From positions 1 through 51,201 of the forward strand of contig VGUP01000004.1 of NCBI GenBank assembly GCA_016874175.1: DNA of 51,201 bases. Direction: 5' to 3'. The DNA is from Gammaproteobacteria bacterium (GTDB lineage Bacteria; Pseudomonadota; Gammaproteobacteria; Steroidobacterales; Steroidobacteraceae). Under the pieces are notes generated by a model that was not told where the DNA came from, did no database searches, and saw nothing but the letters and a program-made list of their open reading frames with translations. Shown one piece after another: positions 1-51,201 of this stretch; within the stretch, counting starts at the first letter, position 1, and every line of letters begins with the position of its first letter. Position numbers and translations under genes: made by a program.

Positions 1-836
1 AAACTCGCCTTGAGCAGGCGCAAATTGCCGGGATCGAACTGCAGTCGTGGCTCGATGCGCGCTACCAGCACTCGACGTCCATCCGGATATTCGAATGCAC
101 CCTGCACTTTTTCGTGGCGCCAGCCCTCACCTTCGTAGACCAGGTAATACTGCATGTAGGCATACGCCGAGGATCCAGACCCAAAGAGCACCGGATTCCA
201 TACGGCGAGCACTCGGGGCGGATGGCTATCCATCGGGTCGGGTTGCATGCCCGGCATGGGGCCACCCACCGTCGGCCGCACGCCCCAACTGCGATCGCGC
301 GCCATCACCCAATCGCGCACCTCGGTCCGCACTCCCTCGACCTCGATCCAACCGCTCGCAGTGCCGATTTGATGGAAGCGGATTTGATCTGCGCTCCGGC
401 GATAACCGGTGAGCGTGCGTCGATCTTCGCGCTCCTCTGCCGTGCACGGCGTGATGCCGCGCAGCTCAAGATCGAAGGCGACCGGCTGTGCAGCGTTGCG
501 CTCGAGCCTGACCCGAATGACTTTGAGCGGGTCAATGATTTGGTAGTGCAGCGGACCGACATTGATGTGATCAACATCGCTCGAGAGCGCACGACTCGCC
601 CGGACCGACCATTGCTCGACGCCGCGACTGACGCCACCAAACCCATCGACGACATTACGATTGACGTACTTGCCAAAACCAAAGCTCACGGCGAGCGCGC
701 CGCCGGGACTGAAGACACTCCCCCACACTTTCTCGGTCCATGAGGGATCGGTATGCAGTACTGTGGCATGGGTCTCGACGATCTGGTGGTTGAACCACTC
801 ATCTGCGGCGACCAATGGACCGATGCTTCCCGACAT
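1..836 (-). CDS. Hypothetical beta-sandwich-type protein (contains DRSWGVRP motif), C-terminus beyond window edge
   Basis: Not in the ORF track because it is open at the window edge. Manual reverse translation from ATG at 836: MSGSIGPLVAADEWFNHQIVETHATVLHTDPSWTEKVWGSVFSPGG...VMARDRSWGVRPTVGGPMPGMQ...; open to position 1; start lies next to the stop of no other gene upstream and just 3 bp from the stop of the next minus-strand gene (839). Confidence 0.75.
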   Translation of the reverse strand, partial: MSGSIGPLVAADEWFNHQIVETHATVLHTDPSWTEKVWGSVFSPGGALAVSFGFGKYVNRNVVDGFGGVSRGVEQWSVRASRALSSDVDHINVGPLHYQIIDPLKVIRVRLERNAAQPVAFDLELRGITPCTAEEREDRRTLTGYRRSADQIRFHQIGTASGWIEVEGVRTEVRDWVMARDRSWGVRPTVGGPMPGMQPDPMDSHPPRVLAVWNPVLFGSGSSAYAYMQYYLVYEGEGWRHEKVQGAFEYPDGRRVLVARIEPRLQFDPGNLRLLKAS

Positions 837-838
837 GT

Positions 839-1903
839 TCAGACTCCGAAGTTCAAATGCTCGGCATGAGCGGCGAGCAGCGTGGCGCCACCATTGCGCT
901 CATCCATGTCCGAATCTTCGGGAATCCAACCGCGAGTTTTGAACATCTGCGCGATACGTGCCATGACGAATGCCAAGCGCCAGGCGGCATACACCTCGTA
1001 ATACTCGAGATGCGTCGCCTGAAAGCCGCTCGCCCGTTCCCAGATCGCGATCGACTCGGCGCGCGACGGTAGCCCCGCCAGGCGCGGCACGCCGTAGCCA
1101 CGTGACAATGAGTCATCGAGCATCAGCCACCACGCGAGATCATCGACGGGATCGGCGAGCGTCGCCTGCTCAAAATCGAGTACACCGGCGAGCTCGCCAT
1201 CTTTGAATAGACAGTTGCCCAGTTTGGCGTCACCCCAGGAGAACACCAGCGGGTCTTGTTGCGACCTCGAACCGTGATGCGGTTGATTTACCCGCAGCCA
1301 GTGCTCCGCGGCGTGCAACAAAGGATAGCTTCGACCCGCGAGACTTTCCGCCCAAAGAATAGCGTGATGGTAATAGTCGAGTTGGCGTTTGAGCCCAGCC
1401 TCTTCGGCCAGAAAGCCCAAACCGAGAGCACGCCAATCGAGACGCGCCATGTGCGCGGCCGCCTCGAGCCCTGCCACCCAATAGCGTCGGCGAAGCGACT
1501 CAGGCAGGTCATGAAACCAACCTTCGAGGTGATAGAGCGGATTTTCGTTCGGAACCTGCCCCTCGATCTGCGCCATCAAATAAAACGGACTGCCAAGCAC
1601 ACTGGCGTCAGGCTCTACGCCCAATAGGCGCGGCACAGGCAACGCGGTCGCCGCGAGGGCCTGCATCACACGACACTGCCGCAGCACATCGTGGCCGGGA
1701 TAAATGGCATCGCCCGAGGGCTGCAAGCGCAGCACAAAAGGCTGCTCGCGTCGCTGGCCACCCTCCCGCCAACGCAAGCTACCGAGCATCGTGATGTTGG
1801 AGTACCCCGCGCCCGGCACCGTGAGCGCGCCGAGTTCAAGATCTTGTCGCTGTGGGTGAGCAGAGCGCAGCCAAGGCAACAGACGCGGCGCAAGCTCGCT
1901 CAT
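839..1903 (-). CDS. Phosphotransferase family protein (aminoglycoside phosphotransferase/acyl-CoA dehydrogenase-associated type)
   Basis: ORF 839..2053; likely start MSELAPRLLPWLRSAHPQRQ at 1903; kinase-like motifs VFSWGDAKLGNCLFKDGELAGVLDFEQATLADPVDDLAWW. Confidence 0.8.
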   Translation of the reverse strand: MSELAPRLLPWLRSAHPQRQDLELGALTVPGAGYSNITMLGSLRWREGGQRREQPFVLRLQPSGDAIYPGHDVLRQCRVMQALAATALPVPRLLGVEPDASVLGSPFYLMAQIEGQVPNENPLYHLEGWFHDLPESLRRRYWVAGLEAAAHMARLDWRALGLGFLAEEAGLKRQLDYYHHAILWAESLAGRSYPLLHAAEHWLRVNQPHHGSRSQQDPLVFSWGDAKLGNCLFKDGELAGVLDFEQATLADPVDDLAWWLMLDDSLSRGYGVPRLAGLPSRAESIAIWERASGFQATHLEYYEVYAAWRLAFVMARIAQMFKTRGWIPEDSDMDERNGGATLLAAHAEHLNFGV

Positions 1904-1913
1904 GCAGCCAGCT

Positions 1914-2444
1914 CTAGAGCCAGGTGCCGCGCGGATCGGGCCAAGGACTGACTTCGCTCGCGGACTGATCGATGCTGAATCGTCCAAAGCGACTCGCATG
2001 AAACGCGAGCGGCTGAGCGTTACGGGTGCTAACCTTATCGATGGCTCCGACAATGATCGTGTGATCGCCGCCCGGATAGAGGTGTGATACGTGGCACTCG
2101 ATGCGCGCGAGCGCGCCTTCGATGTCGGGCGGCGTGGGATGGCTGCGCCACCAGGCTTCTACCTCGAACTTAGAAGCTTCGGAGCGCGCGAAGTGCAGTG
2201 CAATGTCTGCCTGATGCGCCGCCAGAATATGGATGGCGAACGGTGCGCTCAGTGTAAAGGCTTTGAGACTGCTGCTCTTGTTGCCTAGACACCAAAGAAT
2301 GAGCGGCGGATCGAGCGAGACCGAGGTCACCGAATTGGCGGTCACCCCCACCGGCTCGGGTCCCGGATTGATCGCCGTCACCACTATCACGCCGGTGGTG
2401 AAGAGACCGAATCCTTTGCGTAACTCGCGTGGATCCATCGACAA
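1914..2444 (-). CDS. hsaB: Flavin reductase family protein, HsaB/TesA1-like reductase component
   Basis: MDPRELRKGFGLFTTGVIVVTAINPGPEPVGVTANSVTSVSLDPPLILWCLG... typical of two-component monooxygenase flavin reductases; steroid cluster context. Confidence 0.65.
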   Translation of the reverse strand: MSMDPRELRKGFGLFTTGVIVVTAINPGPEPVGVTANSVTSVSLDPPLILWCLGNKSSSLKAFTLSAPFAIHILAAHQADIALHFARSEASKFEVEAWWRSHPTPPDIEGALARIECHVSHLYPGGDHTIIVGAIDKVSTRNAQPLAFHASRFGRFSIDQSASEVSPWPDPRGTWL

Positions 2445-3308
2445 TCAGTAGACGCGCGCGGGGTGCTGCTTACGCGGTTCACCGAGCATCTCGCGGTAGG
2501 TCGGCGGCTGCTTGCCGTTACGATCCTTAAGTACGTAGTGCTGCGCGATCTCGGCGCCGACCAACGTCTGCCCGGAAAGCTTGGCGTTCTCGGGATCGGC
2601 GGCGATAGCGTAGAGAATGTCGCCCGAGAACTGCGGGGTCTCGACCACTTCGAGGAAGGGCGCGTATTGATCGGGACGCTCGCGGAAAGCCTTTTGCGAG
2701 CGTTCGGTGAGCAGCGGGCCCATCCACAAAGACACACAGCACACGCCAGTGTTTTCGAAATCGACCGCCATGTCGGCCGCGAACTTGTCGACGCCGACTT
2801 TCTGTGCGCCGTAGGCAGGCCCATGCATGTAGCACGCCGAGCCGAACGACGACGAGAAGGAGATCAGCCCCTTGCCCTGTCGCACCATGATGGGTGCTGC
2901 GTGGTAACACGCGTAATAAGCGGACTTCAAACCAACATCGAGGATACGCACGAGATCGACCGAACGCTTCCAAAACGGCTCGGGCAGGATGAGATCGTCA
3001 TGAATGAAAGTTACGTTGTTATGCAGAATGTCGATGCGGCCCTGCTCGCGCTCGACCTGCTTGATGAGTGTCTCGATTTGCGCGGGCTGCTCGTGATCAC
3101 ACACGACGGCGATGCCTTTGCCGCCCGCAGCGGTGATCCCATCAGCCGTGCGCTGCACCGTACCGCCGAGAAAGTGATCTTCTTCGCGTGTGCTGCGCCC
3201 GGTGACATATACCGTCATGCCCTTGTCGCCGAGCGCGAGTGCAATCCCCTTGCCTGCCCCGCGGCTTGCACCGGTGACGATGGCGACTTTCGGTTGGTAA
3301 TCGGACAT
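2445..3308 (-). CDS. Short-chain dehydrogenase/reductase (DHRS1-like)
   Basis: ORF 2445..3509; start MSDYQPKVAIVTGASRGAGKGIALALGDKGMTVYVTGRST at 3308; GxxxGxG and YGAQK motifs. Confidence 0.85.
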   Translation of the reverse strand: MSDYQPKVAIVTGASRGAGKGIALALGDKGMTVYVTGRSTREEDHFLGGTVQRTADGITAAGGKGIAVVCDHEQPAQIETLIKQVEREQGRIDILHNNVTFIHDDLILPEPFWKRSVDLVRILDVGLKSAYYACYHAAPIMVRQGKGLISFSSSFGSACYMHGPAYGAQKVGVDKFAADMAVDFENTGVCCVSLWMGPLLTERSQKAFRERPDQYAPFLEVVETPQFSGDILYAIAADPENAKLSGQTLVGAEIAQHYVLKDRNGKQPPTYREMLGEPRKQHPARVY

Positions 3309-3321
3309 GGCGATACTCCTG

Positions 3322-4113
3322 CTATGACCGTCGTGCAAGATCGAGGTAAATCGGTGTTTCGCCACCACCGTGCACGGCGATCTGCGCGCCGCTGACATAG
3401 GCCGCGAGGGACGAGCAAAGGAAAACACAGGTACCGGCGACATCCTTCGGCTCGCCCATGCGACGCAGTGGCAACATCTCGCCAATGCGCGCCACGCCTT
3501 CGCTGCCACCGTAATGCGCCAGTGAATTTGGCGTCGCGATCAGGCCGACGATGAGCGCATTGACACGAATATTCTTTGACCCCCACTCCATCGCCAGTGA
3601 CTCGGTGAGATTCACGAGCCCAGCCTTAGCGGCGCCGTAAGCCGCGCTCCAGGGCGAGGCGCGCACCGCCGAGACGCTCGCGATGTTGATGATGGAGCCG
3701 CCCGCCGGCTGTTGGTGCATCACCTGATAGGCTGCCTGGCTCATGAAAAAAGGCGCCGTGAGGTTCAGCTGTATGATCTTCTCGGTGAGCGCGGGGTCAG
3801 CATCCGCCGAGGGTACCTCGGCGCTGCCGCCGGCGTTATTGATGAGCGCATCGAGCCGACCGTACTTGGCGACGACGCGCTCGATCAGCGATCGACACTC
3901 GGCAACCTTGCGCACGTCGCAGCTGCGGTAATCGACTGTCCGGTCGGCATACCGCGGCAGCTCCGCAGGGGCGCGACGCGAGCAGGCGACCACGGTCGCC
4001 CCCGCCTCCAAAAATCGCACGCTGATGCCCGCACCGATGCCGCTTACGCCGCCGGTGACCAGCACCACCTTGCCGGTAAAATCGAGTACCCCGTCCAGTT
4101 GATTGCCCCGCAC
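3322..4113 (-). CDS. Short-chain dehydrogenase/reductase
   Basis: ORF 3322..4170; probable GTG start at 4113 (VRGNQLDGVLDFTGKVVLVTGGVSGIGAG); YGAAK active site. Start codon uncertain because the operator-like inverted repeat begins at 4119. Confidence 0.8.
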   Translation of the reverse strand: MRGNQLDGVLDFTGKVVLVTGGVSGIGAGISVRFLEAGATVVACSRRAPAELPRYADRTVDYRSCDVRKVAECRSLIERVVAKYGRLDALINNAGGSAEVPSADADPALTEKIIQLNLTAPFFMSQAAYQVMHQQPAGGSIINIASVSAVRASPWSAAYGAAKAGLVNLTESLAMEWGSKNIRVNALIVGLIATPNSLAHYGGSEGVARIGEMLPLRRMGEPKDVAGTCVFLCSSLAAYVSGAQIAVHGGGETPIYLDLARRS

Positions 4114-4118
4114 GGCGA

Positions 4119-4150
4119 ATGCGTAAAAAAATGCTATGTTATTTACGCGT
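4119..4150. promoter_or_regulatory. Operator-like inverted repeat, site A: ATGCGTAAAA-AAATGCTATGTT-ATTTACGCGT
   Basis: 7-bp perfect arms GCGTAAA (4121-4127) and TTTACGC (4142-4148), 28 bp end to end, in the divergent SDR / acyl-CoA ligase promoter region; same geometry as sites B, C and E. Confidence 0.7.
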
Positions 4151-4216
4151 AACGACGATTCTAGTACCAATTCATACGTCGGTCGCGAATTTTTCGACAG
4201 GGGTCAGCGACGAATC

Positions 4217-5782
4217 ATGCAATCGGAGGGCCTCAACACCCTACCGGGCGCCCTTGCCCGGGCCGCAGCCACGTATGGCGGGTTGATCGGCATCGAGGAC
4301 GGCTCACAGCGCCTGTGCTTCGTCGAGCTCAAATCCCTCGTCGATCAAACCGCCGCGGCCTTTGTGGCCTCCGGAATTCGGGTGGGCGATCGCATCGCCA
4401 TCTGGGGTCCAAATGCCGCGAGCTGGATCATTGCGGCGCTCGGTGCGCAGTCGGCAGGCGCCGCCATCGTTCCGCTCAATACCCGGTTCAAGGGTCGCGA
4501 AGCGGGCTATATCTTGCGTCGCAGCGGCGCCCGCATGCTCTGCTACTCGGGCCGCTTTCTGGGTATCGACTTCGCCGGACTCCTGAAGGACGAATCGCTG
4601 CCCGAGCTGCACGAACTCATCGAACTCGACTCTTCCGCGTGGGCAAATTTCTTGATGCGGGCCACGCCGCAAACAGAGGTTGAAGTCACAACGCGACTGG
4701 CGAAACAGCGCCCGGAGGATCTCGCCGATGTGATGTTCACCTCCGGAACCACGGGCGCGCCCAAGGGTGTGATGGCGAGCCACGGGCAAAACGTTCGTGT
4801 CTTCAGCGAGTGGAGTTCCATTATCGGACTCGGCCCACAAGATCGATATCTCATCGTCAATCCGTTTTTCCATGCCTTTGGTTACAAGGCTGGCTGGCTG
4901 TCCTGTCTGCTGACGGGAGCGACCATCCTGCCGATGGCCGTATTCGACGCCGCAGAGGTCATCCGCCGGATCGCGGCGGATCGCATCAGCGTGCTGCCTG
5001 GCCCGCCCACGCTTTTTCAATCGATGCTCGCGCATCCCTCTCTCGATCGCGCGAGCACCTCGAGCTTGCGCCTCGCGGTCACGGGCGCCGCCAACGTGCC
5101 GGTTTCTCTGATCGAGCGGATGCGTGACAAGCTCGGCTTCAAGACCATTGTCACGGGCTATGGACTCACCGAATCGACTGGCACGGTCAGCATGTGCCGA
5201 CCCGGCGACGACCCGCAGACCATCGCGCAAAGTTGCGGCGCACCGCTGCCGGGCGTCGAAGTCAAGGTGGTCGACGATGCCGGTCGCGAACTACCGCGCG
5301 GCAGCGAAGGCGAACTTTGGGTGCGCGGCTACAACGTGATGCAGGGTTACCTCGACGACGCCGAGGCCACCGCCGCGGCAATCGACAGCGAGGGCTGGCT
5401 GCACACCGGCGATATCGGCACCATGGATACGCATGACTACCTGCGTATCACCGATCGCAAGAAAGACATGTTTATCACCGGCGGTTTCAATTGTTACCCC
5501 GCCGAAATCGAATCTTTGATCAGCGCCCACCCTGCCGTGGCGCAGGTCGCGGTGGTCGGCATCGCCGATGAGCGCTTGGGCGAAGTGGCTGCCGCCTACG
5601 TGGTGCTGCGTCCGACGGTAAAGCTCGAGCCGTCTGATTTCATTGCCTGGTGTCGCGACAACATGACCAACTACAAAGTGCCGCGGCGCGTGCATTTCGT
5701 AGATCAACTGCCGACGACCGCTTCGGGGAAAGTACAGCGATACGCCCTGCGCTACACCCACGACGGCGCGCGCAAGGCTTGA
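4217..5782 (+). CDS. fadD3: Acyl-CoA ligase, FadD3-like (HIP-CoA ligase)
   Basis: Start MQSEGLNTLPGALARAAATYGG at 4217; VMFTSGTTGAPKGVMASHGQ, DRYLIVNPFFHAFGYKAGWLSCLLTGATILPMAVFD, ITDRKKDMFITGGFNCYPAEIE; very like remembered M. tuberculosis FadD3. Confidence 0.75.
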   Translation: MQSEGLNTLPGALARAAATYGGLIGIEDGSQRLCFVELKSLVDQTAAAFVASGIRVGDRIAIWGPNAASWIIAALGAQSAGAAIVPLNTRFKGREAGYILRRSGARMLCYSGRFLGIDFAGLLKDESLPELHELIELDSSAWANFLMRATPQTEVEVTTRLAKQRPEDLADVMFTSGTTGAPKGVMASHGQNVRVFSEWSSIIGLGPQDRYLIVNPFFHAFGYKAGWLSCLLTGATILPMAVFDAAEVIRRIAADRISVLPGPPTLFQSMLAHPSLDRASTSSLRLAVTGAANVPVSLIERMRDKLGFKTIVTGYGLTESTGTVSMCRPGDDPQTIAQSCGAPLPGVEVKVVDDAGRELPRGSEGELWVRGYNVMQGYLDDAEATAAAIDSEGWLHTGDIGTMDTHDYLRITDRKKDMFITGGFNCYPAEIESLISAHPAVAQVAVVGIADERLGEVAAAYVVLRPTVKLEPSDFIAWCRDNMTNYKVPRRVHFVDQLPTTASGKVQRYALRYTHDGARKA

Positions 5783-5790
5783 GCCAGAGC

Positions 5791-7512
5791 ATGACCAGCC
5801 CCTGGTTCTCGCAAGTCGAGCAAGTGCAAGTCATCGACGACCCCGAGGTCTTTCGGTGGGATCTCGATACGGATTTTTTGGTGGTGGGTTCCGGCGCAGC
5901 GGGCGCGAGCGCCGCAGCCGAGGCCGGCGAACAAGGCCTGCGGGTCACCATGATCGATCGTTATGCGGGTGGCGGCGCGAGCGCAGCGAGCGGCGGCGTG
6001 CTTTATGCCGGCGGCGGCACGGCCATCCAGCGCGCGGCGGGTATCGACGACAACCCCGAGAACATGTTCGCCTACTTGTCGATGGAAACGCGCGGCTGCG
6101 TGACCGAGCGCACCTTGCGCCGATTTTGCGAGCAGAGCGCCGAGACCGTCGACTGGTTGATGGCCAAGGGCGTGGAGTTTCGCGCGAGTCTCTATCCCGA
6201 CAAGACCTCTTATCCGCAGATCGATTACTTTCTCTACCACTCCGACAATTCTTTGTTGCCGGAATATACGGCGCGTGCCAAATCTGCTGCGCGCGGTCAT
6301 CGCGGCGCCGGGCGACTCTCGCGCAAGCAGATGCTCACGGCCGTGGGTCTTGGCGGATCCATCGTCTGGCCGCTGCACGACTGGTTGCGCGAGCAAGGGG
6401 CGAATGTCATGCCCTACACCGAGGCCCGTCAGCTGTTGGTGGATCGCAGCGGACGCGTCATCGGCGCCAAGCTCCTCGAGCTGCCCGCGAGCAAAGCACG
6501 CGATGAATTCATCGCTCACCAACGCGCCGCGCAGCGACTCTACGCGCTCATTCCGCCCATTCTTCCCGGGGCGCATCATCTGCTGCGCTTCGCCGTATGG
6601 CGCTTCAAGAAAGCGGCCACCATCGAGGCCACACGGCGTGTGGTGCGTTACGTCCGTGCGCGCAAGGGGCTTTGCCTCGCCGCAGGCGGCTTCGTCTTCA
6701 ACCGACGCATGCTCGCGCATCACGCACCTCGCTATCTCTCGGGCTACCCGCTCGGCACCCCGGGCGATGATGGCAGCGGCATTCACTTGGGCCTCTCGGC
6801 GGGGGCTGCTACGGATCGCATGGATACCGTGACCGCGTGGCGCTTCATCAATCCGCCCAAGGCTTGGGCCGAGGGTATCGTCGTCAATCGGCGCGGCGAG
6901 CGCATGGTCAATGAAATGGCCTATGGCGCGCGCCTCGGCCACGAAATCGCCGAGAAGCATGACGGTGAAGGCTGGCTGATCCTCGATGGCGCACTGATCG
7001 AGAAGTCGAGACAACAGATCGCGCCGGGCAAGACGCTCGCCTTCCAGCGTGATCTCGCAAGGCTCAATATGATGATCGGTCGGCGCACGGCAAAAAGCCT
7101 CGCGGGTCTTGCTCAAAAATTGGGTATCGATGCCACGGGGCTGGAGCGTACGGTCGAGCGTTATCGGCAGGCCGCGCAGGGCGTCGCGGTCGATGAATTC
7201 GGCAAACCGGCCAGCGACTGCGCGACACTACTGCAGTCCCCCTTCATGGCGATCGATGTAGGGCTTGCCGCGAAGCTCTTCCCCTGTCCCACCCTGACAC
7301 TGGGCGGTCTGGTCGTCGATGAAGACACGGGCGAGGTACGCAGTACCGCCGGACACGCTATTGAAGGTCTTTATGCGGCGGGACGCACGGCAGTCGGCGT
7401 CAGTTCCGGGCTCTATGTCTCCGGACTCTCGATCGCCGACGGCATTTTTTCAGGACGTCGCGCGGGGCTGCATGCGGCGCGTGGCGTGACGTGGCAGCGC
7501 ACTCGAAGCTGA
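5791..7512 (+). CDS. FAD-dependent oxidoreductase, KstD / 3-oxosteroid dehydrogenase-like
   Basis: Start MTSPWFSQVEQVQVIDDPEVFRWDLDTDFLVVGSGAAGASAAAEA at 5791; C-terminal IEGLYAAGRTAVGVSSGLYVSGLSIADGIFSGRRAG typical of this FAD family. Confidence 0.8.
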   Translation: MTSPWFSQVEQVQVIDDPEVFRWDLDTDFLVVGSGAAGASAAAEAGEQGLRVTMIDRYAGGGASAASGGVLYAGGGTAIQRAAGIDDNPENMFAYLSMETRGCVTERTLRRFCEQSAETVDWLMAKGVEFRASLYPDKTSYPQIDYFLYHSDNSLLPEYTARAKSAARGHRGAGRLSRKQMLTAVGLGGSIVWPLHDWLREQGANVMPYTEARQLLVDRSGRVIGAKLLELPASKARDEFIAHQRAAQRLYALIPPILPGAHHLLRFAVWRFKKAATIEATRRVVRYVRARKGLCLAAGGFVFNRRMLAHHAPRYLSGYPLGTPGDDGSGIHLGLSAGAATDRMDTVTAWRFINPPKAWAEGIVVNRRGERMVNEMAYGARLGHEIAEKHDGEGWLILDGALIEKSRQQIAPGKTLAFQRDLARLNMMIGRRTAKSLAGLAQKLGIDATGLERTVERYRQAAQGVAVDEFGKPASDCATLLQSPFMAIDVGLAAKLFPCPTLTLGGLVVDEDTGEVRSTAGHAIEGLYAAGRTAVGVSSGLYVSGLSIADGIFSGRRAGLHAARGVTWQRTRS

Positions 7513-7546
7513 CAACACAATAAAAGATCAAACGAGGCAGACGACA

Positions 7547-8698
7547 ATGACTCAAGGCCAGCAGATAATACGCGGCGGAATAGGGTTCCTACTGGCGGCA
7601 AGCGTGGCGTCTTCCATCGGCGGCCTACCATTCAATACCCTGCCGATTCTACTCGGCGCGTTCGCCGATCGTCTGGCGCTTGGCCCAGCAGAGCTCGGTA
7701 CCTTGGGCAGCGCCTGCACAGGTGGCTATCTCATCAGTACGCTGCTCGGTCCGCTCTGGGTCGATCGCGTACCTTGGCGACTGGCCACCGGCGTAGCCGT
7801 CGCGGGGACCGCCGCCGCGCTCATGTGGAGCGCGCATTCTTCGGACGCGCCCTACGCGCCGCTCGCCGCGTTCGGTTTTGCGGCTGGGCTGATGCATTCG
7901 CTCGGTATGCGCATGGTCGGTGAAGTCGCCAACAAAGAGCGCGCCTTCGGCGCACGACTTTTGACTGAGCTCATCATCGTCGCTGCCCTGCTCTTCTTTC
8001 TGCCCATCCTCATCGCGAGCAGAGCCATCGAAGGCGGTATGTCGCTGCTCGCCATTGCCGTAGTCGCGATGGGATTTTCCGCCTTCTTCATTCCGCACGG
8101 ACCGAGCGTACATCACGACGCCACGGCCTCGGCGACATCGCCTGCGTCGACGGTCAGCGCGGCAGGCTGGCTGGCGCTGGCCATCTTTGTGGTGTTTGCC
8201 TGTGGACAGGTGGCACTCTGGGTATTCATTGAGCGCATCGGTCGCAGCATCAATGTCGCGGCTGATGAAATGGGCCTCGTATTCTCGATGCTGAAAGTAG
8301 TCGGCGGCCTGAGCGCTGCGCTCGTCGCCCTGCTCGGCGATCGACTCGGCAATCGCTGGCCGCACATCATCGGTTTCGTCGTCATCGCCATCGGTGTGGC
8401 ACACCTCGCCGCCCCGTCATCGTTCATGATCTATGCACTCGGCGCCTGGATCTGGGAGGGCGCGTTCACCGTCTGCTGCGTCTATCAGACTGCAGCCATC
8501 GCCAAGCTCGATCGCAGCAACAAGCTCGTGGTGCTCGTCCCCGCAGCGTTTGCCGTCAGTGCTTTCGTCGGGCCGGAACTTGCCGGTCGACTCGCTGAAA
8601 GCGGCGGCTTTACGCCGCTCTTCATTCTGGCGGTCGGTTGCGCGGCCATTCCGGCCGTGGCCTATTGGACATTGTCGCAGCGGGTCACCCCGACATGA
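7547..8698 (+). CDS. MFS transporter
   Basis: 383 aa, many hydrophobic helices; no specific substrate motif recognised. Confidence 0.7.
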   Translation: MTQGQQIIRGGIGFLLAASVASSIGGLPFNTLPILLGAFADRLALGPAELGTLGSACTGGYLISTLLGPLWVDRVPWRLATGVAVAGTAAALMWSAHSSDAPYAPLAAFGFAAGLMHSLGMRMVGEVANKERAFGARLLTELIIVAALLFFLPILIASRAIEGGMSLLAIAVVAMGFSAFFIPHGPSVHHDATASATSPASTVSAAGWLALAIFVVFACGQVALWVFIERIGRSINVAADEMGLVFSMLKVVGGLSAALVALLGDRLGNRWPHIIGFVVIAIGVAHLAAPSSFMIYALGAWIWEGAFTVCCVYQTAAIAKLDRSNKLVVLVPAAFAVSAFVGPELAGRLAESGGFTPLFILAVGCAAIPAVAYWTLSQRVTPT

Positions 8699-9483
8699 GC
8701 GGCATTGCAGACCCGAAAGTTCAGCCGCGCTTCTCCGACGAGCACAATCCGACATTCGGTCAAGGTGCACTGCGGCGACGCGTGAAACTGATCGCCGAGA
8801 AAGGCCTGGTGCGCGCGGGCGTGGAAGATTCTTATCACTCCTTTCGTCTGACCCTGCGCCATGACGGGGCGCGCATCACCGCGATCGAACCCGTTTTTTT
8901 GCGTGTACCGCTCACCACCTGCCCCTCGGCTGAACAACCGCTGCGGGGCTTCATCGGCATGCCGCTCAATCTGCCTTGGCGTCAGTTGGTCGCTCAAGAA
9001 AATCCGCGCGCCCACTGCACGCATCTGCACGATCTCTGTCAGCTCGCGATGGCGCAGGCGCGTCGCAGCGGGTCGCGTAGTTACGAAGTGACGGTGCCCG
9101 ATGAATTCCCCGATCCGGTGTGGACGACGCTGTATCGCGACGGCAAGTTGGTGCTGCGCTGGAAAACCTTTCGCGGCACGGTGCTCGAGCCCGAAGCCTA
9201 CGCCGAGCGGCCCCTGCTGCGGGGCTTCTCTTCGTGGGCGAACACCGAGTTTTCGGGCGATGATCTCGAGGCCGCGCTCGTGCTGCACAAAGCCTATTTC
9301 GTCAGCCGCGCCCGCTCCTGGAATGTCGAAGCCTCCGCGGGCAAAAGCGTCGCTCACCATGAAGTGATGCGCGGCGCCTGCCATAGCTACAACGAACCGC
9401 AGATGTCGGTGGCGATACGCAATCGCGACAACAATATCGACACCAGCGATCCTGCCCTGCCCCTGCTTGCCGATCTCGACTGA
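8695..9483 (+). CDS. DUF2889 domain-containing protein
   Basis: ATG at 8695 overlaps MFS stop (ATGA); MSGIADPKVQPRFSDEHNPTFGQGALRRRVKLIAE...AHCTHLHDLCQLAMAQA resembles DUF2889 family. Confidence 0.65.
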   Translation: MSGIADPKVQPRFSDEHNPTFGQGALRRRVKLIAEKGLVRAGVEDSYHSFRLTLRHDGARITAIEPVFLRVPLTTCPSAEQPLRGFIGMPLNLPWRQLVAQENPRAHCTHLHDLCQLAMAQARRSGSRSYEVTVPDEFPDPVWTTLYRDGKLVLRWKTFRGTVLEPEAYAERPLLRGFSSWANTEFSGDDLEAALVLHKAYFVSRARSWNVEASAGKSVAHHEVMRGACHSYNEPQMSVAIRNRDNNIDTSDPALPLLADLD

Positions 9484-9500
9484 CTTTTCGGAGAACGGCC

Positions 9501-10253
9501 ATGAACAAACTTTTCGATCTTTCTGGACGGGTCGCTCTCGTGACCGGCGCGGGCCAAGGCATGGGCCTCGGTATCGTACGCGCACTGGCGACGCAGGGCG
9601 CACGCGTGCTCCTCAATGATTACCACGCCGATCGCGCGCAGGCCGCAGCCGCGGCGTTGCGCGAACAGGGTCTCGAGGTCAGCGCAGCCCCCGGCGATAT
9701 CACCGCGGCCGGCGCTCCGGAATCTTTGGCAGTAAAAGCTCGCGAGATCTATGCCGATATCGATGCGCTCGTGAACAACGCGGGCGTGCCGATCGGCATG
9801 TCGACCTCGCTACGCACTTTCGAGCATCTCGGCAGTGCCGACTTCGAGCGGCAACTCGATCTGAACTTTCGTGCCGTCGTCAATCTTTGCCGAGCTGTAC
9901 TGCCCGCGATGCGGCAAAGAAATTTTGGTCGCATCGTCACCATTTCATCTGAGTCTTGGCGACTCGGCCAAAGCATGGGCCTCACCGACTACGCCGCCGC
10001 CAAGGCAGCCACCATCGGTTTCATGCGCAATCTCTGCAAAGAGGTCGGTCCTGATGGCATCACGGTGAATGTGCTGTCGCTGGGCGCCATGAACAACTAC
10101 GGTTACGATGACATCGCGCGCAAAGTCACCGCGGTCGGCCGTGCTGGTACGCCGGAAGACGTGGGTGCGGCAGTCGCTTATCTCGTCGCCAACGAAGCGA
10201 GTTGGATGACCGGCCAGATGATTCCGCTCAACGGCGGCTCGACGACCTGCTGA
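9501..10253 (+). CDS. Short-chain dehydrogenase/reductase
   Basis: GRVALVTGAGQGMGLGIVRAL; ALVNNAG; YAAAK; MTGQMIPLNGG. Confidence 0.88.
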   Translation: MNKLFDLSGRVALVTGAGQGMGLGIVRALATQGARVLLNDYHADRAQAAAAALREQGLEVSAAPGDITAAGAPESLAVKAREIYADIDALVNNAGVPIGMSTSLRTFEHLGSADFERQLDLNFRAVVNLCRAVLPAMRQRNFGRIVTISSESWRLGQSMGLTDYAAAKAATIGFMRNLCKEVGPDGITVNVLSLGAMNNYGYDDIARKVTAVGRAGTPEDVGAAVAYLVANEASWMTGQMIPLNGGSTTC

Positions 10254-10258
10254 GCTCG

Positions 10259-11710
10259 CTAGCGCCGCGACGTTTCTTCGAGTTGCGGCGGCGCGTAACG
10301 CCCATCGAGCACGCTGGGACCGGGCTCGTACAGCCTGAGAATGAGGTAATACGGGCCCTCACCCACCGGCAGCCAATTCTCGCGCCGATCGCGCGGCGGG
10401 TCGCGCGCGATGCGAACGGTAAACGAGCCGTCCGCAGCCATCCTGAAACCCTCGCTATGATCGCCGATGCTGTAGCGCTCCATGGCGTTCGGCATCAGTG
10501 AAAAATCTTTGGCCTGATACGCGCTCAGCGACCAAAAGGCACCGACCGGCGGTCGCGCCCCAGCCGGAAAATGCAGTAGGTAATCCTGCTCGCCTCGCAA
10601 GGGCTGCCCGCGAGAGTCGCCCGTCAGCGCGGCATAGACCGTTTCCTCGGGCAGGTTTGCGTAGCCCCCGAAGGCCACCGTCGCGCGCATAAGGTAATCG
10701 TGCCCGTAGCGACCGAGTGTCAGCGGAAAAATCCAGCCATTGCGAATATCCGGCATCGGTCGTTGCGAAGCCGCGCGCAGCATCGCCCGCGCATCATCGA
10801 TGGCGCGCTGCAAACCCCGGCGCGTCGCTTCACTGCTGCGCGAGAGATCAAAAGCCCGCGCGGGCCCGAAGCCCACGGCATCGAACTGAGCAAGCAGCGC
10901 CTCTTCACCGCCCACGCGCGGGTTATCGCGCAGCCACCAATTGAGCACTGCAAAGAATTCGGGTGTTTCGGTGGGCTGCCAAGGCTCGACCGACTCGAAC
11001 TCTGCGGTGGGCGGCATCACGCGCTCACCGCGCTGCCAACGCGCAAGCGGTATGACATGAAAACCCTGGAGCACCGAACGCGCCGCCGTTAAATCATTTG
11101 CACCCTTGACGAGCACGCGCCCCAGCACCCACGCCTGATGCGTCGGCAAGCGAATCTCGCGCACGCCGGCGGGTACCTCACCTTTGAACGCCGGACCCAC
11201 GAGCGCGAAGTCCTGCGCGGCAGTGCCCGTGGTCCGTCGACCCACATGCTGTACTTCGGAGTAAAAGTCGGTGATGGCGAGCGTGTAATAACGACCGACC
11301 GTATCGGGTGCGCGAATGATCATGGGTTCATCGCGCAGATCGAACCAGCCGCTGAGATAGAGCGTATCGCTGTTGGGCGCGCGCAGCGTCCCAGCGGTCG
11401 TCGGCGTGACGCGCTCGCGAAACCGGTAGAACTGATTGATCGCCGCACGCGGCGCCGAGGGCGGCGCGCCTGACACACGCTGCGTCTCGCGGTACATGTT
11501 TTGCAGCATGTCGACGATGGGAAAGCCATAGAGGTAGGCGAGCGTGCCAACATGATAGGTGTGCGCTTCTTCGAGCTGCGCCGTCGCGAGCACACGCGGA
11601 TCCGCGGGGGCCTCGGCCTGCGCCACAGAGAGCCCGAGCCCGATTGCGAGCGCAGGCACCCAGACAAGCAAAGTCGCCGAAATCACTGACCGGCGGTTAG
11701 CACTCACCAA
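10259..11710 (-). CDS. DUF1254/DUF1214 domain-containing protein with signal peptide
   Basis: N-terminal hydrophobic leader; YLYGFPIVDMLQNMYRE, PNSDTLYLSGWFDLRDEPMIIRAPDT, GYANLPEETVYAALTGDSRGQPLRGEQDYLLHFPAGARPPVGAFWSLSAY. Confidence 0.85.
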   Translation of the reverse strand: MVSANRRSVISATLLVWVPALAIGLGLSVAQAEAPADPRVLATAQLEEAHTYHVGTLAYLYGFPIVDMLQNMYRETQRVSGAPPSAPRAAINQFYRFRERVTPTTAGTLRAPNSDTLYLSGWFDLRDEPMIIRAPDTVGRYYTLAITDFYSEVQHVGRRTTGTAAQDFALVGPAFKGEVPAGVREIRLPTHQAWVLGRVLVKGANDLTAARSVLQGFHVIPLARWQRGERVMPPTAEFESVEPWQPTETPEFFAVLNWWLRDNPRVGGEEALLAQFDAVGFGPARAFDLSRSSEATRRGLQRAIDDARAMLRAASQRPMPDIRNGWIFPLTLGRYGHDYLMRATVAFGGYANLPEETVYAALTGDSRGQPLRGEQDYLLHFPAGARPPVGAFWSLSAYQAKDFSLMPNAMERYSIGDHSEGFRMAADGSFTVRIARDPPRDRRENWLPVGEGPYYLILRLYEPGPSVLDGRYAPPQLEETSRR

Positions 11711-11739
11711 GCCCTCACCCTGTCCTCTTGCTCATCCGC

Positions 11740-13125
11740 TCACCGCCAACTCACCCGCAGCGGCAAACTTTTGAGGCCGCCGGTGAAGTTGCTCTCGATG
11801 CCGCGGACTGGCCCCGCAAGCTCCACCTCAGCCAATTGCGGCAGCAGGCTGGTGAAAAATGCTCGGATCTCGGTCAGCGCGAGCAGTCGACCGAGACAGT
11901 GGTGCACGCCATGCCCGAAGCCAAGATGCGGATTCGGTTTGCGATCGATCCGCAACGCAAACGGATCGGCGAACGCCAGCGCATCGCGATTCGCCGAATT
12001 GAAGAACAAGGTCACCGACTCGCCTTGCGCGATGCGCACGCCATGAACTTCGGTGTCACGGGTGGCGGTGCGACAAAAGTGCCTGACCGGCGTGCTCCAC
12101 CGCACCACTTCGTCGGCGAGCGTACGCGCCATCTCCGGCGTCGGCTCAAAGCGAGCGCGCTCCGCCGGGTTTTCGACCAAGGCTTGCATGCCGTTCGCCA
12201 GCGCCGCACTCGTCGTCTCATGCCCCGCAGTGACCACGATGAGCAGATAGGACAGCGTCTCGACCGGGCCGAGCGGTCGGCCGTCGATACGCGCCCCGGC
12301 AATCAGGCTGACGAGATCCTCGCCCGGATGTCGGCGGCGATGCCGCACGATGTCGCGAAAATAGCCAAATAATTCGCCGACCACGTCAACGCCGTAGGCC
12401 TCCGATTTGCGCAACTCCGGATCGCTGGCGTTCAGCAGCTGCTGCGTGGTGCGCAGAATGAAGGGCGCGTCGCACTCGGGCAGGTCGAGAATCGACATGA
12501 TCACTGATAACGGGAACCATACCGCCACCTCACGTGCAAAGTCGATTTCTTTCCCCTCTGCTCGCATGCGGGCAATCGAGCGCTCGACCATCGCATCGAC
12601 CTGCCCCTCGAGTCGACGTACGCCAACCCCCATGAACCAGGACTGCGTCAGCTCGCGAAACTTGCGGTGCTCGGGCTCGTCCATGTCGATGAGCGTACGC
12701 ACCCGCTCGCGTCGCCCGCGCTTGCGATTTTCTTCACGCGCCTGCAACCACTCGACGAGATCCCCCAAGGGCCGTTGCGACAACCGCGCCAGCGTCATCA
12801 GCACCCTTAGAGTTTCACGCAGGCCGCCGGCCATGGCCGAGCCCGACTGCTCTTCAATCTCGCGCGGAATGAGGCAAAGTCGCGGCTCGTTGATGAAGAG
12901 CTCATGCTGACGCTCGATCGCCAAAATGTCATCATGCCGCAAGATCGCCCAGAACGGCCGATACGGCGCACGATCGACCCACGCCACGGGCGAGATCTCA
13001 CGCAGCCGCGTGAACTCGGCATCGAGTGCCCGCATGTCGCCGTAAAGTTTCGGCGACGTGATGTCGGTTTCGAGACTGCGACGGTCTCGCGGTGCAATGC
13101 TGGCGACGGCGGCAGTGCCGCTCAC
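11740..13125 (-). CDS. Cytochrome P450
   Basis: I-helix TAGHETTSAA, ExxR region, heme-binding FGHGVHHCLGRLLA; CYP125/142-like overall but subfamily not assignable by eye. ATG overlaps upstream gene stop. Confidence 0.92.
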   Translation of the reverse strand: MSGTAAVASIAPRDRRSLETDITSPKLYGDMRALDAEFTRLREISPVAWVDRAPYRPFWAILRHDDILAIERQHELFINEPRLCLIPREIEEQSGSAMAGGLRETLRVLMTLARLSQRPLGDLVEWLQAREENRKRGRRERVRTLIDMDEPEHRKFRELTQSWFMGVGVRRLEGQVDAMVERSIARMRAEGKEIDFAREVAVWFPLSVIMSILDLPECDAPFILRTTQQLLNASDPELRKSEAYGVDVVGELFGYFRDIVRHRRRHPGEDLVSLIAGARIDGRPLGPVETLSYLLIVVTAGHETTSAALANGMQALVENPAERARFEPTPEMARTLADEVVRWSTPVRHFCRTATRDTEVHGVRIAQGESVTLFFNSANRDALAFADPFALRIDRKPNPHLGFGHGVHHCLGRLLALTEIRAFFTSLLPQLAEVELAGPVRGIESNFTGGLKSLPLRVSWR

Positions 13126-14840
13126 GCACTCTCGCCTGCGGCGTGCGCGGTGGCGTGCAAGGCTGCGAGATAACCAAAAGTCATCCCGGAACCCAAGGTG
13201 GCGCCCGCCGCCGGATAGCTCTTACCCATCGACGAAGCCGAGCAATTGCCGGTGGCATAGAGCCCGGGAATCGGCACGCCGTCAACATTGAGCGCGCGTG
13301 CATGCTCGTCGGTGACGATGCCCCCGTTGGTACCGATATCGCAGGGCTGTATGGGAATCGCATAGAACGGCGCCTTGGCGAGTGGCGCGAGGCAACAATT
13401 CGGTGTCACCGCCGGATCACCGTAATAACGATCATAGAGACTCTCGCCGCGCGCGAAATCTTCGTCCTTGCCGGTAGTTGCCTGCGCGTTGAAACGTTCG
13501 ATCGTCGCCTGCAGATTGTCGGCCGGCACGCCGATCTGCTGCGCGAGTTCGCCGATCGAAGCCGCCGAACGCAGGATGGCGCGCATGCTTGGGCGAATGC
13601 TGCGATCAAAACTCGGCGGGCCCGGAAAAATCGGCCCGAGCGCATACTTGCCGCGATAGCGCCCATCAAAGATAAACCAGCTAGGGACCGTGCCCCCGTC
13701 ACTCGCACGATACCCTCGGGCCATCAGGCCGCCCGTCACGTGATAAGAGGCGGCTTCGTTGCAGAACCTGCGCCCTGCTCCATCGACCATGATGGAACCC
13801 GGCAACGAACGCTCGACGAACATCGGCCGCGCGCGATCTTCATCGGCGAGTTTGTAGCCCGGCGCCCACCACGCCGAATCGAGATTGGCCATTTTGGCGC
13901 CAAGCTGCATGGCAGCGATCGTTGCTGAACCCGTATTGAAAGGATTGCCCGCCGACCACGCCGTTGTCGTCGGTCCGGGCAGATGGCGCGTGCGCAACTC
14001 CGCGTTCCGCTCAAAGCCCCCGGAAGCCAGAATAACGCCGCGACTCGCATGGATGCGCTGCGGAATACCGTTGTTGAGCACCTGCGCACCCACGACGCGA
14101 CCGTTTTCGACGATGAAGCCCGTGAGTTCGGTCGATAGCTGCATCGGTACCTTGCGCTTGCGCAAAGACCAGCGCAGCCGCGCGACCAGCGCGCCGCCGC
14201 CCGTGAGTCTTCGGTCACGCGAGGTTTTCCAGCGCTGCCGCACGTCGAGGTAATACTTGGCGGCGATCTTCAAAAATATCTGCTTGGCACCCTTCGATTG
14301 CGTGATCAGCGGGTGCGCCTCGCGCGCGGTCCAGTTGATGCACCCGAAAGCGGTGGTGCCGACGTGCGGCGGTTGCAGCATCTCAAACTCGCCGCCGAGT
14401 ACATCGCAATCGATGGGCAGCGCCTGGCAGCTTCGAAACCCGGACCGACCACCCGGCAACTCTGGATGGTAGTCACAATATTTCGTGAGACTTTCGAATT
14501 TAACGTCGGTTTTTTCATCCAGCCAGCGAAACATGCGCGGTGCGTACTCGACAAAAGCGCGGATGCGCTGCGGCGACGAGAAACCCTCTGCGAGCGCCGT
14601 GATGTAGCGCTCGGCATCTTCGGCGCTATCGCTCCCACCCGCGGGGCCGATGAGATGGTTGTTCGGAATCCAGATCGTGCCGCCCGACGTCGCCGAGGTA
14701 CCACCGAAAAGATGCCCCTTCTCGATGATCAAAACTTTGGCGCCCTGATCGGCTGCCGTGAGTGCCGCAGTAAGCCCACTCGCGCCGCTGCCGACGACGA
14801 GAGCTTCGGTTTGCTGATCAGGCAGAGAGGTCGGTTGCAC
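13122..14840 (-). CDS. kstD: 3-ketosteroid delta1-dehydrogenase (KstD)-like flavoprotein
   Basis: ALVVGSGASGLTAALTAADQGAKVLIIEKGHLFGGTSATSGGTIWIPNN and GNCSASSMGKSYPAAGATLGSGMTFGYLAALHA. Confidence 0.8.
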   Translation of the reverse strand: MQPTSLPDQQTEALVVGSGASGLTAALTAADQGAKVLIIEKGHLFGGTSATSGGTIWIPNNHLIGPAGGSDSAEDAERYITALAEGFSSPQRIRAFVEYAPRMFRWLDEKTDVKFESLTKYCDYHPELPGGRSGFRSCQALPIDCDVLGGEFEMLQPPHVGTTAFGCINWTAREAHPLITQSKGAKQIFLKIAAKYYLDVRQRWKTSRDRRLTGGGALVARLRWSLRKRKVPMQLSTELTGFIVENGRVVGAQVLNNGIPQRIHASRGVILASGGFERNAELRTRHLPGPTTTAWSAGNPFNTGSATIAAMQLGAKMANLDSAWWAPGYKLADEDRARPMFVERSLPGSIMVDGAGRRFCNEAASYHVTGGLMARGYRASDGGTVPSWFIFDGRYRGKYALGPIFPGPPSFDRSIRPSMRAILRSAASIGELAQQIGVPADNLQATIERFNAQATTGKDEDFARGESLYDRYYGDPAVTPNCCLAPLAKAPFYAIPIQPCDIGTNGGIVTDEHARALNVDGVPIPGLYATGNCSASSMGKSYPAAGATLGSGMTFGYLAALHATAHAAGESA

Positions 14841-14869
14841 GCAGGTAACTCCTGAAATGAACTACTCGA

Positions 14870-15703
14870 TCAAACGAAGCGAACCGAGGCCCGGCCCAGC
14901 TGATCGAGATCGAGTTCGAAGACATCGCCGGGTCGAGCAGGTTCCAGCGGCACCAGCGAACCCGAGAGAATGATATCCCCGGCATCGAGGGTGACGCGGT
15001 AGGCGCCCAAGGTATTGGCAAGCCAAGCCACGGCGGCCAGCGGCGAGCCCTGCACGGCAGATCCAAAGCCCCGCGAGAGCGGCGCGCCATTCTTACTGAC
15101 GCGGACCTCGAGCGCCGCAAGATCGAGCCCCTGCGGCGAGCGTCGCTCGGCGCCTAGCACGAAAAGGCCACAGGACGCGTTGTCGGCAACGGTATCGACG
15201 ATACGGATATCCCAACGATCGATGCGCGAGTCAACGATTTCAAAACAGGCAGCCACGCTCACTGTCGCCGAGAGTACGTCAGCTTCGGTGACCCCGGGCC
15301 CCTTCAGCGAAGATCCGAGAATCAGGGCGATTTCGGCCTCGGCACGCGGCTGGATCATGCGTTCGCCGATGACGATGGTGCCGCCGTCATCGACCTGCAT
15401 CGCATCAGTCAAAAAACCGAAATCGGGTTGATGCACGCCCAGCATGTCCTGCACGGCCTTGCTGGTGACGCCGATCTTCTTGCCGACGATACGTTCGCCC
15501 GCGGCAGTCCGGCAAGCCATGCAGCCCAAAGAAATCGCGTAGGCATCATCGATCGTGAGCCAGGGATGGCTCGTGCGCAGCGGAGGCAGCGTACGGCGCT
15601 CGCGCCACGCGGCGTGCAAATCTGCGGCAATCTTTGCGACCTCCGCAGCGCGCGCCGCGGCCGAAAGGTTCGAGGAATCAGGTTGCGAGGAAGTGGATGA
15701 CAT
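14870..15703 (-). CDS. hsaE: 2-hydroxypenta-2,4-dienoate hydratase family (HsaE/TesE-like)
   Basis: AGERIVGKKIGVTSKAVQDMLGVHQPDFGFLTDAM, RAEAEIALILG; neighbour of HsaD-like gene (26-bp overlap). Confidence 0.8.
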   Translation of the reverse strand: MSSTSSQPDSSNLSAAARAAEVAKIAADLHAAWRERRTLPPLRTSHPWLTIDDAYAISLGCMACRTAAGERIVGKKIGVTSKAVQDMLGVHQPDFGFLTDAMQVDDGGTIVIGERMIQPRAEAEIALILGSSLKGPGVTEADVLSATVSVAACFEIVDSRIDRWDIRIVDTVADNASCGLFVLGAERRSPQGLDLAALEVRVSKNGAPLSRGFGSAVQGSPLAAVAWLANTLGAYRVTLDAGDIILSGSLVPLEPARPGDVFELDLDQLGRASVRFV

Positions 15704-16541
15704 GACGATTGAACTCCGCAGCGCGCTCGATCATCACCCAATGACCGACGCGCGAATAAATCACGAGCTCGCTTTGCGGGCAGGCGGCCGCCAGCTTGAG
15801 CGCGCTCGACGCCGGACAGAACTGATCCTCAACGCCCCAGAAACCGAGGATGGGCAGCGTGAGTTCCGGCAGGCGTGGTGAAAGATCGGGGATCCGCATC
15901 CGACCGAGCACATCCTGGGGCATCAGCTTCAAAATCGCGAAGCGCTCGGCCACGAGAGAATCGGTGACATGCTGCGGATCGAAAGCCAGCATCTGCAGGA
16001 TGCCGCGCAACCACTGCAGGTTGATCTCACCACCGACAAAGCCCGAGACCATTTTTTGTATACCGGGCATCTTGAAATAGATTTCGGTGGTCTCGATGCC
16101 GCCGCAGCCCATCACGATGAGCTTGCGAACGAGACCGGGTCGCGCGAGACAAATACCTATCGAGACTGCGCCACCCAAAGAATTGCCGACGAGCACGCAA
16201 TCCCGAACCTCGAGTGAATCGAGCAGCTCGAGCGTCGTCGAAACAAACAGCTCGAGGGTGTAGTCGAGACCCGTGGGCTTCGAGGAATAGCCGAAGCCGA
16301 TCAAGTCGGGAACGATGACGCGGTGCCCGGCAGCGCGCAGCGGCTCGATGTTGTGGCGGAAGTTGCTCCAGCCGTTGGCTCCCGGACCACTGCCCTGCAG
16401 CAGCACCACGGTCGACCCGCCGCTCTTGCGGCTCGCGGCCCCGGTGTCGTGGAAATGCAGTTCGTGCCCGCTTGGCAGCTGGCGTATCTCCGCCGCCGGC
16501 GGACCACCCTCAGCCATGGCTGCAGCCGCGATTTCACTCAT
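15678..16541 (-). CDS. hsaD: Meta-cleavage product alpha/beta hydrolase (HsaD/TesD-like)
   Basis: VVLLQGSGPGANGWSNFRHNIEPL, VLVGNSLGGAVSIGICLARP, VGHWVMIERAAEFNRHVIHFL. Start ATG 16541 or 16577. Confidence 0.82.
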   Translation of the reverse strand: MSEIAAAAMAEGGPPAAEIRQLPSGHELHFHDTGAASRKSGGSTVVLLQGSGPGANGWSNFRHNIEPLRAAGHRVIVPDLIGFGYSSKPTGLDYTLELFVSTTLELLDSLEVRDCVLVGNSLGGAVSIGICLARPGLVRKLIVMGCGGIETTEIYFKMPGIQKMVSGFVGGEINLQWLRGILQMLAFDPQHVTDSLVAERFAILKLMPQDVLGRMRIPDLSPRLPELTLPILGFWGVEDQFCPASSALKLAAACPQSELVIYSRVGHWVMIERAAEFNRHVIHFLAT

Positions 16542-16672
16542 TGTATATGCCCCCGTCGACCCCATGACGGTGCCCAACGATAGTGCGTTTTCGCGGAAGC
16601 GGCAAACCCGGCTCGTAGAACCAGCCGCCGAAAACGATGGAGAATGCGATTTCCGGCCGCCCGAACGTTCAA

Positions 16673-16704
16673 ATGCGTAAAAAGATCGTCCGTATTTTAC
16701 GCAT
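16673..16704. promoter_or_regulatory. Operator-like inverted repeat, site B: ATGCGTAAAA-AGATCGTCCGTA-TTTTACGCAT
   Basis: Perfect 10-bp arms, 12-bp spacer; divergent hsaD-like / hsaA-like region. Confidence 0.8.
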
Positions 16705-16790
16705 CACGCTTGCGCAGCCCCACCCCCGGCGCTAGCATCGACACGGGGTTAGACACTCTTCAGCCTCAGACATCTATCAGGGGGATCACC

Positions 16791-17993
16791 ATGGCTACCG
16801 CCGCCGCCCACGTTTTCGAGGATCAGATTCCGACACGCGCCGAACTCGTTCGTCGCGCCCGCGCCATGTTGCCCGCGCTCAAAGCGCGACAGACCGAGGC
16901 CTACACCAATCGTCGACTGCCGGCTGAGACCGTGCACGAAATAGTCGAGGCCGGCTTCTTCCGCATCTTGCAGCCGAAGCGCTACGGCGGCTACGAGATG
17001 GATCCGCAGGTTTTCTTTGATGTGCAGATGACGCTGGCCGAGGCTTGTATGTCCACGGCTTGGGTACTCGGCGTGGTCGGCTGCCATCCCTACCAGCTCG
17101 CGCTGTTCGATGATCGGGCGCAGGCCGAAGTGTGGGGGTCGAACTCCGACACGCTCGTCAGCTCGTCGTATCAGCCGGTCGGCAAAGTCGAGGTTGTCGA
17201 GGGTGGCTTCAGGCTTTCGGGCCGCTGGGGCTTCTCGAGCGGCAGCGAATATTGCGATTGGATCCTGCTCGGCTCGCTGATTTTTAATAAAGATGGTCCG
17301 CCCGAGATGCGCACCTTCCTGTTGCCGCGCAAGGACTACAAGATTCTCGACAACTGGCACACCTTCGGCATGCAAGCCACGGGTAGCCAGGACATCGTGG
17401 TCGAAAACGCCTTTATTCCCGAGTACCGCACGCACAAAGCCATCGACGGCTTCATGTGCAAAAACCCGGGTCAGGCGGTCAACACCGGCCCGCTATACAA
17501 GTTGCCTTGGGCGCAGGTGTTCGTTCGCTCCGTCTCGACGGCGAGCATCGGTGCCGTACAGGGTGCGCTTGATGCTTTCGTCGACGTCGGCAAGAAGCGC
17601 GTGTCGACCAACACCGGCAAGGCCACCAAACAGGATACGAGCGCGATCCTCGCCGCTGCGCGCACGCAGTCGGCGGTGGACGAGATGAAGACTCTGCTCT
17701 ATCGCAATTTTGACGAGATGATGGCGACGGTGCGTGCAGGCGGCGAGCTCACCATGGAGCAGCGCGTGCGTTATCGCTACCAGTCCTCGCAGATCGGCCG
17801 CCGCTGCGCCGACCTCATCGACGATCTGATGCCGCTGCTCGGCGGCCGCGCGATCTACACCGACAGCCCGATCATCCGTTACTGGCTAGACGCCAATGCG
17901 GCGCGTGCGCACGTCGCCAACGACCCGAACCTGATCGGCTCGACGCTCGGCGGCATGTACATGGGCGAGCAGCCCCAAGATTTCTTCGTGTGA
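16791..17993 (+). CDS. hsaA: Flavin-dependent monooxygenase oxygenase subunit (HsaA/TesA2-like)
   Basis: Start MATAAAHVFEDQIPTRAELVRRARAMLPALKARQ at 16791; ACAD-fold C-terminus LGGRAIYTDSPIIRYWLDANAARAHVANDPNLIGSTLGG. Confidence 0.85.
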   Translation: MATAAAHVFEDQIPTRAELVRRARAMLPALKARQTEAYTNRRLPAETVHEIVEAGFFRILQPKRYGGYEMDPQVFFDVQMTLAEACMSTAWVLGVVGCHPYQLALFDDRAQAEVWGSNSDTLVSSSYQPVGKVEVVEGGFRLSGRWGFSSGSEYCDWILLGSLIFNKDGPPEMRTFLLPRKDYKILDNWHTFGMQATGSQDIVVENAFIPEYRTHKAIDGFMCKNPGQAVNTGPLYKLPWAQVFVRSVSTASIGAVQGALDAFVDVGKKRVSTNTGKATKQDTSAILAAARTQSAVDEMKTLLYRNFDEMMATVRAGGELTMEQRVRYRYQSSQIGRRCADLIDDLMPLLGGRAIYTDSPIIRYWLDANAARAHVANDPNLIGSTLGGMYMGEQPQDFFV

Positions 17994-17997
17994 CGCC

Positions 17998-19074
17998 ATG
18001 GCCAAGACCGCGGACTACAACATAGGACCGCACACCTTCCCGCGCGGCTGGTTCATGATCGGCATCTCGAGCGAGATCACCGACCAGCCGCAGGGCGTGC
18101 GCTATTTCGGGCGCGATTTTGCGCTCTATCGCGGCAAGAAAAGCGGCAAGGTCATTCTGCTCGATGCGTATTGCCCGCACATGGGCACGCACCTCGCCAA
18201 AAATAAAACGTCATATACGGCGCGCGACGGGCATGTGATCGACGATGACATCCAGTGCCCCTATCACGCCTGGCGTTTTGGCGCGGACGGTCGTTGCAAT
18301 CACATCCCCTATTACAACGGCGTGATTCCCAAGGCGGCCAGCGTTAAAAGTTGGCCGGTGCGCGAGCATGCCGGACTCGTTTTCATGTGGCACGACCCCG
18401 AAGGCGGCGAACCCGACTTCGACCTGCCGGCACTCAGCGAATACGGCCAGCCGCATTGGGTGCCGTGGAATGTCGACAAACTCGGCGTGATGGCGAGCCA
18501 TCCGCAGGAAGTCATCGACAACATCGCCGACTTGCCGCACCTCGGCCCAATCCACGGTTCAACCGTGGAATACTTTGAGAACGAGTTCCGTGGACACAAG
18601 GCTATTCAGCGTCAGGCCGGTGGCCATCGCACGCTGGTCGCGGGGCCCAACGACAAGCTTTACACCGACACGGTCTATCACGGCCCCGGAATTCTGGTCT
18701 CGCATCTCACCGGACTTTTTGACACCGTGCTGCTGATCGCGCACACGCCGGTGGACGATGGCGTGATCGAGGTCTGGCACGCCCTGCTCGTCAAAACGCC
18801 GAACGCGGTGCCAACTGATGCCGATCGCGAGGCCGCGCGCGGCTTCAATGAATCGAGCCGACTCGCGTTCCTGCAAGACTTCGAGGTCTGGGGTAACAAG
18901 CGCGCCGCGATCAACATCCTGCAGATTCCGACCGACGGCCCCTTTCACAAGGCCCGCATCTGGTACAAGCAGTTCTATCACCCGCGCAGCGAAGCCAAGC
19001 GCATCATCGGACCGATTGAGGGTGTGCACGTGGTTCCTGGCACACCGGGTTGGCCGCTTGATCGCGTGTCCTGA
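17998..19074 (+). CDS. Rieske oxygenase, KshA-like (3-ketosteroid 9alpha-hydroxylase oxygenase family)
   Basis: Rieske CPHMGTHLAK...CPYHAWRFGADGRC; iron site DNIADLPHLGPIHG; starts 4 bp after hsaA-like gene. Confidence 0.8.
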   Translation: MAKTADYNIGPHTFPRGWFMIGISSEITDQPQGVRYFGRDFALYRGKKSGKVILLDAYCPHMGTHLAKNKTSYTARDGHVIDDDIQCPYHAWRFGADGRCNHIPYYNGVIPKAASVKSWPVREHAGLVFMWHDPEGGEPDFDLPALSEYGQPHWVPWNVDKLGVMASHPQEVIDNIADLPHLGPIHGSTVEYFENEFRGHKAIQRQAGGHRTLVAGPNDKLYTDTVYHGPGILVSHLTGLFDTVLLIAHTPVDDGVIEVWHALLVKTPNAVPTDADREAARGFNESSRLAFLQDFEVWGNKRAAINILQIPTDGPFHKARIWYKQFYHPRSEAKRIIGPIEGVHVVPGTPGWPLDRVS

Positions 19075-19126
19075 TTCGCAGGGCCCAACCCGGCAGTCCG
19101 TTCACGCCGGTAAAAGTTTGGCGGCA

Positions 19127-20755
19127 TCAGAGACCTGCGGCGAGCGCCGCTTCGCGCGCCCAGACATAGTCGGGTTTGCTCGTGTTGGTGCGCTGCACCG
19201 GCGCTGCAAAGACTAGCGCGCGCGGCACTTTGTAACCCGCAATCAGCGTGCGGCAATGCTCGCGCAAAGATTCTGCATCGACTGTGCCGCCCTCGCGCGA
19301 TATCCCGTCTCGCAGTGACACCACGGCGACCACACGCTCGCCCCAGCGCGGGTCAGGCACGCCGACGACGAGCGCATCAAACACGGCCGGATGGGCCTTG
19401 AGGGCCTGCTCAACTTCCTCCGGGAATACTTTCTCGCCGCCGGTATTGATGCAGGTCGAGCCGCGTCCGAGCACCGTCACCGAACCATCAGCCTCGAGCC
19501 GCGCGGAATCCCCCGTGATAGCGAGCCGCTTACCCTCAAGCGTGATGAAGGTGTGCGCCGTGCGCTCCGGATCGCCGAAATAACCCTGCGGCAACGGACC
19601 GCTGCGCGCGAGCACACCCTCTTCACCGGGCGCGGCAAAGCGCGAGCGGTCGACAACCACGTGAATATCGGGGCGTGGTACGAAACGCATCAGACCGCTG
19701 CCCTCGGCGGCGGCGCCCGCACCAAGCGTGCCAGACTCGGTGGTGCCCAAAGAACTGCTGGTGTGCAGCCGCGGCAAAGAATTGCGCAAAGATTGCTGCA
19801 CGGCCTGTGAAAAGACAGCGCCGCCAGAGCCGACATGCACCAGCGTCTCGAGGGACCACCTTCCCGGATGGGCCGCGAGGGCATCAGCAAGCGGCCGACC
19901 CATACCATCGCCCACGATGACCAAAATATTCACGCGCTCGCGAGCGCAGAGATCGAGCGCATTCACGGGGTCGAAACTGCGCCCCGCCTGCAACACGATC
20001 GTGTGCCCGGCAAAGATCGATGAGAGCGCGGCCCAGAGTGCAGCGCCGTGCATCAGCGGCGCCACCGGAAACGTCACGAGCGGCGGCGATTCACGCACGC
20101 GATCGATAATTTCTTCGGGCGTCGTGATCGGCCCCTCGCGCGAAAAAAAACCACCGCCGCCGAGCGACGCGAGCAGCATGTCGTGGTGGCTCCAGACCAC
20201 GCCTTTCGGTATGCCGGTGGTCCCGCCGGTATAGATGATAAGCGCGTCATCGCTGCGCGGTACGCGTGCCGGCGCGGGCAGATTGGTGCCTTCGCGCAGC
20301 GCGGCAGCAAAACCCGTGTCGCCCTCGCCCTCGCCCTCGCCTGCTGCGACCACGATGCGCGGACAAGATCTGAGACCGCGAACGTGCGGCAGGAATTCGC
20401 GCTCGACGATGGCCGTACCTGTCTTGGCATTGTCGTAGAGATACTCGAGCTCCGCCTCGACGTAACGGTAATTGACATTGAACGGCAATACACCGAGCCG
20501 ACATGCCGCAAAGAATCCGATCAAATATTCCGGACGATTGCCGCAGTGCAGCGCGAGTGTTTCGCCGGCGCGCAGTCCGCGACGATCGAGCGTCGCTGCC
20601 AAGTGCCCGACTCGACTCGCAAGCTCGGCATAGCTCATGCGCTCATCGCCACACACAAGCGCGGTGCGCTGCGGCACCTCGCCGGCCACGAGCGCCAGCA
20701 AGTCGGCGAAATTGAAACTGCGAGCCGTATTCACGGGCATATTTTCATTGGGCAT
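19127..20755 (-). CDS. Acyl-CoA ligase (AMP-binding)
   Basis: Start MPNENMPVNTARSFNFADLLALVAGEVPQRTALVC at 20755; IYTGGTTGIPKGVVWSHHD; GRGSTCINTGGEKVFPEEVEQALKAHPAVFDALVVGVPD. Confidence 0.9.
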   Translation of the reverse strand: MPNENMPVNTARSFNFADLLALVAGEVPQRTALVCGDERMSYAELASRVGHLAATLDRRGLRAGETLALHCGNRPEYLIGFFAACRLGVLPFNVNYRYVEAELEYLYDNAKTGTAIVEREFLPHVRGLRSCPRIVVAAGEGEGEGDTGFAAALREGTNLPAPARVPRSDDALIIYTGGTTGIPKGVVWSHHDMLLASLGGGGFFSREGPITTPEEIIDRVRESPPLVTFPVAPLMHGAALWAALSSIFAGHTIVLQAGRSFDPVNALDLCARERVNILVIVGDGMGRPLADALAAHPGRWSLETLVHVGSGGAVFSQAVQQSLRNSLPRLHTSSSLGTTESGTLGAGAAAEGSGLMRFVPRPDIHVVVDRSRFAAPGEEGVLARSGPLPQGYFGDPERTAHTFITLEGKRLAITGDSARLEADGSVTVLGRGSTCINTGGEKVFPEEVEQALKAHPAVFDALVVGVPDPRWGERVVAVVSLRDGISREGGTVDAESLREHCRTLIAGYKVPRALVFAAPVQRTNTSKPDYVWAREAALAAGL

Positions 20756-20760
20756 AGCGA

Positions 20761-22074
20761 TCACCCCTGATGCCGGATCCCTCTGGCTGCGGCTTCCGCG
20801 TGCAGGCTGCGGGCGGATCGATGAATAATCATGGCACCCACGAAACTCACTGAAATTGCCACCACCAAGCCGTAGCGTAAAGACTCGTCGCCGAACCTTG
20901 CCGCAAAAAGATCTGAGAGCATACCGGCGAACCACGGGCCCATCGCAATGCCCATCAGGTTGACGACGAACCAGAACACCGCGGTGCCGGTCGCGCGCAA
21001 GTCGGGGGGCAAGGCGTTTTGCGTCGTTGACTGCATCGGCAGCACCCAGCCACCGCCAACCAGCCCCATCGGAATAGTCAAGAGCACGAGGGCGCTGAAC
21101 GAGGGCATCCAACAGGCAAGGCACAGACAGGCGGTGGCAAACGTCAGCGCGTAACTCGACGCGCGTACCGGTGCATTGAGGTCGCGACGCACGAGACGAT
21201 CGGCGACGAAGCCCGCAACAATCGTCCCGGCCAGCGCCGACAGCAGATACGGGGGCGCAAATACCGTACCGATCGTCTGCAGATCAACGCCGTGCGAGCG
21301 CATCAAAAAAGGTGCAGACCAACCGGCGAAGGCCTGGCCGCCGAAGACCCCGAGTGCCGTCCCAAAGCAAAGATTACGAAAACTGCGGTACGCCCAGAGG
21401 GTGCGCAGCGCGGTCGCGAGGTCGGCACGCGCTGTATCGGCAGAGGTCTTGGAGGCTTCCATGGTCCCGCGCTCGGGCTCACGCACGGTGAGATAGGCAA
21501 CCAATGCCACCACGATGCCGGGGGCGCCCGCATAAATGAAGACGTCGCGCCAGCCCAAGGATGCGCCGAGCATCGCGCCCGTCACCATGCCGGTTACCTG
21601 GCCAAAATAAACCGCGAGACCGAGCAGGGACAGCGCCCGCGCTCGATACAACACCGGGAAGTAATCGGCGAGGATTGAGTACGCCGGCGCCAGGAAGGCC
21701 GCCTCGCCGATGCCCACGCCGACGCGAAAGAGAGCGAGTTGTTGCCAGGTTTGTGCGTAGGCCGTGGCGATCGTGAAGCCGCTCCACACGATGCAGCCGG
21801 CGACGATGATACGGATGCGACTCGCGCGATCGGCATAGCGGGCGATGGGGATGCCGGCGAGCGCATAAAACACCGCGAAGGCAGGCCCGACGAGGAAGCC
21901 CATGATCGTGTCCGAGGCGCCAAGGTCCTCTTTAACGAGCTGCGACAGCACGTTGAGGACCGAGCGGTCGATATAATTGATTAGGTAGATGACGAACAGC
22001 ATGCCGGCGACGTACCACGCGTACCGGCCGGGCTTTGCCACCGATTTATTATTCGCTGTGTCCTGCTTGTGCAC
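20761..22074 (-). CDS. MFS transporter, spinster-like family
   Basis: YVAGMLFVIYLINYIDRSVLNVLSQLVKEDLGASDTIMGFLVGPAFAVFYALAGIPIARYADRASR. Confidence 0.88.
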   Translation of the reverse strand: MHKQDTANNKSVAKPGRYAWYVAGMLFVIYLINYIDRSVLNVLSQLVKEDLGASDTIMGFLVGPAFAVFYALAGIPIARYADRASRIRIIVAGCIVWSGFTIATAYAQTWQQLALFRVGVGIGEAAFLAPAYSILADYFPVLYRARALSLLGLAVYFGQVTGMVTGAMLGASLGWRDVFIYAGAPGIVVALVAYLTVREPERGTMEASKTSADTARADLATALRTLWAYRSFRNLCFGTALGVFGGQAFAGWSAPFLMRSHGVDLQTIGTVFAPPYLLSALAGTIVAGFVADRLVRRDLNAPVRASSYALTFATACLCLACWMPSFSALVLLTIPMGLVGGGWVLPMQSTTQNALPPDLRATGTAVFWFVVNLMGIAMGPWFAGMLSDLFAARFGDESLRYGLVVAISVSFVGAMIIHRSARSLHAEAAARGIRHQG

Positions 22075-22179
22075 CGCCCCCCCAACACCGCCGGTGGCAG
22101 CCCCCGCTATGGGGGGTTTCGTGGCGAAAGTGCCACACCGCTGCGATATTAACAGTCCGGTGGTCTAGATAACGTCGCT

Positions 22180-22211
22180 TTGCGTAATTTCGATTGACAT
22201 GGATTACGCGA
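22180..22211. promoter_or_regulatory. Operator-like inverted repeat, site C: TTGCGTAATT-TCGATTGACATG-GATTACGCGA, enclosing a TTGACA -35-like box (22194-22199)
   Basis: Arms GCGTAAT (22182-22188) and ATTACGC (22203-22209), 28 bp end to end; between MFS (-) and TonB receptor (+). Confidence 0.65.
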
Positions 22212-22329
22212 ATTGAAAATATGCGCTCACGGGGGCATCCGCTTTAGGTCGCCTATTTGGCTTCGCCTCGGGCAGATGGCTGGTAACGAGTGTCGCAGAA
22301 AAATATATCTACGTGGAGGGGTGGGAAAC

Positions 22330-24987
22330 ATGAAGGCGAAGCATTCATTGGCGTCGATCCTTGCCGGGTTTGTCGCCGCGTTCATCACCGGACTCGCCGG
22401 AGCACAAGAAGCCGATCAGGCTGGCCTAGAAGAAATCGTCGTGACGGCGCAAAAGCGCGCCGAGAACTTGCAGACCACGCCAATCGCGATCACGGCGCTC
22501 ACCGCCAACACGATTGCGGAACTTGGCATCAGCAACAACAAGAATCTTTTCGGTGTCGTGCCGAACGTGCACGGCTTCGAACCGCCCTCCTCACGCGGCA
22601 ACCTCTCGATCAACATCCGCGGCGTGCCCTCGGGTAACGCCAACAGCGTGTCGAACGATCCAGCCTCAGCGCTCTATGTCGACGGCGTTTATGTGGTCAA
22701 GGGCCTCGGCGTCGGCCTCGATGTCATGGACCTCGAGCGCATCGAAGTGCTGCGTGGTCCGCAGGGCACGCTCTACGGTCGCAACTCCACGGGTGGTGCG
22801 GTCAACTTTGTCTCGCGTAAGCCGGGTGGCGACTTCCGCCTCGATGCGCGCGTCGTCACGGGCGACTACAGCCTGCGCGACTATCGCGTGGCGGTCGACC
22901 TGCCGAGCATGGGTTCGCTCGCGAGCAGCTTCTCCTACTTCAAGCGCGAGCGTGATCCGCTCTATCGAAACACGAATCCGGCCAACGAGGGCTCAGAGAA
23001 CCTGAATCGCGAGGGCTGGCGCCTTGCGCTCGAACTCACGCCCAGCGAACACTTCACCGCGAGCTACAGCTTCACGCATTCGGAGCTCGACGAATTCGCG
23101 CAGGCCCTGAAGCCCGTTGGTCTCACGCCGGCGGCGTCCGCAGTCACCGCGACGCCAGGTTATCCGACCAATGTGCAGCTGACGAGCCGCAGCCGGTCGC
23201 AGACGCTCGCCGGCATCCAGGGGAATCTGGCCTTCCTCGGCCCTGCGGCGCAAACCCCGCAGGTTCGCCAGCTCAGTCAGTGGATCACCGACTACACTGT
23301 CTGGGAAAACAACATCTACGCGGCAGGCGTCGGCCGGCCGAACATGATTTCCAGTGACAACCCGCTGCGCTCGAGCAACGATGTCGACGCGCATGGTCTG
23401 ACGCTCTCTTGGCGGCCGAACATGCCCTCGCTCGGCGAGGTCGAGTTTAAGTCGATCACGGGCTATCGCAAACTCGAGAACCTCAATCAGGGTGACCTCG
23501 ATGGCGTTGACGGCACCGTTCGTCCACTCCCCAACGGTCTGACGACGGGCGTAGTGCACGATCTGGTGCTCGCCACCATCGGCGGTCTTTTCTTCAACGC
23601 GGTTTCGCCGCAGATTCCCGCGGCGACCGAGTTTGCCGCAGCGGTGAATATCGTCGATGCGATCAATGCCACCGGCATCCAGCGTTCTTTTGCCAACCGG
23701 GCGCTCACCAACGTCGAGTCCTTCCAGCAGGAATTCTCGATGGTCGGCAAGAAGGGCAACCTCGATTACGCCACGGGCATCTTCTACTTCAAGGACGAAG
23801 GTGAGTTCCGTAACAATCGTTGGGCGCTGTTCCCGATCTCGGCCTCTGACACCACCTCGCATGACAACGGCACTGAAGCTACGGCCATTTATGGTCAAGG
23901 CACTTGGCGCATGAACGAGGACAGTCCGCTCGCCATCACGCTCGGTCTGCGTCACACCAAAGAAACCAAGGACGTCACTTACCTGTGGCGCAGCAGCGCC
24001 AATCCTTCAGGCTTCTTCGGCTTCGTGTTTGCGGGTCAGTCGGTAGCGCGCGCCTACGTGGCCGATGCACTCAGCGAGACGCAGGCCCCCGTCGCCAATA
24101 TCTTTGGCAAAGCCTTCAACAAGGACTTCAGCAACACGAGTGGCAAGCTGACCTTGGGCTATGACGCCAGCGATGACGTCCATACCTATCTCACCTACTC
24201 CACGGGCTACAAGAGCGGCACCTACAACGGTGACTTCTATGACACCGTGAACAACACGGGCGACCTGTTGCAACCGGAGAAGATCACCAACCTCGAAGCG
24301 GGTCTCAAGGCGGATATCACCCCGCGCTTCCGCATCAACGCTGCGGTGTTCAAGTACGATTACAAAGACATGCATATCTCTACGCTCTTCGTGCGCCCGA
24401 ACGGCAGTGTGGTCGCCCGCATTCAAAATGCGGGTCGCGCCAAGCGCTATGGTGGCGAGCTTGAGCTCACGTTGCGGCCGATCGACAGCCTCACGGCGTC
24501 GCTCTCGTGGTCGGCCATACGTGGTGCCTTCGATGAGTTCCCGCTCGCACGCAACGCAACCACCACCATCCCGAACACGGTGGACTTCGCTCACCGCGCC
24601 ATAGCTCCGGACAATACGATCACGGCCAACCTCGACTGGCAGCTCGCCAAGACCGAGCTCGCTCGTATCTCGCTCAACGTGAATGCAAACTACCAGTCAG
24701 AGGTGTTTCCGATAGCGATCTCCACCGACTCGTATGCGTCGGGTCCGGTGATCTTCGCGCAGCGGCCCAACAACTCGCGTACCATCGTCAACAGCCGCCT
24801 GAGCTTTAGCGATATGCAGGTCGGCCGCTCGAAGATGCGGATCAGCGTTTGGGGCCGCAACTTGTCTGACGCCGACTACCAGGAGTTCGCTTTCGGTTAC
24901 GGCGCCTCGCTCGGTCTCAACGTCGCCCAGTATGGCGAGCCGCGCACCTACGGCGTGGAATTCGCGGTGCTGCTCGGCGACAAGTAA
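22330..24987 (+). CDS. TonB-dependent receptor
   Basis: Start MKAKHSLASILAGFVAAFITGLAGAQEA at 22330 after GGAGGGG; TonB box-like EEIVVTAQKR; plug VLRGPQGTLYGRNSTGGAVNFVSRKP. Confidence 0.93.
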   Translation: MKAKHSLASILAGFVAAFITGLAGAQEADQAGLEEIVVTAQKRAENLQTTPIAITALTANTIAELGISNNKNLFGVVPNVHGFEPPSSRGNLSINIRGVPSGNANSVSNDPASALYVDGVYVVKGLGVGLDVMDLERIEVLRGPQGTLYGRNSTGGAVNFVSRKPGGDFRLDARVVTGDYSLRDYRVAVDLPSMGSLASSFSYFKRERDPLYRNTNPANEGSENLNREGWRLALELTPSEHFTASYSFTHSELDEFAQALKPVGLTPAASAVTATPGYPTNVQLTSRSRSQTLAGIQGNLAFLGPAAQTPQVRQLSQWITDYTVWENNIYAAGVGRPNMISSDNPLRSSNDVDAHGLTLSWRPNMPSLGEVEFKSITGYRKLENLNQGDLDGVDGTVRPLPNGLTTGVVHDLVLATIGGLFFNAVSPQIPAATEFAAAVNIVDAINATGIQRSFANRALTNVESFQQEFSMVGKKGNLDYATGIFYFKDEGEFRNNRWALFPISASDTTSHDNGTEATAIYGQGTWRMNEDSPLAITLGLRHTKETKDVTYLWRSSANPSGFFGFVFAGQSVARAYVADALSETQAPVANIFGKAFNKDFSNTSGKLTLGYDASDDVHTYLTYSTGYKSGTYNGDFYDTVNNTGDLLQPEKITNLEAGLKADITPRFRINAAVFKYDYKDMHISTLFVRPNGSVVARIQNAGRAKRYGGELELTLRPIDSLTASLSWSAIRGAFDEFPLARNATTTIPNTVDFAHRAIAPDNTITANLDWQLAKTELARISLNVNANYQSEVFPIAISTDSYASGPVIFAQRPNNSRTIVNSRLSFSDMQVGRSKMRISVWGRNLSDADYQEFAFGYGASLGLNVAQYGEPRTYGVEFAVLLGDK

Positions 24988-24998
24988 AACGTAGGAAC

Positions 24999-25021
24999 GT
25001 GACCGATTCGAGGTCGGTCAC
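24999..25021 (+). repeat. Hairpin GTGACCGA-TTCGAGG-TCGGTCAC downstream of the TonB receptor
   Basis: Perfect 8-bp stem, 7-nt loop. Confidence 0.6.
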
Positions 25022-25047
25022 GGCTCCGAAGTCTTCTGCAAAGCACT

Positions 25048-25080
25048 AGGCCCGGTCGACAACGACCGGGCCTTTTTTTT
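25048..25080 (+). terminator. Rho-independent terminator AGGCCCGGTCG-ACAA-CGACCGGGCCT-TTTTTTT
   Basis: 11-bp GC-rich stem, 4-nt loop, T-tract. Confidence 0.93.
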
Positions 25081-25083
25081 GCT

Positions 25084-26679
25084 TTATTGCGCGGCGCGTA
25101 ACAGAAAATCAGCTGCCCGCTCGCCGATCATGACGCAGGCGGCGTGGGTGTTCCCGGAGATCAACGTCGGCATCACCGAGGCATCGGCGATGCGTAGACC
25201 AGTCACACCCTGCACTCTCAACTGCGGATCGACCACCGCATCGGGATCACTGCCCATGCGACAGCTACCCACCGGGTGATAGCCCGTCGAGCCGAACTTG
25301 CGGGCGAAATCGAGAAGCTCGGCATCGCTCTGTGCCAGCTCTCCCGGGTTAATCTCGACTTCGATCAAAGATCCGAGTGGAAGGGCTGCGGCCACATCAC
25401 GGGCGATCCGCATGCCGCGAACCGTCAGTTTTTGATCGGCCTCGGCGAGCAGATATCGATGAGCGATCTGCGGCGGCGCCAACGGATCGGTGGAAGCAAT
25501 GGCCACTTCGCCTCGCGATGTCGGGCGCATGACGCAGGGCGCGATGGTAAGCCCCGGATATTGGCTGAGCGCACCCTTGCCGCCCTTGGCTGCGATCTCG
25601 AGATCGCCGGTGACCGGCAAGCAGTGATACTGCAGGTCGGGTCGCTGCTGCGCTGGATCGCTGCGCACGAAAGCGCCACTCTGCGCCGCCGGAATAGTGA
25701 GCGGCCCGCTGCGCTGCAGCAGATAACGCCAGAAATTGCGCATCAAGCCCCAGCCCGCCAGCTCCCCGTTGTAGCTGAAGACACCGGGTTTGACCCGAAA
25801 GCCCATGGGGACAACGTAATGATCCTGCAGGTTTGCACCCACGGCGGGCCGATCGAGCACCACGCTGATGCCGTGCTCACCGAGCAATTGCGCACCACCA
25901 ACGCCCGATAGCTGCAGCAACTGCGGACTGTGATAAGCCCCTGCCGCGAGGATGATTTCGCGTCGCGCGCGGAGAACCGTCCGCTCGCCGCCGAAATCAT
26001 ACTCGATACCGCTCGCCCGAACACCCGCATCCCCCCGCGCAAAAACGATACGTCTTGCGACAGTCGCGGTGAGAATTTTGAGATTGTCGCGATCTTTGAT
26101 CGGCTGCAAAAAAACTCTTGCCGCCGACCAGCGCTCGCCGCCGTCAATGATGGCATCGTAGTAGCCGCTACCCCACTGCGAGCCGTCATTGAAACTGTCG
26201 GTGACCGGCGTGCCGGTCGCAGCAAACGCGGCGATCACCGCGTCGTTGGTCGAATCTTTCTCGGTCGCTTTTTGCACCCGCAGTTCGGACTGCAAGAACC
26301 AGGGAAGCACGTCAGACCAACTCCACCCCGTTGCACCCGCAGCCGCCCAGTCTTCGTAGTCGGCTGCCTGGCCGCGGATGTAGATGAGCCCGTTGATGTT
26401 CGATGAGCCACCGAGACCCTTGCCGCGCGGCAACAACACCCGTCGACCATCGAGGCCGAGCTCGGGCGCCGAGAAGTAATGCCAGCTGAGGCCGGGCTCG
26501 AAAGCGATCTTGCCGTAACCGATCGGCATGCGAACAAAAAAACTGGCAGCGTTGCCACCCGCCTCGAGAAGCGCCACGTGATGACGCCCGCCTGCACTCA
26601 GTCGGTTGGCGAGCACACAGCCCGCGGAACCTGCACCGACGATGACGAAGTCAAAGTCGCCAGTGTCGCGCACTGCCAA
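25084..26679 (-). CDS. GMC family oxidoreductase (choline dehydrogenase-like)
   Basis: DFVIVGAGSAGCVLANRLS, GKGLGGSSNINGLIYIRGQAADYEDW, C-terminal STGYHPVGSCRMG...ASVMPTLISGNTHAACVMIGERAAD. Confidence 0.9.
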   Translation of the reverse strand: MAVRDTGDFDFVIVGAGSAGCVLANRLSAGGRHHVALLEAGGNAASFFVRMPIGYGKIAFEPGLSWHYFSAPELGLDGRRVLLPRGKGLGGSSNINGLIYIRGQAADYEDWAAAGATGWSWSDVLPWFLQSELRVQKATEKDSTNDAVIAAFAATGTPVTDSFNDGSQWGSGYYDAIIDGGERWSAARVFLQPIKDRDNLKILTATVARRIVFARGDAGVRASGIEYDFGGERTVLRARREIILAAGAYHSPQLLQLSGVGGAQLLGEHGISVVLDRPAVGANLQDHYVVPMGFRVKPGVFSYNGELAGWGLMRNFWRYLLQRSGPLTIPAAQSGAFVRSDPAQQRPDLQYHCLPVTGDLEIAAKGGKGALSQYPGLTIAPCVMRPTSRGEVAIASTDPLAPPQIAHRYLLAEADQKLTVRGMRIARDVAAALPLGSLIEVEINPGELAQSDAELLDFARKFGSTGYHPVGSCRMGSDPDAVVDPQLRVQGVTGLRIADASVMPTLISGNTHAACVMIGERAADFLLRAAQ

Positions 26680-26684
26680 GAACT

Positions 26685-27164
26685 TTAGCCGTCGCGCTTG
26701 CGAGTGATGATCTTGGCGACGCGGTGATCGTATTTCAGCGTCGACACGGCGATGGAGGTCTCGACATGACGTACACCGGGCAGCGCCAGAATGCGATTAT
26801 GGGCGATCGAGACAATCTCTTCGAGCGAACTGAAGAGGCCGATGCAGAGGATGTCATAGCGACCCGCCATCGCGATCACGCAACCGATCTCGCGCATTGC
26901 CGAGATGCGCGAACAAAGATTTTGTACTTCGTTGAGCTGCGCCTGAATGCCGATCAGCACCACTTTGGGCGCGCCGATGGAGGCTACGTTCGTCACTGCG
27001 GTGAAGCGGATGAGGTTAGCGGCCTCGAGACGCTTGATGCGGCCCCGCACCGTGCCTTCGGTGACACCCAAAGATTGTGCAAGCAGGCGATTGCTCGCCC
27101 GCGCATCGCTCGTAAGCTTGTCTATGATCCTGCGATCCAGTTCGTCGACGATGTACTCGATCAC
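26685..27164 (-). CDS. Lrp/AsnC family transcriptional regulator
   Basis: VDELDRRIIDKLTSDARASNRLLAQSLGVTEGTVRGRIKRLEAANLIRFTAV; probable GTG start at 27164 overlapping upstream stop (GTGA). Confidence 0.85.
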   Translation of the reverse strand: MIEYIVDELDRRIIDKLTSDARASNRLLAQSLGVTEGTVRGRIKRLEAANLIRFTAVTNVASIGAPKVVLIGIQAQLNEVQNLCSRISAMREIGCVIAMAGRYDILCIGLFSSLEEIVSIAHNRILALPGVRHVETSIAVSTLKYDHRVAKIITRKRDG

Positions 27165-27643
27165 GATATCGGCGCCACTTCGAAGTTGTACTTCACGACC
27201 TCGGCCGCGATCCCGCACTCGATGCTGCGTATGCCCTTGATCTTGGCAATGTCGCGCAGCAGCAGTGAATGCAATTCATCGAAATCGTGCAAAGCGACAA
27301 GCGTCTCGATGTCGCGCGCACCGGTCACTACATGCACGCTAAAGACCTCTGGCAGGCGCGCAAGCTCATGGGCGACATGCTCTGCCGGCCGGCCCTGCAC
27401 TTGCACGCCGACCGCCAGCAGCACCTTGTAGCCGATCGCGGCAAAGTCGGTGACGGCCACGACCTTCATGGCCTTGGAATTCTCGAGCCTGCGAATGCGG
27501 GCGCTGACCGTGGCGGCGGCCATGCCGAGCTTACGAGCGAGTTCCTGGTTGGTCGCGCGACCGTCCTTGCGCAGCAGCGCAATGATTTTTTGATCGACCT
27601 CGTCGAGCTGGATCGTGGGAGCCTGTTCGTTGACCTTGGCCAT
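27161..27643 (-). CDS. Lrp/AsnC family transcriptional regulator
   Basis: LDEVDQKIIALLRKDGRATNQELARKLGMAAATVSARIRRLENSKAMKVVAVTD. Confidence 0.88.
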   Translation of the reverse strand: MAKVNEQAPTIQLDEVDQKIIALLRKDGRATNQELARKLGMAAATVSARIRRLENSKAMKVVAVTDFAAIGYKVLLAVGVQVQGRPAEHVAHELARLPEVFSVHVVTGARDIETLVALHDFDELHSLLLRDIAKIKGIRSIECGIAAEVVKYNFEVAPIS

Positions 27644-28119
27644 CAGTGTCTGCCCTCTACGCCGGCCACCATGAAGCGGCTCATGGTATCAGCGACACAG
27701 GCGGGACGGTCGCTACCTTCGACCTCGATCGTCACGCGCACCACGGTTTGAATGCCGCCCGTGACATCGGTGACTACGATGATTTCACCCTTGCCGCGGA
27801 TGCGACTGCCCACGCGCACGGGCGCCGGAAAGCGCACCCGATCGAGTCCGTAGTTGATCCCTATGCCGGAGATCTCGACGCGCATCAGCTGCGGCAGGAA
27901 ATAACTGCAGAGTGATAGTGTCAGGTAGCCGTGAGCGATCGTGCCCCCGAAAGGTCCTTGGCGTGAGCGCTCGACATCGACGTGTATCCACTGGTGATCG
28001 CCCGTGGCGTCGGCAAAGCCATCGACGCGGGACTGCTCAATCGTGAGCCAGTCCGTCGGTCCCATCGTGGTGCCCGCGGCAGCGCGCAGCTCATCGATGG
28101 TTTTGAAAATGCGGGTCAT
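27643..28119 (-). CDS. MaoC family dehydratase
   Basis: SRVDGFADATGDHQWIHVDVERSRQGPFGGTIAHGYLTLSL hydratase-2 motif. Confidence 0.9.
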   Translation of the reverse strand: MTRIFKTIDELRAAAGTTMGPTDWLTIEQSRVDGFADATGDHQWIHVDVERSRQGPFGGTIAHGYLTLSLCSYFLPQLMRVEISGIGINYGLDRVRFPAPVRVGSRIRGKGEIIVVTDVTGGIQTVVRVTIEVEGSDRPACVADTMSRFMVAGVEGRH

Positions 28120-28131
28120 GCGAGTCTCGCT

Positions 28132-28929
28132 TCAGGCGTGCTGACTGGACACGGAGAGTATTTCGCCGGTCATGTAACTCGAGAGGTCGGACGCCAAAAA
28201 AATCATGGCGTTGGCGACTTCCCAGACCTCAGCGGGCCGACCAAAGGCTTCACGCCGCGCGAGCTCGGCAAGCAACTCAGGCGTCGTCGTCTTGGCAAGA
28301 AACGCGTGCATGGCGATCGACGGCGCCACCGCGTTGATACGCACACCGTGTGGCGCCGCCTCGATCGCAGCACAGCGCGTGAAGGCCATCACGCCCGCCT
28401 TGGCGGCCGCGTAGTGTGACTGACCGGCCTGCGCTCGCCAGCCGAGCACCGAAGCGTTGTTGACGATGGCCCCGCGTCGGCGGCTTTGCATATGCGGCAA
28501 GATCGCCCGCGTCATGCGCATCACGCTGGTCAACGACACGTCGATCACGCGCGACCACTCGACGTCTGTCATGTCGATGACGTTGGCCGTACCACCGAGG
28601 CCCGCGTTGTTGATCAACACATCGATGTGGCTCAAGGTCTCTATGGCGCTCGCGACCAAAGCATCGACATCTGATTGCTTGGTCACATCGCAGGTTTTGG
28701 CAAACACCTGCTGCGCGCCGGCCGCGCGCAGACGCTCGACCGCTTCACCGAGACGGCGCTCGTGAATATCGCTGACGAAGACCCGCGCACCCTCTTCGAT
28801 GCAGCGTTTCGCGGCGGCGAATCCGATACCGGTGCCGGCGGCCGCCGTCACCAGCACGGTCTGTCCGGCCAGAAGATTTCGGCCCGGGGGATATTGGAGG
28901 GATGGTGGAGTGATCGGTTCAGCGGTCAC
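28132..28929 (-). CDS. ipdF: SDR, IpdF-like (5-OH-HIC-CoA dehydrogenase)
   Basis: VLVTAAAGTGIGFAAAKRCIEEGARVFVSDIHERRLGEAVERL; SVLGWRAQAGQSHYAAAKAGVMAFTRC; SSYMTGEILSVSSQHA - close to remembered Rv3559c. Probable GTG start 28929 overlapping the upstream stop. Confidence 0.75.
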   Translation of the reverse strand: MTAEPITPPSLQYPPGRNLLAGQTVLVTAAAGTGIGFAAAKRCIEEGARVFVSDIHERRLGEAVERLRAAGAQQVFAKTCDVTKQSDVDALVASAIETLSHIDVLINNAGLGGTANVIDMTDVEWSRVIDVSLTSVMRMTRAILPHMQSRRRGAIVNNASVLGWRAQAGQSHYAAAKAGVMAFTRCAAIEAAPHGVRINAVAPSIAMHAFLAKTTTPELLAELARREAFGRPAEVWEVANAMIFLASDLSSYMTGEILSVSSQHA

Positions 28930-30109
28930 CGCGCGACTCCTTCGGCAGACCAAGCGCACGCTCGGCGATGATGTTGCGCTGGATCTGATTGGTACCGCCG
29001 TAAATCGTGTCGGCTCGAGAGAACAGATATAGATAGGGCAGGTCGGCCAGTCCGTAGCCTTCGTCGGTACACAACTCGCCCGGCGCACCCACGACGTCCA
29101 TGGCGAGCTCGCCCAGCTTTTTGCGCCAGGTGGCCCAGTACAGCTTGTAGGTCAAAGCCTCGGCGCCCAGCGAGCCGGAAGTGGCGCGCGACAGCATGCG
29201 CAGCGCGCTGTAGCGCATGATGCGCAGACCCACCCAGGCCTCGGCAATGCGCTGCCTAATGAGCGGATCTTTGGCCGCGCCGTTCTCGCGTGCTGCGGCG
29301 ATTAGCAGGTCGAGCTCGTTGCGAAAGGTCATCTGCTGCGCGAGCGTAGACACGCCGCGCTCGAAAGCGAGCGTACCCATGGCCACCTTCCAACCCTCGC
29401 CCGGCTTGCCCACGCAATACTCTGCCTTGGTACGCGCACCATCAAAGAAAGTTTCGTTGAATTCGGCATCGCCCGTCATCTGCCTAATCGGTTTGACGGT
29501 GACACCCTTTTGCTTCATGGGCACGAGCAGGTAGGAGATTCCCGCGGGACCCTTGCTGCCCTCTTCGGTTCGACACACCACGAAACACCAGTCCGCAAAC
29601 TGCGCGAGCGAGGTCCATATTTTTTGACCCTCGATGACCCACTCGGGACCGTTCGGACCATGCTCGAGTCGCGCGCGCGTGCGCACATTGGAGAGATCAG
29701 AACCCGCGTTCGGTTCACTGTAGCCCTGGCACCAAAACTCTTCACCACGGGCAATCGGCAACAAAAAGCGCTCGCACTGCAGATCGTTGCCGAAGTGCAG
29801 GATGGTGGGCCCTGCGAGCTCGGTGCCGAGATGTCCGACGCGACCCGGTGCACCCGAGCGGGCGTACTCCTCGGCGAAAATCACTTGCTCGGCGAGCGAG
29901 GCATCGCGACCGCCGTATTTTTCGGGCCAGCCGATCACGCTCCAACGCGCGCGGCCAAGTGCCCGCTCCCACTCCATGCGCTGCTCGGCACGAAATGTTT
30001 GACTGACGATGCCGCGAATGTCGGCGAAGGGCCCCGAGATTTGCTCGTTGAGCCAAGCCGCGCACTCGGCGCGGAACGCCTCTTCGGCTGCAGTGAAACG
30101 AATTTTCAT
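28919..30109 (-). CDS. fadE30: Acyl-CoA dehydrogenase, FadE30-like
   Basis: [55 protein letters not shown]; close to remembered Rv3560c and adjacent to the ipdF-like gene as in actinobacteria. Confidence 0.75.
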   Translation of the reverse strand: [396 protein letters not shown]

Positions 30110-31272
30110 GGCGCCCCCATCGACGCGTCGAGACCGATCAAGCTCGCGATGCGCTCGCGATGATGTTGCGGATGACCCAGCAAGTTGATCGTTGCGCGTG
30201 CGCGCTTGAAAAAGAGATGCGTGTCGTATTCCCAGGTAAACCCGATACCGCCGTGCAGCTGGATAGCGTTGCCTGCAACCTCATGAAAGCCAGCCGAGCA
30301 TTGAACTTTGACCAGCGCCGCCGCCTCGGCAAGCTCCTGCGCACCACTCGATGGATCGGCCCGATATTCATCGACCACGCAGGCTGCGTAGTAGACCGCC
30401 GAGCGTGCCGCCTCGCAAACTACCATCATGTCGGCGAGTCGGTGCTTGATCGCCTGAAAGCTGCCGATCACTCGTCCGAACTGCACGCGCTGACTCGTGT
30501 AACCCGTGGTGAGTTCGAGCACCGTCTGCATCGCACCCAATTGTTCCGCTGCCAAAGCCACTTGGGCGATCTGCAAACCACGCGCGGCACAGGGCGTGCC
30601 GCCGTCGGCCAGCACGGCCTGAGGCGGGGTATCTTTGAACACGAGTCGCGCGTAAGGCCGCGTGAGATCCATGGCCGCCAGTTTTTTGATCTCGAGACCC
30701 CAAACGCCCGCCCCGATGGCGACCAAGGCGAGTCCGCTCTTTCCGGTACGCCGGTCATGCGCAACCACCACAAAAATATCGGCAGTGTGTCCGTTGAGCA
30801 CAAACGAGGCATGCCCCTGCAGCAGCGCGCGGCCATCGCGCTCGATGAGCTCGGCCGCAACAGCGAGCTCATCGGAACGACCGGTATCGCCCGTGATGGC
30901 GGCAGCCGCGCTGGCTTCACCGCTCGCCAGGCGGGACACTAGTGCATCGCGCGTCTCGCTGGCAGCAGACTCGAGCAGCAAAGCACTCGCGATACCCGCC
31001 GAGGCCAAAAACGGCCCGCCGTAAAGACAGCGTCCCTGCTCCTCGAGCAGGATCGCGAGCTCCACCATGCCGAGCCCACTACCGCCTGTTGACTCAGGCA
31101 GAGCGATCCCCGCCCAGCCAAGCTCACGGGTCATGGCCTGCCAGAGCGCCGGATCGTGGCCCTCGGGCCGCGTGATATCTTTGCGCAGCTGCGCGATGCT
31201 CGCGCGCTCGCTCAAAAATTCGCGAGCGGTTTCGCGGATGAGATTTTGGTCCTCGGTAAAAGCGAACCGCAT
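30106..31272 (-). CDS. Acyl-CoA dehydrogenase family, divergent partner-type subunit
   Basis: Start MRFAFTEDQNLIRETAREFLSERASIAQLRKD at 31272; LHGGIGFTWEYDTHLFFKRARATINLLG; stop overlaps next start (ATGA). Confidence 0.85.
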   Translation of the reverse strand: MRFAFTEDQNLIRETAREFLSERASIAQLRKDITRPEGHDPALWQAMTRELGWAGIALPESTGGSGLGMVELAILLEEQGRCLYGGPFLASAGIASALLLESAASETRDALVSRLASGEASAAAAITGDTGRSDELAVAAELIERDGRALLQGHASFVLNGHTADIFVVVAHDRRTGKSGLALVAIGAGVWGLEIKKLAAMDLTRPYARLVFKDTPPQAVLADGGTPCAARGLQIAQVALAAEQLGAMQTVLELTTGYTSQRVQFGRVIGSFQAIKHRLADMMVVCEAARSAVYYAACVVDEYRADPSSGAQELAEAAALVKVQCSAGFHEVAGNAIQLHGGIGFTWEYDTHLFFKRARATINLLGHPQHHRERIASLIGLDASMGAP

Positions 31273-31280
31273 CGGCGACC

Positions 31281-32186
31281 TCAGCTTCCCCAGACTTTCT
31301 TTTGTGGTGGCCGCTCGGCGACGAGCTTGGCAATGACCGGACCGAGCTCGGCCGGTTCCCACCGCGCGCCCTTGTCGGTGGTCGGACCATCGTTCCAGCC
31401 GTTTTCTATGGTGATGCGACCACCTTCGATATCGAAGACCATGCCGGTCACGTTCGAAGACTGCGCACTGCCCAACCAGACGACGAGCGGCGCGATATTG
31501 GCGGGGCTCTGGCGATCGAAGCCTCCGTCGGGCGCGCGCATTTTGTTGGCAAAGACTTGCTCGGTCATCCGCGTTCGCGCGGCGGGCGCGAGCGCATTAG
31601 CCGTTATGCCATAGCGGCGCAACTCGACCGCCTGCACCAGCGTCAGGCTCGCGATGCCGCCCTTGGCAGCAGAGTACACACTTTGACTGAAGCTGCCCTG
31701 CAGGCCAGCACCCGAACTCGTATTGATGATGCGCGCATCCACCGGACGCCCCGCCTTCTGTTCGGCTCGCCAATGCGCCACTGCATGACTCGTCACACAG
31801 AAATGACCGCGCAGGTGAACACGGATGACGGCATCCCATTCCTCTACAGTCTGACTCACGAACATGCGATCGCGGACGAAACCCGCATTGTTGACGATGA
31901 CATCGAGCCGACCAAAAGTTTGCACCGCGGTCTGCACGATGCGCGCGGCGCCCTCCCAGTCGGCGACATCATCGCCATTGGCAACGGCTTCACCGCCGGC
32001 GCTGCGGATCTCATCGACGACGGCCTGCGCAGTCGAAAGATCATGGCCTTCGCCTGTCAGACTAGTACCCAAATCATTGATGACGACTTTGGCGCCCTCG
32101 TGCACAAACGCGAGAGCGTACTCACGGCCGAGACCGCGCCCTGCGCCCGTGACGATGACGACGCGGTTTTCGCAGAGGCCACTCAT
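31281..32186 (-). CDS. Short-chain dehydrogenase/reductase (Rv3548c/Rv3502c-like)
   Basis: Start MSGLCENRVVIVTGAGRGLGREYALAFVHEGAKVVINDLG at 32186; YSAAKGG. Confidence 0.85.
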   Translation of the reverse strand: MSGLCENRVVIVTGAGRGLGREYALAFVHEGAKVVINDLGTSLTGEGHDLSTAQAVVDEIRSAGGEAVANGDDVADWEGAARIVQTAVQTFGRLDVIVNNAGFVRDRMFVSQTVEEWDAVIRVHLRGHFCVTSHAVAHWRAEQKAGRPVDARIINTSSGAGLQGSFSQSVYSAAKGGIASLTLVQAVELRRYGITANALAPAARTRMTEQVFANKMRAPDGGFDRQSPANIAPLVVWLGSAQSSNVTGMVFDIEGGRITIENGWNDGPTTDKGARWEPAELGPVIAKLVAERPPQKKVWGS

Positions 32187-33379
32187 GAATTCTTCGCTCC
32201 ACTCGACGAGCCCGTACTGCTCGATGCACGCAGATTTTCGATGACGGTGACGTTGGCCTGGCCACCGCCCTCGCACATGGTCAACAAGCCGTAACGCCCA
32301 ACGCGGCGCTCGAGTTCACCGAGGAGCGAGGTCATGAGCCGCGCGCCGGTCGCGCCGAGCGGGTGACCGAGTGCAATCGCGCCCCCGTTGACGTTGATTT
32401 TTTGCGGATCGACGCCAAGTTCGCGTTGCCAGGCCAAGACCACCGAGGCGAACGCCTCGTTGATTTCGAAGAGATCGATATCTTCGAGCCGCAGGCCAGA
32501 TTTTTTGAGGGCGTACTGCGTGGCCGGTATCGGCGCCGTCAGCATCCAGACGGGATCGGCCGCGCGCACGCTGAGGTGCACGATACGCGCACGCGGCGCA
32601 AGGCGATGCTCGCGCACTGCCTGTTCCGAAGCAATGAGCAAAGCCGCAGAACAGTCGGCTATTTGACTCGCCACCGCAGCCGTGACCCGACCGCCCGCTT
32701 GCAGGGGTTCGAGGGTCGCCATTTTTTCGAGCGAGGTGCCACGACGCGGTGTCTCATCGCGAGCAAAAGCGCCGACCGGCGAAATCTCGGCGTCGAAGAG
32801 ATCGCCATCGATGGCTGCGATCGCACGTTCGTTGCTGGCGAGCGCAAAGCGCTCCATGTCTAGGCGCGAGATCTGCCACTTCTCGGCAATCATCTCTGCA
32901 GAGCGAAACTGCGAGACTTCCTGATCCCCATAGCGAGCGCGCCAGCCCGGTGAGTCGCGGAATGGATCGCGAAAGCCGAGCGCCTGCCCTGCGATCATGG
33001 CCTGTGAAATCGGGATCAAATTCATCTGCTGCACACCGCCCGCGACCACGAGGTCCTGCGTGCCACTCATGACGCCCTGCGCAGCAAAATGCAGAGCCTG
33101 CTGCGATGAACCGCATTGACGATCGATGGTAGTGCCGGGCACGTGCTCGGGCAGGCCCGCCACCAACCAGCAGGTACGCGCGATATCGCCCGCCTGCGGA
33201 CCGATGGTATCGACACAACCAAAGATCACATCCTCGATCGCCGCAGGATCGACCGCGCTGCGCTGCATGAGCGCTGCGAGCGAATGCGCGCCGAGATCTG
33301 CGGGGTGCATGGTTGCAAGGCTGCCCTTTTTGCGTCCGACTGGAGTGCGAACTGCATCAATGATGTACGCCGTGCTCAT
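32183..33379 (-). CDS. fadA6: Acetyl-CoA acetyltransferase (thiolase), FadA6-like
   Basis: TIDRQCGSSQQALHFAAQGVMSG, NVNGGAIALGHPLGATGARL, MCEGGGQANVTVIENL. Confidence 0.75.
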   Translation of the reverse strand: MSTAYIIDAVRTPVGRKKGSLATMHPADLGAHSLAALMQRSAVDPAAIEDVIFGCVDTIGPQAGDIARTCWLVAGLPEHVPGTTIDRQCGSSQQALHFAAQGVMSGTQDLVVAGGVQQMNLIPISQAMIAGQALGFRDPFRDSPGWRARYGDQEVSQFRSAEMIAEKWQISRLDMERFALASNERAIAAIDGDLFDAEISPVGAFARDETPRRGTSLEKMATLEPLQAGGRVTAAVASQIADCSAALLIASEQAVREHRLAPRARIVHLSVRAADPVWMLTAPIPATQYALKKSGLRLEDIDLFEINEAFASVVLAWQRELGVDPQKINVNGGAIALGHPLGATGARLMTSLLGELERRVGRYGLLTMCEGGGQANVTVIENLRASSSTGSSSGAKNS

Positions 33380-34410
33380 GCCCATTGCGCCTCGAGTTCA
33401 CCGCGCAGCAAACTTTGATGCACGGCAGCAAATTGTGCGGAGCGCCCGCCGTTGAGGCCGGCCAGCGCCCAAGCACGCTTGGCGTAGAACTGCAGATCGA
33501 CTTCCCATGAATAGCCCATGGCACCGTGGACCTGAATAGCGGCCCGCGCAGCACGATCTGCGGCCTCGGCCGCCGCAACGGCCGCATGGGCAACGCGGAC
33601 GGGCGCGAGGGTAGCCGCAGCGGCATAGACCACCGGGCGCGCGAATTCGAGCTTGACCATCACATCGGCCAGCGCATGTTTGACCGCCTGGTTGCTGCCG
33701 ATGGCCTTGCCGAATTGCTTGCGCTCGAGCGAATAAGCCACGGCGATCTCCAGCATCCGTGCCCCAAGCCCGAGCAGCTGCGCAGCATTCAAGACCGTGC
33801 TGCGTGCACGCGCGGCTTGCCATGCGCTGGATGTCGTAGCGCCGGTCACCCTGGCGATGGGCTTAGCGTCGTGCAGCGCAACTTCGCTCAGCCGTCGCAG
33901 CGGATCGACGCTCTCACGGTGAGTCAAAGAAATATCGGACGCACGATACAGCGCGAGTTCGTCATCACGGCGACTGAGCAGCAGGTATTGCGCAAAAGCG
34001 GCGTTGGCAAGCACCGTGGTGCCCGGCGCCGCGCTCAGCACCAGCGCCGAGCCCACCAGCGTCTCTTGCAGCGTACTCTCACCAAGCTCGCCAAGCGTCG
34101 CCAACAAAGGATGCGCAACGCCCTCGACGTCGACCAACGGTTCCGGGAGCGCGGCGCGGCCGGCTTCTTCAGCGAGCAACACGAAATCGACCACTCCGAG
34201 ACCGAGCCCACCCTGCTCTGCAGGTACCAGCGCTCCGGCGAGACCGAGCTCAGCAAGCCGCGCCCGACGTGTGGCACAGGCCGCCTCGAAGGATGGAAGA
34301 TCGCGGGCGTTGGCCGCTCGACGCAGGTCGCTGCCCTGGCAGTGATCGTTCAGCAGTTCGCGCAAAGATTGCGCGGCAAGTCGTTGCTCTTCGTCGAAGG
34401 TGAAGTCCAT
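33376..34410 (-). CDS. Acyl-CoA dehydrogenase family, divergent partner-type subunit
   Basis: Start MDFTFDEEQRLAAQSLRELLNDHCQG at 34410; SLERKQFGKAIGSNQAVKHALADV; HGAMGYSWEVDLQFYAKRAWAL. Confidence 0.85.
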   Translation of the reverse strand: MDFTFDEEQRLAAQSLRELLNDHCQGSDLRRAANARDLPSFEAACATRRARLAELGLAGALVPAEQGGLGLGVVDFVLLAEEAGRAALPEPLVDVEGVAHPLLATLGELGESTLQETLVGSALVLSAAPGTTVLANAAFAQYLLLSRRDDELALYRASDISLTHRESVDPLRRLSEVALHDAKPIARVTGATTSSAWQAARARSTVLNAAQLLGLGARMLEIAVAYSLERKQFGKAIGSNQAVKHALADVMVKLEFARPVVYAAAATLAPVRVAHAAVAAAEAADRAARAAIQVHGAMGYSWEVDLQFYAKRAWALAGLNGGRSAQFAAVHQSLLRGELEAQWA

Positions 34411-34414
34411 GGCT

Positions 34415-35629
34415 TCAGCCTTTGGGCATGCCGAGTACGCGATCGGCAATGATATTGCGCTGGATTTCATTGGCACCCGCGTAGATCGGGCCCGCCAGCG
34501 AAAAGAGAAATCCGTCCATCCAACGCGTGGCTTCGTCTGCGGCCTTTGCGAGAGCAACGCCCTCGACACCGGCAAGACCGCGCAATTCAGCCCGTGCACC
34601 CAGAATGGCCAACGCCGCTCGGTGCATGGAAAGATCAAGCTCAGACCAGAATATTTTGTTGAGGCTGGCTTCGGCGCCGATCGACCCTCCGGCGATCAAT
34701 CGCGAGGCTGTCATGTAGGTCGAGAGCGCGTAGGCCTCGGCATCCATCCAGCACTGGGTGACCGTAGCGGCCACGCCGGGATCGATCGGGGCAGTCTGCT
34801 GCTCCCGCCGAGTCAGTTCCTCCCGCCGATAAAGTTCGATCAGACGCTGTGCGGTGCGCTGAAAACGCGCCGGGCTGCGCAGCATCAAGCCGCGCTCGAA
34901 GCCAGCCGTCGCCATGGCAATCGACCAGCCCCGCCCCTCATCGCCAATACGATTGGCCACCGGGACCCGCGCATTCTCGAAAAAGATCTCCGCGAAACCC
35001 GACTCGCCATCGAGTTGCGGAATGCCACGCACTGTCACACCCGGCGTGCGCAGCGGCACGACAACGTAGGAGAGCCCACGGTGACGCTCCGAGGCGCCAT
35101 CGGTGCGAAACAACCCGAAGCCCCAGTCTGCATAGACTGCGCGCGTCGACCAGATCTTGTGACCGTTGATGACGTAATCGTCGCCGTCGCGAATGGCCGT
35201 CGTGCGCAGCGCGGCAAGATCGGAACCTGCCTGCGGCTCAGACCAGACTTGCGCCCAAATATCCGCGCCGGAGGCAAGCCGCGGCAGGAAGCGGGACTTT
35301 TGTTCCGGCGTGCCGTACTCCATGAGTATAGGGCCGAACAGGAACACTCCGTTCTGATTGACGCGGCCCGGCGCATCGACGCGGTAATACTCTTCTTCGA
35401 AGATCAGCCACTCGATGAGATCGAGCCCGCGGCCGCCGTACTCCTGCGGCCACGTCACCATACTCCAGCGGTCGGAGTGCAGCTTCGTCTCCCAATGACG
35501 ATGCGCCTCGAAACCCTCTGCGGTGTCGTACGACGGCAGCGGCTCACGCGGCACATTCGCCTCCAGCCAAGCGCGAGCTTCGGCGCGCAGCGCGTGCTGT
35601 TTCGGCGTGTATTGCAGATCGATTGCCAT
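34415..35629 (-). CDS. Acyl-CoA dehydrogenase
   Basis: VWSEPQAGSDLAALRTTAIRDGDDYVINGHKIWSTRA; GPIYAGANEIQRNIIADRVLGMPKG. Confidence 0.9.
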   Translation of the reverse strand: MAIDLQYTPKQHALRAEARAWLEANVPREPLPSYDTAEGFEAHRHWETKLHSDRWSMVTWPQEYGGRGLDLIEWLIFEEEYYRVDAPGRVNQNGVFLFGPILMEYGTPEQKSRFLPRLASGADIWAQVWSEPQAGSDLAALRTTAIRDGDDYVINGHKIWSTRAVYADWGFGLFRTDGASERHRGLSYVVVPLRTPGVTVRGIPQLDGESGFAEIFFENARVPVANRIGDEGRGWSIAMATAGFERGLMLRSPARFQRTAQRLIELYRREELTRREQQTAPIDPGVAATVTQCWMDAEAYALSTYMTASRLIAGGSIGAEASLNKIFWSELDLSMHRAALAILGARAELRGLAGVEGVALAKAADEATRWMDGFLFSLAGPIYAGANEIQRNIIADRVLGMPKG

Positions 35630-35647
35630 GCCTGTGCGATCGCACGC

Positions 35648-36397
35648 TCAGAACTTTGCCGCTTCCTTGCCTTCGATGAAGGCATCGCGCGACTTTTGCG
35701 AATCAGGGCTCATGTACATCTCGAGCGTGAACCCCTGCTCAAAGCGGTACGAGCGATCGACATCGGTCGGCTCGATGCCGTTGAGCGATTCTTTGGCGAG
35801 CACCAGCGCGCGGCGACTCTTGGCGGCAATCACGCCGCAAAATTCACGTGCTTTCTCGAGGAGCTCGGCCCGCGGCACCACCTGCTCCACCGCACCAAGC
35901 CGATAAGCCTCGCTCGCCGGACATTTGCCGCCCGTGAAAAAGAGCGCTCGTACTTTGTGAAGCGGCAGCATGCGCGCAAGGTGGGACGCACCGCCCATGG
36001 CGCCGCGGTCGATCTCCGGCAAAGAGAAAAAGGCATTGTCCGCGGCAATGACCACATCGCTTGCGCCACAGATCCCGATGCCGCCACCGATGATGAAGCC
36101 ATGAACCGCAGCCACCACCGGAATCTCGCAGGCGCGCACTGCGCGAAAGGTCAGGTAATTGCCGCGATTGACCTCGACGATACGATCCGGGTGACCTTGT
36201 AATTCTTTGATATCGACGCCGGCGCAAAACCCTTTGCCCTCGCCGCGGATCATCACGCAGCGCACCTCCGGGTTGTGCCCAGTGCGCTTGATGGTTTCGG
36301 CCAGCTCGAGCCAGGTGCGGACATCAAGCGCATTCACCGGCGGATGCGCGAGTACGATCTCGGCCACACGCTCACGAATTTCGACTTTGATCGGCAT
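35648..36397 (-). CDS. echA20: Enoyl-CoA hydratase family, EchA20-like (ring D opening)
   Basis: HPPVNALDVRTWLELAETI, GKGFCAGVDIKELQGH, NRGNYLTFRAVRACEIPVVAAVHGFIIGGGIGI; SYRFEQGFTLEMYM; resembles Rv3550. Confidence 0.75.
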   Translation of the reverse strand: MPIKVEIRERVAEIVLAHPPVNALDVRTWLELAETIKRTGHNPEVRCVMIRGEGKGFCAGVDIKELQGHPDRIVEVNRGNYLTFRAVRACEIPVVAAVHGFIIGGGIGICGASDVVIAADNAFFSLPEIDRGAMGGASHLARMLPLHKVRALFFTGGKCPASEAYRLGAVEQVVPRAELLEKAREFCGVIAAKSRRALVLAKESLNGIEPTDVDRSYRFEQGFTLEMYMSPDSQKSRDAFIEGKEAAKF

Positions 36398-36398
36398 C

Positions 36399-37466
36399 TC
36401 AGACTCCTGTGCAGAGCTGGCGCAGGCGCGCCTCGGCGTCGTTAACCATGCTGGCGACCAACTCGTCGCAACTCGGCAGATCGCCGAGGATGCCGGCCAC
36501 CATCCCCGTCGACATCACGCCTTCAGAGGGTCGACCCTGAATCATCGAGCGCTCAATCAACACCGGTGAGTTGGCCGCCATCAGCGCCTGTCCGAACGAC
36601 AGCCCACCTTCGCGTTGCATGCCGCGAGCCGCGACCACGAGCTCGCCGAGTTTGGCCCCCGTCAAGCGCTTGAGACGCAGTGCATTGCGTAGGGCACCCA
36701 CCAGCAGGCGCGTCGGGCCGGCGTGTTCGATATCGGCCAAGACCTCGTTGCGGATCAGCCGATGCTGCAAACCATCGAGACGTGTCGTGAGGACAATGTC
36801 ATCAAGCCCCGCAGTGACGTAGCGCTTTTTGGTGACCTCGGGGACGGGACAATCGCGGGTCATAAGGAATCGGGTGCCCATGGCAACCCCTGCCGCCCCG
36901 TAAGCGAGCGCGGCCGCGAGGCCGCGACCATCAAAGAAACCGCCCGCCGCAACCACCGGTACTTTGACGGCATCGAGCACCTGCGGCAGCAGCAACGTGG
37001 TCGGTACCGAGCCCGTGTGACCACCGCCCTCGCCGCCCTGAATGATCAAGACATCGATGCCGATCTGCACCATTTTTTGAGCATGGCGGAGGGCGCCGAC
37101 GGTAGGCATGCAGACGATGCCGGCATCGCGAAAGCGCTTGATCATGACTTTGTCGGGGCCGCGCCCGAAACTTACCGCTTTGACCTTGGCGGCGATGATG
37201 GTGTCGACGATCTGTGCCGCTCCCGGCTGAAACATGTGGAAGTTGACGCCGAACGGACGATCGGTGAGCGAGTGCACCCGATCGATCGCGGGGCCGACTT
37301 CTTTGGCACGCAGCGAGGCGGCCGCAAGAAAGCCGAACGCACCCGCGTTGCAGGATGCCGCAACGAGCTCGGGTCGCGCCACCCAACCCATGGCGGTCTG
37401 CACGATCGGATAGCGGCAGCCGAGCAAGTCGACGAGCGGCGTGTGCAACAGGGTGGTCACACTCAA
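36399..37466 (-). CDS. ipdC: Nitronate monooxygenase-family flavoprotein, IpdC-like
   Basis: CRYPIVQTAMGWVARPELVAASCNAGAFGFLAAAS; IIQGGEGGGHTGSVPTTLLLPQVLDAV; position beside ipdAB and echA20. Confidence 0.75.
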   Translation of the reverse strand: MSVTTLLHTPLVDLLGCRYPIVQTAMGWVARPELVAASCNAGAFGFLAAASLRAKEVGPAIDRVHSLTDRPFGVNFHMFQPGAAQIVDTIIAAKVKAVSFGRGPDKVMIKRFRDAGIVCMPTVGALRHAQKMVQIGIDVLIIQGGEGGGHTGSVPTTLLLPQVLDAVKVPVVAAGGFFDGRGLAAALAYGAAGVAMGTRFLMTRDCPVPEVTKKRYVTAGLDDIVLTTRLDGLQHRLIRNEVLADIEHAGPTRLLVGALRNALRLKRLTGAKLGELVVAARGMQREGGLSFGQALMAANSPVLIERSMIQGRPSEGVMSTGMVAGILGDLPSCDELVASMVNDAEARLRQLCTGV

Positions 37467-38365
37467 CCCTCGCGAGTCGGCTTTTCTTTGTTGGCGCTGG
37501 CCATCGATTTGACGTCCATGCCGCCGAGATTATTGCCCATGGTGAGATCACCCTGAGCGTGCGCAAAGTGATGCATGTGGAACACGGCGTCCATCGCCGA
37601 ACGCTTGCCCTGCAAATCTTCGACGTGATTGATCGCCTGCTTGGTGAGCGCAAGCCCGAGCCGCGGCATGCCGGAAATCCGCTCGGCAAGCTGTGTCGTC
37701 GCAGGCTCAAGGTCGGCGCGCGGCACGACGCGGTTGACCATACCCATCTGATAGGCGCGTTCGGCGCTCATGCGCTCGCCGGTGAACAGGAATTCTTTCG
37801 CGATGCGCGGATTGAGCTCGTAAGGATGGGCAAAATATTCGACGCCGGGGATCCCCATGCGCACCACCGGATCTGCGAAATAAGCGTCGTCAGCCGCCAT
37901 GATCAGATCGCAGACCCAGGCCAGCATCAGCCCGCCGGCTATGCAGGCACCGTGCACCATGGCGATGGTGGGCTTCGGCAGCTCGCGCCAGCGCCGACAC
38001 ATGCCGAGATACACCTCTTGCTCGCGTGCGTAAAAATATTCGGCGCCCGGCTTGTTCACGTGGTCGTACCAGAGCGTTTTGCGCTCGGGCCAACTTTTGG
38101 CCACATCGCGCCCGGGCGTGCCGATGTCGTGACCGCCCGAGAAATGCTTGCCCGCGCCGCGCAGCACGATCACTTTGACGGCGTCATCGGTCACCGCCTT
38201 GCGCAAGCAATCATCGATGGCATAAGTCATTTGCGAGTTCTGCGAGTTGGCAAACTCGGGACGATTCAGCGTCAACCACGCCACCGCGCCCCGGGTTTCA
38301 TAGAGCACGGGCGTTTCGGTTTCGTAGCAAATGTCTGCAGTGCGTGGTTCGACGGTTTCGCTCAT
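37463..38365 (-). CDS. Enoyl-CoA hydratase/isomerase family protein
   Basis: WLTLNRPEFANSQNSQMTYAIDDCLRKAV; GKHFSGGHDIG; GACIAGGLMLAWVCDLIMAADDAYF. Start MSETVEPR at 38365 (alt 38374). Confidence 0.88.
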   Translation of the reverse strand: MSETVEPRTADICYETETPVLYETRGAVAWLTLNRPEFANSQNSQMTYAIDDCLRKAVTDDAVKVIVLRGAGKHFSGGHDIGTPGRDVAKSWPERKTLWYDHVNKPGAEYFYAREQEVYLGMCRRWRELPKPTIAMVHGACIAGGLMLAWVCDLIMAADDAYFADPVVRMGIPGVEYFAHPYELNPRIAKEFLFTGERMSAERAYQMGMVNRVVPRADLEPATTQLAERISGMPRLGLALTKQAINHVEDLQGKRSAMDAVFHMHHFAHAQGDLTMGNNLGGMDVKSMASANKEKPTREG

Positions 38366-38383
38366 GCGGGCCACTCCCCTGCG

Positions 38384-39190
38384 TCAGCGCCGGTCGCCCG
38401 GCGGATCACCCTTGAAGACAGTACCGCGCAGGTTGCGCGGATCGAGTCGCTCGCGAATGAGCGCAAGTTGTTCGTCGGTAGGCGCCGGCGTGACCGGGGT
38501 CTCGGCTTGCACGACGATCGGGAAACCCGTCGCCTCTTGCACCTGCGCCACTGTCACGCCCGGATGTCCCGACAACAGACGCACGGCGTGATTCGCCGCG
38601 CCGAAGTCGAGCACACCGAGATCGGTGATCATTCGGCCGATACGCAAGGTCGATGGAACCTTGCCCTCGGGCCAACGCTGCGGGTTGTACCCCGCGCTGC
38701 AGACCATATCGACTTCGCCTGCCACGAACACGCGCGTCGAATGATTGGGCACGAAGATGCTGTTGGCGTGCGAGATGGAATTGCCCGGAAACCCGCGTGC
38801 ACCGAGGATCGCCGCCTTGGGCTTGGTGTAATCGCCGACCACACTGATATTCATTTGACCAAAGCGGTCAACCTGCGCGGGACCGACCAGCGCATGTCTC
38901 CGCCCACCCCAAAGCAGATCAAAGGTGCGCGAATACGGCATCCAGCCTTCAACCAGAGGATCGCGGGCGCGACGGGGACCGAGCGCGACGGGTTCTGCGA
39001 GCAGATAGGCCTCACCGTCGGTCATCAATAAATCGGGATTGAAGCTGAGGCGTGCGAGACCCGCCGCAATGCGCGGGATGACACCGATGCCGGTGGCGAG
39101 CACTTCGCCCTCGCCGCGCCACACTTCGGCGCATTGCGCAATGCAGAGCTCGGCGAGTGTGTAGGAGTGAGTCGTCATACCATTGCTCAA
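38384..39190 (-). CDS. ipdB: CoA-transferase-family subunit beta, IpdB-like (COCHEA-CoA hydrolase subunit)
   Basis: LGARGFPGNSISHANSIFVPNHSTRVFVAGEVDMVCSAGYNPQRW; follows ipdA-like gene with ATGA overlap. Confidence 0.8.
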   Translation of the reverse strand: MSNGMTTHSYTLAELCIAQCAEVWRGEGEVLATGIGVIPRIAAGLARLSFNPDLLMTDGEAYLLAEPVALGPRRARDPLVEGWMPYSRTFDLLWGGRRHALVGPAQVDRFGQMNISVVGDYTKPKAAILGARGFPGNSISHANSIFVPNHSTRVFVAGEVDMVCSAGYNPQRWPEGKVPSTLRIGRMITDLGVLDFGAANHAVRLLSGHPGVTVAQVQEATGFPIVVQAETPVTPAPTDEQLALIRERLDPRNLRGTVFKGDPPGDRR

Positions 39191-40065
39191 TAAACCGGCG
39201 GCGGAATGCTGTTGATCCGCAAGCGACCGCCCACCGCCGCGACGTAGTCATCGTGGGTGGGCAGATCGACGTAGCGGGCTCGATAGGCCGCCCAGGCCTC
39301 GGAGGTAGTCGCTGCGTTGTATTCTTTGAGGTGATCGATGTCGATACCGTAGCCCGGCACGCCAGCCGTCGGGTGGGCGCCAAAAGGCGCCTCGACCACG
39401 CCGGTGACGACCGAGCGCTCGAAGGGCTGATAACGCGCACGATCGTGATTGCAGATTTTGGTCGTAGCCACGATTTGCTCGCAGCTCAAATAAACACGGT
39501 CGGCGGCTCGTCCCATGAGATCGTCAAAGAAAGGATCGGGACTCAGGATGACACTGTTGCCGCGCTCGTCCGCCTCGGTGACGTGCAGCAGCGCGGCATC
39601 GAGCCGCAACGCGGGCATGGCGACCAAGGTTGAAGCATCGTCATAAGGAGAGCGCACGAGCCGGATGCCCGGATTGCGCACCACGACATCGGTGCCGAGA
39701 CCGACTGGCGTCGGCAAAAATGGCACACGCATCACCGCCGCACGCAGACCGAGCTGCACCATACCCTCATCGAGTTCCATCACTTCGAAGGCCCCCGCCT
39801 GACGTGCATTGCGGAAATGCATGTCGAGCGGCAGCACATCGAGTGACACGAACCCAAAGATCAATTTGCGCAGTTTGCCCGCTGCCGCGAGCAGACCCAC
39901 GTCCGGGCCGCCGTAAGAAACCACGGTCAGATCGCGCAGCGGCGAGCGCATGATTTCGCGCACCAAAGCCATCGGCTTGCGTCGCGTGGCCCAGCCACCG
40001 ATACCGATCGTCATGCCGTCGCGCAATTGAGCGACGACGTCTGCGGCAGTCATTTTTTTGTTCAT
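39187..40065 (-). CDS. ipdA: CoA-transferase-family subunit alpha, IpdA-like
   Basis: DGMTIGIGGWATRRKPMALVREIMRSPLRDLTVVSYGGPDVGLLAAAGKL; RAADRVYLSCEQIV. Confidence 0.82.
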   Translation of the reverse strand: MNKKMTAADVVAQLRDGMTIGIGGWATRRKPMALVREIMRSPLRDLTVVSYGGPDVGLLAAAGKLRKLIFGFVSLDVLPLDMHFRNARQAGAFEVMELDEGMVQLGLRAAVMRVPFLPTPVGLGTDVVVRNPGIRLVRSPYDDASTLVAMPALRLDAALLHVTEADERGNSVILSPDPFFDDLMGRAADRVYLSCEQIVATTKICNHDRARYQPFERSVVTGVVEAPFGAHPTAGVPGYGIDIDHLKEYNAATTSEAWAAYRARYVDLPTHDDYVAAVGGRLRINSIPPPVY

Positions 40066-40075
40066 GCGGGCGTCT

Positions 40076-40969
40076 TCATGCCGGCGGTGGCGACCACTTG
40101 TGACCCCAGGTGTCGGCGATCAGGCTGCGAGTTGGCACCCAAGTGCTCCAGTCCGGCGTCAGCCCCATGCAGCCGACTTCGAGATCGAAGCCGCCGGGCG
40201 TGGCGACATAGAAGCTGATCATCCCATCATTCGAGTGTCGGCCCAGCGACGAAGAAATGTGATACCCAGCGGCGACACAGCGATCGAGTGCGCGACCGAC
40301 ATCATCGATATCGCGCATCTCGACCATGGTGTGCACGAGGCCCGAGGGCACCGGCATCGGAATGAGCGCGAGACTGTGGTGACGCCGACAGCTCGCGTGC
40401 AGAAAACGGATGCACAGCTCGGGCACGGCAGGATCCGGAGACATCACGAGACGCATCTCGTCGGTGTCACCGAAGCCGAGCAAAGATTTGTAGAAGTCGA
40501 CGCTGCGCTCGAGCTGCGGCGCCGGCAGCACCACATGGCCCGTGCCGAGATCGCCGGTGACGAAACCGGATACGCCCTGCGAAGACATGAACGGGTCGTA
40601 GCCGCGGAAGCGGCCCCAATAAAGTTCGAAGGCGTTACCATCGGGATCGGTGCCTGCCACCAGACCATGGGCGCAACGCGCTTTGAGTTCTACGGCGCTA
40701 CCATCTTGCAGCGCGACGCCGGCGGTGCGCGAACGTTTTACGGTCGCGTTGAATTCGGCCTCGCTCGGCATCTCCCAACCGGCGGCGATAAAACGATCGG
40801 CCTCGCCTTTTTCGATGACGAAGCGGAACGGCCGATCATCGGTCCGCAGCCACAAGCTGCCGTCCGGCGCCTCTGCCGGCATCATGCCGATGACCTCGAC
40901 GCCAAAACGACGCCACGGCGCAAGATCACGCGCCATGACTCGAACGTAACCTAGTGAGTGAACCGCCAT
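40076..40969 (-). CDS. hsaC: VOC-family extradiol dioxygenase, HsaC-like
   Basis: Two VOC modules; metal-ligand type positions GTGHVVLPA, GLVHTMVEMRD and GGFDLEVG. Confidence 0.82.
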   Translation of the reverse strand: MAVHSLGYVRVMARDLAPWRRFGVEVIGMMPAEAPDGSLWLRTDDRPFRFVIEKGEADRFIAAGWEMPSEAEFNATVKRSRTAGVALQDGSAVELKARCAHGLVAGTDPDGNAFELYWGRFRGYDPFMSSQGVSGFVTGDLGTGHVVLPAPQLERSVDFYKSLLGFGDTDEMRLVMSPDPAVPELCIRFLHASCRRHHSLALIPMPVPSGLVHTMVEMRDIDDVGRALDRCVAAGYHISSSLGRHSNDGMISFYVATPGGFDLEVGCMGLTPDWSTWVPTRSLIADTWGHKWSPPPA

Positions 40970-41117
40970 CTTGCAACCCCTTTTGCGACAAGTCGCCTTG
41001 CGCAGATCAACGTCACCGCGCCAAGTTTATGAAACCACGTCTGCAACCCTTATTTTTGCGCGATTATGGTATCCGCAGGGGCTGTAATCATCAACTTCAT
41101 CAATTTTTTACATGTTT

Positions 41118-41127
41118 TTTTACGCAT
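41118..41127. promoter_or_regulatory. Half-site of the shared operator motif (site D): TTTTACGCAT
   Basis: Identical to the right arm of site B; the expected left arm (41096-41105, TTCATCAATT) is poorly matched. Lies in the divergent hsaC/ipdAB operon vs OYE region. Confidence 0.4.
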
Positions 41128-41189
41128 CTTGCTTGTCTCTGGGGAATCATGCGGGCCATAATCGATTCGTCATTTCGACGAGTCACCAC

Positions 41190-42434
41190 ATGTGGTCCAA
41201 CTCTTCCCTGACCCCGTCGGCCCGCGCCTTCGAGCCGATGCAGCTGGGGCCGATCACCTTGCCCAACCGCTTCGTGAAGGCCGGCACCTACGAGGGCATG
41301 AATTTCGCCAACGGGCCGAGTGCGGCGTTGGTCAAACACCACGTGGATATCGCCCGCGGTGGCGTCGGCATGACGACCCTCGGCTACACAGCCGTTCATC
41401 CGGATGGGCGCACCTTCGAAGAAGAAACCTCCATCGGCACCGACAACGTGGGGCGTTTTCGCGCCCTGACCGATGCCGTGCACGCGGCCGGGGCGCGGGT
41501 CTCGCTGCAACTCGGCCACTGCGGCACGATGACCCGCACGCCCAAGCGCAGCACGCGCAAGCCCCTCGGCCCCTCCAAAACTTTGAACCTCTACGGCGCC
41601 ATGGTGGGCGCCTTGTTCACGAGCGAGATGACGAGCGCCGACATGCAAAATGTCAGCGACCAATTCGTCGCCGCCGCCAATTACGCCGTTGAGGCGGGCT
41701 TCGATGCCATCGAACTGCACATGGGCCACGGCTATCTGCTCAGCCAATTTTTGAGCCCGCTCGCCAACAAACGCAGCGACCAGTACGGTGGTAGCGCGGA
41801 AAATCGTCTGCGTTTTCCGCTAGAGGTGACCGAGCGTGTGCTCGCCGCGGTCGGTGACAAGATCGCGGTCGTCGCCAAGCTCAACTTGCGCGATGGCGTG
41901 CGCTCGGGCGTCGAGATCGCCGATTCCATCAAAACCGCGCAAGCCCTGCAGGCCGCCGGCCTGCATGGTCTCGTGATGACGGGCGGTTTCTCGCCTTATT
42001 CGCCGATGTATCTCTTTCGCGGCAATTCGCCCGTGCCTTCGATGCTACAAACCGAAAAAAGCGGTTGGAACCGTTTTTTGCTCAAACTCGGTGCGAAAAC
42101 GGCCTTTCGCGACACGCCCTTCGAAGAAATGTATTTTTTGAAGCACGCACTGCAGATGCGCGAAGCGGTGACGATGCCACTCGGGCTTTTGGGCGGATTG
42201 CGCAGCGGCGACAACGTCGCCGAAGCCATGCGTGCCGCCTTCGATTTCGTGGTGCTCGGTCGACCGCTCATCTCGCAAGCGGACTTCGTAGCCAGAATCG
42301 CCAAGGACCCAAGCGCACGGTCCAACTGCATCAACTGCAATCGCTGCGTCGCAGAGTTTTCGACGCCGGGTGGCGTACGCTGCGTGCTCGGTGAGCCGAA
42401 TGATCCTGCGCTCAACGCCCGCCCGGCGACCTGA
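41190..42434 (+). CDS. NADH:flavin oxidoreductase / Old Yellow Enzyme family
   Basis: Start MWSNSSLTPSARAFEPMQLGPITLPNRFVKAGTYEGM at 41190; GFDAIELHMGHGYLLSQFLSPLANKRSDQYGGSAENRLRFPLEV; CINCNRCV. Confidence 0.9.
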   Translation: MWSNSSLTPSARAFEPMQLGPITLPNRFVKAGTYEGMNFANGPSAALVKHHVDIARGGVGMTTLGYTAVHPDGRTFEEETSIGTDNVGRFRALTDAVHAAGARVSLQLGHCGTMTRTPKRSTRKPLGPSKTLNLYGAMVGALFTSEMTSADMQNVSDQFVAAANYAVEAGFDAIELHMGHGYLLSQFLSPLANKRSDQYGGSAENRLRFPLEVTERVLAAVGDKIAVVAKLNLRDGVRSGVEIADSIKTAQALQAAGLHGLVMTGGFSPYSPMYLFRGNSPVPSMLQTEKSGWNRFLLKLGAKTAFRDTPFEEMYFLKHALQMREAVTMPLGLLGGLRSGDNVAEAMRAAFDFVVLGRPLISQADFVARIAKDPSARSNCINCNRCVAEFSTPGGVRCVLGEPNDPALNARPAT

Positions 42435-43287
42435 AGTCGCGGCCGAAATCGAACTCGGGATTTCGACCCTCAAGCATCGCGGCCTGCCGCGCCGGCAATG
42501 CGGCGAGCATTTCCGGATGCGGAAACACCCAGAACCGGCCGCTCTCGATGGCCTCGAAGGTGACGGCCGCCACCTGTTCCGGATGCATGCCCCTTCGGGC
42601 CGTGCCTGCGATCATCGCTTCGCGCATCGCGGCTCCGGCGCCTGCCAGTGGCTCCGCACCCGCCTCGCGGTGCCGCTCGGCTTCAAAGATTCGACTGCGC
42701 ACTGCTCCTGGTGCCAGCAATGAAACTCCGATGGGTGCCTTGGTCGCGGCGAGATCGAGGTAAAGCGTCTCGGCGATCGCCGCAAGCGCAGCCTTGCTCC
42801 CCGAATACGCACCGAGCATGGGCGAAGCAATCAGCCCAGCCATCGAGCCCGTGATCACCACATGAGCTTCACGGCCAGCATCGCGACCGCGCGCCAACAT
42901 GCCGGGGACGCAGGCCCGAATGCCGTTGACGACACCTTTGACGTTGACGTCCAACAACCAGTCGAATTCGCGAGCCGTTTGCTCCCAGAGCCGCCGGGGA
43001 ACGAGTACGCCCGCATTGCAAAAGAGCAGGTCCACTCCGCCCCATTCTCGGGTGATTTCCATCACCCGATTTTCGAAGGCGATGGCGTCACGCACATCGA
43101 GCACGCGCGCCTGGGACGCTGGCGCCCCTGCAGCGAGGCATTCCGCGGCGACTGCCGCCGTGCTCTCGGTCTCGATATCACAGACGAGCACGCGCATACC
43201 ACGCGCTGCCGCGACAAGCGCGAGCGAGCGCCCTATCCCACCCGCCGCGCCCGTGACGAGCGCCGTGCGCCCCGTGAATTCACGCAC
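42412..43287 (-). CDS. Short-chain dehydrogenase/reductase
   Basis: GRTALVTGAAGGIGRSLALVAAARGMRVLVCD; LFCNAG; YSGSKAA. 3' end overlaps the convergent OYE gene by 23 bp. Confidence 0.88.
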   Translation of the reverse strand: MREFTGRTALVTGAAGGIGRSLALVAAARGMRVLVCDIETESTAAVAAECLAAGAPASQARVLDVRDAIAFENRVMEITREWGGVDLLFCNAGVLVPRRLWEQTAREFDWLLDVNVKGVVNGIRACVPGMLARGRDAGREAHVVITGSMAGLIASPMLGAYSGSKAALAAIAETLYLDLAATKAPIGVSLLAPGAVRSRIFEAERHREAGAEPLAGAGAAMREAMIAGTARRGMHPEQVAAVTFEAIESGRFWVFPHPEMLAALPARQAAMLEGRNPEFDFGRDFRSPGGR

Positions 43288-43322
43288 GACCGAGCGGAAC
43301 CGCGCTGAGCTCGCGAGCCAAC

Positions 43323-44438
43323 TCAGTTCGCCTTGCGCGCGAAGCTGCGATTGGCGATCGGCGTGCCTTCATCCCGCGGCAGCTCGGCATAGAACTGACG
43401 GTAATACTTGCGGAAGGCCGAGATCGGACCGTCACCGTCGCAGAGCAGCGCATCGTGGGTGTACCGCTGACGATCCCAGACCACCTTGTCCTGATCGAGC
43501 TGACGACAGATATCTTTGACCATCGCTCGCGCCACGCCTGCCGATGGCCCGTCGATGGCTGACTTCAGCTGCGTGAATGCGAATCGTACGTGGGTGCAAT
43601 CCGGTGCGATCGGCGTGATCCCGGCGACCATCAGCGTTTCGCAGATCCCCGCAAAGCGCGTCCAAGCTTGGCCAGCGCCCACCGTGCCATAAGAAATGGT
43701 GCCATCAACGTCACCGCGTGGTGTCGGCATCTTGGCCGCGACGGACGCCACACGACGAATGCCTTCGAACTTGACGTCGTAATTGGGCAGGCTCGCCGTG
43801 CCGTGGATGTAGCGAAAATGCGCCGCATCCACGCCGTTCTCGGCCATGTTTTGCAGTGGCCCATACACGAGCCACTCGTGTTTGTCGTAATCGCTCCACT
43901 CGGGCGAGGCCGCCTCGGGCAGCGCTTCGACCTCAAAAGTGGGCTCGACGTTTTCCGGGTGATACCACGCCCAAATAAAACGATTGCGCTCGACGAGGCG
44001 CCACGGCTTCACGCAGCTGCGCTTGGCCTGTGGCGGGATGACTTTGGCGTAGGGAATCTTCGTGACCTCGCCCTTGCCGTTGTACTGCCAAGAATGGAAC
44101 GGGCACTCGAGATCATTGCCTTGAACGCGCCCGGCATACCCCATGTGGGCGCCGAGGTGACGACAGTAGGCATCAACCATACGCGGCGTGCCGTCCTCGC
44201 CACGCCACAACGCGAGCTCGCGATTGAAATAGCGCAGCGGCTTGACCTCACCCACTTTGAGCTCATCGGAATAGCTGACGACGAACCAGCCAAAGGGCAT
44301 GGGCAAGTCGATGCCGCGATCGGCCGCCGATACGGGTCGGTCGAGCGGCGCCGTGCGCCAAGCGAGCAACTCCTCTTTCGAGAAGCGCGAAAGGTACTGG
44401 CGGGCAGCGGTGTTCGATGGAATGTCTTCGTTGCTCAT
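43323..44438 (-). CDS. Rieske non-heme iron oxygenase alpha subunit
   Basis: Start MSNEDIPSNTAARQYLSRFSKEELLAW at 44438 (overlaps upstream stop); Rieske CRHLGAHMGYAG...CPFHSWQYN; iron site ENGVDAAHFRYIHG. Confidence 0.9.
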   Translation of the reverse strand: MSNEDIPSNTAARQYLSRFSKEELLAWRTAPLDRPVSAADRGIDLPMPFGWFVVSYSDELKVGEVKPLRYFNRELALWRGEDGTPRMVDAYCRHLGAHMGYAGRVQGNDLECPFHSWQYNGKGEVTKIPYAKVIPPQAKRSCVKPWRLVERNRFIWAWYHPENVEPTFEVEALPEAASPEWSDYDKHEWLVYGPLQNMAENGVDAAHFRYIHGTASLPNYDVKFEGIRRVASVAAKMPTPRGDVDGTISYGTVGAGQAWTRFAGICETLMVAGITPIAPDCTHVRFAFTQLKSAIDGPSAGVARAMVKDICRQLDQDKVVWDRQRYTHDALLCDGDGPISAFRKYYRQFYAELPRDEGTPIANRSFARKAN

Positions 44439-45313
44439 GACGGCGGACCTCCGAACAGACGGGCGGCATTTTCGTAAAGGAATTTCGGCCACACTGAATC
44501 TTTGAACGGCACATCGGGCAGTTCGCGAAAGATACGCTCGAGCGACAAGCCCATGGGCCAATACCCGGCGTACATGATCCGATCAGCCCCGCGCGTGTTG
44601 GCGTAATCGATGATGGCCTTCGGATAATGTTTGGGTGCAAAGGCACTGGTGGAATAAAAGAGATTCGGCCATTTGAGCATCAGCTTGACGGCGAGATCCT
44701 CCCAAGGCTCGGCCCCGTGACGCATCACGAACTTCAGCTCCGGGAAAAACCAGCAGACTTCATCAACAAGCTCAGCGTGTTGCGGCGCCATCGGTAATCG
44801 CGGCCCCGGTACACCGACGTTCACGAACACCGGCAAATCGAGATCCACGCAGGTCGCGTAGATCGGATAAACCTTTTTGTCATTGATGGGCACCTGCGGG
44901 TTGTTGCCGCAGGGAAAGAAACTGACCGCGTGTATGTGGCCGGCAGCCTTCAAGCGACGTATTTCACGCACATCATCCATCCCTTTGTTGGGATTGACGT
45001 GATAATCAAAGATAAAGCGATCCGGGTAAACCTCGCGCGCCCGCTTGATGCCGGCCGACCCCTCCCAATAGCCGACCATGGCGCGCGCGATGTGATAGCG
45101 ATCCATCTGCGCGACCGTGTAGTCAATATAGTCGGAATCGGTGGGCAGCACCGGGATATCTTTGAACATGTACTGCGCCGGCATCTTGAACGCCTCGCGG
45201 CTCTCGCGATCGAGTAGCAGCGGCAGATAGGGCGTGTACCACTCGGTATTGGTGGTACTGACCGGTATCCCCAACATCAGATCAATGACTTTGGCGCCCT
45301 GCGGAAACCCCAT
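44435..45313 (-). CDS. Amidohydrolase_2-type TIM-barrel hydrolase/decarboxylase
   Basis: AKVIDLMLGIPVSTTNTEWYTPYLPLLLD; DLDLPVFVNVGVPGPRLPM; FPELKFVMRHGAEPWEDLAVKLMLKWPNLFYSTSAFAPKHYPKAIIDYANTRGADRIMYAGYWPMGLSLE. Confidence 0.82.
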   Translation of the reverse strand: MGFPQGAKVIDLMLGIPVSTTNTEWYTPYLPLLLDRESREAFKMPAQYMFKDIPVLPTDSDYIDYTVAQMDRYHIARAMVGYWEGSAGIKRAREVYPDRFIFDYHVNPNKGMDDVREIRRLKAAGHIHAVSFFPCGNNPQVPINDKKVYPIYATCVDLDLPVFVNVGVPGPRLPMAPQHAELVDEVCWFFPELKFVMRHGAEPWEDLAVKLMLKWPNLFYSTSAFAPKHYPKAIIDYANTRGADRIMYAGYWPMGLSLERIFRELPDVPFKDSVWPKFLYENAARLFGGPPS

Positions 45314-45340
45314 CTTGTTGCTGCTCCCGTTCTTGTCTGG

Positions 45341-47062
45341 TTACGATGCGCTGTATCGACGGCGCAGTTGTACCTTGTCGACCTTGTCGAGATGGTTGCG
45401 CGGCAAAGCTTCGTGCTGAACCAAAACTTCGGTGGGCACCTTGTAGGCCGCCAAGTGCGCCGCAACATGCTGCTTCACCTCATCGCCGGTAATGAGCCCC
45501 GCCGAGGCATGAGGTTCGACGATCGCCATCAGACGCTCGCCGAGTCGGGAATCTGGCACGCCAAAAGCCACCGCTTCCGCGAGACCCGGATGTGCGAGCA
45601 GTACCCGCTCGACCTCGGCGCAATAAATATTCTCGCCCGCAGAGATCACCATGTCCTTCTTGCGATCGACAATATAAAGGAAACCGTCGGCATCGAGATA
45701 GCCGATATCACCCGAGCGCATGAAGCCTTCGTTGTCGAAGGCGCGCGCTGTCTCCTCGCGATCGCCCCAGTACTCGAGCATGTTTGAAACCGACCGCATG
45801 CAGATCTCGCCCGCTTCGCCCGGCGCGGCGAGGCTGCCGTCTTCAAGCACGATTTTGACGAGTGTCGTGTCGAGCATCCGCCCGGCGGTCCCCGGATGCG
45901 CGAGATATTCTTCGCCCACCGACATGGCCACCGCACCCGTGGTTTCAGTCATGCCGAACCCGGTGCCGGGTACGGCATGCGGGAACGCTTTAGCGATTTC
46001 GCTGAGCATGCCCGCCTGCAAGGCCTGACCGCCCGTCGAGACGCTGGTCAAAGATTTGAGATCGTACTGCGAAATATTTGGCGAACGCAGCAGGTCCCAC
46101 ATCATGGTCGGCACACACGGAAACTGCGTCACTTTCTCGGTTTCGATAAGCTGCAATGCCGCAGCCGCATCCCACCGCCGCATCAAGACAATCTTGCCGC
46201 CGCGCACCAGCGTCGATAGCAGGCCGGTGTGCAGACCGCTGGTGTGAAAGAACGGGAACATGAGCAGCATGCAGGTCTGCGGTGACATGGCCGCAAGCTG
46301 CTCGAGCGTCATGCCGTAGCGGGCCGCCATGTTAGCAGCGATGCGGTACCCGGCATAGAGATTGGTCCACACCGAATTGCTCGTGCCCCAGTGACTGAGC
46401 ACCGCACCCTTCGCGCGACCGGTGGTCCCAGAAGTAAACAGGATGGTCGCAGGATCGAGGGGCTCGACCGACGGCGCGGCCGGGCCGGCATTCGCGGGAG
46501 CTTCGGCCAGCAGATCGGCAAGGCGCACGGCCCCCGCAGCGACCGCCGCATCGATCACGGCAAATTCGCGCTGCCGATCATCACCGCTCAAAGAATCATC
46601 CGCCGCCACCATGAGCGGACAGGTGGCAGGATGAGTCGCGAGCTCTCGCGCGCAGCGGCTGTCCGTGATCAGCAGTGAAACCCCGGTGCCATCGCGCGCC
46701 GCCGCGAGCTCATCGCCTGAAGCGCGACTGTTCATCGCCACTGGGATGGCGCCAAGGCGGACGAGCGCCAAAAACGCGTACACCCACTCCGGCAGGTTAC
46801 GCATGGCGAGTCCGACACGACTCCCCGCCCCGATCGAGCAGTGTGACTGCAGGGCGTACGCGAGACGATCGACGGTAGAGGACAAATCGCGGTAGCTCAG
46901 CCGCAACGGGCCGTAGACGATGGCAATAGCGTCCGAATTCCAGGGGACAGCCTTGAGCAGCGCCGGCAGAGTCCGGGGCGCACGACTGAACACGCGGCAG
47001 CGGTAGCCGCGAACCAGCTCTTCGACGAGCTCGAATTGCCCTTCCGTTGACACCCCGACCAC
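45341..47062 (-). CDS. Acyl-CoA ligase (AMP-binding)
   Basis: ILFTSGTTGRAKGAVLSHWG; GYLDADGFLYIVDRKKDMVISAGENIYCAEVERVLLAHP; GTG start. Confidence 0.9.
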   Translation of the reverse strand: MVGVSTEGQFELVEELVRGYRCRVFSRAPRTLPALLKAVPWNSDAIAIVYGPLRLSYRDLSSTVDRLAYALQSHCSIGAGSRVGLAMRNLPEWVYAFLALVRLGAIPVAMNSRASGDELAAARDGTGVSLLITDSRCARELATHPATCPLMVAADDSLSGDDRQREFAVIDAAVAAGAVRLADLLAEAPANAGPAAPSVEPLDPATILFTSGTTGRAKGAVLSHWGTSNSVWTNLYAGYRIAANMAARYGMTLEQLAAMSPQTCMLLMFPFFHTSGLHTGLLSTLVRGGKIVLMRRWDAAAALQLIETEKVTQFPCVPTMMWDLLRSPNISQYDLKSLTSVSTGGQALQAGMLSEIAKAFPHAVPGTGFGMTETTGAVAMSVGEEYLAHPGTAGRMLDTTLVKIVLEDGSLAAPGEAGEICMRSVSNMLEYWGDREETARAFDNEGFMRSGDIGYLDADGFLYIVDRKKDMVISAGENIYCAEVERVLLAHPGLAEAVAFGVPDSRLGERLMAIVEPHASAGLITGDEVKQHVAAHLAAYKVPTEVLVQHEALPRNHLDKVDKVQLRRRYSAS

Positions 47063-47145
47063 CTTGATGTGGAATGTGGTGATAGTAGCAGTTGCGACCC
47101 TGAAAACAACGTTTTTGACGGTCGGAGTGGCTCAGAACCATCAGA

Positions 47146-47177
47146 ATGCGTAAAGATCGCTATCGGTTTATACGCAC
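47146..47177. promoter_or_regulatory. Operator-like inverted repeat, site E: ATGCGTAAAG-ATCGCTATCGGT-TTATACGCAC
   Basis: GCGTAAA (47148-47154) and TATACGC (47169-47175, one mismatch), 28 bp end to end; between ligase (-) and SDR (+). Confidence 0.7.
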
Positions 47178-47213
47178 TTGCAATATGCGGCGAATGCCGC
47201 CCGGGGGTGAAAA

Positions 47214-47990
47214 ATGGGTCGTCTTGCCGGTCGAGTTGCCCTCATAACCGGGGCCAGTCAAGGAATTGGGGCCGCTATCGCAGCGCGCTTTGCCGCCGAG
47301 GGTGCGCATGTCGCCCTTTGCGCACGTCGCGCCGAACCACTCGAGGCCAGGGCGGCCGCCATTCGGGCGAGCGGCGGCTCGGTCAGCCAGCGCGCCTTCG
47401 ATGTCGCGGACCACGCGGCGCTCGCCGATTTCGTCGCTACGACGGCTGCGCAGCACGGGCGGCTCGACGTGTTGGTCAATAACGCGCCGTCGGTCACCTA
47501 CTCGGCGATCGTCGACATGACCCCGGAAAGTTTTCGTAAAGATTTCGAGGTCAACGTCAACTCGGCTTTTGTCGCCACGCGTGAAGCGTTCAAGGTGATG
47601 CTGCCCGCGCAGCGCGGCTCGATCATCAATATTTCTTCGATCAACGGGCTCTTAGGGCTCGGTAACATGTCGGCCTACGGCGCGGCCAAAGCCGCTCTTA
47701 TCCACTTCACCAAATGTGCCGCCATGGAGGGTGCTCGCGCCAATGTTCGCGTCAATGCGATCGCGCCGGGTGTCATCAATACGCCGGCGACCGTAGCAGG
47801 CTTTGCGGGACCCTACGCAGACTGGGGCAAGAAGATCGCGAGTCAAGTACCGATGGGTCGCTTCGGCGAAGCCCATGAAATCGCCGGCGTCGCGCTATTT
47901 TTGGCCAGCGACGACTCGGCCTATGTCACCGCGACCTGTATTTCGGCAGATGGCGGCAAAGCGGCAGAACTCGTCGTCCCTCCGCCCTAA
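47214..47990 (+). CDS. Short-chain dehydrogenase/reductase
   Basis: GRVALITGASQGIGAAIAARFAAEGAHVALCARR; VLVNNAPS; YGAAKAAL. Confidence 0.88.
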   Translation: MGRLAGRVALITGASQGIGAAIAARFAAEGAHVALCARRAEPLEARAAAIRASGGSVSQRAFDVADHAALADFVATTAAQHGRLDVLVNNAPSVTYSAIVDMTPESFRKDFEVNVNSAFVATREAFKVMLPAQRGSIINISSINGLLGLGNMSAYGAAKAALIHFTKCAAMEGARANVRVNAIAPGVINTPATVAGFAGPYADWGKKIASQVPMGRFGEAHEIAGVALFLASDDSAYVTATCISADGGKAAELVVPPP

Positions 47991-48061
47991 GGCAATTTTT
48001 TTAGCTATCCCATCGCGAGTCAGCAAATCACTCAATAACGAACCAAACAGCGAGGCGCAGC

Positions 48062-48889
48062 ATGTCACTTTCAGGCAAGGCAGCTTTGGTTACTGGCGCG
48101 GGTCAGGGCATCGGGCGCGCTTGCGCACTTGCCCTCGCCGAAGCCGGCGCACGAGTCGCCGTTTTTGATCTCAAGCAGGAATCCGCTGACGCCACCGTCG
48201 CCACGCTGCCGAATCCCACCGCGCACTTGGCGATTGCCGGCAACGTAGCCGACAGCGCTGCGGTCAAAGCCGCTTTTGCGCAAGCCGTGGCGGCGTTTGG
48301 GCGGCTCGATGTGCTCGTCAATAATGCCGGCACCGGCACTGGCCCGAACGACGGTAGCGCCAAAATGTACGAGCTGATGGCGCAGCGTAACGCCGAACTC
48401 GCGCGTGGCGAAACACCCAAGACCCATGTCGAGCAAACCGTCTTCATGGAAGACGAAGGCTGGCGCGCGGTGATGGCTGTCAATCTCGACGGTGCTTTCT
48501 TTTGCGCGCGCGAGGCGCTGCGCGTTATGGCCGAAAAAAACATCAAGGGCTCGATCATCAATATCGCCTCCACGGCCGTGCAGTCGGGCGAAGGTCCCGT
48601 GCACTACGTCACCAGCAAGGCAGCGCTAGTCGGCATGACCCGCGCCCTCGCCCGCGAAGTCGCCTCACGCGGCATCCGTATCAATGCCGTGGCCCCCGGC
48701 CCCACCGACACCCCGCTCATGCGCTCCATTCCCGACGAATGGATTGCAAGCCTCGAAAAAGCCATCCCACTCGGCCGTCTCGCGAAGCCTGCCGAAGTTG
48801 CGGCAGCCGTACGCTTTCTCGCGAGTGACGAGGCCTCGTACGTGACCGGCAGTGTGCTGGTCGCCAACGGCGGCTCGTATTTCTTTTAA
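48062..48889 (+). CDS. Short-chain dehydrogenase/reductase
   Basis: GKAALVTGAGQGIGRACALALAEAGARVAVFD; VLVNNAG; YVTSKAALVGMTRA; YVTGSVLVANGG. Confidence 0.9.
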   Translation: MSLSGKAALVTGAGQGIGRACALALAEAGARVAVFDLKQESADATVATLPNPTAHLAIAGNVADSAAVKAAFAQAVAAFGRLDVLVNNAGTGTGPNDGSAKMYELMAQRNAELARGETPKTHVEQTVFMEDEGWRAVMAVNLDGAFFCAREALRVMAEKNIKGSIINIASTAVQSGEGPVHYVTSKAALVGMTRALAREVASRGIRINAVAPGPTDTPLMRSIPDEWIASLEKAIPLGRLAKPAEVAAAVRFLASDEASYVTGSVLVANGGSYFF

Positions 48890-48986
48890 GTTTCTTGAAT
48901 TTTTTTCTTTGGGAAATCGATCGTGTCCATGACGAATTCCGTTGACCGCGTTGCGGTGACTCTCATCGCGCGAGGCCTGACGGCTC

Positions 48987-49157
48987 GCCGCGCTCGCGCA
49001 TGCGTTCAAACCACACGCGCTGATCTTTGCTGCTAAAGCACAGCTGCGAGCCCCCCCAGACCATTTCTTTGGGCGTGATGGGCAGGCGCATCGAGGCCGG
49101 GCAGTTGGCCTCTTGCTATGCACGTACCTCGGCGCGCCAGACCTTGGTATCTACCAC
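48987..49157 (-). pseudogene. Decayed N-terminal remnant of an acyl-CoA dehydrogenase gene
   Basis: Reverse frame from GTG 49157: VVDTKVWRAEVRA*QEANCPASMRLPITPKEMVWGGSQLCFSSKDQRVWFERMRERG; in-frame TAG at 49116-49118 where ACADs typically read EVRAWLEANCPAS; homology ends abruptly around 48987. Confidence 0.7.
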
Positions 49158-50956
49158 ACGACCTCCTGCAGCTGGTCCATCGCTGTCAAAGCGACATAGG
49201 TTTTGCGGTCGTCGCGGCGCAGATACAGGGGCTCGGTGATGGTTTGCGTATCGTAGGCCTGGCGTTGTAAATTGACTTTGCGCAGCTTGTAGTTGCCTGT
49301 CATATCGGTGCTGGGCGCAATGCGTAAAAAGTAAGGCACCGCGTAAGCGGGCAGACGTCCGAGCGCGATTTTCCAAAAAGCCTGCGGATCGAATTGGGCG
49401 CCCTCCTGCATGACCAGAGCGGCCATGCCGGCGCGTCCCTCGCAGCCGGGCACTTGTACGCCATAGACGGTGATAGCATCGAGACCGGGGAAATCGCCCA
49501 GTGCATCGGCGACTTCGGTGGTGGAGACGTTTTCACTTTTCCACCGGTAGGTGTCACCGATACGGTCCACAAACCAAAAATAGCCGTCCTCGTCGTAGCG
49601 CAGCAAGTCGCCCGAAGACCACCAAGCGTCGCCGGATTGAAACACATTGCGCAAAATCTTGCGTTCGGTGGCGGCGGCCGAAGTGTAGCCCTCAAAGCGC
49701 CCGGCCACCACATCCGGGATGTCAATGATCATGCCAATCGCCTCGCCCACTTCGCCGGGTGCGCATAGCTGCATAAAGCCCTTGTCGTCCCGCAGATGGC
49801 ATTGGTTATCGGCGTCATAGCGCGCCAGGCGCAAATTGGACTTTTCCCAAAACGGGACGCGCCCGCAGGAGCCCACGCGGTTGTCCAAGTTAATGGTGTT
49901 GGTGTTGGCCTCAGTGGCGCCCCAGCCCTCGTAAATTTCAAAATCGCCAAAGCGACGCACCCACTGCTCCCACACTTCGCTGGCCATGCCGGCGCCTACC
50001 ATTTTGCGCAGGCTGTGTTCGCGCTCGCCCGGCTGCATCGGTGTGGTGAGCAAAAAACGAACAATCTCGCCTACGTATTGGCAGATGGTGACTTGGTGGC
50101 GACGCACGTCAGCCCAAAACTCGCTGCGGCTGAATTTGCGGCGCAGCAGCAGGCTGGCGCCGCTGGCAATGGCCGTGGCCCCCACTGACAGCGAGGCCGC
50201 ACCGTGGTAGAGCGGTAAAAAGCAGTAAAAACAATCGCTGGGCTGCACGTCCATGGTGATTTGCATGACGTCACCGGTAATCAGCCAGCGTGCGTGGCTG
50301 ATGATCGCCGCCTTTGGCAGCCCTGTGGTGCCCGAGGTGAAGATGTAGACAGCCGGTCTCTCGGCCACCAGTCCGGCACGCCAGTCGGTGGGCGGGTTGG
50401 CGCTGTCACTTTGGAGCGATAACGCCTGCAAATCCAGGACGGTTACCGACTTGTCCAGGGCGGTGGCCGGGCACTCGGCATCAGGCCAGAGCCAACAGCG
50501 AAGCCCCGGGGGCAGCGTGGTTACGGCGAACTGGGGCAAACACTCCTCACCGACCACGACTAGTTGGGCGCCCGTTTCGCTCAAGTTATGCTCAAGTGAC
50601 TTACCGCGCTCATTGGTATTGAGAAAAACCGTGGTGACCCCCAACTTCATCAGAGCAAACCATACGAATATGAAACCCGGCCGGTTCTCCATGCACAGCG
50701 CGACCACGTCCCCGCAGCGCAAGCCCAACTGGTGACTAGCATGCGCCACCTGGTTAATACAAGCATTGGTTTGCGCGTAGGTCAGGCTGGTGTCACTGTA
50801 GTGCAGGCAGGGGCGATCAGCGTAACGCTGGGCGCTTTCCTCGAAGCGCTCGGCCAAGGCATAGGTCTGGGAGGCCCGATGGCGCTGGCTAGCCCGGTTG
50901 CGGCGGTCCAGCTTGGACTGTGTGACTTCGCGGGGCACAATGGGACAGTTTTTCAT
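49151..50956 (-). CDS. Acyl-CoA ligase, FATP/FadD6-like very-long-chain or bile-acid type
   Basis: VYIFTSGTTGLPKAAIISHARW; FEIYEGWGATEANTNTINLDNRVGSCGRVPFW; SGDLLRYDEDGYFWFVDRIGDTYRWKSENVSTTEVADAL. Confidence 0.9.
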   Translation of the reverse strand: MKNCPIVPREVTQSKLDRRNRASQRHRASQTYALAERFEESAQRYADRPCLHYSDTSLTYAQTNACINQVAHASHQLGLRCGDVVALCMENRPGFIFVWFALMKLGVTTVFLNTNERGKSLEHNLSETGAQLVVVGEECLPQFAVTTLPPGLRCWLWPDAECPATALDKSVTVLDLQALSLQSDSANPPTDWRAGLVAERPAVYIFTSGTTGLPKAAIISHARWLITGDVMQITMDVQPSDCFYCFLPLYHGAASLSVGATAIASGASLLLRRKFSRSEFWADVRRHQVTICQYVGEIVRFLLTTPMQPGEREHSLRKMVGAGMASEVWEQWVRRFGDFEIYEGWGATEANTNTINLDNRVGSCGRVPFWEKSNLRLARYDADNQCHLRDDKGFMQLCAPGEVGEAIGMIIDIPDVVAGRFEGYTSAAATERKILRNVFQSGDAWWSSGDLLRYDEDGYFWFVDRIGDTYRWKSENVSTTEVADALGDFPGLDAITVYGVQVPGCEGRAGMAALVMQEGAQFDPQAFWKIALGRLPAYAVPYFLRIAPSTDMTGNYKLRKVNLQRQAYDTQTITEPLYLRRDDRKTYVALTAMDQLQEVVW

Positions 50957-50984
50957 GCGCGTTCACGTCCGATATTATACGGGC

Positions 50985-51201
50985 TTAGCGTGCCGTGCGC
51001 GGCATCTGCAGACCGAATTGGGCGACGAGCTCGCGCTGGATTTCATTGGTGCCACCACCAAATGTCAGGGTCGTCGCAGCGCGCACTTCGTATTCCAGAT
51101 CGCCCATAAGCAACTCCGCGCTGCTGCCCTGGCGCACCAGTGCGCTGTTGCCCACAATCTCGATGAGGTTTCGCAGGATTTTGACCACGCTCTCGGAGCC
51201 A
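50985..51201 (-). CDS. Acyl-CoA dehydrogenase, C-terminal part (N-terminus beyond window edge)
   Basis: GSESVVKILRNLIEIVGNSALVRQGSSAELLMGDLEYEVRAATTLTFGGGTNEIQRELVAQFGLQMPRTAR. Confidence 0.8.
   Translation of the reverse strand, partial: GSESVVKILRNLIEIVGNSALVRQGSSAELLMGDLEYEVRAATTLTFGGGTNEIQRELVAQFGLQMPRTAR

Follow-up and report, generated by a model that had tools for sequence, protein, structure and literature searches.

Known regulators and the system described here

Among the bacteria that degrade steroid hormones and bile acids, both of them widespread pollutants, are sphingomonads and their relatives. In proteobacteria, control of the steroid pathway is, to our knowledge, described for only a few cases (TesR/TeiR and EdcR). 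The known steroid regulators are TetR proteins (KstR, KstR2, and EdcR) and the Comamonas set. In actinobacteria, the TetR repressors KstR and KstR2 govern cholesterol degradation. Like their regulons, the system described here would control the 9,10-seco pathway throughout its cluster, with a palindromic operator that recurs in many promoters and proposed sensing of a metabolite; on the other hand, it has a pair of Lrp/AsnC proteins instead of a TetR protein, and its operator spans 30 bp rather than 14 bp and has a different sequence. EdcR of the sphingomonad Caenibius tardaugens is likewise a regulator of steroid degradation with a palindromic operator, but it belongs to the TetR family, recognizes another operator, and controls only the edc cluster of estrogen genes. 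The testosterone SD cluster of Caenibius was reported without a nearby regulator (PMC6895838).

The proteins that we discuss below share their architecture, an AsnC-type helix-turn-helix (HTH) followed by a RAM effector domain, with the Lrp/AsnC family (E. coli Lrp and AsnC, archaeal FL11, LysM, and BarR). They differ from these relatives in three respects: a single, sharply conserved bipartite palindrome takes the place of clustered degenerate sites, the two paralogues are always paired, and the targets are genes of steroid catabolism. In Sphingobium sp. Chol11, two contiguous Lrp/AsnC genes (NCHOL11_RS15865/RS15860) lie in the bile-salt catabolic cluster; a role in amino-acid metabolism was guessed for them, and no operator, targets or regulon were named (PMC12882949, 2026). 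Judging by its description, this tandem pair is very likely the same system. In open-access papers, we found no earlier description of the TGCGTAA operator or its regulon in connection with steroids or Lrp. Against that literature, the operator architecture and the regulon thus appear to be new, and the Lrp/AsnC regulator family is known.

Putative operator sites in the window and in related genomes

The window, the whole 51,201-nt stretch of DNA that we analyzed, contains four mirror-image TGCGTAA-N16-TTACGCA sites (termed A, B, C, and E) in divergent promoters of a steroid-degradation cluster. Site B, starting at 16674, matches this pattern perfectly, and sites A (4120), C (22181), and E (47147) each have one mismatch. 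A preliminary description of this DNA had listed the same four sites, and all of its sequences lie where it had placed them, between the divergent genes that it had named: a short-chain dehydrogenase (SDR) and a FadD3-type ligase (A), hsaD and hsaA (B), an MFS transporter and a TonB receptor (C), and a ligase and an SDR (E). Its common arm-to-arm span is also borne out: GCGTAA to TTACGC covers 28 bp in all four sites, the mismatch in site E falling within an arm (ATACGC). The distance of 21 bp that it gave between arm centers is right for 7-bp GCGTAAW arms and becomes 22 bp for 6-bp arms, whereas the search pattern that it proposed, with a 14-bp gap, finds nothing: the correct gap is 16. With up to one mismatch allowed, TGCGTAA-N16-TTACGCA matches the window four times and never matches in 100 dinucleotide shuffles.

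Site A (4120..4149) is located between the SDR gene (3322-4170, minus strand) and the gene for the FadD3-type acyl-CoA ligase (4136-5782, plus strand), whose true start is probably near 4217. The site recurs on the redundant contig C85 (matrix score 33.2), its arms are invariant across three species, and its orthologue in G011, a genome of another genus, is found at position 33079 of contig C16. Site B (16674..16703) separates an hsaD-like operon on the minus strand from hsaA-kshA on the plus strand. Its targets are an HsaA-like monooxygenase oxygenase subunit (16791..17993, plus strand; NCBIfam NF045629, 8.6e-120, below the curated cut-off) and a KshA-type 3-ketosteroid 9alpha-hydroxylase oxygenase (17998..19074, plus strand; Pfam KshA_C, 3.2e-61). 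Sites orthologous to B precede hsaA in G074, G204, G131, G156, G111, and G123 and on contig C138. The longest hsaA open reading frame starts ahead of operator B and runs across it (16644-16790 in the window); because conservation suggests a true start near 16791, automatic annotation may overextend this gene. Site C (22181..22210) lies between the MFS transporter (minus strand) and the TonB-dependent receptor (plus strand), and its spacer contains TTGACA. Site E (47147..47176) is flanked by genes for an acyl-CoA ligase (45341-47062, minus strand) and an SDR (47214-47990, plus strand); its counterpart in G011 (contig C33, position 6326) has the ligase orthologue on one side and, on the other, an SDR that is most similar to the one at 48062-48889.

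A position weight matrix trained solely on loci outside the window's closest relatives ranked the same four sites highest in the window (C, 36.6; A, 33.2; B, 33.0; E, 20.5), and the best score in 3 Mb of shuffled sequence was 16.9. The fifth-best match, at 13.1, is a degenerate site, D (41097..41126), between the hsaC operon (minus strand) and an OYE-family gene (plus strand); its right arm, TTTACGCA, is intact, and its left arm, TTCATCAA, is degenerate. In alignments, both the intact arm and the TTCRTCAA arm are kept in G074 and G204. The operon behind site D starts with a gene for an HsaC-like extradiol dioxygenase (40076..40969, minus strand; NCBIfam NF045631, 1.2e-80, below the curated cut-off). 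All four sites listed earlier are real, but the list lacked site D and two conserved sites that lie elsewhere in the genome. Both of the latter are kept in three species, including G074 and G204. Site F, outside the window (L218:4446, corresponding to position 16446 of contig C18 in G000; L066:16944; L205), is found between a SnoaL-like gene and genes of the HsaG/HsaF type (acetaldehyde dehydrogenase and aldolase), and site G (L219:568, corresponding to position 568 of contig C156 in G000; L220:7954; L199) lies ahead of genes for a family III CoA-transferase and a putative secreted protein.

In the organism's own 2.56-Mb assembly, seven matches with up to one mismatch were found, compared with none for a reversed control. 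Four of them are in the window, and the other three are on redundant or homologous contigs, corresponding to site A (C85), site C (C243), and a diverged hsaD/hsaA copy (C138) in which both arms are kept and the spacer differs; at this stringency, matches are confined to the window and its duplicate or homologous contigs. Parts of the window cluster recur, nearly unchanged or as homologues, on four short contigs of G000 (C85, C138, C169, and C243), and a fifth, C111, carries such a copy of part of contig C18; these copies reflect either a mixture of strains or a true duplication within the assembly. Allowing three mismatches gives 82 matches versus 70 for the control, which is background level, so a relaxed scan hides the signal. 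A loose pattern, GCGTA-N18-TACGC, was also tried and rejected, its counts being at or below control in most genomes.

Comparison of orthologous promoters in genomes of the same order, another check proposed in the preliminary description, revealed the same four sites in the same, syntenic promoters of G074 and G204, which belong to the same genus. Intergenic alignments show conserved arms, and the inner spacer varies most at sites B, D, and E. Three other genomes of the genus (G139, G150, and G188) have neither hsaA nor the Lrp pair described below, and no convincing, AT-flanked site of the TGCGTAA-N16-TTACGCA type was seen in them. G011 has three sites, of which two lie at the promoters equivalent to those of A and E, and the third, which is weaker, precedes a KshA gene. 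In genus g10 (G131 and G156), sites precede hsaA and, by approximately 50 bp, lrp1 itself; G131 also has a strong site upstream of hsaC, the counterpart of the site D position. In other families of the order, matches with one mismatch occur at control level, and the regions matched in two such genomes (G049 and G066) contain no homologues of the window.

The Lrp1-Lrp2 pair and its association with the motif

According to the preliminary description, the regulator could not be identified from the window. Yet two adjacent genes for Lrp/AsnC-family regulators are found inside the same cluster, and they track the motif: lrp1 (27161..27643, minus strand), whose product is the proposed operator-binding protein, and, directly downstream, lrp2 (26685..27218, minus strand; homologous part approximately 26709-27149). 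Both proteins contain an AsnC-type HTH (PF13404, 2.0e-12 and 6.3e-16) and a C-terminal RAM/AsnC_trans_reg ligand domain (PF01037, 6.0e-10 and 5.5e-12), all above the gathering score. Tandem pairs of AsnC-fold proteins are also known among enzymes, namely the siroheme decarboxylases NirD/L-AhbA/B, and the two proteins could in principle be enzymes of this kind rather than regulators. We consider this very improbable: the siroheme-decarboxylase model is absent among the Pfam matches, which are to AsnC-type HTH and AsnC_trans_reg, the recognition helices of both Lrp1 and Lrp2 are conserved (in Lrp2, GVTEGTVRGRIKRL), the solved structures nearest in sequence are those of transcriptional regulators, and the genomic context is one of steroid genes. 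On domains, we reject a siroheme decarboxylase identity.

Both genes lie within a long co-directional gene run headed by hsaC. Directly before lrp1 in the window, there is no strong operator. The operon that holds the pair presumably has its promoter at the degenerate site D, so autoregulation of lrp1-lrp2 is likely but weaker. The mirror-tree correlation between the two proteins is high (r = 0.93), as expected from shared ancestry, and is no proof of a complex. In one locus (L170:15578-16668), a second, diverged tandem pair resembling Lrp1-Lrp2 (32% and 29% identity) was detected near the first.

An alignment of Lrp1 served as the query against genomes, each species being represented by one, and yielded 178 relatives; we analyzed the best 80 of these 178 loci, which come mainly from Sphingomonadales, together with Caulobacter, Brevundimonas, and gammaproteobacterial bins. 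Two of the records, L104 (CAMCBU010000011.1) and L108 (CALPVO020000292.1), are titled Klebsiella pneumoniae and Janthinobacterium lividum, and at this locus they are close to the steroid-degrading lineage studied here; these names look like mislabels. By script, the lrp1-lrp2 tandem was found in 79 of the 80 loci, the remaining one having lrp2 with a truncated match to lrp1, and a steroid-pathway marker was present inside the flank examined in 62 of the 80. At a spacing of 16, the 1.39 Mb of DNA around these pairs contains 11 copies of the motif without mismatch, 49 with one, and 72 with two. None of the other spacings between 0 and 40 exceeds 0, 3, and 9 copies, respectively, and a control with reversed arms averages 0.05, 0.37, and 4.1. 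Of the 132 sites, 131 are intergenic, although 92% of this DNA was predicted as coding by the hexamer-model gene caller used for these calls. Nothing was found in favor of chance, an artefact of composition or a coding repeat, apart from the background-level count at three mismatches in the organism's own genome; given the empty shuffles, the enrichment of spacing 16 alone in other organisms, and the intergenic location of the sites, such an explanation has a negligible probability. The genes directly downstream include kshA (32), OYE (32), SDR47-like (27), TonB receptor (20), hsaC (13), and hsaA (10). For example, in Caulobacter sp. Root343 and Brevundimonas terrae, sites are dotted along hsaC-ipdAB, hsaA-hsaD-hydratase, lrp1-lrp2, kshA, and the TonB receptor. 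No site with a matrix score of at least 15 was found within the flank examined in 14 of the 80 loci, several of these flanks being short. In the gammaproteobacterial genus g6 (L074, L076, L077, and L231-L233), the pair is kept and the hsaA-promoter sites are weak, the one in G107 having a spacer one base longer; operator drift is possible in this genus.

Does the motif accompany the regulators or the steroid genes? In three genomes of other families where hsaA is present and a close pair is absent (G420, G482, and G471, the last with only a distant Lrp match of 33%), motif counts do not exceed control and hsaA has no strong site. In G502, from yet another family, the pair is directly upstream of hsaA, and sites score 25 and 37.9. 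In genomes with the pair, no site accompanies a second hsaA paralogue, and sites are present at pair loci without steroid markers nearby. From the negative controls and the marker-free loci, we conclude that the motif tracks the regulator pair and not steroid genes as such. The earlier proposal of an operator of a steroid-catabolism regulon is thus strongly supported: the site recurs in orthologous promoters across genera and classes, is almost purely intergenic, and is missing where the regulator pair is missing.

Co-occurrence of this kind could also arise if a third regulator, not linked to the pair, travelled along with it. Specifically, the sites might be operators of an unlinked regulator of the TetR type, or another type, with the Lrp pair as a passenger or a second layer. 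The known steroid repressors KstR, KstR2, and EdcR are TetR proteins (PMC8700777), and TGCGTAA-N3-TTACGCA is the operator of SGR3979, a TetR protein of Streptomyces (PMC3511530). However, its spacing is 3 rather than 16, and this operator has no match in the window even with two mismatches allowed. The KstR (TnnAACnnGTTnnA) and KstR2 (AnCAAGnnCTTGnT) operators, in the form given in the preliminary description, have no window matches either, in agreement with its view that the motif is unlike both, and the EdcR operator (TnnCnnTACnAnTnGTAnnGnnA) has none with one mismatch allowed. No TetR gene turned up among those open reading frames of the window that were annotated, and the candidate regulators there are of the AsnC type; the motif accompanies the Lrp pair even at loci that have no steroid markers; and its presence at the lrp1 promoter in genus g10 also counts against an unlinked TetR regulator, which we regard as unlikely. 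Judging by conservation, position, and co-occurrence, it is highly probable that the repeats serve as operators for Lrp1 and Lrp2, an Lrp/AsnC regulator whose two genes lie in this very cluster; its binding, oligomer, effector, and sign of regulation are what we infer.

Promoter geometry and a proposed mode of regulation

In 17 of 18 TonB-receptor promoters of alpha- and gammaproteobacteria (window site C at 22181-22210 together with L102-L180, from the window's genus to sphingomonads), TTGACA, a -35 element, lies between the operator arms and always at the same offset. A protein bound to the arms would cover it, which favors repression at these promoters. At sites B and D, conserved hexamers resembling -35 and -10 elements start approximately 6 bp downstream of the arm (alignments inspected by eye), and a weaker peak of TTGACA matches appears at offset +2 across species. 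Because the -10 boxes are weak, these promoter calls are uncertain. A position just upstream of the -35 element is also used by activators, and activation is possible at hsaA and OYE, where the site has this position. In a variant of our explanation, the Lrp pair would be an activator rather than a repressor, the operator just upstream of -35 recruiting polymerase when the metabolite is bound. The hexamers past the arm at B and D and the +2 peak speak for this variant; the -35 element inside the operator at nearly all TonB-receptor promoters favors occlusion instead, and with weak -10 boxes we view it as possible but rather doubtful. Dual regulators are common in the Lrp/AsnC family, and a dual regulator would fit both promoter layouts.

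We propose that Lrp1 and Lrp2, which probably assemble from two dimers into a hetero-oligomer, bind both GCGTAA arms; these would lie on one face of the DNA, separated by two helical turns. Two dimers per operator, with both proteins contributing, is the simplest reading, because the genes are strictly paired and both recognition helices are conserved. Adjacent dimer sites in the Lrp family are spaced by two or three turns, and the only Lrp-DNA cocrystal available to a 2010 review contained a single dimer on a 13-bp palindrome (PMC2995911). The arms described here, 21-22 bp apart, are wider than that palindrome, and therefore the binding mode would not be that of a simple dimer. The ligand of the C-terminal RAM domain would be a steroid-pathway metabolite that alters DNA binding and relieves repression at the TonB-receptor promoters. 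Such an effector is suggested by the content of the regulon, and comparison with KstR2 and HIP-CoA makes an intermediate of the pathway the most natural candidate. The regulon would cover uptake (TonB receptor and MFS transporter), activation (acyl-CoA ligases and SDR), ring opening (kstD, kshA, hsaA, hsaC, and hsaD), and lower steps (hsaG/hsaF and CoA-transferase III).

In its most far-reaching form, which we put forward tentatively as a serious possibility, Lrp1-Lrp2 would be an obligate hetero-oligomeric sensor of steroid metabolites and, in alpha- and gammaproteobacteria alike, the master regulator of the 9,10-seco pathway; it would act through a bipartite two-turn operator and would have spread with the steroid genes. 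A shared operator and a two-protein regulator make the regulon directly testable in cultured Caulobacter, Brevundimonas, Sphingorhabdus, and Novosphingobium. The operator could be used for finding steroid genes and as a source of parts for steroid biosensors, and the pair would represent a case of Lrp-family regulators adapted to a pathway other than amino-acid metabolism.
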